The translations under genes were made by a program, and so were the position numbers. Below are positions 1 through 42,994 of a stretch of 42,994 bases of DNA, in pieces. The number at the start of each line of letters is the position of its first letter. The first letter of the stretch is position 1. The notes beneath the pieces were generated by a model. The model made no database searches. It was given only the letters and a program-made list of their open reading frames with translations, and had not been told where the DNA came from. Source of the stretch: Peptoniphilus ovalis (lineage in GTDB: Bacteria > Bacillota > Clostridia > Tissierellales > Peptoniphilaceae); contig NZ_JAHLQO010000007.1 in assembly GCF_018919265.1 (NCBI RefSeq), positions 1 through 42,994 on the forward strand, written 5' to 3'.

Positions 1-2
1 TT

Positions 3-626
3 AAAACTATATATAATTGGCTTTATTCTGGTATTATAAATTTTAATATTACAAAGCTTAGAAGAAAAGCTAAGTCAAGGAAAGTAAAAGAAACAAGAGG
101 AAGATTTAATATTGGAACTCCAATAAGAAAAAGACCTAAGCTGATAAAGAAAAGAGAAGAATTTGGTCATTGGGAATTAGATACGGTTGTATCATCGAGA
201 GGTAAAAGTAAAGGTTGTTTAGCTACTTTTGTTGAAATGAAATCTAGGTTTTATATAGCAATACCTATGAAAGATAGAAGCAAGGATTCAATGTTAGAAG
301 CAATTAAGAAATTGATATATCCACTCCCAAAACAAGCCTTAAAAAGCTTCACATCTGATAGAGGGAAAGAATTTGCCTGCTATAAAGACATAGAAAACAT
401 GGGGATAGAATTCTATTTTGCAGATCCATACTCAGCTTGGCAAAGAGGAACTAATGAGAACTCAAATGGACTTTTAAGAGAATACTATCCAAAGAAAACA
501 GATTTAGCAAAAATATCAGTTAATGAACTAATTAAAAATTTAATGGAGCTTAATAGTAGACCTAGGAAGTGTTTAAATTATCAAACTCCATTTGATGTAT
601 TTATGCACGAACTTAGTTTGCTCTAA
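3..626 (+). CDS. IS30-family transposase, 5' end outside window
   Basis: C-terminal part of a DDE transposase of the IS30 family. The reading frame is open from base 3, so the gene enters from outside the window; the first ATG inside (237) is internal. The catalytic triad is visible: Asp in HWELDTV (codon at 180), Asp in FTSDRGKEF (357) and Glu in RGTNENSNG (456), with 33 residues between the second Asp and the Glu, the IS30 spacing. The upstream KTIYNWLYSG segment and the C-terminal NSRPRKCLNYQTPFDVF block are also typical. No frameshift or internal stop is seen, so this copy could be intact if its 5' part is present. It encodes the enzyme that moves the insertion sequence and has no link to the downstream genes. 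The family call is very secure. Confidence 0.93.
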   Translation, partial: KTIYNWLYSGIINFNITKLRRKAKSRKVKETRGRFNIGTPIRKRPKLIKKREEFGHWELDTVVSSRGKSKGCLATFVEMKSRFYIAIPMKDRSKDSMLEAIKKLIYPLPKQALKSFTSDRGKEFACYKDIENMGIEFYFADPYSAWQRGTNENSNGLLREYYPKKTDLAKISVNELIKNLMELNSRPRKCLNYQTPFDVFMHELSLL

Positions 627-656
627 GTGTCGCATTATTATTTGCAATTCATCATT
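627..656 (+). mobile_element. Probable right end of the IS30-family element
   Basis: Directly after the transposase stop lies GTGTCGCATTATTATTTGCA followed by ATTCATC. IS30-family elements in Firmicutes commonly end with a similar TGTCGCA...TTGCAATTCA terminal repeat shortly after the transposase stop. The left end is outside the window, so the inverted partner and target duplication cannot be checked. Confidence 0.55.
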
Positions 657-1002
657 TTAAAAAAATTTTTAGAATCAAAGATAACGAAGTATTGGATTAA
701 TAGAGACAAAAAGTGAAGACATTGGAAATAAAAAAGATTAATCCTATATTGGATGAGTAGGTAGGTAAAGGGCTGCCCTTTAGGGCTGTCCTTTACTATG
801 GAATAGAGAGGGTTTTGAGGCAGATGCAGACAGCCCCAGAGGGACAGCCTGCTAAGGTTGGAATTAAGAAGAGTTTAGGTTTAGATAAAAATAATTGATT
901 TTCAAAAAGTGTTACTCTGGTGGTAGCACTTTTTTATATGATAATTTGTAAAGAATATATCCTTGTTCAATAATTATAAAACAAGGTTTTTATAAATTTG
1001 TA
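657..1002. other. Intergenic region with GC-rich repeat debris and a terminator
   Basis: No convincing gene. Bases 770-860 hold a GC-richer block with GGGCTGCCC, GGGCTGTCC, GACAGCCCC and GGGACAGCC, resembling the GACAGCCCC and GGGACAGTCCC palindromes at 15.56-16.06 kb, so it is probably repeat debris. Short reading frames (for example an ATG at 824) are too small and unsupported. CCTTGTT at 961-967 and AACAAGG at 980-986 form a second weak hairpin ending in T residues. Confidence 0.6.
907..935 (+). terminator. Rho-independent terminator
   Basis: AAGTGTTAC (907-915) pairs with GTAGCACTT (923-931, one G-U pair) around a 7-nt loop and is followed by a T run. It insulates the toxin-antitoxin promoter from transcription of the insertion sequence. 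Confidence 0.75.
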
Positions 1003-1046
1003 TTGACATTGTTACCACAAAAATATAATATTAAAAGAAAAAGGAG
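1003..1046 (+). promoter_or_regulatory. Promoter and RBS of the toxin-antitoxin operon
   Basis: TTGACA (1003-1008), 17 nt, then TAATAT (1026-1031); TATAAT at 1024 overlaps it at 15-nt spacing. An AAGGAG ribosome-binding site (1041-1046) lies 6 nt before the antitoxin ATG. The antitoxin probably represses here, as in other RelB systems. Confidence 0.65.
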
Positions 1047-1052
1047 CTTATT

Positions 1053-1358
1053 ATGTCTAAAACATGTAATTTGAATATTAGAATGAATCCTGAAATAAAA
1101 GAGAAGGCCGAGAGTATTTTAAATAATTTAGGTCTTACATCTTCTAATGCAATAGATTTATATTACAGGCAAATTATTTTGAATAATGGTCTTCCCTTTG
1201 AAATAAAGTTTCCAAAGAAAAGATTATTTGATATTTCTGATGTTTCAGAAGATGATTTAAAAGAAATGCTCGAATTGGGATTACAAGATTTTGAAAATGG
1301 GAAATTTAAATCTTTTGAGGATGCTTTTTTGGAAATAGATAACTATGGAAAGTTATAA
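1053..1358 (+). CDS. RelB/DinJ-family antitoxin
   Basis: Antitoxin of a type II toxin-antitoxin pair, 101 aa. The N-terminal part (about residues 5-45: NLNIRMNPEIKEKAESIL, then GLTSSNAIDLYYRQI) is the ribbon-helix-helix DNA-binding domain typical of RelB/DinJ, followed by GLPFEIKFP. The acidic C-terminal half is expected to wrap and block the toxin. The stop overlaps the toxin start by 14 nt, the usual coupling for such pairs, and the antitoxin comes first. RelB proteins normally autoregulate the operon with toxin as co-repressor; the sequence shows a strong promoter just upstream. Family identification rests on motif pattern and gene order. DinJ-like is as good a name as RelB. Confidence 0.85.
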   Translation: MSKTCNLNIRMNPEIKEKAESILNNLGLTSSNAIDLYYRQIILNNGLPFEIKFPKKRLFDISDVSEDDLKEMLELGLQDFENGKFKSFEDAFLEIDNYGKL

Positions 1359-1653
1359 TATTTTATTATCAGACCTAGCAATACAAGATATTATTGATAT
1401 TAAAACTTATATTAGCATTGAATTAGGCGAACTTGAAGTTTCTGAAGGTATAGTGCAATCAATTTATGATTCAATATACAACTTAAGTTATATGCCTGAA
1501 AGATTTAGAAAATATGATGGAATTAAGGAAAAGAATATTAAAATTTGCCCTGTAAAAAAATATCTTATATTTTATGAGGTTGATAATATTGTAAAAAATA
1601 TTAATGTTATTAGAGTTCTATATTCTTCAAGAAATTTTAAAAATCTTCTTTGA
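1345..1653 (+). CDS. RelE/ParE-family toxin
   Basis: Toxin partner of the preceding antitoxin, 102 aa, within the usual 90-105 aa of the RelE/ParE fold. The features are an N-terminal strand-helix block (YNILLSDLAIQDIIDIKTYI), a central YMPERFRKYDGI segment matching the LxxxP(x)R pattern of ParE-like toxins, and C-terminal strands KYLIFYEVDN and VIRVLYSSRNF. RelE members cut mRNA on the ribosome while ParE members poison gyrase; the sequence alone does not say which. The YEV...VIRVLYSSR ending resembles the ParE/YoeB-like plasmid stabilisation group. It is translationally coupled to the antitoxin. Both genes look intact, so the module may be active. Confidence 0.83.
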   Translation: MESYNILLSDLAIQDIIDIKTYISIELGELEVSEGIVQSIYDSIYNLSYMPERFRKYDGIKEKNIKICPVKKYLIFYEVDNIVKNINVIRVLYSSRNFKNLL

Positions 1654-1789
1654 ATTTTTTAAAGAATTAACTAATCAAGGTTATGTTCAACAATCTTCGT
1701 AAAATACTAAAAGATATAGAAATGATAGTTTTAAAAATGTATTTTCTTAATAATTATTACAAAGATAAATACGCACGTTCATCAGACGT

Positions 1790-1831
1790 AAAACAGACGT
1801 AAAAATTTGCGTTTGTTTTTACGTCTGTTTT
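1790..1831. terminator. Bidirectional terminator between convergent genes
   Basis: A perfect 16-bp stem: bases 1790-1805 pair with 1816-1831 around a 10-nt loop, A-rich on one side and T-rich on the other, so it can end transcription from both the toxin operon (+) and the lipoprotein gene (-). The left arm contains CAGACGTAAAA, which is also repeated once just upstream (1782). Confidence 0.85.
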
Positions 1832-1870
1832 TTCTGATTATAATTTTTGAATAAATAGTAAGTGATATTT

Positions 1871-2467
1871 TTATTTCAATAGCTCGTCAATTGTTGCTGC
1901 TACTCTATCGTATTCATAAGCTCCAAGGTATCCTCCCACGACATTTCCTTTATCGTCTACAAATATTGTTGTAGGGAAGGCTGTTATTTTACTCATATCT
2001 TCTTCCATTGTTGGGTTTGGCATTATATTTACATATTCAACGCCTGCATCTTTCATTATTGCAAGGGCTTCTTCGACATTTGTTGTCATATTTGCATTTG
2101 TATCTGCCACTATTCCCAAGATGTTTATTTTATCTCCATAATTTTCATATAATTTTTGTAAATCAGGTAGTTCTTTTTTACAAGGTCCGCAATATGTTGC
2201 CCATATATTAATCATTGTGTAGGGTTTATTGTAGACATCTTCTGATTTTACGATTTCTCCAGTTTTTATATCTATTGTTTGAAAATTAAATGTTTCAAAT
2301 GGTCTTTCAATTAAATCAATTGTATTTGCTTTATTTGTAACATTTGTTGATTCTTGTGAATTTTTAGTTGTATTTGTTCCAGCAATTTCTGTTGGTTCTT
2401 TTTTACTACAAGCAAATAAAGTCATGGAAATCATAAGTATACTCATTATTTTAGTAAATTTTTTCAT
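1871..2467 (-). CDS. TlpA/ResA-like thioredoxin-fold lipoprotein
   Basis: Secreted, membrane-anchored thiol-disulfide oxidoreductase, 198 aa. Start ATG at 2467 is chosen over a GTG at 2476 because TGGAG lies 8 nt before it and the protein then begins MKKFTK. A signal peptide with lipobox LFAC gives a lipid-modified Cys. A Thr/Asn-rich linker leads into the redoxin domain: the active site WATYCGPCKKELPDL has the CxxC pair, and the cis-Pro loop is FPTTIFVDDKG. Members of this family reduce or resolve disulfides outside the cell, for example in cytochrome c maturation or peroxide defence. No partner such as CcdA is nearby and the substrate is unknown. It is a single-gene unit, divergent from the riboswitch operon. 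Confidence 0.88.
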   Translation of the reverse strand: MKKFTKIMSILMISMTLFACSKKEPTEIAGTNTTKNSQESTNVTNKANTIDLIERPFETFNFQTIDIKTGEIVKSEDVYNKPYTMINIWATYCGPCKKELPDLQKLYENYGDKINILGIVADTNANMTTNVEEALAIMKDAGVEYVNIMPNPTMEEDMSKITAFPTTIFVDDKGNVVGGYLGAYEYDRVAATIDELLK

Positions 2468-2490
2468 TTGTATCACTCCATTCTATTTTT

Positions 2491-2499
2491 ATTATATCA
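2491..2499 (-). promoter_or_regulatory. Extended -10 promoter of the thioredoxin lipoprotein
   Basis: On the minus strand TGATATAAT is an extended -10 element; the matching -35 (AATAAA) is poor. The same nonamer occurs before the V-ATPase operon and the 26.48-kb lipoprotein. Confidence 0.55.
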
Positions 2500-2526
2500 T
2501 TCTTTGCTAAAATTTTATTCACTAAC

Positions 2527-2555
2527 TTGAGGGATTTCTAAAATTAGGTTATAAT
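2527..2555 (+). promoter_or_regulatory. Promoter of the preQ1 riboswitch operon
   Basis: TTGAGG (2527-2532), 17 nt, TATAAT (2550-2555). The predicted transcription start (about 2562) falls on the first bases of the riboswitch aptamer. Confidence 0.7.
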
Positions 2556-2562
2556 AGAAAGC

Positions 2563-2614
2563 ACTTGTTCGGGAACTCCAAGTATAAAAAACTATGTTCT
2601 CCAAAGAATTGGAG
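2563..2614 (+). promoter_or_regulatory. preQ1-I riboswitch with RBS-masking hairpin
   Basis: The aptamer is 2563-2594. P1 stem ACTTG (2563-2567) pairs with CAAGT (2579-2583), enclosing a TTC...ACTCC loop, and is followed by the tail TATAAAAAACTA, the hallmark of class I preQ1 riboswitches such as that of B. subtilis queC. Downstream, CTCCAA (2599-2604) and TTGGAG (2609-2614) form a hairpin around AGAA that covers the GGAGG ribosome-binding site of the next gene, which suggests translational control. GGGAAC (2571-2576) can alternatively pair with GTTCTC (2596-2601), a possible switching helix. The aptamer call is from pattern recognition; no covariance search was possible. Confidence 0.78.
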
Positions 2615-2621
2615 GTTAAAA

Positions 2622-3563
2622 ATGAAAAAAATTATTATTGATGCGGATCCCGGAATTGATGATTCTATTGCTATTATGCTTGCGAGCATGGCAAAGGAAT
2701 ATAAAATTCTCGGGATTTCTTTAGTTTCTGGAAATGTTGATGTTAATAAAGGATACATCAATGTTTGCAGACTTTCAAAATTCTTGGGAAGAGGTTTTGA
2801 TATTCATCTTGGCAAAATTAATCCTCTTAAAAAGGAATTAATTAATGCAGAGGACACTCATGGCACCGATGGTCTCGGCGAAACTTTTTTAGATTATGAA
2901 AAGAAAAATTATGCTGAAGATGCCGAAGATTTTCTAATTAGAGAGGCAAAAAAAGGCGGTCTTACAATTTTTGCATTGGGACCACTAACTAATATTGCTA
3001 GGGCATTAGAGAAAGATAAAGAAGCTTTTAAAGACACTAGAATTATTGTCATGGGTGGAAATTACAAAAGTTATGGCAATATGAGCCCGGTTTCTGAATT
3101 CAATTTTTATGTGGATCCAGATGCTGCAGATTATGTAATTAAAAATGCAAATATCGAAATCATTCCACTTGATGTTACACGCAAATTCGTGCTAACTCCA
3201 AATATTTTATCTTATATTAAAAGACTTAATAAGAACAGAGGAGATTTCCTCGAAAAGATAACAAATTTCTACATGGATTTTCATTGGGAATATGAAAAAA
3301 TTATTGGTTCTGTAATTAACGACCCGCTCGTTGTGCTTGCAGAACTTCGAGAAGATTTATTTACTAAAAATTCCTATCACGCATCTGTTATTACTGATGG
3401 TGATGCAAGGGGAATGCTAATGGTAGATGGAATGGATTTTCTAAAGCAAGATAAAAACATTATTCTCTATGAAGATTTAAAAATACTCGAAGTTTGGACT
3501 GAATTTATAGAAATTTTCACTGGTGAAAAAGTAGATAAGGAAATTTTGGAGATATTAATATGA
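2622..3563 (+). CDS. IUNH-family nucleoside hydrolase, candidate queuosine hydrolase (QueK-like)
   Basis: Cytoplasmic N-ribohydrolase of the inosine-uridine nucleoside hydrolase family, 314 aa (usual size). The start is the ATG at 2622, 6 nt after GGAGG; an upstream in-frame ATG (2565) lies inside the riboswitch and is rejected. The calcium-binding signature D7-x-D9-x-G-x-D13-D14 is intact, with ALGPLTNIARAL, MGGN and EFNFYVDPDAAD blocks following. At residues 233-234 the sequence is INDPLVV, where canonical enzymes have HDP: the Asp ligand is kept but the usual His is Asn. A QueK-type nucleoside hydrolase that frees queuine from queuosine has been described in Clostridioides difficile, beside an ECF S component. 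The preQ1 riboswitch and next gene here match that picture. Family certain; substrate inferred. Confidence 0.8.
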   Translation: MKKIIIDADPGIDDSIAIMLASMAKEYKILGISLVSGNVDVNKGYINVCRLSKFLGRGFDIHLGKINPLKKELINAEDTHGTDGLGETFLDYEKKNYAEDAEDFLIREAKKGGLTIFALGPLTNIARALEKDKEAFKDTRIIVMGGNYKSYGNMSPVSEFNFYVDPDAADYVIKNANIEIIPLDVTRKFVLTPNILSYIKRLNKNRGDFLEKITNFYMDFHWEYEKIIGSVINDPLVVLAELREDLFTKNSYHASVITDGDARGMLMVDGMDFLKQDKNIILYEDLKILEVWTEFIEIFTGEKVDKEILEILI

Positions 3564-4105
3564 AAATTAACACAAAAACTTTAACTATGCTTGCACTTTG
3601 CGTTGCAATTAACATGGCGGGATCAATGATTGGAGTACTTGTAAAGATTCCAGTTTATCTTGATTCCATAGGAACTATAATGGCAGGTTTTACATTTGGA
3701 CCAATTTTTGGTCTGCTAACAGGTGTGATTACTGCATTTGTAAACACAATAGGAGACCCTGTTGCACTTTACTTTATGCCGACACAACTTATAGTTGGAT
3801 TTACTGCAGGATACTTTACATTTTTAAAGAAAGACGATGTGAAGTCAAAATTTTATTTGACTCCTGTAATGTCAATTCCTGCTGCAATATCATCAGCACT
3901 TATAGCAACGTATCTTTTTGGCACAGTTACAACTGCAGGATCAAGCTACATAGTTCAGGCAATTAGAGCCGTAGTAGACTTTCCAGACTTTTTAGTTGTA
4001 CTTGTAATTCAAATAATTACAGACTATGCAGATAAGCTTATTTCAATACTTTTAGTGTCAAAAGTTTACAATATGAATGCATTTCAAAATTTGATAAAGA
4101 ATTAA
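3560..4105 (+). CDS. ECF transporter S component, candidate queuosine/queuine importer (QrtT-like)
   Basis: Substrate-binding membrane subunit of an energy-coupling-factor transporter, 181 aa, with about six predicted hydrophobic segments (for example LTMLALCVAINMAGSMIGVL and IGTIMAGFTFGPIFGLLTGV). The N-terminal LALCVAIN segment is typical of S components that dock on the shared EcfT/EcfA module, which is not in this window. The start overlaps the hydrolase stop (ATGA), so the two are translationally coupled and share the preQ1 riboswitch. The pairing suggests uptake of queuosine, queuine or a precursor followed by hydrolysis in the cytoplasm for tRNA modification. The IPVYLDSIGT stretch is also seen in riboflavin-type ECF S families, so another substrate remains possible on sequence alone. 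Confidence 0.78.
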   Translation: MKINTKTLTMLALCVAINMAGSMIGVLVKIPVYLDSIGTIMAGFTFGPIFGLLTGVITAFVNTIGDPVALYFMPTQLIVGFTAGYFTFLKKDDVKSKFYLTPVMSIPAAISSALIATYLFGTVTTAGSSYIVQAIRAVVDFPDFLVVLVIQIITDYADKLISILLVSKVYNMNAFQNLIKN

Positions 4106-4110
4106 AAAAT

Positions 4111-4145
4111 TCCCTTCAGCAAGATACTGAAGGGATTATTTTATT
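4111..4145. terminator. Terminator between the salvage operon and the convergent lipoprotein
   Basis: TCCCTTCAG (4111-4119) pairs with CTGAAGGGA (4127-4135), flanked by A residues on the left and T-rich sequence on the right, so it can work both ways. The stop codon of the minus-strand gene (4116-4118) lies inside the left arm. Confidence 0.8.
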
Positions 4146-4763
4146 TACTGGGAAACTTTCAGTTATTTCTTTTAACTTTTCTAAATCTTTTTCATCCTTT
4201 ATAAAATATGTCATGTCATTGTACTTAAAAATAGAAGAATAAAAAACTTTATCTCCTCTTGTTTCCTTAATAATAGAAACAGTTGTATCTACAATATTAT
4301 AAGTTTCTATTAATTCACTTCCGCCTAGAATTGCTACAGAATATGGATCTTGTGCGGGGTTATCTATCCAAGAAATAATTAAATGAAGTATTCCATCTCT
4401 TGATAAGGATTCAACACCATAATAATATGGATTTGTATCTTTGAAGAAAACATTTATAGTTGAATTAAATCCGTCAGTAGAATAAATATAATCGTAATTA
4501 ATGTCATCAAAATATGGTGAATTAAGAAATTCGAGTTTTAAATCATTTTTAAGTTCTTCATAAGTATCATAAATTTTTGAAACTTTTTCGCTATGGTTTT
4601 CATTAGTTACAAAAGAAATAGATGATATATCGGTGCTTATTGGTTTAGTGTTATAAAATTCATCTAAATCAACTTTCATCAAATCATTTTTTAAATCCTT
4701 ATTATTAGAGCAACTTGTAATAAATAGTAAGATAATAGGGATTACAAATAATCTTTTTTTCAT
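4116..4763 (-). CDS. Uncharacterised lipoprotein
   Basis: Unknown secreted lipoprotein, 215 aa. The start is the ATG at 4763, 5 nt after GGAGG; an upstream ATG at 4781 is less likely. A positively charged start MKKR, a hydrophobic stretch FVIPIILLFI and the lipobox ITSC mark a type II signal peptide. The rest is acidic and polar, with no motif I recognise; it contains DYIYSTDGFN and a C-terminal KDLEKLKEITESF helix. It stands alone between convergent and divergent neighbours. Its upstream region carries a pure (TAA)10 repeat, so expression could vary by repeat slippage. A function is not assigned. Confidence 0.7.
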   Translation of the reverse strand: MKKRLFVIPIILLFITSCSNNKDLKNDLMKVDLDEFYNTKPISTDISSISFVTNENHSEKVSKIYDTYEELKNDLKLEFLNSPYFDDINYDYIYSTDGFNSTINVFFKDTNPYYYGVESLSRDGILHLIISWIDNPAQDPYSVAILGGSELIETYNIVDTTVSIIKETRGDKVFYSSIFKYNDMTYFIKDEKDLEKLKEITESFPVNKIIPSVSC

Positions 4764-4790
4764 AATTACCTCCAATATCACTTGAACTTC

Positions 4791-5114
<324 letters not shown>

Positions 5115-5435
5115 GTGTCAGTTGATGCAGTTAAAATAGTAACAGATTCTGAAAAAGAGGCTAAAAAGATAATTGAAGATGCAAAGTTAAAAGCAAAAGA
5201 AATTATCGAAAAAGCCAAAGAAGAAGCTGATTTGTCATATAAAAAGACAATTGATGATGCTGAAACTAAAAAGACTCTTCTATTAGATAAGGCTAAAGAA
5301 GAGGGTGAAAGATTAGGCGAGCCTATAATAGGTGATGCTGAAAATTTTGTGAAAGAGATTTCACAGAAATCAGATGACAAAGATATAGTCAAATTAGTCG
5401 TAGAGAGGATTGTGAATAATTATGGCAATAGTTAA
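5115..5435 (+). CDS. ntpF: V-type ATPase peripheral-stalk subunit (NtpF/subunit H-like)
   Basis: Small coiled-coil subunit of the V-ATPase stator stalk, 106 aa (E. hirae NtpF is about the same length). It pairs with subunit E to hold the catalytic head against rotation. The start is GTG, 4 nt after GGGGGTGA. Residues 10-70 are almost one continuous heptad-rich helix (EKEAKKIIEDAKLKAKEIIE), alternating Ala and charged residues as in family members. It is the first gene of the nine-gene operon and overlaps subunit I by 14 nt. Coiled-coil proteins are hard to assign alone, but position in the conserved order F-I-K-E-C-G-A-B-D makes the call firm. Confidence 0.87.
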   Translation: MSVDAVKIVTDSEKEAKKIIEDAKLKAKEIIEKAKEEADLSYKKTIDDAETKKTLLLDKAKEEGERLGEPIIGDAENFVKEISQKSDDKDIVKLVVERIVNNYGNS

Positions 5436-7362
5436 TATGAGTAAATTTAACCTCTTTACCTTTGATAATGATAGAAAGAAAATTCTTGATAGATTTCAAA
5501 AATTTGAGTATGTGCACATTGTTGAGAGCAAAAGTGAAGATGAAGATTTAAATGAGATAAAATCTTCTGATGAACTGGTCCATATTGATTCGGTTATAAA
5601 AAGAGCAAAAGATGATATTGAACTTCTTGAAGCTTTTGAGGAGAAAAAAAGCTCTTTACAATCTTTAAAAGAGGGAAATGAAAATTTAACTCTTGAAGAA
5701 TTAAGAGAAAGGGCTCTTGATTTTAACTTTGAAAAAATAGATGGTGAAATTAAAGCTATATTAGAGAAAAAAGAAAAGCTCAAGAACAAAATTCAAAATA
5801 TAGATGCTAAAATTCAAGAATTAAATCCTTGGAAGTCACTTGATTCTCCAATTTCAGATTTAGATAACTTAGAATTTGTACTGACTAGAACTGGAATGAT
5901 ACCAAATAGGTATGCTCCAGATTTTGAAAAGGCTCTAGATGAGTTTGATTTGACATATGAAGAAAAATTATCACAAGACAAAAATTATTCTTACTACTTA
6001 GTAGTTTATGACGACTCATTGGAAAATGATGTTGATGAAATTTTTAAAACTTCAGGCTTTACTCCAATAAATATAAAAACTAAAAATGTGGTTTCTGATG
6101 AGATTGATTCACTTAAATCTCAGAAAGAAAAAATTATAAGTGAAATAAAAGCTACAGAAGAAAGTTTAAAAGATTATGTAAAGTACACTCAAGGTTTTAA
6201 AGTAACTCACGATTATTATTCCAATGAAAAGATTAAAATCTTAAGTCAAGATAAATTTTTAAAGACAAATTCTGTCGATTTAATCGAAGGATATGTTCCT
6301 TTTGACAGAATTAAAGATTTTGAAAATGAAATTGAAAAAGTTGTCGGAGATAATTACTACATTCAGGTCAAGGAAGCTGACAGGGATTCGCCAGAAGTTC
6401 CAATAATGCTTAAAAATAATTCCTTTGTAAGACCTTTTGAAATGATGACAGAAATGTATGCAATGCCAAAGTACAATGAAATTGACCCAACTCCATTCTT
6501 TGCACCATTTTATTTCATATTTGCAGGAATTATGGTTGGCGACTTTGGTTATGGATTATTAGTATTTTTAGGAACACTAATAGCCCTTAAGAGTTTTAAC
6601 TTATCAGATAGCAAGAAAAGATTTATTAAATTTTTCAATTATTTATCCATTTCAACAATGATTTTTGGTTTGATATTTGGTTCTTTCTTTGGAGGAGCAA
6701 TTGAAATTCCGGGAATTATCGATCCAGCAGAAGATTCTACAATTCTTGTAATGATTTCACTAATAATCGGTGGAATTCACATCTTCTTTGCACTTGGAAT
6801 CAAAGCATACATGGATATAAGAGATGGAAAGCCAAAGGATGCACTTTTTGATGTAGGATTTTGGTATATGGCTTTAATTGGAATTATTGGATTACTTCTT
6901 CAAATGGCAATAGATAGTCTATCTCCATTTAAAAATATATTTCTTGGAGTAATGATAATTGGAATGATTGGAATTGTCTTAACTGGCGGTAGAGATGAAA
7001 AATCAACAGCTGGTAAAATAGGTTGGGGAATTTATTCTCTTTATGGAATTACATCATATCTTGGTGATTTCGTTTCTTATCTAAGACTTATGGCACTTGT
7101 ATTATCAGGTTCATTTTTAGGTCTTGCCATAAATATTATTTCTGGAATGCTTTTTGGCTCAGGAATTTTTGGAAAAGTTGGAGCAATTATAATTTTTGTT
7201 GTATTCCAATTATTTAACGCATTTTTATCATATCTATCAGCCTATGTTCACACAGCAAGGCTAACTTATGTAGAGATGTTTAACAAATTCTACGAAGGTG
7301 GAGGAGTACCTTTTAGAAAGATGATAGAAGAATCAGATTATTTTAACATAGAAAATAATTAG
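5422..7362 (+). CDS. ntpI: V-type ATPase subunit I (stator a-subunit)
   Basis: Membrane stator subunit that forms the ion half-channels next to the K ring, 646 aa (typical 640-670). It starts MAIVNMSKFNLF, the conserved family opening. Residues 1-340 are a soluble, coiled-coil-rich cytoplasmic domain; the C-terminal half has seven or eight hydrophobic segments, beginning around FFAPFYFIFAGIMVGDFGYG. Near the end, LGDFVSYLRLMALVLSGSFL carries the essential Arg that faces the K-ring glutamate. The gene overlaps ntpF by 14 nt and lies 12 nt from ntpK. No anomalies were seen. Confidence 0.95.
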   Translation: MAIVNMSKFNLFTFDNDRKKILDRFQKFEYVHIVESKSEDEDLNEIKSSDELVHIDSVIKRAKDDIELLEAFEEKKSSLQSLKEGNENLTLEELRERALDFNFEKIDGEIKAILEKKEKLKNKIQNIDAKIQELNPWKSLDSPISDLDNLEFVLTRTGMIPNRYAPDFEKALDEFDLTYEEKLSQDKNYSYYLVVYDDSLENDVDEIFKTSGFTPINIKTKNVVSDEIDSLKSQKEKIISEIKATEESLKDYVKYTQGFKVTHDYYSNEKIKILSQDKFLKTNSVDLIEGYVPFDRIKDFENEIEKVVGDNYYIQVKEADRDSPEVPIMLKNNSFVRPFEMMTEMYAMPKYNEIDPTPFFAPFYFIFAGIMVGDFGYGLLVFLGTLIALKSFNLSDSKKRFIKFFNYLSISTMIFGLIFGSFFGGAIEIPGIIDPAEDSTILVMISLIIGGIHIFFALGIKAYMDIRDGKPKDALFDVGFWYMALIGIIGLLLQMAIDSLSPFKNIFLGVMIIGMIGIVLTGGRDEKSTAGKIGWGIYSLYGITSYLGDFVSYLRLMALVLSGSFLGLAINIISGMLFGSGIFGKVGAIIIFVVFQLFNAFLSYLSAYVHTARLTYVEMFNKFYEGGGVPFRKMIEESDYFNIENN

Positions 7363-7374
7363 TAGGAGGTTTAT

Positions 7375-7845
7375 ATGTTTAGCGAATTAATATCACAATA
7401 TTTAGGTTTAATACTTGGAGCCACAGGCATATTTTTAGCAGTTGCATTATCAGGCTCAGGTTCAGCAAAGGGAGTAGGTATGGCAGGTGAAGCTGCAGCA
7501 GGAGTAATTATTGATGAACCAGATAAGTTTGGTAAATCACTTGTACTTCAACTTCTACCAGGTACACAAGGTCTTTATGGATTCGTAATAGGACTATTTA
7601 TATTATTTAGATTAACTCCAGATATGGCAGTTAATTCAGGATTTATGTATCTTGCAAGTGGTGCAACAATTGGTCTTGCAGGCATGATTTCTGCAATCGC
7701 ACAAGGTAAAGTTGCCGTTGCAGGTATTAATATTTTAGCAAAAAATGAAGAACAACAAGTTAAGGGTATTATCTTTGCAGTAATGGTTGAGCTTTATGCA
7801 ATCCTTGCCTTTGCAATTTCATTCTTTATTCTATTTAGAGCATAG
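7375..7845 (+). CDS. ntpK: V-type ATPase rotor subunit K, sodium-binding
   Basis: Rotor-ring proteolipid, 156 aa, four membrane segments from a duplicated two-helix unit. Ion passage through the ring drives or is driven by ATP turnover. The residues that bind sodium in E. hirae NtpK are all present at identical numbers: L61, T64 and Q65 in QLLPGTQGLYG, Q110 in AIAQGK and E139 in VMVELYAI. That is strong evidence for a sodium-specific rather than proton-specific enzyme, by comparison with the known structure. GGAGG lies 8 nt before the ATG. It sits between subunits I and E, as in E. hirae. Confidence 0.96.
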   Translation: MFSELISQYLGLILGATGIFLAVALSGSGSAKGVGMAGEAAAGVIIDEPDKFGKSLVLQLLPGTQGLYGFVIGLFILFRLTPDMAVNSGFMYLASGATIGLAGMISAIAQGKVAVAGINILAKNEEQQVKGIIFAVMVELYAILAFAISFFILFRA

Positions 7846-7853
7846 GTGATACT

Positions 7854-8402
7854 ATGAAGGGTTTAGAAAATATAATTGATAAAATAAAAGGAGAGGCAAA
7901 GGAAGAAGCTGAAAAAATAATAAATAAGGCAGAAGAAGAGAAAAGAGAAATTTTAGAAAATTCTAATGCTAAGGCAAAAGCAGAAGCAGAAAGAATTATA
8001 AATAGAGCAGAAGTAGATAGCGAAGGTATATTAAAAAGAGCAAAGTCTTCAAAAGAACTTCAAGCAAGAGATAAAATCTTAAAAGCTAAGCAAGATATAA
8101 TTGATGTGGTTTTAAAGAAAGTTTTAGAAGAACTTAAAAACTTATCCAATGAAGATTTCATAAATTATGTAAAAAATAGCATCAAGGGAATTGATATAAG
8201 TAAAGATGCAGTGCTTAAAGTTCCTGCAAGATACAAAGATGCTATAGAAAAAGCAAATTTAGGCTTTAAAATTTCTGATGAAAATGTAGATGAGGGATTT
8301 ACTTTAAATTATAAAAACCTTCAATACAATGGAGATTTTAAATCAATTTTAAGTTCTAAAAGAGAAGATTTAGAATTATTTTTAGCAGAAAAGCTCTTTT
8401 AA
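7854..8402 (+). CDS. ntpE: V-type ATPase subunit E (peripheral stalk)
   Basis: Stator stalk subunit, 182 aa. The N-terminal half (residues 1-90) is a long charged helix (IKGEAKEEAEKIINKAEEEK), which pairs with the NtpF-type subunit. The C-terminal half, from about residue 95, is the globular domain that binds the top of the A3B3 head (KKVLEELKNLSNEDFINYVK). Length and layout match archaeal/bacterial subunit E. It starts 8 nt after ntpK and ends 12 nt before ntpC, whose GGAGG overlaps the intergenic gap. Confidence 0.93.
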   Translation: MKGLENIIDKIKGEAKEEAEKIINKAEEEKREILENSNAKAKAEAERIINRAEVDSEGILKRAKSSKELQARDKILKAKQDIIDVVLKKVLEELKNLSNEDFINYVKNSIKGIDISKDAVLKVPARYKDAIEKANLGFKISDENVDEGFTLNYKNLQYNGDFKSILSSKREDLELFLAEKLF

Positions 8403-8414
8403 AAGGAGGTTATT

Positions 8415-9407
8415 ATGGATAGAAGTAAATTTATCCAAAGTTCAGCAAGAGTCAGAGTTCTTGAAAAGAAACTTCTATCAAAGGAAGTTTTTAATAGACT
8501 TGCAGAAGCTGAAACTTTGGAAGATGCACTAAGGTCTCTATCTGATACAGTTTACAATGAATATATAAATAAACTTGAATCTCCTACAGAATACGAAAAA
8601 ATTTTGACAGCAGAAATTGAAAGATTTTACAAAGAAATATATGAAATTTCGCCTTCTGATTTGCCCGTAGATTTAGTGACTTTGAAGTATTTTTTCCACA
8701 ATTTGAGAGTTGTCTTAAAGGAAGATGTGTTAAATAGTGATTTAAGTCATCTTATTATGAATATAAAAGACTTTGATCTTAAAAAATACAGAGAGGGATA
8801 TTCAGATTCAACTATTACTCATGGGTATTTTGGAATTTTAGACCAGGCAGCAAAACTATATGAAGAAGAAAAGAATCCACCAATAATAGACATATATCTT
8901 GACAATAAATATCTTGAAGAGTTATCAATCATAGCAAATGAAACAGATTCTGACTTATTTAAAGGATATGTAAAGGATTTAATTGACTTTACAAATATTA
9001 GAACTCTTTTAAGAGCTAAAAATCAGGAAAGAGATCACGATTTTCTTGAAAGAATAATAATTGATGGAGGAAATATTTCTGTTTCAACTTTTTTGGAATT
9101 ATTTACTATAGAAATTAATCCCGACATGAAAGTCTTCAAGAAGCTAAATATTTATAAATATATTAGAGAAGGACTTGAGAGATATAAAAAAGTTGGACGA
9201 GTTTCTGACTTTGAAAGGGATTTAGATAATTATTTCTTAGATTTAATAGAAGATGTAAAGTACATGACCTATGGTCCTGAAGTTATTTTTGCATATTGTC
9301 TGAGAAAAGAAATGGAAATTAAAAACTTAAGAATAATTTTTGTTTCTAAATTAAATGGACTTGACAGCGAATTTATAAGAGGAAAGTTGCGTGGTAATTA
9401 TGTATAA
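8415..9407 (+). CDS. ntpC: V-type ATPase subunit C (rotor cap, d-subunit)
   Basis: Subunit that joins the central stalk (D/F) to the membrane K ring, 330 aa, the usual size. It is all-helical, with the family opening [17 protein letters not shown] and the motif [13 protein letters not shown], followed by repeats such as [14 protein letters not shown] and the end [30 protein letters not shown] precedes the ATG. It overlaps the next gene by 17 nt, suggesting coupled translation in the operon. Confidence 0.94.
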
Positions 9408-9714
9408 AATTGCAGTTATAGGAGATAAGGACTCCATACTTTCCTTTAAAGCAATAGGAATAGATGTGTATATAGCCTATGAAGGAAAAGAAGCGAGAAA
9501 AATTGTAGACAGTCTTGCAAAAGATGATTATGGAGTAATTTATATTACAGAACAATTGGCAGCAAAAATACCAAAAACAATTGACAGATACCAAGATAAA
9601 TTAATACCAGCAATTATAGTTATTCCATCTAATAAGGGAACTCTTGGTATTGGAATGAAGAATTTAAATAAAAATGTAGAAAAAGCTATTGGAGCGAATA
9701 TATTAGGTGACTAA
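9391..9714 (+). CDS. ntpG: V-type ATPase subunit F (NtpG, central stalk)
   Basis: Small central-stalk subunit that binds subunit D and rotates with it, 107 aa from the GTG at 9391 or 104 aa from the ATG at 9400. The family normally begins with the [12 protein letters not shown] sequence of the second site, but GAGG (9379-9382) is spaced 8 nt from the GTG and 17 nt from the ATG, so the GTG is kept. The domain is Rossmann-like: [41 protein letters not shown]. It overlaps ntpC and is followed at 19 bp by ntpA. In E. hirae nomenclature this subunit is NtpG. Confidence 0.93.
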
Positions 9715-9732
9715 AAAGAAGGAGGGGCTTTT

Positions 9733-11502
9733 TTGAAATCAGGAAAAATAATAAAAGTATCCGGGCCACTTGTTGTAGCCAGCGGCATGGAAGATGCCAA
9801 TGTCTATGACGTTGTGGAGGTTTCTAAAGACAAGCTCATTGGAGAGGTTATAGAAATGAGGGGCGATGAAGCTTCCATCCAAGTATATGAAGAAACTACA
9901 GGCATTGGTCCTGGAGATGATGTGTATACTACTGGTGCTCCACTTTCTGTTGAACTTGGACCAGGCATGATTGAAAAAATGTTTGATGGAATTCAAAGAC
10001 CTCTTGTTGGTTTACAAGAAAAGGCAGGAGATTTTCTAGTTAGAGGAGTTACTGTAAATCCTCTAGATAGAGAAAAAAAGTGGGAATTTAAAAAAGTTGC
10101 AAATGTAGGAGATGAACTACAACCAGGAGATATCCTTGGTACAGTTGAAGAAACTCCAGTTGTGACTCATAAAATTATGGTCCCAAATGGTGTTAAGGGA
10201 AAGCTTAAAGATATTAAAGAAGGAAGCTTTACTGTTGTAGACACTATTGCAATTATAGAAACAAAAGATGGCGACAAAGAACTTAACATGATACAAAAGT
10301 GGCCAGTAAGACGTGGTAGACCTTATAAGAAAAAGGTCGACCCTAAGGAACCACTTGTTACTGGACAAAGAGTTATAGATACATTCTTCCCAATTACTAA
10401 GGGTGGAACTGCTGCGATACCAGGACCTTTTGGTTCAGGTAAGACAGTTGTTCAACATCAACTTGCTAAATGGGCAGATGCACAAATTGTAGTTTATGTA
10501 GGTTGTGGCGAACGTGGTAACGAGATGACAGATGTACTTATGGAGTTTCCTGAACTTATCGACCCAAATACAAATGAGTCAATAATGAAGAGAACTGTAT
10601 TAATTGCAAATACATCAAATATGCCAGTTGCTGCTCGTGAAGCTTCAATTTATACTGGAATTACAATTTCTGAATACTTTAGAGACATGGGATATTCTGT
10701 AGCTATGATGGCGGACTCTACTTCTCGTTGGGCTGAGGCACTTCGTGAAATGAGTGGACGTCTTGAAGAAATGCCAGGGGATGAAGGTTATCCTGCATAT
10801 TTATCTTCTAGAATTGCAGAATTCTATGAAAGAGCAGGTCGTGTAATGGTAAATGGAACTGAAGAAAGAGAAGGAGCACTTTCAGTAATAGGTGCAGTTT
10901 CTCCTCCAGGTGGAGATATTTCTGAGCCAGTTACTCAAAATACACTACGTATTGTAAAAATTTTCTGGAAACTTGACTACGATTTATCTTATCAACGTCA
11001 CTTCCCAGCAATTAACTGGATAGATTCCTATTCTCTATACCAAACAAAAATTGATAAATATCTAGATGAAAATGTAAATGAAGAATTTTCTAAACATAGA
11101 AAAAGAGCAATGGCACTTTTACAAGAAGAACAAGGACTTCTTGAAGTTGTAAGACTTGTTGGTAGAGATACTCTATCAGATGAAGATCAACTTAAAATTG
11201 ACATCACAAAGTCAATAAGAGAGGACTTCTTGCAACAAAATGCCTTCCACGATGTCGACACTTATTGTCCACTTGAAAAGCAATATAAAATGCTAGATAC
11301 AATTCTTTATTTCTACGATAAATCTCTTGAAGCTCTTGAAGCTGGAGTTTATTTTTCAGAAATTGAAGAAATGGATGTAAAAGAAGACATTGCAAGAATG
11401 AAATACATTGACAATGAAAGTCTAGAAAAGATAGATGCTATTAAAGAAAAAATTGATGGCGAACTTAAAAAATTAGAAGAGGTCGGTGATGAAGATGCTT
11501 AA
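9733..11502 (+). CDS. ntpA: V-type ATPase catalytic subunit A
   Basis: Catalytic ATP-binding subunit, 589 aa. The start is TTG, supported by AAGGAGGGG 5 nt upstream and by the family start [15 protein letters not shown]. Walker A is GPFGSGKT at residues 231-238; Walker B is [20 protein letters not shown]. The long non-homologous insertion that distinguishes A from F-type beta (about residues 115-190, [26 protein letters not shown] region) is present. Three A and three B subunits form the head where ATP is made or hydrolysed. It overlaps ntpB by 14 nt. The sequence is intact and highly conserved. Confidence 0.97.
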
Positions 11503-12910
11503 AGAATATAAATCTGTAACAGAAGTTGTTGGACCTCTACTTGCAGTTGAAGGAGTTGAAGGAGCTACCTATGAGGAGCTTGTAGATATTGAACTTCAAA
11601 CTGGAGAAAGAAGACGTGGACGTGTAATTGAAATTGATGGCAACAAGGCCATGGTTCAAATTTTTGAAGGCTCTAGTGGAATTAATTTAGTTGATACCAC
11701 TGTAAGATTTTTGGGAAAGCCACTTGAACTTGGAGTTTCTCCTGATATGATTGGAAGAGTTTTCGATGGACTTGGAGAGCCAATTGATGGCGGTCCAAAG
11801 ATTATTCCGAAAGAAAAAATCGATATAAATGGTACAGCAATAAATCCAGTATCAAGAGATTATCCATCTGAATTTATTCAAACAGGAGTTTCTGTAATTG
11901 ATGGGCTTAATACTCTAGTAAGAGGTCAAAAGCTTCCTATTTTCTCGGCAGCAGGACTTCCTCACAATGAACTTGCAGCGCAAATTGCAAGACAAGCCAC
12001 TGTACTTTCAGGAGGAGACTTCGCTGTAGTATTTGCTGCAATGGGAATTACTTTCGAAGAAGCTCAATACTTCATTGATGACTTAACTGAAACTGGAGCA
12101 ATCGACAGGGCAGTTTTATTTATGAATCTTGCAGATGACCCTGCAATCGAAAGACTTGCAACTCCAAAAATGGCTCTAACTGCAGCTGAATACTTGGCAT
12201 TTGAAATGGGCATGCATGTTCTTGTACTATTAACAGATATGACAAATTATGCTGAAGCATTAAGAGAAGTATCGGCAGCAAGAAAGGAAGTACCAGGTAG
12301 ACGTGGTTATCCTGGATATCTATATACTGATCTTGCAGGAATTTATGAAAGGGCAGGAAGAATAAAAGGTAGAGAAGGATCAATTACTCAAATTCCAATT
12401 CTAACAATGCCTGAAGGGGACATCACTCACCCAATCCCCGATCTTACTGGATATATCACAGAAGGACAAATTATCCTATCAACTGAACTATATAAACAAG
12501 GTCTCGAACCACCAATTAATGCAATTCCTTCACTTTCAAGACTTAAAGATAAGGGTATAGGCGAAGGAAAAACTCGTGAAGACCATGCAGATACAATGAA
12601 TCAAATTTATGCAGCTTATACAGCAGGTAAGGAAGCAAAAGAACTTTCTGCTATCTTAGGTGAAACAGCACTTTCAAAATCTGACAAGGCCTTTGCAGAA
12701 TTTGCAGATAGATTTGAAAAGGAATATGTATCACAGGGTTTTAAAACTAATAGAACAATTGAAGATACATTAAATTTAGGTTGGGAACTACTTTCAATTA
12801 TCCCAAGAACTGAACTTAAGAGAATTGACGATGAGTTAATAGATAAATATTTGGGAGATAATAAAAAGGAAGTAGAGGAAGAATCTGAAGACCTTGGAAA
12901 CGAGGAATAA
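11489..12910 (+). CDS. ntpB: V-type ATPase regulatory subunit B
   Basis: Non-catalytic partner of subunit A in the hexameric head, 473 aa. ATG 11489 is preferred (GAGG 6 nt upstream); GTG 11486 and ATG 11495 are also in frame, the last giving the common family start MLKEYKSV. The Walker A motif is absent, as expected for B, while [28 protein letters not shown] and the [24 protein letters not shown] block are diagnostic. The C-terminus is acidic. The start overlaps ntpA by 14 nt and the stop lies 1 nt from the ntpD ATG. Confidence 0.96.
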
Positions 12911-12911
12911 T

Positions 12912-13595
12912 ATGGCAGTTTTAAATGTTAATCCAACGAGAATGAATTTATCTCTACTAAAGGATAAGCTTGAAACTTCAACTCGTGGTCACAAACTTTT
13001 AAAAGACAAGCAAGATGAACTTATGAGGCAGTTCATTAATCTTATTAAAGAAAATAAAAAACTAAGACTAGAAGTTGAAGAAAAGTTACAAGAGTCCTTT
13101 AAGTCGTTTTTAATGGCATCTGCAACAATGAGTCCACAAGTTTTGGAAGAGGCAATATCACTTCCAACAATGAATACAATGGTGGATATTAAAAAGAAAA
13201 ATATCATGTCAGTAGATGTTCCAGAGATGGAATTTAAGACTGAAAGAACAACAGACAATGCGTCAAATTATCCTTATGGATATGCAACAACGAATTCTGA
13301 TTTGGATCTTGCAATTGACGAACTAACAGAAGTTATGGAAGAGCTTTTGACTTTAACTCAAAAAGAAAAAGCATCGCAACTTCTTGCAGATGAAATAGAA
13401 AAGACTAGAAGAAGAGTAAACGCCTTGGAATACAAAACTATACCTGATTTAAAAGATACTGTAAAATATATTCGCTCAAAGCTTGATGAAAGTGAAAGGG
13501 CAAATATTACAAGACTTATGAAGGTAAAGGATATAATTTCCAAGGATGAAATGAAAATGGAAAAAAGTGATAGAATTAATAAGGAATTAGTATAA
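12912..13595 (+). CDS. ntpD: V-type ATPase subunit D (central shaft)
   Basis: Rotary shaft subunit, 227 aa. The start is ATG 12912, giving [20 protein letters not shown], the family signature; GAGGA sits 5 nt upstream. A TTG at 12894 would add six residues and is unlikely. Long N- and C-terminal helices ([38 protein letters not shown]) form the antiparallel coiled coil inside the A3B3 head. It is the last gene of the operon. The E. hirae genes ntpH and ntpJ (potassium transporter) do not follow; instead there is a palindromic repeat that probably ends transcription. Confidence 0.95.
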
Positions 13596-13633
13596 TATTT
13601 AAAAAGTAATCATATTATGATAGTGCTTGGAAC

Positions 13634-13687
13634 AAACCCACTATAGCGACCAGCAAATTTCGCTTTTATAGTGGGTTTTATTTTGCA
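13634..13687. repeat. Palindromic dispersed element, copy 1
   Basis: AAACCCACTATA (13634-13645) and TATAGTGGGTTT (13667-13678) are perfect 12-bp inverted repeats; the stem extends through AGCGA/TCGCT. The right end continues TATTTTG as in the other two copies (14197 and 36868). It lies just after ntpD and can act as its terminator. Its inner sequence (GCGACCAGC...) differs from the ACGCTCACC of the other copies, and no duplicated hairpins flank it. Confidence 0.85.
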
Positions 13688-13784
13688 AAAAGTTTTTATC
13701 AGCTTTAGTGGATTTGTTTGTTGAGTATTAAAATGAACTTAATGGTATAAATATAATGAAGGTAAAATAAATAGGAGGGGTTAG

Positions 13785-14159
13785 ATGAAATTTTTACACA
13801 CAATGATTAGAGTTAAAGATTTGGAAAAATCTGAAGAATTTTATAGAGAACTTGGATTTAAAGAAAGCAGAAGAAAAGATTTCCCAGAAGATAAGTTTAC
13901 ACTAGTTTATTTAAAATTAGATGAAAGTGAATATGAACTTGAATTAACTTATAATTATGACAGAGAAGAAGATTATGAGCTTGGAAATGGATATGGCCAT
14001 ATTGCAATTTCTCACAAAGACATTGAAAAGTTTAGAGATGAATTAAAATCTAAAGGATATGAAGTTACAAATCTTTCAGGACTTTCTGATGGATCAGCAA
14101 GTTACTTTTTCGTAGTAGATCCAGATGGATATAAAATTGAAATAATTGAAGAAAAATAA
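13785..14159 (+). CDS. Glyoxalase I-like VOC-family protein
   Basis: Small metal-dependent enzyme of the vicinal-oxygen-chelate superfamily, 124 aa, probably a lactoylglutathione lyase-type glyoxalase (GloA). Two beta-alpha-beta-beta-beta units are visible. The four expected metal ligands are H5 (FLHTMIRV), Glu in ELELTYNYD, His in GYGHIAIS and Glu in YKIEIIEEK. The DPDGYKIEI ending is typical. GloA detoxifies methylglyoxal; other thiol co-substrates are possible in an organism without glutathione. GGAGGGG precedes the ATG and an extended -10 (TGGTATAAA, 13743) may drive it. It is a single-gene unit. Confidence 0.85.
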   Translation: MKFLHTMIRVKDLEKSEEFYRELGFKESRRKDFPEDKFTLVYLKLDESEYELELTYNYDREEDYELGNGYGHIAISHKDIEKFRDELKSKGYEVTNLSGLSDGSASYFFVVDPDGYKIEIIEEK

Positions 14160-14162
14160 GAA

Positions 14163-14184
14163 ACTTCAGGTTTATGCCTGAAGT
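14163..14184 (-). terminator. Left copy of a duplicated terminator hairpin
   Basis: ACTTCAGG (14163-14170) pairs perfectly with CCTGAAGT (14177-14184) around TTTATG. Upstream A residues give a T run on the minus strand, so this copy terminates the hotdog-protein transcript only after it has crossed the element. Confidence 0.7.
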
Positions 14185-14196
14185 GAGCCTGTATAC

Positions 14197-14369
14197 AAAC
14201 CCACTATAACGCTCACCGGATTTCGCTTTCGACTAATTCTAATTCTCTATTCGCTGAAAAACGCAAACTCGCTGTCGCTCAAACAGTGCGTTTTTCGGAC
14301 GCTTGTTTTCGAATTGAATTAGTACAGAAAGCTCAATATGGTTTGCTTTTTATAGTGGGTTTTATTTTG
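14197..14369. repeat. Palindromic dispersed element, copy 2, with nested insertion
   Basis: The ends are AAACCCACTATA (14197-14208) and TATAGTGGGTTT (14351-14362), the latter extended by TATTTTGT as in copy 3. After ACGCTCACCGGATTTCGCTTT an extra segment of about 120 nt interrupts what is a 20-21-nt loop in copies 1 and 3. The extra segment has its own hairpin: GAAAAACGCA (14256-14265) with TGCGTTTTTC (14287-14296), and outer arms ACTAATTC and GAATTAGT. Confidence 0.85.
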
Positions 14370-14380
14370 TCAACACGATG

Positions 14381-14410
14381 ACCTCAGATTTATGCCTGAA
14401 GTCTTTTTTC
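14381..14410 (+). terminator. Right copy of the duplicated terminator hairpin
   Basis: ACCTCAGA...CCTGAAGT (14381-14402) repeats the hairpin at 14163 with two changes in the left arm, both of which break pairs, and is followed by TTTTTT. It is placed to terminate the glyoxalase transcript. Confidence 0.65.
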
Positions 14411-14421
14411 TTAAATTTAAT

Positions 14422-14802
14422 TTATAAATCTAAAAGAATTCCAAAAAGTTTTGCCTTAAGTACTGTCTTATTATTTTCTTCAAAAACTTCTGAAGAAATA
14501 TCAATAAAGTTTTTTCCATTTTTATCATAGACTTTATCTACAATATTTTCGCAAATTAATTTTCTACCTGTATAAGCTTTATTTACAAAATCAAATTCCA
14601 TTCTATAGACTAAAATATCATAATCTCCACCAATTTTATTTGTAAGAGATGCAGTCATAAGTCCTTGAAGCAGATATTCACCTTTATCATTTGGAACTTC
14701 ATGATGTTTGCCCCAAAAGCTTGAAAGTTCTGCAAATTCATTTAAATCTTTTTCCGTGAAAGTTCTTTCGTAAACTATTTTATCGCCAGTATTTAATCTC
14801 AT
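14422..14802 (-). CDS. MaoC-like hotdog-fold protein
   Basis: Small protein of 126 aa resembling single-hotdog acyl-CoA dehydratases/thioesterases (MaoC group). It begins GDKIVYERTFTEKDLNEFAELS, the usual hydratase-2 opening strand and helix, and has a helix LLQGLMTASLTNKIGG at the place of the HG-helix. The canonical D-x5-H catalytic pair is not clear: the segment reads SSFWGKHHEVPNDKGEYLLQG with Gln where the conserved His usually lies. It may therefore be a non-catalytic or divergent member. AGGTG precedes the ATG. It is divergent from the DUF3783 gene across a short shared promoter region. Confidence 0.65.
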   Translation of the reverse strand: MRLNTGDKIVYERTFTEKDLNEFAELSSFWGKHHEVPNDKGEYLLQGLMTASLTNKIGGDYDILVYRMEFDFVNKAYTGRKLICENIVDKVYDKNGKNFIDISSEVFEENNKTVLKAKLFGILLDL

Positions 14803-14820
14803 AACATCACCTAATTATTT

Positions 14821-14856
14821 ATACCCAATAATTTACTAAAAAATGGGTATTATAAT
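14821..14856. promoter_or_regulatory. Divergent promoter region with inverted repeat
   Basis: ATACCCA (14821-14827) and TGGGTAT (14844-14850) form a perfect inverted repeat separated by 16 bp. The right half abuts TATAAT (14851-14856) for the plus gene; the left half, read on the minus strand, is GGGTATAAAT, overlapping the likely -10 of the divergent gene. This could be an operator shared by both genes. Confidence 0.5.
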
Positions 14857-14870
14857 AGAGAGGTGTTAAT

Positions 14871-15389
14871 GTGAAGAAAATATTATTATACGGACTAGGC
14901 AGTGAGAAAAATAAAATTACCCAAGCAGTTGCAGGGGAATTTGATATAGAATTATATATTATAGAAGATAAAAATTTAGATAAAAAAGTTTTAGAATTAT
15001 TTGGTGAAGACAATAAAAACTTAGAAACTTCTGAAAAAGATGAAAAATTAATGGTTTTCTCAAATATGGATAGAAATCTTTTAAAGGACTTTTTAATTGC
15101 TCTAAAGAATAAGGGAGTAACTGTTGAGCACAAATGCGTGCTAACAGACACTAATAAGGACTGGAAGTTTTCATATTTAATGGAACATATCAAAGACGAG
15201 CATAGAATTGTTGGAAAGTTTAGAGAGCTTGGAAGTTATGTAAAGCTTGCAATGGATAAGCTTGGAGAATCTGAAGACGCTGAGCTTAAAGATATTGTCG
15301 ACAGAGCACTTTTAAATAAAAATGAACTCAATGAAGAAAGACTTGATAATTCTATTCTAGAACTTAAGAAAAAATTAGGTTTAAATTAA
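14871..15389 (+). CDS. DUF3783-domain protein
   Basis: Cytoplasmic protein of unknown function, 172 aa. The start is GTG with AGAGGTG 7 nt upstream. The middle part (residues about 60-105: KLMVFSNMDRNLLKDFLIAL, then KGVTVEHKCVLTDTNKDW) matches the DUF3783 pattern of a small alpha/beta domain ending in a LT-x-TN-x-x-W block. The C-terminal 50 residues are helical and charged. The family is mostly found in Firmicutes and has no assigned role. It shares a divergent promoter region with the hotdog protein. Confidence 0.75.
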   Translation: MKKILLYGLGSEKNKITQAVAGEFDIELYIIEDKNLDKKVLELFGEDNKNLETSEKDEKLMVFSNMDRNLLKDFLIALKNKGVTVEHKCVLTDTNKDWKFSYLMEHIKDEHRIVGKFRELGSYVKLAMDKLGESEDAELKDIVDRALLNKNELNEERLDNSILELKKKLGLN

Positions 15390-15431
15390 TTTAAAATTAT
15401 TTGAAATTATTAAGAAGAAATGTTTAAATAA

Positions 15432-15555
15432 CAGATTTATTGGTATAAATATATAGAAGATTGGTATATTAATTAATATAACAGAAATCTCGGCTATCCT
15501 TAGTCGGGGTTTACATAGATAAGTAACTAAGCAGGTTTAGAACCTGCTTTTTTTG
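15432..15555 (+). ncRNA. Candidate structured RNA or 3'-UTR ending in a terminator
   Basis: The gap after the DUF3783 gene has more structure than a terminator needs. AGATTT (about 15432) can pair with AAATCT (about 15485), followed by the hairpin CTCGGCTA-TCCT-TAGTCGGG (about 15490-15509). A strong terminator AGCAGGTT-TAG-AACCTGCT with a long T run (15530-15554) ends it. A separate small RNA would need its own promoter, and only weak TATAAA-like sequences are seen around 15443. The terminator is certain, the RNA is a guess. Confidence 0.35.
15530..15554 (+). terminator. Rho-independent terminator
   Basis: AGCAGGTT (15530-15537), loop TAG, AACCTGCT (15541-15548), then T residues to 15554. 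Confidence 0.9.
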
Positions 15556-15560
15556 TTTTG

Positions 15561-16058
15561 AAAAATGGGACAGTCCCCTCACAAACTTGACAGGGACAGT
15601 CCCAGATCTCTAAATTCTTCTGTATATGTCGGGTTTTCTTTATATTCTTTTAATCCTTCTTCTCCTAGATATCTGTAATGATTGTACCATGCTTTTACTG
15701 ATGTTCTACTTACTTTATATTTTTTTGCAAGGTGTCTGTCTCCATATCCTTCTTCTTTTTCTTTTACTATTTTTAGTTTTAATTCATAGCTATATTTTTT
15801 CATTTGAACCTCCTATTCCGTGTCCGGATTTTGGGGTTCACATCAGAGATTGGGGGACTATCCCTGACTATTCAAAAAAGGGACCGTCCCTATTCTTTTT
15901 AAATTTATTAAATTCATAAAGAAATTTTTTATGAAGAATTTCAAATTTTCTTAATTCCTTAAATAAGAGATTAGTGAGATTTGGGGACTGCTGTGTGCCC
16001 TATGGGTATCCCTGACCAAATAAAAAGGGGACTGTCCCCATTTTATAAGAGACAGCCC
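15561..16058. repeat. Cluster of GGGACAGTCCC palindromes around an IS remnant
   Basis: Palindromes or near-palindromes occur at 15567-15577 and 15593-15603 (GGGACAGTCCC), 15880-15890 (GGGACCGTCCC) and 16027-16039 (GGGGACTGTCCCC), with degraded ones near 15853 (GGGGACTATCCC) and 16052 (GACAGCCCC). The outermost pair is inverted together with its flank (AAAATGGGACAGTCCCC against GGGGACTGTCCCCATTTTA), so the 480-bp block has terminal inverted repeats. Similar palindromes in Clostridia look like REP sequences; no REP transposase is present here. Confidence 0.75.
15579..15803 (-). pseudogene. IS3-family orfA (helix-turn-helix transposase) remnant
   Basis: 74 aa. The N-terminal 60 residues are the helix-turn-helix domain of an IS3/IS150-type OrfA: KYSYELKLKIVKEKEEG, then HLAKKYKVSRTSVKAWYNHY. 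After NPTYTEEFR the frame runs into a GGGACAGTCCC palindrome and stops, so the second half of orfA and all of orfB are missing. A proper start is kept (AGGAGG 6 nt before the ATG), and upstream CCGGACACGG plus TGAACCCCAAAATCC resemble an IS150-type end around 15820-15846. No DDE domain is found nearby. Probably inactive, though a short DNA-binding peptide could still be made. Confidence 0.8.
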
Positions 16059-16072
16059 CTAAAATTCTATTA

Positions 16073-19000
16073 TTAAATTTCAGATAATTCATAAATATCC
16101 ATATTTTCTTCATGGAATTTCTTATTCTTAACATCTACTCTTGCACCTAATGTGTCAAGACTTGTTACAATATCAATTCCAAATTCAATTGCCATTCTTC
16201 TTATTTTAAATCCATCTCTATTGGAATCCCCACCCTTAGTAGGAGTGTTAATTACTATATCTACTTCTCCGTTTCTTATAACATCTAGTATATTTGGTCT
16301 TGGATCATTAATTTTTCCAACTTCTCTTGCATCTATTCCATTTTCTTTTAGAAGTTTTGCAGTTCCATGAGTTGCTATAAATTTATAGCCCATTGTATTC
16401 ATTGTCTTTGCAATTTCTAGAAATTCTTTCTTATCATTGTCATTAACTGTTGCAAGAACTGTTGAGACTTCATCTTCAATTGCAGATCCTGCTGCTAAAA
16501 AGCCTTTGAAAAGTGCTTCTTCAATATTTTTGCCAACTCCTAAAACTTCTCCAGTTGATTTCATTTCAGGTCCAAGAGAAATTTCAACTCTGTTTAGTTT
16601 AGACATTGAGAACACTGGAACTTTAACTGCAATAAGTTTTGGTTCTTTGTATATTCCTGTGCCATAAGAAAGATTTTCAAGTTTTTCTCCAAGCATTACC
16701 TTAGTGGCAATATCAATTATTGGCACTCCTGAAACCTTAGAAATATAAGGTACTGTTCTTGAAGCACGAGGGTTAACTTCTATTATATAAAGGTCATTTT
16801 GATATTCGATAAATTGAATATTTATCATTCCTTTGACATGAAGAGCCTTTGCGATTTTCTTAGTGTAGTCTAAAATTTTATCCTTGATTTCATCTGAGAT
16901 GTGAAGACTTGGATAAATTGTAATTGAGTCGCCAGAGTGAACTCCTGCCCTTTCAAGATGTTCCATAATTCCAGGGATTAAAATATTTTCTCCATCAGAA
17001 ATTGCATCAACTTCAATTTCACGGCCTACTAAATATTTGTCAATTAGCACAGGATTTTCGCTGTCTCTTTCGAAGGCAGAAGTTAAATAATTTGTAAGTC
17101 TCTTTTCATCATAAGTTATTTCCATACCTTGTCCGCCAAGTACATATGAAGGTCTTACAAGTACTGGATATCCAAGATTATTTGCAACTTCTAGACCTTC
17201 TTCAACTGTATAAACTCCATGTCCCTTAGGTCTATTGATTTTTAATTCTTCAAGCAAGTTGTCAAATTTTTCTCTATCTTCAGCTCTGTCAATATCTTCG
17301 TAGTCAGTTCCCAGGATGTTTACGCCTCTGTTGTGAAGGTATTTTGCAAGTTTAATTGCAGTTTGACCACCAAAGGCAAGGATAACTCCTTCAGGTTTTT
17401 CGATTTCAATAATAGTATTAACTTCTTCTTCTGTAAGTGGTTCGAAGTAAAGTTTATCAGAAGTGTCGAAGTCAGTTGAAACTGTTTCTGGATTGTTGTT
17501 TATTGTAATTGTTTCAATTCCCATTTTAATAAGAGCCTTAATTGAGTGAACGCTGCAGTAGTCGAACTCAATACCTTGACCAATTCTTATAGGACCTGAT
17601 CCGATTACTAAAATTTTTCTGTTTTCAGAAATTTTATTTTCATCTGATTTTTCATAAGTTGAGTAATAATATGCTCCATTTTTTCTAAATGGGGAAGTAT
17701 CAACCTTTCTAAAGTTAGGATAGATTTTATTTTTTTCTCTAAATTTAATGATTTCTTCCACAGTTACTCCGAAGGTATCTGCTATGAATTTATCAGAGAA
17801 GCCCATTTTCTTTAATTTTTCAAGTTCAGATGCTTCAAGAGTATTTAAATCAAGAGTCTTTAGATTTTCTTCTTCTCTTACAATATTTTCTATTTTTTCA
17901 AGGAAATATAAATCAATTCCAGTGATATCATGAATTACATCGATTGAAATGCCACGTCTTATAATTTCTGCAACATCAAAAAGTCTTTCATCATCTGGAA
18001 ATTCAATTCTCTTTTTAAGTTCATCAGTTGTTCTTTGTTCAGAGAATTTTGACTCTAATGAGAATTTTGAAATTTCTAGAGATCTAATTCCCTTAAGAAG
18101 TGCTTCTTCAAAACTTGATCCAATTGACATTACTTCTCCAGTTGCCATCATTTTTGTGCCAAGTTTTCTATTTGCAAATTTAAATTTGTCAAAAGGCCAT
18201 TTTGGAATTTTACAAACTACATAGTCACAATTTGGTTCGTAGTTTTCGATTGTTTCGCCAGTTGTTTCATTTTCGATTTCTGAAAGATTGTAGCCAAGTG
18301 CAATTTTTGTTGCAATTCTTGCTATTGGATAACCTGTTGCCTTAGATGCTAGTGCAGATGAACGTGAAACCCTTGGATTTATTTCAATTACTGCGTATTC
18401 TAAAGTTTTAGGATTTAATGCAAGTTGAACATTACATGCACCTTTTACTCCAACATTTTCTACTATATTAAGAGATGCTTTTTTAAGTTTTTCTAAAACT
18501 TCTGCTGAAAGACTTTGACATGGTGCAACTACAATTGAGTCACCTGTGTGAACTCCAACTGGATCCACATTTTCCATATCGCAGACAATAATTTTATTCC
18601 CAGCAGAGTCTCTAATTACTTCAAACTCTATTTCAAGCCATCCCTTTATAGATTTTTCAAGAAGACATTCGTTAACAGGACTTAACGCTAGACCATGAGA
18701 TAGGACTTCTCTTAGTTCTTCTTCATCGTAAGCAAATCCACCGCCAGTTCCTCCCAATGTATAAGCAGGTCTAACTACAAGTGGATAGCCAATTTTCTTT
18801 GCAAGCTTAAGACCTTCATCAAGAGTTGTAGCAATTTCTGATGCAACAATTGGCTCGCCAATTTCTTTCATAGTGTTTCTAAAGACATCTCTGTCTTCGC
18901 CCTTTATAATTGCATCAATGTAAGTTCCTATAACTTTGATTCCGTATTCTTTAAGAATGCCTCTCTTGTCAAGTTCTAGAGTCATATTAAGACCAGTTTG

Positions 19001-19276
19001 ACCACCCATTCCTGCAATAAGTGAGTCTGGTTTTTCTTTTTTAATTATTTTTTCTATAAAAGAAATTGTAATTGGTTCGATGTAAATTTTGTCTGCAACT
19101 TCTTTATCTGTCATAATTGTGGCAGGGTTTGAGTTGATTAAAACAGTTTTAACTCCGTGTGACTTTAGTGTTTCACAAGCTTGAGTACCTGAGTAATCAA
19201 ATTCTGCTGCTTGGCCAATTACAATAGGGCCTGAACCTATAACTAATGTTTTTTTAATTTCCATATCTCTTGGCAT
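16073..19276 (-). CDS. carB: Carbamoyl-phosphate synthase large subunit
   Basis: Makes carbamoyl phosphate from bicarbonate, ammonia and two ATP for pyrimidine and arginine synthesis, normally with glutamine-derived ammonia from CarA. 1067 aa, full length. The start [21 protein letters not shown] is canonical, with AAAGGAG 7 nt upstream. Two ATP-grasp halves are visible, each opening with an IGSGPI.IGQ..EFDY motif (residues about 11 and 554), followed by the C-terminal MGS-like allosteric domain (from about 935, [14 protein letters not shown]). No carA is adjacent on either side: upstream on the same strand is wrbA and downstream is repeat debris. CarA must be encoded elsewhere. Confidence 0.97.
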
Positions 19277-19489
19277 TTTCTATCTCCTTTTCAACTCTTA
19301 ATGACTAATTCTTTTAAAAATGGGCAAAAAAATTTTGTCATTATTAAAAATGGGCAAAAAAAATTATATTAAATTTGCTCAAAAAAAAATCATGTGCAAG
19401 GACATGATTTTTCATTCAGTCCTTGGACTGATTTTTCTCTATATTTTTATCTTTTATATTAAAACACTTTTTTTAATAAAATGCAAGAA
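19277..19489 (-). promoter_or_regulatory. carB leader region with direct repeats and hairpins
   Basis: Two copies of AAAAATGGGCAAAAAAA (from 19316 and 19346, plus-strand sense) lie exactly 30 bp apart, between the carB start and a T-rich -10-like TATAAT (minus strand, near 19365). Upstream on the minus strand are CAGTCC-AA-GGACTG (near 19420) and ATCATGT-6 nt-ACATGAT followed by a long T run (19386-19410). The latter is a terminator for wrbA or an attenuator for carB. A PyrR-box consensus was looked for and not found. Confidence 0.5.
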
Positions 19490-20080
19490 TTATTTATTAA
19501 ATTTATCAGAAACTTCTACAAGTCTTCTTGCTTGGAATCTAACAGCACCTTCAAGATCATTTGCAAGTCCTTCTCTTGTTGCAGTTCCACTTGTACCATA
19601 AGGGTTTCCGCCTGCAGCATAAACAGAATCATCATTGTATCCTGGAGTTACGATAATTGCTCCCCAGTGCATTGCAGTTGTATAAAGTGCACGAACTGTT
19701 TGTTCTTGTCCACCATTGTTATTTTGTGCTGATGTCATTGCAGAGAATAATTTGTCTTGAAGTTTGCCTTTTGCCCAAAGTCCACCTTGCCCGTCCAGGA
19801 AGAATTTCATTTGTGCAGGAACATTACCAAATCTTGTTGGAGCACTTACTAAAATTGCATCTGCCCAAACTAAATCTTCAGAAGTTGCAACTTCGATGTC
19901 TTTAGAATCTTCAAGATATTTTTTCCATGCTGGATTGTCTTCTGCACCAGCAGTATCAAGTAGTTCTTCAACTTTTCTAATTCTAACTTCTGCCTTATCT
20001 TTTACTTCGTCAGCTGCCCAATTAACCATTTGGAAGTTATGTCCTGTCATTGAATAATATAATATTAATAATTTTGTCAT
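19490..20080 (-). CDS. WrbA-like NAD(P)H:quinone oxidoreductase / flavodoxin
   Basis: Flavodoxin-fold FMN protein, 196 aa, close to the 190-200 aa of WrbA-type quinone reductases. The start is ATG 20080 with AAAGGAG 5 nt upstream; an in-frame start at 20095 would overlap that site. The phosphate-binding loop is YYSMTGHNFQM. SAPTRFGNVPAQMKFFLDGQGGLWAKGKL is the WrbA signature, and HWGAIIVTPGYND and GNPYGTSGTATREG are further family blocks. Such enzymes carry out two-electron reduction of quinones, protecting against oxidative stress. It lies upstream of carB on the same strand, with a likely terminator between. Confidence 0.9.
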   Translation of the reverse strand: MTKLLILYYSMTGHNFQMVNWAADEVKDKAEVRIRKVEELLDTAGAEDNPAWKKYLEDSKDIEVATSEDLVWADAILVSAPTRFGNVPAQMKFFLDGQGGLWAKGKLQDKLFSAMTSAQNNNGGQEQTVRALYTTAMHWGAIIVTPGYNDDSVYAAGGNPYGTSGTATREGLANDLEGAVRFQARRLVEVSDKFNK

Positions 20081-20225
20081 GTAATCTCCTTTCAAAATTC
20101 ATTTTATTAACTCTCTTTATTAGTTTACCCCAATAATATCAAGATAAATCAATAATCAAATTAATTTAAATCTATTCAAATTATTTTGAATTTATTGTAT
20201 ACTTTAAATGATAAGGAGGAGAGTT

Positions 20226-21362
20226 ATGATTAAAGTTCTCCATTTAATTAGTGGCGGCGATACAGGTGGTGCAAAGACCCATATCTTTACGCTGATGAAA
20301 GGTTTAAAAAATAAAGTTGATGCAAAAATTGTATGCTTTATTAAAGACACCTTCTATGACGAGGCTAAGGAAAGAGGCCTTAATATAGAAGTGTTTTATC
20401 AAGAGAAAAGATGGGACCTTTCAGTCGTTTCTAAGTTAAGTGACGAAATAAATAATAATAATTATGATATAGTTCATGCACATGGAGCACGAGCTAATTT
20501 TATTTGTATGTTTTTGAAAAGTAAAATTAATGTGCCCATGATTACAACTATTCATTCCGACTATATGCTTGATTTCAAAGATAATTTTTATAAGAATTTA
20601 ATTTATACAACTCTTAACAAGAGAGCACTTAAAAAATTCGATTACTATATTTGTGTAAGTGATAATTTTAAAGAAATGCTTATGAAAAGAGGTTTTAAAG
20701 AGGATAGGATTCACGTACTTTATAATGGAATTGACACAGAAGAGGAAGTTAATTACATTCCTAAGACCACTTTTTTAGAGAAGTATAAAATTAATTTCAA
20801 TGGAGAGTTATTAGTTGGAATTGCTGCAAGACTTGATAAAGTGAAAAATCACGAGACATTTATTAAAGCTTGCAAAAAGACACTTGATGTAAATCCAGAT
20901 ATATTATTTTTAATAGCAGGCGAAGGCGATGAAAATAAGAAGCTACAAGAAATGACAAAGTCTTATGAAATCGAAGATAAAATTTATTTCTTAGGTTTTA
21001 TAAAGGACAAGTACAGCTTTTTTAATGCGATAGATATTAATGTACTTACAAGTATTTCGGAGTCTTTTCCATATGTAATTATGGAAGCGGCACTACTTAA
21101 GGTGCCTACAATTTCTACTAGAACTGGTGGAATTCCTGAAATTATAAAAGATGATGAAACTGGATATTTGTTTGAAGTTTATGATTATGAAAAATTGTCT
21201 GAATATATTCTAAAACTATATAATGACAGAGAGCTTCTTGCAGAATTAGGCGAAAATATAAGAGATTTAGTAAAAAATGACTATTCTCATGAGTCTATGG
21301 GAAATAGACAATATGAAATTTATAAAGAAATTTTAGATGGAGGAAAAAATGAAAATAATTGA
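20226..21362 (+). CDS. GT4-type glycosyltransferase
   Basis: Retaining GT-B glycosyltransferase of family 4, 378 aa. ATG 20226 is chosen because AAGGAGGA sits 5 nt upstream; an ATG at 20208 would place that site inside the gene. The N-terminal domain has the acceptor-side loop LISGGDTGGAKTHI. The C-terminal domain has the sugar-nucleotide site: LVGIAARLDKVKNHETFI, LIAGEGDE and the E-x7-E block SESFPYVIMEAALLKVPTIS. It probably adds a sugar to a lipid-linked surface glycan on the cytoplasmic face. First gene of a five-gene surface polymer operon; it overlaps the next gene by 14 nt. Confidence 0.9.
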   Translation: MIKVLHLISGGDTGGAKTHIFTLMKGLKNKVDAKIVCFIKDTFYDEAKERGLNIEVFYQEKRWDLSVVSKLSDEINNNNYDIVHAHGARANFICMFLKSKINVPMITTIHSDYMLDFKDNFYKNLIYTTLNKRALKKFDYYICVSDNFKEMLMKRGFKEDRIHVLYNGIDTEEEVNYIPKTTFLEKYKINFNGELLVGIAARLDKVKNHETFIKACKKTLDVNPDILFLIAGEGDENKKLQEMTKSYEIEDKIYFLGFIKDKYSFFNAIDINVLTSISESFPYVIMEAALLKVPTISTRTGGIPEIIKDDETGYLFEVYDYEKLSEYILKLYNDRELLAELGENIRDLVKNDYSHESMGNRQYEIYKEILDGGKNENN

Positions 21363-21831
21363 CAAAAGAGGAAGACTCTTTGGACTTATTAATGTTATAG
21401 ACTTAGTTGTAATTCTTCTTGTTCTTGCACTTGTTGTAGTTGGTGTAAAGAGATTTGGAACTAAGGCAGCAGTGGGAGATGTGAGCACTAAACAAGGAGT
21501 TGTAACTGCAGAGATTACTGATATTAGAGAGGCGACTGTTAAAAATATCAAAGTTGGAGATCCAATTTATGATTATGACAAAGGAACTTATCTTGGAGAG
21601 ATAGCTAATGTAGAGGTTGGTCCTCACACTGATGAAGTTGAATACCAAGGAAAAGTTGTTAGAGCTGAAGTTCCTGATAAATTTAGAGCAGAAATTAAAA
21701 TCAAAGCTGATATAAAAGATACAAAAGATTTTTATCAAATAGGTACTGAACAAGTTAGAGTTGGTAGTCAAATCAGAATTAAAAATAAAAATATTACAAC
21801 ATTTATGACAATTTTAGGCATAGAAATTTAG
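21349..21831 (+). CDS. DUF4330-domain membrane protein
   Basis: 160 aa from ATG 21349 (GGAGGA 5 nt upstream). The N-terminus MKIIDKRGRLFGLINVIDLV leads into a single membrane segment (about residues 13-33), typical of DUF4330. The rest is an extracellular or cytoplasmic beta-rich region with repeated GDPIYDYDKG and VGSQIRIKNK motifs. The function is unknown, but DUF4330 genes are often seen next to csaB-type polysaccharide genes, as here. It shares an operon with the glycosyltransferase (overlap 14 nt) and the next membrane protein (7-nt gap). Confidence 0.82.
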   Translation: MKIIDKRGRLFGLINVIDLVVILLVLALVVVGVKRFGTKAAVGDVSTKQGVVTAEITDIREATVKNIKVGDPIYDYDKGTYLGEIANVEVGPHTDEVEYQGKVVRAEVPDKFRAEIKIKADIKDTKDFYQIGTEQVRVGSQIRIKNKNITTFMTILGIEI

Positions 21832-21838
21832 GTGAATT

Positions 21839-22381
21839 ATGGTTAATTCAGTAACTTTAAGGTTTTTTATTAAAGCACATGATTTATCCTTAGAACTTTA
21901 TGAAGATAGTTTTACAAAGAAAATCTTTGATGCAATAAAAAGACCAATTACTATTGCTATAGAAAATTCTAAAGTACATGAATTTTTAAATAATGAAAAG
22001 CCAATTTTTAAAGGCTCTTTTATTTATAAGATATACAGTAAATTATTTAAATTAATTGAAAAATTAATGGGTTTTCTAAGGAAAGTATTAGTTCCTCAAA
22101 TCGATAAATCAATATTATTATCTCAAACTTTTAATTCTTTAGATAATTTTGATGAAGTAATGGGAATAATTTCAAATATTATTTTTTATTGTGGACTTGT
22201 AACTACAATTATTTCTCTAATTGTTAGAGAAAGTTTTGTTATTCCACTATTTATAATGATTTTTGGACTAATTGCTTCTATTTTTAAGGGCTATTATTTA
22301 AAAATTATAAAGGATTCAAAGGTTTTAGAATTTTTCCTTAGCTTTTTTGATTTAGACAAGGGTGGTGAAGAATGGTGGTAA
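21839..22381 (+). CDS. Uncharacterised membrane protein of the surface polymer operon
   Basis: 180 aa, not recognised by name. The first 100 residues are a basic amphipathic region (FIKAHDLSLELYEDSFTKKI, then LMGFLRKVLVP). Two adjacent hydrophobic segments (about residues 108-128 and 131-150: ISNIIFYCGLVTTIISLIV and FVIPLFIMIFGLIASIFKGY) follow, then a short charged tail ending GGEEWW. It has no catalytic motif. It lies between DUF4330 and the ligase-like gene and overlaps the latter by 10 nt, so it is likely an accessory of the same export or ligation step. Confidence 0.7.
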   Translation: MVNSVTLRFFIKAHDLSLELYEDSFTKKIFDAIKRPITIAIENSKVHEFLNNEKPIFKGSFIYKIYSKLFKLIEKLMGFLRKVLVPQIDKSILLSQTFNSLDNFDEVMGIISNIIFYCGLVTTIISLIVRESFVIPLFIMIFGLIASIFKGYYLKIIKDSKVLEFFLSFFDLDKGGEEWW

Positions 22382-23709
22382 AATCTAGAAAGATAAATTT
22401 TGTATTTTTATCAACAATTCTTGTAGCCTTAGTTTATTATTTTTTAGGAACTAAATTTTTTATAGCTGCACTTGCAGGTATTTGTGGACTACTACTGGTT
22501 TTATATGATATAAAAATCGGGCTTTATGCAGCAGCCTTTTTATATCCGTTTCTTCCTGATGCACTTGGGTTAATAATGATTTTATCAATGGGATTTTTCT
22601 TACTATTAAAATCAATGCTTTTTGGAGAAAAATTTAGTGTAACAGAACTTACAGTTCCCATTGCAATTTTTGCATTTATTGCAATTTTTTCAACATTTAC
22701 ATCAGTAAAGCCCATGGGATCATTAAGAGACTTAGCACTTAATGCAGCTGGGATGAGTTTTGTATTTGCTCTTACAAATTCAATAAAGACAAAAAGAGAA
22801 TTAAATGGATTTATTTCAGTGTTTATGTTGTCAGCTCTTTTAGTTGCACTTCTAGGAATTATTCAATATTTCACAGGAGTACAAATGAGACCTGAATGGC
22901 TTGATACTGAAAATAACACTGATATTGCAGTTAGAGTTTATTCTGTATTTTTCAATCCAAATATATTGGCAGAGTACTTAGTTCTTTTAACTCCAATTGC
23001 AGTTGGAATGACTTGGTATACAAAAAGTCTTAGAAAGAAATTTTTATTTGCAGCTTCAACGGGACTATTATTACTATGCATACTTATGACTCTTTCAAGA
23101 GGTGGATGGGTAGGAATTGCCTTTGCAGCACTAAGCTTTGTGTTACTTGTTGACAAAAGACTTTTACTTTTAGGAATACCAATAGGAATTGGTGGACTTG
23201 CATTTTTACCTCAAAAGGTTATCGATAGACTAGTATCCATTGGATCAACTGTTGACTCATCAAATTTATATAGAATAAAAATTTGGGACATCACAATGGA
23301 TGTAATTAGAGATAATTTTATAGCAGGTGTTGGATTTGGTTATGTTCCTTTCAAAGATACTTTTGAAAGATATATTAGAACTATGCCAATATATCACGCT
23401 CACAACACTTATCTTGAAATAACTGCAGAAATTGGGATAGTTGGATTTATATTTTTTATGTTGCTTCTTCTTGCAACTTTAAAATATGCCTATGTACATC
23501 TAGTTAAATCTGAAGATAAGTATTTTAAATATTTGGGAGCAGGATTATTTTCAAGTATTATTGGAATTATGGGTCATGGACTTGTAGAGCATTTCTTATA
23601 CATTCCAAGAATTATATTTACATTTTGGATAATTATAGGAATAATTTTTACAGCGATTAGAATTGAAAAAAACGAAAAATTAGATAAAGAAAGTTTAGAG
23701 ACAGAGTGA
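22372..23709 (+). CDS. O-antigen ligase/polymerase-like membrane protein (Wzy_C)
   Basis: Polytopic membrane protein, 445 aa, about 11 hydrophobic segments. The Wzy_C (O-antigen ligase) domain is recognised by LMTLSRGGWVGIAFAALSFV, the large extracytoplasmic loop, and IYHAHNTYLEITAEIGIVGF, where the HAHN...E motif holds the key His. WaaL/Wzy enzymes join or polymerise lipid-linked glycans outside the membrane; in Gram-positives relatives attach or elongate wall polysaccharide. Placed before csaB, it probably assembles the polymer that CsaB decorates. It overlaps the upstream gene (ATG inside) and ends 4 nt before csaB. Confidence 0.87.
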   Translation: MVVKSRKINFVFLSTILVALVYYFLGTKFFIAALAGICGLLLVLYDIKIGLYAAAFLYPFLPDALGLIMILSMGFFLLLKSMLFGEKFSVTELTVPIAIFAFIAIFSTFTSVKPMGSLRDLALNAAGMSFVFALTNSIKTKRELNGFISVFMLSALLVALLGIIQYFTGVQMRPEWLDTENNTDIAVRVYSVFFNPNILAEYLVLLTPIAVGMTWYTKSLRKKFLFAASTGLLLLCILMTLSRGGWVGIAFAALSFVLLVDKRLLLLGIPIGIGGLAFLPQKVIDRLVSIGSTVDSSNLYRIKIWDITMDVIRDNFIAGVGFGYVPFKDTFERYIRTMPIYHAHNTYLEITAEIGIVGFIFFMLLLLATLKYAYVHLVKSEDKYFKYLGAGLFSSIIGIMGHGLVEHFLYIPRIIFTFWIIIGIIFTAIRIEKNEKLDKESLETE

Positions 23710-23713
23710 TTTT

Positions 23714-24808
23714 ATGAATAAAATAGTTGTATCAGGTTACTTTGGATTTGATAATTCGGGTGATGATGCTATATTAAAGGCAATGGTTGCTGATTTTAAA
23801 AAACTGAATATGGATTTGGAAATTATAGCACTGTCTAAAAATCCTGAGAAAACTAAGAGAGTTTATAAAATTGATGCTGTAGACAGATTTTCTATAAGCG
23901 AAGTTTTTAATACCTTTAGAGACTCTGACTTATTTATATCTGGAGGTGGATCGCTTCTTCAAGATATTACTTCCACAAGATCTATTTTGTACTATCTTTC
24001 CGTGATACTTATGGCTAAATTTTTGAGAAAAAAAGTCTATGTTTACGCCAATGGAATTGGACCAATTGACAAGAAATTAAACAGGATGATTACTAGATTT
24101 GTGCTAAATAAAGTTGATTACATTACTCTTCGAGATGAACTTTCTAGAAGATTTGTTAAAAATCTAGGCGTAAAAAATGAAAATATCGAAGTAACAGCAG
24201 ATCCTGTTTTTTCTCTTGATGCAGCAGGCGATGATAGAATAGATGAGATACTTGAAATAGAAGAAATCGAGCTTTCAGAAAATACAATAGGTTTTTGTCT
24301 AAGAGATTATAAAAATGACGAGGGATTAAAGAAAAAATTTGCAGAAGAAATTGATAATTTAATCGATGCAGGTCACGATGTACTTCTCGTTCCATTTCAC
24401 ATGCCAAGGGACAATGTATATTCAGATGAGATTTTAAAATACACAAAGAATAAGGACAAACTAAAAATTATAAAAAACAATTATTCAGCAGAAGAATTAA
24501 TGGGAATCTTTAAAAGATTAAAACTTCTATGTGCAATGAGACTCCATTCATTAATCTATGCAGCTAATGTTTCACTTCCAATGGTTGGAATAATATACGA
24601 TCCAAAAGTTGAAGCTATGATAAAAGAATTGGGAGTCATCGAATATATTGACATTAGAAATTTCAAAGTACAAGACTTAAATGAAAAAGTTGAAAGTGCA
24701 CTTAATAATCTTGAAGATAGAAGACAGACACTTATAAAAAATACAAACAAAATGAAGAGTAAATCTAAGAGAAATATAGAGATAGCTATAGAGCTTTTAG
24801 AAAAATAA
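23714..24808 (+). CDS. csaB: Polysaccharide pyruvyl transferase CsaB
   Basis: Adds a pyruvate ketal to a cell-wall polysaccharide from phosphoenolpyruvate, making the ligand for SLH-domain surface proteins. 364 aa. It opens VSGYFGFDNSGDDAILKAMV, the hallmark GY.G..N.GD.A motif, continues with FISGGGSLLQDITSTRSILY and YANGIGPI, and ends with the AMRLHSLIYAANVSLPMVGI block. This matches CsaB rather than a generic pyruvyltransferase. It is the last gene of the operon and is followed by a terminator. The presence of csaB predicts that this organism has SLH-anchored surface proteins; none is encoded in this window. Confidence 0.92.
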   Translation: MNKIVVSGYFGFDNSGDDAILKAMVADFKKLNMDLEIIALSKNPEKTKRVYKIDAVDRFSISEVFNTFRDSDLFISGGGSLLQDITSTRSILYYLSVILMAKFLRKKVYVYANGIGPIDKKLNRMITRFVLNKVDYITLRDELSRRFVKNLGVKNENIEVTADPVFSLDAAGDDRIDEILEIEEIELSENTIGFCLRDYKNDEGLKKKFAEEIDNLIDAGHDVLLVPFHMPRDNVYSDEILKYTKNKDKLKIIKNNYSAEELMGIFKRLKLLCAMRLHSLIYAANVSLPMVGIIYDPKVEAMIKELGVIEYIDIRNFKVQDLNEKVESALNNLEDRRQTLIKNTNKMKSKSKRNIEIAIELLEK

Positions 24809-24811
24809 ATG

Positions 24812-24835
24812 CTATGGTTTTGCCATAGTATTTTT
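24812..24835 (+). terminator. Terminator after csaB
   Basis: CTATGG (24812-24817), loop TTTTG, CCATAG (24823-24828), then a T run from 24831. Confidence 0.75.
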
Positions 24836-24865
24836 AAAATTAATTAAAAATTTTTAATTTTACTA

Positions 24866-25155
24866 TTGACAGTTAATTTTTTTAAAGTATAATAGTTTAT
24901 AAATAAAACATTGATTAGAAAGTAGTAGCTTAATTGATAATTTATAGAGAGCCAATGTTTGGTGGAAATTGGTAATTTATTTTAAGTGAATGGGTCTATG
25001 AGTGCGAGGCGAATTATAGTAGCTAAGACGGATTTCTCCCGTTATCGAGATAGGATATGTTAGTATCTGAAAAGAGATGCAAGATTTTTCTTGCAATAAG
25101 GATGGCACCGCAAATAATCCATTTGCTCCTTAATTGGAGTAAATGGATTTTTTTA
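24866..25155 (+). promoter_or_regulatory. Tryptophan T-box riboswitch with its promoter
   Basis: The promoter is TTGACA-16 nt-TATAAT (24866-24893). The leader has the stem I signature AGAGAGCC...TTTGGTGGAAATTGG (24946-24972) and the specifier context GTGAA-TGG-GTC with codon TGG at 24991-24993, a tryptophan codon. The antiterminator box AAGGATGGCACCGC is at 25098-25111. The variable base of TGGC is C, matching the G discriminator of bacterial tRNA-Trp. The terminator stem (25116-25129 with 25136-25149) is followed by seven T residues. Uncharged tRNA-Trp would bind and allow transcription of trpP. Confidence 0.95.
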
Positions 25156-25172
25156 TTCCTTGATACTATATA

Positions 25173-25195
25173 TCCTTTAAAAATATTTTAAAGGA
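25173..25195 (+). promoter_or_regulatory. Hairpin over the trpP ribosome-binding site
   Basis: TCCTTTAAAA (25173-25182) pairs perfectly with TTTTAAAGGA (25186-25195) around a 3-nt loop; the right arm holds the Shine-Dalgarno AAAGGAG of trpP, whose ATG is at 25206. This would limit translation after read-through of the T-box. AT-rich stems can arise by chance, so the effect is unproven. Confidence 0.55.
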
Positions 25196-25205
25196 GACGA
25201 GAAAA

Positions 25206-25763
25206 ATGAGTGAGAAAGTAAGAGTTTATGGTGACAGAAGTTCACAGAGAAAAGAAAGCACAAGGGTAATGGTTATTTCAGCAATACTTTTGGCAGTGGG
25301 GGCAATTACCCACACAGTTTTTAGTGGGCCAGATTTTTTACTGGCATGTATGTTTGTTGCAATTGCAATTTCTAATAACAAGAAAGAAGTTTTTGCAATT
25401 ACAGTGGCAGCAGGACTTTTAACAGGTTTTACGCAAGTTAATCCTGTGGGCACAGTGGCATCCTTATTTGACAAATTGATTTCAGGATTTTTCTTCTTGT
25501 TTATAATCAATATGTTTGGAGAAAAATATAAGAATAATTTGATTTATTTTGCAGCTGCAGTTGTTTTATCAACTATTCTTTCAGGCTATATTTATTTTGC
25601 ATCTTATTACTTCATAGGAAAATTAGTTGGACTTCCTCCTACAATGAAAATAATGCAAAGAGGAATTTTAATTCCAGTTTTAACTTTAGTTATGCCAACT
25701 GCATGTGCAAATGGATTTATTGCAACAATTATTAACAGAGCTTATAAGTTAACAAGATTTTAA
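25206..25763 (+). CDS. trpP: Tryptophan transporter TrpP-like
   Basis: Membrane transporter of the TrpP/YhaG type (ECF S-component-like fold), 185 aa. After a charged 20-residue N-terminus come about five or six hydrophobic segments (MVISAILLAVGAITHTVF, FLLACMFVAIAIS, EVFAITVAAGLLTGFTQ, and so on). The THTVFSGPDFLLACMF and GFTQVNPVGTVASLFDKLISG blocks are like known TrpP proteins. Assignment is supported independently by the T-box with tryptophan specifier in its leader, so uptake is induced when tRNA-Trp is uncharged. It is a monocistronic unit ending in a bidirectional terminator. Confidence 0.9.
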   Translation: MSEKVRVYGDRSSQRKESTRVMVISAILLAVGAITHTVFSGPDFLLACMFVAIAISNNKKEVFAITVAAGLLTGFTQVNPVGTVASLFDKLISGFFFLFIINMFGEKYKNNLIYFAAAVVLSTILSGYIYFASYYFIGKLVGLPPTMKIMQRGILIPVLTLVMPTACANGFIATIINRAYKLTRF

Positions 25764-25769
25764 TAAGAA

Positions 25770-25798
25770 AAGGCACGATTACAATTATATCGTGCCTT
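25770..25798. terminator. Bidirectional terminator between trpP and xpt
   Basis: AAGGCACGAT (25770-25779) pairs with ATCGTGCCTT (25789-25798), flanked by A-rich and T-rich sequence, serving both convergent genes. Confidence 0.88.
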
Positions 25799-25802
25799 AA
25801 TT

Positions 25803-26375
25803 TTATCTAAATTTAATTTTTCCATCTTCTATGGAGTCAATTATAGCAAGTGATAGAAGATCGTAACCCATATCTCTGATAATTTTTCCACCATCTTGGA
25901 ATCCCTTTTCTATTGCAACAGATATTCCAGATATTTCTGCACCAGCTTGTTTTGACACATCTATTAGTCCCTTTAAAGCATTTCCTTCAGCTAAGAAATC
26001 ATCTATTATAAGTAGATTATCTTCAGGAGATAGAAATCTTTTTGATACAGTAATATTGTAATTTTTCTTGGTAGTATAGGATTCAACTTTTGATTCATAC
26101 ACATCGCTTCCAATGTTTAATGTCTTTTGCTTTTTACAAAATACAACTTTTGCATTGTTAAAATGCTTTGATGCTACTGTTGCAAGTGCAATTCCGCTTG
26201 CCTCAATTGTAAGAATTTTATTTATCTTTTTATCTTTAAAATACACTGCCATTTCTTCAGCAAGTTTGTCTAAAAATTCTATATCTAATTGATGATTTAA
26301 AAAAGAATCCACTTTCACAATATTTCCATCGAGAATTCTTCCATCTTTTACAATTCTTTCTTCTAATAAATTCAT
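25803..26375 (-). CDS. xpt: Xanthine phosphoribosyltransferase
   Basis: Purine salvage enzyme converting xanthine and PRPP to XMP, 190 aa, same length as B. subtilis Xpt. It starts MNLLEERIVKDGRILDGNIVKVDSF, the conserved family N-terminus; the PRPP-binding loop is NLLIIDDFLAEGNALKGLI; IEASGIALATVASKHF is the other family block. GGGGTG is 4 nt before the ATG. The partner xanthine permease gene is absent. The predicted leader is only about 15 nt, so the purine riboswitch often found at xpt is not here. Confidence 0.94.
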   Translation of the reverse strand: MNLLEERIVKDGRILDGNIVKVDSFLNHQLDIEFLDKLAEEMAVYFKDKKINKILTIEASGIALATVASKHFNNAKVVFCKKQKTLNIGSDVYESKVESYTTKKNYNITVSKRFLSPEDNLLIIDDFLAEGNALKGLIDVSKQAGAEISGISVAIEKGFQDGGKIIRDMGYDLLSLAIIDSIEDGKIKFR

Positions 26376-26395
26376 CTCACACCCCTAATAGAACT

Positions 26396-26424
26396 ATTTT
26401 AATTGAAATGTAAAGAGTATTCAA
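26396..26424 (-). promoter_or_regulatory. xpt promoter
   Basis: On the minus strand: TTGAAT (26424-26419), 17 nt, TAAAAT (26401-26396). The transcript would start near 26389. Confidence 0.5.
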
Positions 26425-26466
26425 GTTTAATTTAAGCCCTCGAATCTATTAATTAATAAGCTAAAG

Positions 26467-26475
26467 TGATATAAT
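26467..26475 (+). promoter_or_regulatory. Extended -10 promoter giving a leaderless mRNA
   Basis: TGATATAAT, an extended -10, ends 6 nt before the ATG of the next gene (26482). A start 6-8 nt downstream would coincide with the ATG. No Shine-Dalgarno sequence precedes that ATG. Confidence 0.6.
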
Positions 26476-26481
26476 CAAATT

Positions 26482-27084
26482 ATGAAGTTAATTATTTTTA
26501 TTCTACTATTTTTAACTGCTTGCAGTCCTTCTAAGCAAAAATTAATAGACAGTGATTTTAAAGGCGAAAAAAGTGCAATTATTTATTCTGTTGGAAATGA
26601 ATATAGTCTTGAAATTAAAAATGAAAACAAAGAATTTCAGATTGATGTAAGCGATTTGAAACCTTGGAAAGTTGAGTTTTGTAATGTTGATGGACATAAA
26701 AATGTTATAGCAATAGGAGTTTATAAGAAAACACCACTACATAAAGAAGAAACTAAGAGGGTTTTCTTCTACAATATTGATTATAAAAGTGAGGCTCTAA
26801 GACCTAAGCTTAGAATTTCAAGACTATATAATCCCATGGTAAATTTTACAATGAAAGATATTGATAAGGATGGTCTTGATGAAATAATTGCAGTTGAGAA
26901 AAACATTGATAGTAAATATTTAATGGGAGGTTATGATTTTACAAACTTTGCCTTTGAGAGAAATTATTCAAGTAAGACTTATGACGAAGAAATAAAGCTA
27001 GTAGATGATTATGTAATGATTAATGACAAAAAGTATTTATTAAAAATTAAAGGAGATGAAATACTATGCGTGGAAAAAGATTAA
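26482..27084 (+). CDS. Uncharacterised lipoprotein, possibly leaderless
   Basis: 200 aa with a short type II signal peptide (MKLIIFILLFLTACSPS, lipobox LTAC). The body is beta-rich. It contains FTMKDIDKDGLDEIIAVEK, a D-x-D-x-D-G-x-x-E calcium-loop/FG-GAP-like motif often found in beta-propeller or VCBS-type repeats. The function is not known. The start has no ribosome-binding site and lies at the predicted transcription start. Moving the start further in would lose the signal peptide, so leaderless translation is likely. The last 19 nt overlap the DUF3160 gene, so the two lipoproteins are co-expressed. Confidence 0.72.
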   Translation: MKLIIFILLFLTACSPSKQKLIDSDFKGEKSAIIYSVGNEYSLEIKNENKEFQIDVSDLKPWKVEFCNVDGHKNVIAIGVYKKTPLHKEETKRVFFYNIDYKSEALRPKLRISRLYNPMVNFTMKDIDKDGLDEIIAVEKNIDSKYLMGGYDFTNFAFERNYSSKTYDEEIKLVDDYVMINDKKYLLKIKGDEILCVEKD

Positions 27085-29267
27085 TAGCAGTGGGTCTTAT
27101 GTCTCTTGCACTTCTAACTGCGTGCAATAATGGTTCAAAAAGTGCTGCAGTCGAGAAACCAAAAGTTGAAGTAGAGGACACTGCATTTCTTGATGAAATG
27201 GAGACTAAGACAAATTTCATAGAGTTTAAAAAGAGCGAATTTACTCCAAGTGTTACAAAGTACGAAATTAAATCAGATTTATCCAATATCGAAAATATTT
27301 CTAAATTTGGAAATTTTACAGAAAATCAAAAAAACAAATTAGTTGAAAATGCCTTTGTAATTACTAAACCTAAAAATTCTGACAACTATTATCTGCCAGA
27401 AGGTGAATGGGAGTATGAATACGATCAAATTCATCAAATTTATGAAGAAAATGTGTACACTGAAATAGCAAATTTTATAACTACAGATTCAATGACTCAT
27501 ATTTTCCACATATTCTACGATGGATTTTTGAGAAATTTAGAAACTAATGAGCTCTATCCAAAATCAATTGATTTTAATAAAAAATTATTAGAAGGAAATA
27601 TTAATATTTATAATAATTTAACTGATGAGAAATTAAAAGAAGCTCAACTTAAAAATATTGCAATGATAGCAACTGATTTACATTTATTGGGAGAAGAATA
27701 TTCAATTCCTGAAGAAGCTAAAGAATTAGTAAATAGTGAAATTGCCAGTGCAGAGTCTCAAGAAGTGGGACATTCTGTTATCGCAGATAAAGAAGTTGAC
27801 TTTTCACAACTTACACCACGCGGACATTACACAAGAAGTGAAGAACTTGAAAAATATTTCAAGGGTACAATGTATTATGGACAAATTGGTCTTTTCCCAC
27901 TTGAAAATGGAGTTAACGAAGAAAAAATTCTTCAAGGACTTCTATTAACTCACAGTATTTATAAAAATCCAGAACTTTTAAAGACTTGGGAAGATATTGT
28001 AGAGCCAATTGACTTCTTAGTAGAGAATGCAGATGATTTGTCTATCAGAGAATATGCTAGATTTCTATACGGAGTTTATGGTAAAGAATTTGATGTAAAT
28101 GAATTAAATGATTCAAAGAAAATAAAAGCAGTAGCAGCTTTAATAGAAGAGCTTCCAAATCCACAAATTGCTGGATTTATGGGAAAATCTTTTAGACTTA
28201 TGCCACAAAGAGCAGTAATAGATAATGTATTGATGCAAAATGTAGTAGATATTGCAGCAGATAACAAGCCTTCTGAAAGACCAATTTATTCTGGACTTGA
28301 TTTAATGACTGCTCTAGGTAGTATTAAGGCAAGAGAAATCACAAAGGAAGATCCATATAATTCACATTGGAAGGACTATCCAAAGAGAACTGAAGAAAAC
28401 ATAAAGACAGTTGAAAACTTTAGCGAAAAAGATTGGCAAAAAAATCTATACCGAGGATGGCTGTGGATGCTACAGTCTTACACTCAAGACTTTGGCGAGG
28501 GTTATCCAATGTTTATGCAAAATGATGCTTGGAAGCGAAAAGATTTAGTTTCAGCTCTTGGCTCATATGCAGAGCTTAAGCACGACACAGTTCTTTATGG
28601 TAAGGCAGTTATGGCAGAAATGGGCGGCGGAGGAGAAATTGAAATTCCGAAATCCTATGTTGAGCCCAATGTTGAACTTTACAATAAACTTTCATGGCTT
28701 CTTGAATTTACAAAAGTCAATTTAAAAGACAGAGAAATGCTCTCAACAGAATATGAAAATAAATTAGATAATTTCAAAGAACTTGTAGATTTTCTAGCAA
28801 CAATTTCTGTTAAAGAACTTGAAAACTCTAAAATTACTGAAGAAGAGTTTACAAGACTTTACACAATTGGTGGCGAAATGGAAGCTCTAATGGTTGATTT
28901 TGTTGAATCAGATAGTGAGTTTGAAGTTTCAAATTGGTTTGAAATACAAAATGCAACTGATAGAAGAATGCCAGTAGTTGTAGATTTAATGAGAGTTGTT
29001 GAAAACACTACAGGAATTCCTGCTGGAAAATTATCTCATATTGGTACAGGAAGACCTATGGAAATATATGCAGTTTATCCTCATGAAGGTAAGCTCTACA
29101 TGGGTAAGGGTGCAACTTTCTCTTATTTTGAATTTTTAAACGATGAAAGACTTACAGATGAGAAATGGCAAGAAATGGTGTATAACGAAAAAACAGATTA
29201 TCCAACTTGGTATAAAGATTTAATTACTGAAGAAAAAGAAAAATTAGAATTTTCTTATGAATATTAA
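27066..29267 (+). CDS. DUF3160-domain lipoprotein
   Basis: Large surface lipoprotein, 733 aa. The signal peptide MRGKRLIAVGLMSLALLTAC ends in the lipobox LTAC. The mature protein is the DUF3160 domain: FITTDSMTHIFHIFYDGFLRNLET near residue 140, LYGKAVMAEMGGGGEIEIP in the middle and an acidic end. The function of the family is unknown; it is common in anaerobic Firmicutes and some other phyla. AAGGAG is 10 nt upstream, inside the previous gene. A terminator follows. The preceding lipoprotein may be its partner. Confidence 0.88.
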   Translation: MRGKRLIAVGLMSLALLTACNNGSKSAAVEKPKVEVEDTAFLDEMETKTNFIEFKKSEFTPSVTKYEIKSDLSNIENISKFGNFTENQKNKLVENAFVITKPKNSDNYYLPEGEWEYEYDQIHQIYEENVYTEIANFITTDSMTHIFHIFYDGFLRNLETNELYPKSIDFNKKLLEGNINIYNNLTDEKLKEAQLKNIAMIATDLHLLGEEYSIPEEAKELVNSEIASAESQEVGHSVIADKEVDFSQLTPRGHYTRSEELEKYFKGTMYYGQIGLFPLENGVNEEKILQGLLLTHSIYKNPELLKTWEDIVEPIDFLVENADDLSIREYARFLYGVYGKEFDVNELNDSKKIKAVAALIEELPNPQIAGFMGKSFRLMPQRAVIDNVLMQNVVDIAADNKPSERPIYSGLDLMTALGSIKAREITKEDPYNSHWKDYPKRTEENIKTVENFSEKDWQKNLYRGWLWMLQSYTQDFGEGYPMFMQNDAWKRKDLVSALGSYAELKHDTVLYGKAVMAEMGGGGEIEIPKSYVEPNVELYNKLSWLLEFTKVNLKDREMLSTEYENKLDNFKELVDFLATISVKELENSKITEEEFTRLYTIGGEMEALMVDFVESDSEFEVSNWFEIQNATDRRMPVVVDLMRVVENTTGIPAGKLSHIGTGRPMEIYAVYPHEGKLYMGKGATFSYFEFLNDERLTDEKWQEMVYNEKTDYPTWYKDLITEEKEKLEFSYEY

Positions 29268-29272
29268 AACTT

Positions 29273-29296
29273 GGCTCATTATCTGAGTCATTTTTT
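29273..29296 (+). terminator. Terminator after the DUF3160 gene
   Basis: GGCTCA (29273-29278) pairs with TGAGTC (29284-29289, one G-U), then six T residues. Confidence 0.7.
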
Positions 29297-29378
29297 ATTG
29301 TGACAAACTTTTAAAATATGCTACACTTTATCACGTTTTTGATATATAATATTTAGAAAAATATAAGGGAGGACAAAT

Positions 29379-32300
29379 ATGAAGAAGTTCAAGCGTATTT
29401 TAGTTGCAAATCGTGGAGAAATTGCTATTAGAATATTTAGAGCAGCTAGAGAATTAGGGATTCGCTCAGTTGCAATTTATTCTGAAGAAGACAGTTTATC
29501 TCTATTTAGAACTAAGGCAGATGAGTCCTATTTAATTGGTAAGGACAAATCTCCATTAGATGCATATTTGGATATTGATGAGATTATAAATCTTGCAAAA
29601 AATAAAGGGGTAGATGCAATTCACCCAGGTTATGGATTTTTATCTGAAAATCCTGAGTTTGCGAGAAAGTGTGAAGAAGAAGGAATCACATTTATAGGAC
29701 CAGAAGCGAGAGTTATGGAAAAACTAGGGGATAAAATAACTTCCAAAATTGTCGCAAAAGAGGCAGGGGTGCCTACTATTCCTGGAATTGAAAAACCTAT
29801 AAGAAGTGAAGAAGAAGCAAAAGAATTTGCAAAAAGCTGTGGCTATCCAGTTATGATAAAAGCTGCTGCAGGTGGTGGCGGCCGTGGAATGAGAATTGCT
29901 GAAAGTGAAGATGAACTTTTAGATAAATTTCAATCAGCAAAAAATGAAGCTAAAAAAGCCTTTGGCGACGACTCAATGTTTATTGAAAAATATCTTCACA
30001 AGCCAAAACATATTGAGGTGCAAATATTAGGGGATAATTATGGGAATATTGTGCACCTTTATGAAAGAGATTGCTCAATTCAAAGACGTCATCAAAAGGT
30101 AATTGAATATACACCGGCATTTTCTCTACCAGTAGAATTAAGAGAAGAAATTTGCCAAGATGCACTAAAAATTGCAAATTCAATTGGATATTCTAATGCA
30201 GGGACTGTTGAATTTTTAGTTGACTCAAAGGGAGATCACTTCTTCATAGAAGTCAATCCAAGAATTCAAGTTGAACACACTGTTACAGAAATGTGTACAG
30301 ATATAGATATTGTTCAGGCACAAATTTTAATTGCCATGGGACACGAACTTTCAAGCGAAGAAATTGGAATTAAATCACAAGATGACATAGTGCACAATGG
30401 ATTTTCCATTCAATGTCGTGTGACAACAGAAGATCCTTTAAATAACTTCATGCCTGATACTGGAACTATTAACCTTTATCGTTCATCCTCAGGATTTGGA
30501 GTAAGACTTGATGGTGGCAATGGATTTACAGGAGCGGTTATTTCTCCTTATTACGATTCTCTACTTGTCAAGGTAATTACTCAAGCAAGAACTTGGAAAG
30601 ATACAATTAGAAAGACTGTGCGTTCACTTTCTGAGCTTAAAATTGGCGGAGTAAAGACTAATATTGGATTTTTATTAAATGTTTTAAATACTGAAGAATT
30701 TAAAAAGGGAACTTGCGACACAGGTTTTATTGAAGAACATAAGGAATTATTTGAAATTCAAAGTTCAAAGGACAAAGAACTTAGACTTATGAGAATAATC
30801 GGAGAAAAAGTTGTAAATGACAGCAAGACTTTAAATAAAAACTTTGATGTCCCTCAAGTTCCAAAATTTGAGAAGAGAGATTTCAAAGGATTTAAGCAAA
30901 TCTTCGAAGAGTTTGGTGCAGATGGATTAAAAGATTATATCTTAAATGAAAAGAAACTACTTTTAACTGACACAACTATGCGTGATGCGCATCAATCTCT
31001 TATGGCAACAAGAATGAGGACAATCGACCTTGTAAAAATTGCAGAAGCATTAAACTATAACATGGGTGAGCTTTTCTCAGTTGAAATGTGGGGAGGAGCA
31101 ACTTTTGATGTTGCCTACAGATTCCTGCACGAAGATCCATGGGAAAGACTTGAAATTCTAAGAGAAAAAATGCCTAATATGCTTCTTCAAATGCTAGTGC
31201 GTGGTAACAATACTGTTGGATATAAAAATTATCCAGACAATGTTGTTGTGAAATTTATAAAAGAATCAGCGGAAAGAGGTGTTGATTTATTTAGAATTTT
31301 CGACTCGCTTAACTGGTTACCTGGAATGCAACTTTCAATAGAAGAAGTTATAAAAAATGGAAAAATTGCAGAAGCTACAATGTGCTATACAGGAGATGTG
31401 CTTGATGAATACAGAGACAAATATTCACTTGAATATTATGTAAACTTTGCAAAGGAACTTGAAAAGACTGGAGCTCATATTCTTGGCATTAAAGATATGA
31501 GTGGACTTTTAAAACCTTATGCAGCTAAAAAATTAATCAAAGCTCTAAAAAATGAAATTTCAATTCCAATTCACTTGCACACTCATGACACTACAGGAAA
31601 TGGTGTAGCTACAATCCTACAAGCAACAGAAGCAGGAGTTGACATTGCAGATACTGCAGTAAACTCAATGAGTGGACTAACATCTCAACCTGCACTTAAC
31701 TCAGTTGTTGCAGCACTTAAAAATACAGATAGAGACACTGGAATTGACCTAGATAAAGCAGAAGACATTTCAAAATACTGGGCAGCAGTTAGACCAGTTT
31801 ACGAAAACTTTGAATCAGATTTAAAATCAGGAACTACAGAAATTTACAAATATGAAATTCCTGGAGGACAATATTCAAACTTAAAACCACAAGTTGAAAG
31901 CTTTGGACTTAGACATAAATTTAAAGAAGTTAAGGAAATGTACAAAGAAGTAAATGAAATGGTTGGAGATATTGTAAAAGTTACACCATCATCAAAAATG
32001 GTTGGAGACTTTGCAATCTTTATGGTTCAAAATGAACTTACTCCTGAAAATATTTTAGAAAAAGGCAAAAACTTAGACTATCCAGATTCTGTGATGACTT
32101 ATTTCAAAGGCATGATGGGCCAACCTTATGGTGGATTCCCAGAAGATTTACAAAAGATGATTTTAAAATCAGAACAAGCAATCACAGTAAGACCTGGAGA
32201 ACTTCTTCCTGATGAAGACTTTGACAAAATTAAAGAACATCTAAGAGAAATAGGTGTAGAAGATGACGATAAAAATGCAGTATCTTACGCACTTTATCCA

Positions 32301-32804
32301 AAAGTATTTGACAATTATGTAAATTACATCAAAGAAAATGGAGAGGTAACAAGAATTGGTTCAGATATTTTCTTCCACGGATTAATGGAAGGCGAAAGTG
32401 CAGAAATTTCCATTGAAGAAGGGAAAACTTTAATAGTAACTCTAATTGAAGTTGGAAAACTTCTAGAAAATGGAACAAGAAATCTAACTTTTGAAATAAA
32501 TGGATCAAGAAGAACAATTAATATTAAAGATGAAACTGTTAAGGACAGCGGAAAATTTGAAAGCGAAAAAATTTATGCTGATCCAAATAATGAAAAGGAA
32601 ATTGGATCTTCTATACCTGGCAAAATTGTGAAAATTCTTGTAAAAGATGGTGACAAAGTCCAAAAAGGTGATAAACTATTTATAGCAGAAGCTATGAAAA
32701 TGGAAGCTAATATCGTGGCAAATGTAGATGGAACAATTAAAACTATATTAGTTAGAGAAAATGACATGGTGGAAAGTGGTGAGCTTTTAGCTATTTTAGA
32801 GTAA
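29379..32804 (+). CDS. pyc: Pyruvate carboxylase
   Basis: Biotin enzyme forming oxaloacetate from pyruvate, bicarbonate and ATP, 1141 aa, full length. The order is the biotin carboxylase domain (residues 1-450; ILVANRGEIAIRIFRAARELG, ATP loop GGGGRGMRIA, EVNPRIQVEHTVTE), the carboxyltransferase domain (from about 525; LLLTDTTMRDAHQSLMATRMR, MWGGATFDVAYRFLHEDPWERL), the central allosteric region and C-terminal biotin carrier domain with EAMKMEA and biotinyl Lys at 1107. GGGAGG precedes the ATG and TATAAT lies at 29345. It supplies oxaloacetate for biosynthesis or fermentation. Followed at 10 nt by a PspC gene. Confidence 0.98.
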   Translation: MKKFKRILVANRGEIAIRIFRAARELGIRSVAIYSEEDSLSLFRTKADESYLIGKDKSPLDAYLDIDEIINLAKNKGVDAIHPGYGFLSENPEFARKCEEEGITFIGPEARVMEKLGDKITSKIVAKEAGVPTIPGIEKPIRSEEEAKEFAKSCGYPVMIKAAAGGGGRGMRIAESEDELLDKFQSAKNEAKKAFGDDSMFIEKYLHKPKHIEVQILGDNYGNIVHLYERDCSIQRRHQKVIEYTPAFSLPVELREEICQDALKIANSIGYSNAGTVEFLVDSKGDHFFIEVNPRIQVEHTVTEMCTDIDIVQAQILIAMGHELSSEEIGIKSQDDIVHNGFSIQCRVTTEDPLNNFMPDTGTINLYRSSSGFGVRLDGGNGFTGAVISPYYDSLLVKVITQARTWKDTIRKTVRSLSELKIGGVKTNIGFLLNVLNTEEFKKGTCDTGFIEEHKELFEIQSSKDKELRLMRIIGEKVVNDSKTLNKNFDVPQVPKFEKRDFKGFKQIFEEFGADGLKDYILNEKKLLLTDTTMRDAHQSLMATRMRTIDLVKIAEALNYNMGELFSVEMWGGATFDVAYRFLHEDPWERLEILREKMPNMLLQMLVRGNNTVGYKNYPDNVVVKFIKESAERGVDLFRIFDSLNWLPGMQLSIEEVIKNGKIAEATMCYTGDVLDEYRDKYSLEYYVNFAKELEKTGAHILGIKDMSGLLKPYAAKKLIKALKNEISIPIHLHTHDTTGNGVATILQATEAGVDIADTAVNSMSGLTSQPALNSVVAALKNTDRDTGIDLDKAEDISKYWAAVRPVYENFESDLKSGTTEIYKYEIPGGQYSNLKPQVESFGLRHKFKEVKEMYKEVNEMVGDIVKVTPSSKMVGDFAIFMVQNELTPENILEKGKNLDYPDSVMTYFKGMMGQPYGGFPEDLQKMILKSEQAITVRPGELLPDEDFDKIKEHLREIGVEDDDKNAVSYALYPKVFDNYVNYIKENGEVTRIGSDIFFHGLMEGESAEISIEEGKTLIVTLIEVGKLLENGTRNLTFEINGSRRTINIKDETVKDSGKFESEKIYADPNNEKEIGSSIPGKIVKILVKDGDKVQKGDKLFIAEAMKMEANIVANVDGTIKTILVRENDMVESGELLAILE

Positions 32805-32814
32805 AGGAGAGCTT

Positions 32815-33099
32815 ATGAAAAAACTTTACAGATCAAGAGAAGATAAAATGTTGGCTGGAGTTTGTGGAGGAATTGCAGAATATTTTAATATTGATTCCAC
32901 AATAGTTAGAATTTTATTTGTATTAATTTCAATAGGTGGCGGATTTGGAATACTTGCTTATGTTGCACTTGCAATTATAATGCCAGAAAGACCTTATGGA
33001 AGAATTGACGAGCCAAGAAAAAATGCCGACGACTTTGAAAGAGAGTATAGAGAATATACAGAAACTAGAAAAGATAAAAACGAAGAAGATTTCTATTAA
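32815..33099 (+). CDS. PspC-domain membrane protein
   Basis: 94 aa. KKLYRSREDKMLAGVCGGIAEYFNIDSTIVRILFVL is the PspC domain, running into a hydrophobic segment (about residues 35-60, ILFVLISIGGGFGILAYVALAIIMP), with a charged C-terminal tail rich in Glu, Arg and Lys. PspC proteins of proteobacteria sense envelope stress, but short Firmicute versions are not characterised. AAGGAG is just upstream; the gene is 10 nt after pyc, so it is co-transcribed, probably by chance of position, and ends in a terminator. Confidence 0.9.
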   Translation: MKKLYRSREDKMLAGVCGGIAEYFNIDSTIVRILFVLISIGGGFGILAYVALAIIMPERPYGRIDEPRKNADDFEREYREYTETRKDKNEEDFY

Positions 33100-33101
33100 G
33101 A

Positions 33102-33126
33102 AAGTGCCCTTTGGGGTACTTTTTTA
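33102..33126 (+). terminator. Terminator after the PspC gene
   Basis: AAGTGCCC (33102-33109), loop TTTG, GGGTACTT (33114-33121, one G-U), then T residues. Confidence 0.8.
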
Positions 33127-33138
33127 ATTTATATAAAC

Positions 33139-33166
33139 TTGATAAATAATATAAAAAGAATATAAT
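33139..33166 (+). promoter_or_regulatory. Promoter of the hydEGF operon
   Basis: TTGATA (33139-33144), 16 nt, TATAAT (33161-33166); the hydE ATG is at 33186. The ribosome-binding site (GGGTAAG) is weak. Confidence 0.65.
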
Positions 33167-33185
33167 AGTTTACGGGTAAGAAAAT

Positions 33186-34241
33186 ATGAATGATGTTATT
33201 AATCTTTGTGAAAAATTTTACAATCAAAAAGTGATTTCTTTGGAAGAATTTAAATTTCTATTTAATTTAAAAGATGCCAAAGATTTACACGAGTATGCTA
33301 GAAAATTATCTCTTAAGAATTTTGGAAATAAAATATACATAAGAGGTTTAATTGAAATAAGCACTTATTGCAAAAATAATTGTTATTATTGTGGCCTTAG
33401 AAATGCAAATGAAAATGTAAATAGGGTAAGGCTGACAAAGGAAGAAATTATAAGTAGAGTTCAATATGCTAAAAGTTTTAATATTAATACCATAGTTCTT
33501 CAGGGTGGAGAAGATGATTTTTATGATATCGACTATCTTGAAGAAATTATAAAAGGTATTAAAGAAGTTCATAAGGATACAGCCCTGACTCTATCTCTTG
33601 GAGAAAGATCTGTTGATGATTTAGAAAGACTTAAAAATATTGGAGCAGATAGATATCTACTGCGTCATGAAACAAATTCTAAAATTCATTATGAAAAGCT
33701 ACACCCTAAGAGCATGAGTTTTGATAATAGAATCTCAACAATTTTTAAATTAAAGGAAATGGGATTTCAAACAGGCTGTGGAATGATGATAGGTTCTCCA
33801 TTCCAAACTATTGAAAATTTATATGAAGATTTAAATTTAATTTTAAAGTTAAAACCTCAAATGGTCGGGATAGGTCCTTTTATTCCAAACAAAGATACTC
33901 CCTTTAGAGATTATCCTGCAGGTAAATTAGAAGATGTATTAAAAATACTTTCAATTGTAAGAATTGCAAATGAAAAGATTCTTCTCCCTGCAACAACGGC
34001 CCTAGGAAGCATCCATAAAACTGGCAGAGAACTTGGAATACTTGCAGGTGCAAATGTATTAATGCCTAATTTAGGCGAGGAAAAGATTAGAAAGAATTAC
34101 ACTTTATACAATAATAAAATAGGAACTCAGATTGAAAATTCTGATGACTATATTGGTTTATCAGATAAGTTAAAAAAGATTGGTTATGAAATTTCCACAT
34201 CAAGAGGAGATTACAATAGAAAGAAGGAAAAGGATGTATAG
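33186..34241 (+). CDS. hydE: [FeFe]-hydrogenase maturase HydE (radical SAM)
   Basis: Radical-SAM enzyme in assembly of the di-iron centre of [FeFe]-hydrogenase, 351 aa, usual size. The SAM cluster motif C62-x3-C66-x2-C69 (CKNNCYYC) lies in GLIEISTYCKNNCYYCGLR, the HydE pattern. Next come the IVLQGGEDDFYD segment and LRHETNSKIHYEKLHPKSMSF, in which Glu/His residues line the barrel. HydE acts after HydG, on an iron-cyanide-CO synthon. It overlaps hydG by 8 nt, in the cluster hydE-hydG-hydF. BioB/ThiH relatives are excluded by the neighbours and length. Confidence 0.95.
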   Translation: MNDVINLCEKFYNQKVISLEEFKFLFNLKDAKDLHEYARKLSLKNFGNKIYIRGLIEISTYCKNNCYYCGLRNANENVNRVRLTKEEIISRVQYAKSFNINTIVLQGGEDDFYDIDYLEEIIKGIKEVHKDTALTLSLGERSVDDLERLKNIGADRYLLRHETNSKIHYEKLHPKSMSFDNRISTIFKLKEMGFQTGCGMMIGSPFQTIENLYEDLNLILKLKPQMVGIGPFIPNKDTPFRDYPAGKLEDVLKILSIVRIANEKILLPATTALGSIHKTGRELGILAGANVLMPNLGEEKIRKNYTLYNNKIGTQIENSDDYIGLSDKLKKIGYEISTSRGDYNRKKEKDV

Positions 34242-35655
34242 ACCAGAATCTAAAATTGCAGAAGAGTTTATTAATCATGAGGAGATATTAGATACTCTAA
34301 AGTTTGCAAATGAGAATAAGAACAATAAATCTCTTTTACTCAAAACTTTAGAAAAAGCTAAAAAAGAAAAGGGTCTTAATCACAGAGAGGCTGCTCTTTT
34401 ACTTTTATCAGAAGATGACGAAATCAAAGAAGAATACAAAAAACTAGCTAAAAAAATAAAGGAAGATCATTATGGAAATAGAATTGTTTTATTTGCTCCA
34501 CTTTATCTTTCAAACTATTGTGTAAATGGATGTGTTTACTGTCCATATCACTATAAGAATAAAAATATTAGAAGAAAAAAGTTATCACAACAAGAAATCA
34601 AAGAAGAAGTTATAGCATTACAAGATATGGGACATAAGAGACTTGCAATTGAGCTTGGAGAAGATCCAATTAATAATCCTATTGAATATGTAATTGAATC
34701 TTTAAAAACCATTTACTCTATAAAACATGAAAATGGTCAAATCAGAAGAGTAAATGTAAATATTGCAGCCACAACTGTAGAAAATTATAAAAAATTAAAA
34801 GATGCTGAGATTGGAACTTATATATTGTTCCAAGAAACTTACAATAAAAAATCCTATGAGGAACTTCATCCAACAGGACCAAAGCATGATTATAATTATC
34901 ACACTGAAGCAATGGATAGAGCAATGGAAGCAGGCATTGATGATGTGGGCATAGGTGTATTATTTGGCCTTGAAACTTATAAATATGAATTAGTTGGACT
35001 TTTAATGCATGCTGAACACCTAGAAGCAAGATTTGGAGTAGGACCTCATACAATTTCTGTTCCAAGAATCCAACCAGCTGATGATATAGACCCTAATGAT
35101 TTTAAAAATTCTTTAGCAGATGATATATTTGAAGATATAATAGCATTAATTAGAGTTTCAGTTCCTTATACAGGAATGATTATTTCAACAAGAGAATCTC
35201 AAAAGGTTAGAGAAAAGGCATTGGAACTAGGAGTGAGTCAAATTTCCGGCGGATCAAGAACTTCTGTAGGTGGTTATGTTAGGGAAGAAAAAATAGAAGA
35301 AAACTCTGCTCAATTTGATGTTGCAGACCACAGAACATTGCAAGAAGTTGTGGATTGGCTAATGGAACTTGGATATATCCCAAGTTTTTGTACAGCTTGC
35401 TATAGAGCTGGCAGAACTGGAGATAGATTCATGCACTTCTGCAAGTCAGGCCAAATATTAAATTATTGTCAGCCAAACGCTTTAATGACTTTAAAGGAAT
35501 ATATGCTCGACTATGGCGATGATAAAACAAATAAACTTGGAGATAAATTAATAAGAGACGAACTTAAAAAAATACCTAAGGATAGAGTTCGCCAAGCTGC
35601 AACAAAATACATTGACGAAATGCAAAAAGAAGGAAAGAGAGACTTTAGATTTTAA
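34234..35655 (+). CDS. hydG: [FeFe]-hydrogenase maturase HydG (tyrosine lyase)
   Basis: Radical-SAM tyrosine lyase producing CO and cyanide ligands bound to iron, 473 aa. ATG 34234 gives the usual MYRPESKIAEEFINHEEI start, with GAAGGA 5 nt upstream; an ATG at 34180 inside hydE is rejected. The SAM cluster is C96-x3-C100-x2-C103 (CVNGCVYC). The C-terminal CxxC-x22-C motif that holds the second, dangler-iron cluster is intact (CTAC...NYC). This second motif separates HydG from ThiH. It overlaps hydE by 8 nt and hydF by 1 nt (TAATG). Confidence 0.96.
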   Translation: MYRPESKIAEEFINHEEILDTLKFANENKNNKSLLLKTLEKAKKEKGLNHREAALLLLSEDDEIKEEYKKLAKKIKEDHYGNRIVLFAPLYLSNYCVNGCVYCPYHYKNKNIRRKKLSQQEIKEEVIALQDMGHKRLAIELGEDPINNPIEYVIESLKTIYSIKHENGQIRRVNVNIAATTVENYKKLKDAEIGTYILFQETYNKKSYEELHPTGPKHDYNYHTEAMDRAMEAGIDDVGIGVLFGLETYKYELVGLLMHAEHLEARFGVGPHTISVPRIQPADDIDPNDFKNSLADDIFEDIIALIRVSVPYTGMIISTRESQKVREKALELGVSQISGGSRTSVGGYVREEKIEENSAQFDVADHRTLQEVVDWLMELGYIPSFCTACYRAGRTGDRFMHFCKSGQILNYCQPNALMTLKEYMLDYGDDKTNKLGDKLIRDELKKIPKDRVRQAATKYIDEMQKEGKRDFRF

Positions 35656-36830
35656 TGGAACTCAACAAGACAAATTCAGGAAGCAGAATACACATTGGCT
35701 TTTTTGGAAAAGTAAATGCTGGCAAATCTTCCCTAATAAATGCCTTTGCTGGGCGAGATATTTCTATAGTTTCTGAGATTGAAGGAACTACAACTGACCC
35801 AGTTTATAAATCAATGGAGATAAAATCTTTAGGACCATGTCTTTTAATGGATACTCCAGGAATTACTGACAACACTGAACTTGGAGAAGTTCGTTTAAAG
35901 AGGACTAGAGAAGTCATGGCAAAGACTGATATTGCAGTAATAGTAATATCAGATACGAATTTAAATGAGGAAAAGAAATTAATTGATGATTTAAAAGATA
36001 CACCTAAAATTATTGCAATTAATAAGATTGATAATTTAAATTCTACTGAAATAGTTAAAATAAAAAATGAATTTAATAATCTCCCGATAGTTGAAGTTTC
36101 AGCTAGAGAAAATATTGGAATTGATTTACTTTTAAGAGAATTATTGAAGTTTAGTCCTAAAATAGAAGAGAGACTTTTCGATGGGCTTGTGGAAGAAAAG
36201 GACTTAGTTCTTTTAGTTATTCCACAAGATATTGCAGCACCTAAAAATAGATTGATTCTTCCACAAGTTCAATCTATAAGAGAACTTTTAGATAGAGACT
36301 GTATTGTAATGATGGTAAAACTTGAAGAATTAGAAGATGCTTTAAATGTAATGAGTAAAAACCCAGATTTAATAGTTGCCGACTCATCTGTATTTCAAGA
36401 AGTGTTTGAAAAGAAACCAAAAGATACAGCTCTAACTTCATTTTCCGTTTTATTTGCAAAATTAAAGGGAGATATTAATTCTTATGTTGAAGGGACTAAA
36501 GCTTTTTCTAAATTAAAGGATAATTCTAAAATATTAATCGCTGAATGTTGTACTCATGCACCGGCGGAAGAAGATATTGGAAGAATAAAAATACCAAATT
36601 TAATTAGAAATAAACTAAATAAAAACATTAAAGTAGATGTATTAAGTGGATCCGCTTTTCCAGAAAATATTGAAGAATATGACCTTATTATACAATGCGG
36701 CGGATGCATGCTTAACTCTACTAATATTAGAAATAGAATAAAAACAGCTAATGGTAAAAATATTCCTATTACGAATTATGGAATAACAATAGCTTACTTT
36801 AAGAACATACTTGATAAAATAAAATACTAA
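35655..36830 (+). CDS. hydF: [FeFe]-hydrogenase maturation GTPase HydF
   Basis: Scaffold GTPase that receives the di-iron precursor and delivers it to the hydrogenase, 391 aa. The N-terminal G domain has Walker A GKVNAGKSS (residues 18-26), TTTDPV, DTPGITD and NKID. A central dimerisation domain follows, then the C-terminal iron-sulfur domain with ECCTHAPAEEDIGR and IQCGGC, whose Cys residues bind the [4Fe-4S] cluster. The start overlaps the hydG stop (TAATG). With hydE and hydG the maturation set is complete, predicting an [FeFe]-hydrogenase elsewhere in the genome. Confidence 0.96.
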   Translation: MELNKTNSGSRIHIGFFGKVNAGKSSLINAFAGRDISIVSEIEGTTTDPVYKSMEIKSLGPCLLMDTPGITDNTELGEVRLKRTREVMAKTDIAVIVISDTNLNEEKKLIDDLKDTPKIIAINKIDNLNSTEIVKIKNEFNNLPIVEVSARENIGIDLLLRELLKFSPKIEERLFDGLVEEKDLVLLVIPQDIAAPKNRLILPQVQSIRELLDRDCIVMMVKLEELEDALNVMSKNPDLIVADSSVFQEVFEKKPKDTALTSFSVLFAKLKGDINSYVEGTKAFSKLKDNSKILIAECCTHAPAEEDIGRIKIPNLIRNKLNKNIKVDVLSGSAFPENIEEYDLIIQCGGCMLNSTNIRNRIKTANGKNIPITNYGITIAYFKNILDKIKY

Positions 36831-36836
36831 AAAAAC

Positions 36837-36853
36837 CACTGATTGATTCAGTG
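36837..36853 (-). terminator. Left copy of a duplicated terminator hairpin
   Basis: CACTGA-TTGAT-TCAGTG, preceded by seven A (a T run on the minus strand), so it can end the nadK transcript. It is 15/17 identical to the hairpin at 36930-36946. Confidence 0.65.
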
Positions 36854-36867
36854 ATTATTTTGTAGAC

Positions 36868-36919
36868 AAACCCACTATAACGCTCACCAATTTTGATTTT
36901 ATAGTGGGTTTTATTTTGT
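36868..36919. repeat. Palindromic dispersed element, copy 3
   Basis: AAACCCACTATA (36868-36879) and TATAGTGGGTTT (36900-36911) with a 20-nt inner part beginning ACGCTCACC, then TATTTTGT. Both ends, and the outer GTA.AC before the left end, match copy 2. It lies between hydF and nadK, inside duplicated hairpins. Confidence 0.87.
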
Positions 36920-36929
36920 TAAATTTAGG

Positions 36930-36951
36930 TACTGATTTATTCAGTGTTTTT
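36930..36951 (+). terminator. Right copy of the duplicated terminator hairpin
   Basis: TACTGA-TTTAT-TCAGTG followed by five T; placed to end the hydF transcript after crossing the element. Confidence 0.65.
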
Positions 36952-36952
36952 A

Positions 36953-37756
36953 TTATAAAAACTTATCCTTTAAATTATCCCAATATGAATTATTTGAAAA
37001 AGATAATTTTTTAATCACTTTATTTGAAAGCCTAACATTAACTCTGTGGAGATTATTAAAGAAGTATTCTGATCCATCTACTAGAAGTAGGTTTGAATCT
37101 TTATATCTTTTTTCAATCACTAGAGAAATTGTATGAGAGCCTGGCACTACAACTGACTTAGTTAGTGATCTATAAGCTGATGAACTCACAGGAGATATAG
37201 GAGTCATCTGAAGTACGTGAATACTTGGGTAAATTATAGCACCACCTGATGACATATTGTAAGCAGTTGAACCCGAAGGTGTGCAAACTAAAATTCCATC
37301 GCCTGAAAATTTCTCCACATGATTTCTATCAATAAACACATTCATGTGAATTGTCTTTGAATGAGCAGCCTTTAGCACAACTTCATTTATTGAATACATT
37401 TTATAAGTTTTATTTTTAGTATAAATGTCCGATCTTATTAACTTAATATCATTTATCTTATAATTTTCGTTTTTATAATCTAATACAAATTTTTCAATTT
37501 CATCTGGCTTAATTTCTTGATAAAATCCAAGATGGCCAGTGTTAATTCCGACAAAGGGCATTTCTGGAAAATCATTTTTGTGAACTGCTTTTATAAAAGA
37601 TCCGTCTCCGCCTATACATATTGTAAGCTTTGCATTTTTATTAAATCCATTAAAAGGTTCAAAACCATTATTAGAAAGCTCCTTATGTAGAGTTGAAGCA
37701 GTTTTTTTCGATTCAAAGTTTGCATTAGAAAGTATATTAATTATTGGTCTAGACAA
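36953..37756 (-). CDS. nadK: NAD kinase
   Basis: Phosphorylates NAD to NADP in the cytoplasm, 267 aa. The start is TTG (37756), with GGGGGTG 4 nt upstream; there is no alternative ATG before the first strand. The ATP/NAD site GGDGSFIKAV holds the catalytic GGDG; NTGHLGFY, INEVVLKAA and SGDGILVCTPSGSTAYNMSSGGAI are the other family blocks. It is convergent with hydF and divergent from the RluA gene; its transcript must cross the palindromic element. Confidence 0.94.
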   Translation of the reverse strand: MSRPIINILSNANFESKKTASTLHKELSNNGFEPFNGFNKNAKLTICIGGDGSFIKAVHKNDFPEMPFVGINTGHLGFYQEIKPDEIEKFVLDYKNENYKINDIKLIRSDIYTKNKTYKMYSINEVVLKAAHSKTIHMNVFIDRNHVEKFSGDGILVCTPSGSTAYNMSSGGAIIYPSIHVLQMTPISPVSSSAYRSLTKSVVVPGSHTISLVIEKRYKDSNLLLVDGSEYFFNNLHRVNVRLSNKVIKKLSFSNNSYWDNLKDKFL

Positions 37757-37830
37757 GGTACACCCCCTTGATTTTTTTTATTATTGCTTATATTATAAAC
37801 GAATAAATAGTTGTTGACTAGGGGTGTTAA

Positions 37831-38721
37831 ATGTATAGGTTAAATTCCCGAGACTTTATAAATTTTAAAGCAGATAGAGAAATTAAAATTAATGATTACC
37901 TAAGAGAAAGAGGACTATCTTCAAGATTTATTACAAAATCAATTAAGCTAGGAAATATTTATCTAAATAGTAGAAAAATTAGAAAGAATAAGAAATTAAA
38001 ATTAGGAGATATTATTTCTGTAAGGTTTGAAGATGAAAATCCAAATGGAAAAGTTCAACTTATGGATTTAGATATTCTCTACGAAGATGATGATATTATC
38101 GCAGTTAATAAGCCAAAGAATATGGTGACTCACACTGCAAAAGATGACTCCCACGGGACTCTTTTAAATTACATGCTTGGATATTTTGATAAGAATAATA
38201 TTAAAAGAAAAGTTAGATTTGTAAATAGACTTGATAGAGATACATCAGGTATTGTCTTAGTTGCAAAAAATTCTTATGCACAAGATAAATTATCAAGTCA
38301 GTTCAAAGATGAAATGGTTAAAAAATACATTGCTATTTGTAAAGGACATTTTGAAGAGAAAAGTGGAGTTATAGATGCACCAATTGCAACTTCAGAGGAT
38401 GGAATAAGAAGAGAAGTAAATTATGCAATAGGAAAGCATTCAAAAACTTCTTATGAAATAATTGATGAATATAAAGATATGAGTTTACTTCTTTTGACTT
38501 TACACACTGGTCGCACTCACCAAATTAGAGTGCACCTATCTCACTTGGGTCATCCAATTATTGGAGATGAATTGTATTTTGAGAAATCAGATTTAATCCA
38601 TGGACAAGCCCTTCACTCATATTATATAAAGTTAAAAAAAGTTAGATGCGATGAATTCGTTGAAATTAAGGCAAAAGCTCCAAGTGACTTCAACTTTTAT
38701 AAAAGTGCTTTTCTTGATTAA
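37831..38721 (+). CDS. RluA-family 23S rRNA/tRNA pseudouridine synthase (RluD-like)
   Basis: Isomerises uridines in structured RNA, 296 aa. The N-terminal S4 RNA-binding domain (about residues 18-78, KINDYLRERGLSSRFITKSI) is followed by the catalytic domain: DDDIIAVNKPKNMVTHTA, the catalytic Asp in RFVNRLDRDTSGIVLVAKN and HTGRTHQIRVHLSHLGHPIIGD. This architecture is that of RluD/YlyB types, but the exact target uridine cannot be read off. AGGGGTG lies 5 nt before the ATG. It is immediately followed by the 6S RNA promoter. Confidence 0.92.
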   Translation: MYRLNSRDFINFKADREIKINDYLRERGLSSRFITKSIKLGNIYLNSRKIRKNKKLKLGDIISVRFEDENPNGKVQLMDLDILYEDDDIIAVNKPKNMVTHTAKDDSHGTLLNYMLGYFDKNNIKRKVRFVNRLDRDTSGIVLVAKNSYAQDKLSSQFKDEMVKKYIAICKGHFEEKSGVIDAPIATSEDGIRREVNYAIGKHSKTSYEIIDEYKDMSLLLLTLHTGRTHQIRVHLSHLGHPIIGDELYFEKSDLIHGQALHSYYIKLKKVRCDEFVEIKAKAPSDFNFYKSAFLD

Positions 38722-38742
38722 TATATAGAGTTGTTGTATAAT
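38714..38742 (+). promoter_or_regulatory. 6S RNA promoter
   Basis: TTGATT (38714-38719), 17 nt, TATAAT (38737-38742), overlapping the end of the pseudouridine synthase gene. The start is predicted near 38749. Confidence 0.75.
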
Positions 38743-38748
38743 ATTTAC

Positions 38749-38941
38749 AGTAAGTTCTGCGATGTTCGATTTTTGCTCTAGTTAATTCAACCGACAAAGA
38801 ACACACGGGAAGCTGTGTATATGCATGGGATGGCAAGCCCCCATTGAGGGGAAGTCAGAAGATGCAATCAAGTTTTTACCCACCATGAATAATGGGCGGG
38901 TGTGAATTAATAGAGTTACGGCATTGTGGACTTATTTTTTT
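38749..38941 (+). ncRNA. ssrS: 6S RNA
   Basis: About 193 nt, the usual 6S length. The ends carry the 6S signature: TTCTGCGATGTTCGATT near the 5' end and ACGGCATTGTGGACTT at the 3' end, as in E. coli (CTCTGAGATGTTCG... GCGGCATCTCGGAG). They form the closing stem. Between are CCCC-ATTGA-GGGG and ACCC.CCAT/ATGG.CGGGT stems and an unpaired central zone that mimics an open promoter. A T-rich tail ends it (38931-38941). 6S RNA binds the housekeeping RNA polymerase holoenzyme and lowers transcription in slow growth. The call is from motif and size; no covariance model was run. Confidence 0.85.
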
Positions 38942-39030
38942 GTAAAATTATTTTTTACAAAGGTGATTAAATATTTGCCCAAAGGGTAAATAATACATAA
39001 GTTTAATAAATAAATTTAAGGAGAATTATT

Positions 39031-39585
39031 ATGGGACTATTTGATTATTTAGAAGAAAAACGCAACGAAGCTGTTAGAAGAAGAAGACTTAGAGAAGCTT
39101 CTAAAATTTTCACAGGAGTAGCTCTTGGAGCACTTGGTGGAATTTTATTTGCACCACAAGAAGGTAAAAAAACTCGTGAAGAAATTGCAGATAAATCTAA
39201 ATATGCTGCTAACCAAGCTATAAACGCTGCTAATGATGCTAAGGACACTATCCAATTTAAAGCATATCAAGCTGGCGAACAAGCTAAGAAAACTTACGAA
39301 GATCTTAGAGAAAGAGCTGCTGTAAGAAAGCTTGAATTCGACGAAGATGTTGAAGTAGCTAAGGCTAAAGCTAAAGCTATTGGCGAAGTTGTAAAAGCTG
39401 GAGCAGAAGATATTAAAGAAGATGTAGAAAATACTACTGACGAAGTTAAATCTACAGCAACAAATGTTAAAGACGACCTTAAAAAAGGTGCAAAAGATAT
39501 CAAAGATGAAGCAAAAAAATCATCTGAAAATGTAAAAGAAACAGTAGAAGAAACTAAAAAGGACGTAGAAAAACACACAAAATAA
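39031..39585 (+). CDS. YtxH-domain protein with LEA-like repeats
   Basis: 184 aa. A basic N-terminus (KRNEAVRRRRLREASKIF) precedes the short YtxH hydrophobic segment FTGVALGALGGILFAPQEGKKTREEI, the family hallmark with the FAP-x-GKKTR signature. The remainder is a long Ala/Lys/Glu/Asp helix with many KDxxKxxxE-type 11-residue units (VKDDLKKGAKDIKDEAKKSS), like LEA/apolipoprotein-type amphipathic helices. Such proteins are linked to general stress in Bacillus. AAGGAG lies 8 nt upstream. The 24-nt gap to the next gene suggests a two-gene operon. Confidence 0.85.
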   Translation: MGLFDYLEEKRNEAVRRRRLREASKIFTGVALGALGGILFAPQEGKKTREEIADKSKYAANQAINAANDAKDTIQFKAYQAGEQAKKTYEDLRERAAVRKLEFDEDVEVAKAKAKAIGEVVKAGAEDIKEDVENTTDEVKSTATNVKDDLKKGAKDIKDEAKKSSENVKETVEETKKDVEKHTK

Positions 39586-39609
39586 GTGGAATAGATAGGA
39601 GGTAAATAA

Positions 39610-40104
39610 ATGATGAATCAGGCATTTACTGTGGGAGATCTATTGAGTTTTCTACTTTATATAGTTGCCATTGCTGCACTTGTAGCACTTTTCTTAGTGT
39701 TACTTAATGTTTTTAAAATTTTAAAGAATGTAAATGAAATAATTGAAAGAAACCAAGGTGAACTTGATCACACTATTAAGACAGTTCCTACAATCATGGA
39801 CAATGCAAAGGACATTTCAACAAATGTAAACTTAATTTCTAATGATGCTACTAAACTTGTACAAGGTGTAAAACCTGAAGTTGAAAGGTTAATGGGAACA
39901 GTTGGATCTGTATCTGATACAGTTAACGGTCTTACTAGACAAGTTGATGATGCAAGTTACAGAGTTTCAAACACAGTTGCAAATATTTCAGATGTAATTT
40001 CTGATACTGCTAAGACTATTTCACTTAGCTCAAATAATGCAATTGACTACTTTTATATATTTAAAGAGTTGACAAAAACTCTTAGAGAAGTATTTTTTAA
40101 ATAA
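39610..40104 (+). CDS. DUF948-like membrane protein
   Basis: 164 aa. One membrane segment near residues 12-35 (LLSFLLYIVAIAALVALFLVLL) is followed by a long Val/Asn/Thr-rich helix with heptads resembling methyl-accepting coiled coils (VNLISNDATKLVQGVKPEVE; VNGLTRQVDDASYRVSNTV). That layout fits DUF948 proteins, which commonly pair with YtxH proteins in Firmicutes, as here. The start could be the ATG at 39610 or the next codon (39613); TAGGAGG is 5 nt upstream. The function is unknown, possibly general stress or envelope related. Confidence 0.78.
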   Translation: MMNQAFTVGDLLSFLLYIVAIAALVALFLVLLNVFKILKNVNEIIERNQGELDHTIKTVPTIMDNAKDISTNVNLISNDATKLVQGVKPEVERLMGTVGSVSDTVNGLTRQVDDASYRVSNTVANISDVISDTAKTISLSSNNAIDYFYIFKELTKTLREVFFK

Positions 40105-40111
40105 GAATTTA

Positions 40112-40142
40112 GGCGAAGTTTGAATAACTTCGTCTTTTTTTA
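40112..40142 (+). terminator. Terminator after the YtxH/DUF948 pair
   Basis: GGCGAAGTT (40112-40120), loop TGAAT, AACTTCGTC (40126-40134), then seven T. Confidence 0.9.
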
Positions 40143-40190
40143 TTTACTAAAGTAAATTCTGTAGTATAATAAAATTAGTTGGAGGAAAAC

Positions 40191-41111
40191 ATGAAAAGAG
40201 TAAAAATTATTACTAATCCAAATTCGGGAAGAGAAGCAGCTCTATCGAAAATACTACAGCTAATCAAACTTATGAGTAAAGACCAATATAAAATCGAACT
40301 TTTATTTACTCATAAAGAAGGCGACGGAATAAAATTTGCAAAAGAATATAGTGGTGAGGATTTTATAATTTGCTCTGGTGGAGATGGAACTGTAAATGAA
40401 GTTGTTAATGGAATATATCAATCAGGAGTTGATACTCCTCTTGCCATTTTACAAAGTGGTACTGTTAACGATTTCGCGAACTCACAAAATCTACCATCCA
40501 CTCCTGCGAGATTTTATAAGATGATTAAAAATTTTAATACCAAAAAAATTGACCTTGGCATGGCAGGCGATAGAGTTTTTATTAATGTTGCAGCAGGAGG
40601 ATTTTTGACTGAAATTGCCTATACAGTTCCTGCTGAAAAAAAGCAAACTCTTGGCAATATGGCATACTATATTGAAGGTGCCAAGGAATTAATCGAAAAG
40701 AACTTTTTTAAAGAACAGGATCCAATTGATTTAAAAATATCTTGTGATGAACTGGAAAGTCAAGAACAATCACTTATATTTTTAATAGCTAATTCTACAT
40801 CTGTTGGTGGATTTAAAAAAATGGCTCCCTTCGCAGATGTATCAGATGGATTTTTAGATGTCGTAATATTTAAACAAATGAAGTTTTATGACATACCTGA
40901 GCTTATAGCAAATTTAGTTAATGGCAGACATGTGGATCACGACAAGGTAATTTACTTAAAAACAAAAGAAATAACCCTAGGATGTGATCAAAATGTAGTT
41001 ATTGATGTAGATGGAGAGAGAACTTCAGAACTTCCAATGACATTTAAGGTCCTTGAGAAAAAACTTACAATAATTGTACCAGAAGGAGGAAGACATGGCA
41101 TCAACTATTAA
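40191..41111 (+). CDS. Diacylglycerol kinase-family lipid kinase (YegS/DgkB-like)
   Basis: Cytoplasmic lipid kinase, 306 aa. ATG 40191 is chosen (GGAGG 5 nt upstream) over a TTG at 40179. The nucleotide-binding motif is CSGGDGTVNEVVNGI, with the upstream NPNSGREAA and the downstream ILQSGTVNDFANS typical of the YegS/BmrU/DgkB family. The C-terminal beta-domain ends DVDGERTSELPMTFKV. The substrate may be diacylglycerol or another lipid. It overlaps the LacI gene by 17 nt and is first in a three-gene operon. Confidence 0.88.
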   Translation: MKRVKIITNPNSGREAALSKILQLIKLMSKDQYKIELLFTHKEGDGIKFAKEYSGEDFIICSGGDGTVNEVVNGIYQSGVDTPLAILQSGTVNDFANSQNLPSTPARFYKMIKNFNTKKIDLGMAGDRVFINVAAGGFLTEIAYTVPAEKKQTLGNMAYYIEGAKELIEKNFFKEQDPIDLKISCDELESQEQSLIFLIANSTSVGGFKKMAPFADVSDGFLDVVIFKQMKFYDIPELIANLVNGRHVDHDKVIYLKTKEITLGCDQNVVIDVDGERTSELPMTFKVLEKKLTIIVPEGGRHGINY

Positions 41112-42108
41112 AGATGTAGCAAAAATGGCAGATGTTTCTATTTCAACAGTTTCAAGAGTAATTAATGACTCCAAACCTGTTAGTCCAGAAGCAAGAAGAA
41201 GAGTACTTCATGCAATTGAAGTGCTAGATTACAAACCAAATGAAGTAGCAAGATCTCTTGTCACTAAAAAATCCAATCTAATTGGGGTTATAGTAGAGGA
41301 CATTGGATCAAACTTTATTGCTCAAATTCTTAGAGGAGTTGAAGAAGTTGGTAGAATGTATAAATATGACATACTTTTGAGTAGCTCCTATGGTGAAATA
41401 GAATCTGAGGTTAAATTTGCAAATTTACTTTCACAAAAACAAGTTGAAGGTATAATTGTAATTTCAAATTTACACAATCCAAAACTTGAATATAAATTAG
41501 AAGAAAGCAAGATTCCTTATGTAATTATTTCTAATTTCTATGATAATGAAAAATTTGACATAAATATTGATTACGAAAAAGCAAGTTATGAAATGGTGTC
41601 TTACTTAATGTCAAAGGGACATAAAAATATAGCTTCACTTGCAATTAGAAAAGATATAGATAGAACTTATGAAAAAGATAAAGTTGAAGGATACAATAGA
41701 GCCATGAAAGAACATGGTCTTGAAATAACTAATCTTTATTCAGAAGGACTCACAGAAGAAGCTATTTTAAATGAAAAAGAAAATATTCTAAGAACAATTA
41801 AGGATAAAAATATCACAGCAATATTTACATCCTTTGATAGCTTGGCAATTCACTTAATGAACCTATTACTAGATAATGGAATTAGAACACCTGATGATAT
41901 CTCAATCACAGGATTTGGTGGATCACAAATATCTAATATTTACAGGCCAAAACTTACAACAGTTAAAATTCCATACTACGATATAGGAGCAGTATCTGTA
42001 AGTAAAATTTTAAAGAAAATAAAAAAAGAAGAAGGAGTATTCTCAGAAAGTGTACTTCTTCCAGCGCAAATTCTTGAAAGAGAAAGTGTAAAGGATATTA
42101 ATGACTAA
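41095..42108 (+). CDS. LacI/CcpA-family transcription regulator
   Basis: 337 aa. ATG 41095 gives MASTIKDVAKMADVSISTVS, the LacI helix-turn-helix, with AAGGAGGA 4 nt upstream. The hinge is YKPNEVARSLVTKKSNLIGV, followed by the periplasmic-binding-type effector domain (TAIFTSFDSLAIHLMNLLLD, GFGGSQISNIYRPKLTTVKI). It is nearer to CcpA/PurR-like global or sugar regulators than to LacI; the effector is unknown, and no sugar operon is nearby. Translation is coupled to the lipid kinase and to the downstream LuxR-type gene (8-nt overlap). Whether it acts on its own operon cannot be told. Confidence 0.88.
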   Translation: MASTIKDVAKMADVSISTVSRVINDSKPVSPEARRRVLHAIEVLDYKPNEVARSLVTKKSNLIGVIVEDIGSNFIAQILRGVEEVGRMYKYDILLSSSYGEIESEVKFANLLSQKQVEGIIVISNLHNPKLEYKLEESKIPYVIISNFYDNEKFDINIDYEKASYEMVSYLMSKGHKNIASLAIRKDIDRTYEKDKVEGYNRAMKEHGLEITNLYSEGLTEEAILNEKENILRTIKDKNITAIFTSFDSLAIHLMNLLLDNGIRTPDDISITGFGGSQISNIYRPKLTTVKIPYYDIGAVSVSKILKKIKKEEGVFSESVLLPAQILERESVKDIND

Positions 42109-42649
42109 TATAGCGATTCAAACAGATAGCCATATAATTAAAGTAGGACTTAAAGAAATATTAAAAGACTATGAAGTATTTGACTACAATAAATTAGAAA
42201 ACCTACAAGAAATAGATTTATTGTTATTTGAAAAAGAAGAGCTAGCAAAAGAAAAAGTAAGAAAAATTAGATTATTAAAAAATAGAATAATTCCACTTAA
42301 TAATGATTATTCAATTATTCGATTAGATACATCTGAAGATTCTATTTTAGAAGCGATAGATAAAACACTTAGAAATCACATATATATAGAAGAAAAATTG
42401 AAAGAGCTAAAACAAAACAGGATTAAAAAATACACTGTATTAAAAGAACTTTCAAGAAGAGAGAAGTATCTAATAGAAGAAATTATTAGAGGTAAGTCTA
42501 ATAAAGAAATATCCCAGACAATATATATAAGTGAAAAAACTGTGAAGAATAATCTCACTAAGCTTTATAAGAAACTTGAAGTTAAAGGTAGAGATGATCT
42601 AAGGATTAACTATTATGATCTAATAATTTATAGTGAAGAAAATAATTGA
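42101..42649 (+). CDS. LuxR-type DNA-binding protein with degenerate receiver
   Basis: 182 aa. Residues about 115-165 are a LuxR/NarL helix-turn-helix: ELSRREKYLIEEIIRGKSNK, then EISQTIYISEKTVKNNLTKLYKKL. The N-terminal half looks like a receiver (NIAIQTDSHIIKVGLKEIL) but lacks the acidic pocket and phospho-acceptor Asp; LLLFEKEELAKEKV lies at the place of the acceptor. So it is probably not phosphorylated. No histidine kinase is nearby. The start overlaps the LacI gene by 8 nt; the operon ends in the hairpin at 42690. Confidence 0.78.
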   Translation: MTNIAIQTDSHIIKVGLKEILKDYEVFDYNKLENLQEIDLLLFEKEELAKEKVRKIRLLKNRIIPLNNDYSIIRLDTSEDSILEAIDKTLRNHIYIEEKLKELKQNRIKKYTVLKELSRREKYLIEEIIRGKSNKEISQTIYISEKTVKNNLTKLYKKLEVKGRDDLRINYYDLIIYSEENN

Positions 42650-42658
42650 AAATTTTAC

Positions 42659-42687
42659 TTGACATGTAATAAATAAAATAGTAATAT
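42659..42687 (+). promoter_or_regulatory. Promoter-like sequence just before a terminator
   Basis: TTGACA (42659-42664), 17 nt, TAATAT (42682-42687), starting 10 bp past the LuxR stop. It sits immediately upstream of the hairpin at 42690, so any transcript would meet a terminator at once. Confidence 0.45.
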
Positions 42688-42689
42688 AT

Positions 42690-42720
42690 AACAGCTGTCG
42701 AAAACAGCTGTTATTTTTTT
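42690..42720 (+). terminator. Terminator of the lipid kinase-LacI-LuxR operon
   Basis: AACAGCTG (42690-42697), 7-nt loop, CAGCTGTT (42705-42712), then A and seven T. Confidence 0.85.
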
Positions 42721-42742
42721 TAAAAATAAAATAAAAAAACAG

Positions 42743-42776
42743 TTGACAAGAATAAGTACAGATGATAAACTATAAT
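42743..42776 (+). promoter_or_regulatory. Upstream promoter of a likely stable-RNA operon
   Basis: TTGACA (42743-42748); a 17-nt spacing gives TAAACT (42766-42771), and TATAAT follows at 42771-42776 (22-nt spacing, too far for a classic pair). A hairpin TGTCT-CGAA-AGACA (42780-42793) comes next. Confidence 0.5.
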
Positions 42777-42857
42777 AGTTGTCTCGAAAGACAGCATGAC
42801 TTCTGTAAAGTCGGTGTAAATACAAAATAAAAATTCTAAAAATTTTGTAAAAAACAC

Positions 42858-42886
42858 TTGACAAAGTAAAATTACGAAGTTATAAT
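42858..42886 (+). promoter_or_regulatory. Consensus promoter of a likely stable-RNA operon
   Basis: A perfect consensus: TTGACA (42858-42863), exactly 17 nt, TATAAT (42881-42886). This strength, the tandem arrangement and the lack of an open reading frame are typical of rRNA promoters. Confidence 0.75.
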
Positions 42887-42994
42887 AAATAAGCTACTTC
42901 GTTGAGGTAGCAAGAAACATGATAATTAAATAGTGTGAAGATATAAAATCGATATAATCGATAACAATCGTGATAAAATCACAAAGCAAACCAG
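42887..42994 (+). other. Untranslated leader, probably of an rRNA or tRNA operon, cut by window end
   Basis: No ribosome-binding site or reading frame. GCTACTTC-GTT-GAGGTAGC (42893-42911) and GTGAT-AAA-ATCAC (42970-42982) are small hairpins; ATCGAT occurs twice (about 42949 and 42958). The mature RNA would lie beyond the window. Identification is by inference only. Confidence 0.4.

Follow-up and report, generated by a model that had tools for sequence, protein, structure and literature searches.

A short element with IS1182-type ends between duplicated terminator-like hairpins in Peptoniphilus ovalis and its relatives

The palindromic element AAACCCACTATA...TATAGTGGGTTT, of which three copies occur in the window (the whole 42,994-nucleotide stretch of Peptoniphilus ovalis DNA analysed here, contig C7 of a host genome of 2.10 Mb in 14 contigs), is in all probability (about 0.93) a non-autonomous MITE of IS1182 group A, which uses a hairpin structure as its target and duplicates the whole hairpin by means of a transposase acting in trans. 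The element is short, multicopy, and devoid of a transposase gene, shares its ends with autonomous IS elements, and has empty sites in relatives. At these elements the entire palindrome is duplicated, symmetrically about its dyad and at sequences unrelated to one another, and is present only once at the empty sites. The analysis supports a previous sequence-only reading of the window as right on the anatomy and largely right on the process.

Structure of the element in the window

The region around copy 3, located between two convergent genes, is composed of the following features.

35655..36830, + strand: convergent gene left of copy 3
36837..36853, no strand: left hairpin copy of the duplicated host terminator, CACTGATTGATTCAGTG, with the A run on its left side
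36854..36929, + strand: short-form MITE, copy 3, about 74-76 bp, with degenerate IS1182-type ends
36868..36911, no strand: core inverted repeat of copy 3, AAACCCACTATA...TATAGTGGGTTT, folding into a stem of about 13 bp
36930..36946, no strand: right hairpin copy of the duplicated host terminator, TACTGATTTATTCAGTG, with the T run on its right (36947-36951)
36953..37756, - strand: convergent gene right of copy 3

The two hairpins flanking copy 3 are identical at 15 of 17 positions, and the A run on the left and the T run on the right are as the sequence-only reading had described them. The arms of the core lie at 36868-36879 (AAACCCACTATA) and 36900-36911 (TATAGTGGGTTT). The left end of the element, TATTTTGTAGACAAA, differs from the IS1182-type end at 4 of 15 positions, and the right end at 6 of 15. 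The earlier assignment of the left hairpin to the minus-strand gene and of the right hairpin to the plus-strand gene agrees with the A and T runs but is left undecided by the terminator scan, which called the left hairpin on both strands and the right one on neither. The minus-strand call has a T tail, and the tail of the plus-strand call, ATTATTTTGT, comes from the element itself; the right hairpin was missed because its G-C pairs are too few for the rule of the scan. In a fold of the plus-strand RNA, the two hairpin copies are able to pair with each other around the element.

The left gene resembles, as we assume, a HydF maturation GTPase, and the right gene is presumably an NAD kinase. Both are present in 11 of 13 congeners, relatives being 67-78% identical over the two genes. 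Because they are adjacent in none of these 11, the site of copy 3 (window 35655-37756) lies at or near a rearrangement, and no empty site for copy 3 was found among the orthologues of its two neighbours. The lack of such a site, together with the strong hairpin that the core palindrome forms when folded alone, would suit an explanation in which each flanking hairpin is the own terminator of a gene, the two being alike by convergence or through an older tandem duplication, and the palindrome is a third, immobile terminator. We regard this as highly improbable, since flanks match within copies and not between copies, related ends recur at many unrelated sites, and the empty sites of relatives contain one hairpin (see below).

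The other two copies are located in a different part of the window.

13634..13678, + strand: short-form MITE core, copy 1
14163..14184, no strand: left copy of a duplicated terminator hairpin unrelated to that of copy 3, ACTTCAGGTTTATGCCTGAAGT
14185..14380, + strand: long-form MITE of 196 bp (copy 2) whose interior contains nested hairpins
14381..14402, no strand: right copy of the terminator hairpin of copy 2, ACCTCAGATTTATGCCTGAAGT, followed by a T run

Copy 2 has the same arrangement around an unrelated hairpin, as had been read from the sequence, its two hairpin copies (ACTTCAGGTTTATGCCTGAAGT and ACCTCAGATTTATGCCTGAAGT) being identical at 20 of 22 positions. At copy 1 (13634-13678), neither flank alignment nor the strict tract test described below detected a duplicated flanking hairpin. 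No ORF of at least 90 aa is contained within the window copies of the element.

Copies in the host genome

At least one exact 12-mer arm was found at 14 host sites, 13 of which are two-armed (some arms with one mismatch) and comprise nine short copies with cores of 40-46 bp and four long copies with cores of 165-166 bp; a fifth long copy is located at C1:96444-96629. The host short copies measure 71-77 bp, except one to which the end-finder assigned 90 bp, and the long copies 196-198 bp. At C5:139425 (L069), a single arm adjoins one hairpin with no partner arm seen; this is probably a broken copy. According to the ORF table, eight of the 14 sites lie between convergent genes, five between co-directional genes, and one is unclear, with none between two gene starts.

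The duplication of the flanks was examined by local alignment of the left and right 65-bp flanks of the 13 paired host copies. The summed score of own pairs was 347, compared with a permutation mean of 233 (sd 16), and none of 100,000 permutations scored as high. A strict tract test, requiring a tract adjoining the element ends with a score of at least 12, was applied to 14 host copies, the 13 paired ones and C1:96444; copy 3 and the five long ones passed it, six in all, versus 0 of 182 mismatched pairs. The eight copies that failed are all short, with duplicates degraded (visibly so at C1:66065, C2:202575, and C3:54545) or absent; at C1:222212, flank alignment and the strict test revealed no duplicated flank. 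Thus, flank duplication is strong for the long host copies and partial for the short ones, and the longer copies, which pass the strict test, are taken to be younger. The earlier expectation that most copies would have duplicated flanking hairpins was a near thing, with eight of 14 host copies failing the strict test and the long ones and copy 3 passing it.

The ends of the long host copies differ from IS1182-type ends at 0-5 of 15 positions, although over 24 bases their agreement with the corresponding IS ends is limited to 12-18 positions. The ends of the short copies, with 1-8 mismatches of 15, mostly 4-8 (one end excepted), show a weak likeness, including those of copy 3. No IS1182 transposase was found in the host genome with the NF033551 profile; PF13751, the first guess for the transposase, was rejected, being likewise absent from the host. 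The absence of a transposase source from the host assembly is consistent with the decayed ends and repeats of the short copies. For none of the host's own copies was an empty site found.

A short-form covariance model detected the nine short copies and C1:210497 in the host genome, and three weak matches, in two congeners, among the best 150 candidates per genome of the 13 congeners. The exact 12-mer occurs once or twice in 24 of 60 relatives, about as often as a reversed control pattern. The exact two-arm pattern gave ten matches in named public genomes (Bacteroidota, a planctomycete, and others), which were judged to be chance. The long form had no match in plasmid and phage sequences.

Related MITEs in other genomes of the family

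A search of 130 genomes of the family with the long form, in which no more than a few candidates were scored in each genome, matched at least 34 other genomes, 33 of them in the interior; the interior of copy 2 itself is thus matched in at least 33 other genomes of the 130. Many of the relatives' elements, 179-199 bp in length, have ends TCAGACTGTTGACAAAGTA... and ...GGGTTTGTCTACGCTCTGA and lie between duplicated hairpins that are mutually unrelated. We tested 47 relative loci (29 best matches and 18 further listed ones chosen before their flanks were seen), 23 of which have both ends within 4 mismatches of 15. Among these 23, a tract score of at least 12 was obtained for 17, versus one of 506 mismatched pairs. 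The 24 loci left out lack one end or both at the threshold, are partially masked (L124), or are palindromic repeats sharing only the interior; four of them (L124, L133, L218, and L221) have duplicated hairpins by eye or in earlier alignments.

Two side observations were made on these loci. At L234, the two hairpin copies are mutually reverse complement (CTGTAGATTACTACAG and CTGTAGTAATCTACAG), as though an inversion of one of them had taken place. In addition, the interior of the long MITE (window 14236-14320) is also found within palindromic repeats with other ends (L136, L139, L140, L144, L146, and L147), at which duplicated hairpins were not detected.

In the long host copies, as in the relatives' MITEs, both ends are IS1182-like and show the asymmetry of the IS, namely GACAAAGTA or a close sequence on one side and GGGTTTGTC on the other. 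This asymmetry bears on whether a transposase of another family moved the MITE, the likeness to IS1182 ends being coincidental. IS1634 and IS5 types make long or palindromic duplications, and a host genome without an IS1182 transposase partner and with degenerate short-copy ends would be compatible with such an origin. Nevertheless, it is very unlikely in view of the asymmetric ends and of a duplication signature that is the same as that of the IS1182 elements themselves, to which we now turn.

Autonomous IS1182 elements with similar ends

The IS1182 transposase model NF033551 matched 50 of the 130 family genomes, 22 of them above its cut-off. Relatives carry intact IS with ends like those of the MITE (CAGACTGTWGACAAA), measuring about 1.53-1.60 kb among the NF033551 matches, and two such copies free of inner stops occur in G012, a genome from the same genus as the host. 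These elements are here called group A; groups A and B (see below) are defined by ends and transposase identity, and the small unrooted tree has no bearing on group A as a clade. Transposases within group A are 45-74% identical, one of them was found to contain the domains DUF772 and DDE_Tnp_1_6, and relatives on plasmids are annotated as IS1182 family transposase. The partner IS therefore has the DDE transposase with the domains of the IS1182 family.

We examined 44 IS loci (39 and 5 more) and located both ends in 38 (36 and 2). Direct repeats of 14-30 bp flank 34 of the 38, 33 perfect and one with a mismatch, whereas mismatched IS flank pairs gave a repeat in 0 of 1260 cases. The dyad lies at the repeat centre (offset 0 in 32 of 34, -1 in two), and symmetric pairing of at least 0.7 is observed in 31 of 34 repeats, compared with 0.2% of random sequences. 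What is repeated is a hairpin resembling a terminator, and the repeat is as long as that hairpin. Most repeats start with A (30/34) and end with T (28/34), and the targets have an A-rich left flank in 28 and a T-rich right flank in 27 of the 34 cases. Taken with the A run, hairpin, and T run seen directly at copies 2 and 3, these base preferences suggest that the target of both IS and MITE has the form of an intrinsic terminator, i.e., a hairpin with an A run before and a T run after it.

Of the four loci with both ends but no repeat, three (L149, L158, and L193) have a complete hairpin at each end, the two hairpins being different, which suggests recombination between IS copies or later rearrangement; at L189, just one of the two sides has a hairpin. 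Four loci (L150, L152, L155, and L160) entered the set after repeats had already been seen in them. A subset of 29 multicopy-group loci, unselected for repeats, consists of 10 of the 11 listed copies in G029 and all listed full-length group-A copies of G028, G130, G076, and G012; ends were located in 27 of these loci and a repeat in 25. By eye, a hairpin is present on both sides of L186, whose right end was unlocated, and not of L183.

Group-A copies that are 99-100% identical within one genome each have a different hairpin, duplicated on both sides. A repeat of this kind also flanks all six plasmid IS that were fetched from 45 matched records (Enterococcus, Acetoanaerobium, Lactococcus, Sutcliffiella, Listeria, and Staphylococcus); the duplication in the Lactococcus plasmid was found by the end-anchored test and missed by direct alignment. 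The proposal that the structure and not the sequence of the terminator is the target is accordingly borne out by the unrelated hairpins that related MITEs and IS1182-type elements duplicate.

Empty sites in relatives

The IS insertion in the Listeria plasmid pLIS32 matched 20 other plasmid records, 19 of which (H12-H30) contain both flanks without the IS. Three of the 19 were read. Plasmids pLM5578 and pLIS40 have one hairpin and are identical to the predicted empty site at 600 of 600 and 599 of 600 bases, respectively; pLIS14 also has one hairpin, but one of its sides has diverged (347/600).

Two MITE loci, G070 C1 near 917 kb and G083 C1 near 1138 kb, were compared within their genus, which is not that of the host. 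At both loci, G094 and G095 lack the element and have a single hairpin flanked by an A run and a T run, with 283 of 318 to 303 of 324 bases identical (89-94%). A single, shorter hairpin is also seen in two further orthologues that can be aligned over the whole gap, G096 at the first locus and G069 at the second. The element is present in G083 at the first locus, and it seems to be present in G071 and G069 as well, with additional DNA within it; the remaining orthologues have diverged too far or could be aligned on just one side. No hairpin-free empty site was found among the four close MITE orthologues compared.

Thus, the single hairpin that the sequence-only reading expected at empty sites is present at two MITE loci and one IS locus, all in relatives, and related MITEs and IS1182-type elements do insert into bidirectional terminators and duplicate the hairpin. 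The mobility that it had put forward as an inference is supported by presence and absence at orthologous sites in relatives, so that one set of this bacterial family's palindromic intergenic repeats is shown to be mobile.

A second IS1182 group with a different outcome

A contrasting set is provided by group B, whose transposases (518-519 aa) are 20-25% identical to those of group A, and whose ends are GGGGCTGTTGCAAAAG and CTGCAACATCACC. Fifteen copies were analysed (L162, L164, and L205-L217), comprising all eight listed intact copies in G003, three of six in G079, and four of six in G072. A repeat of at least 14 bp was found at none of the 15, and 13 of the 15 have an A-rich octamer on one side and a T-rich octamer on the other, compared with 1.2% of random flank position pairs. 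No hairpin accompanies these A and T runs. Group B thus seems to replace the terminator hairpin, as reported for IS1272. An inverted repeat of at least 3 bp was also observed right at the junction in nine of the 15 copies.

The apparent replacement by group B, and the report that IS1272 of the same family deletes its target stem-loop, would both lend themselves to an IS1272-like insertion of the present element as well, with the original hairpin replaced and the flanking hairpins either acquired later or belonging to the element. This is scarcely credible for group A, where near-identical (99-100%) copies have a different duplicated hairpin at each site and the empty sites keep the hairpin once. 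Loss of the stem-loop without duplication, which characterises IS1272-type elements, does not describe group A, with its repeat in 34 of 38 cases.

Proposed mechanism of hairpin duplication

In the reading that we prefer, a group-A transposase would act in trans on the MITE and respond to the structure of the palindrome, which would probably be an extruded cruciform. The element would be joined through its 3' ends at the 5' foot of each hairpin arm, so that gap repair would then copy the whole hairpin, and the stagger would be set by the target hairpin and not by a fixed spacing. The predicted outcome is the order A run, hairpin, element, hairpin, and T run, in which each convergent neighbour should keep a working terminator. 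Judging from this order of parts, both neighbouring genes probably retain their stop signal, and the element may do little harm to the host, as the earlier reading had supposed. This would explain how elements of this kind might spread between convergent genes while leaving termination intact.

We lean toward the broader view that group A represents DDE transposases with a duplication of variable length, in which the stagger would arise from a hairpin cut at both feet and the neighbours would be spared, and that a second IS1182 group, also found in this bacterial family, has the opposite polarity, the hairpin being removed.

Comparison with known systems

Reviews give direct repeats for IS1182 that reach some tens of bp in length, and curated entries may already include repeats of this kind. 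In a literature search that was thin on subscription papers and made without ISfinder, we found no published whole-hairpin duplication by the IS1182 family and no terminator-duplicating MITE.

The closest system is IS1272/TnSha1 of Staphylococcus, which bears the same family name and, in the available parts of two accounts, targets terminator hairpins by structure and not by sequence (PMC4923244, PMC5678879). According to the same parts, IS1272 deletes or replaces the stem-loop, both accounts stating that there is no target duplication, whereas group A and the MITE described here duplicate the stem-loop whole (PMC4923244, PMC5678879). In the accessible text of Wan et al. 2017, pathway a is the deletion observed for IS1272, and duplication is drawn in Figure 13 as the hypothetical pathway b, to which the route proposed here corresponds (PMC5678879). 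The present elements provide natural evidence, with empty sites, for this outcome that was earlier only drawn, the whole stem-loop being duplicated and its size setting the length of the duplication.

ISCbo5, an ISBma2-like member of the IS1182 family in Clostridium botulinum group III, is similar in that hairpins at gene ends serve as insertion sites; all its sites but one are described as hairpin-forming inverted repeats at gene ends, interpreted as transcription stop signals (PMC3098183). As far as the available portion of that paper goes, one hairpin surrounding the IS is described and not two complete copies, and MITEs are not mentioned (PMC3098183). The MITEs of 160 and 169 bp in Methanosarcina acetivorans likewise have an IS1182-family parent, ISMac2, but their direct repeats, in the excerpt available, are 4 and 0 bp and not a hairpin (PMC3852290). 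Partial texts on two other IS1182 members give 4-bp repeats (PMC3281130, PMC3196728), and another, available in part, reports that the convergent gene-IS-gene arrangement is over-represented for IS1182 among other families (PMC9208149). Judged by these partly accessible sources, IS1182 elements are already known to target terminators or hairpins, and a target-site duplication that is the terminator itself is apparently new. Two groups of one family with apparently opposite outcomes, the hairpin being copied in one and removed in the other, make the structural basis of target choice testable.

Other features of the window

Apart from the element and its flanking genes, the window contains a T-box leader (24902-25133) and a 6S RNA (38751-38936), both above the Rfam gathering score.
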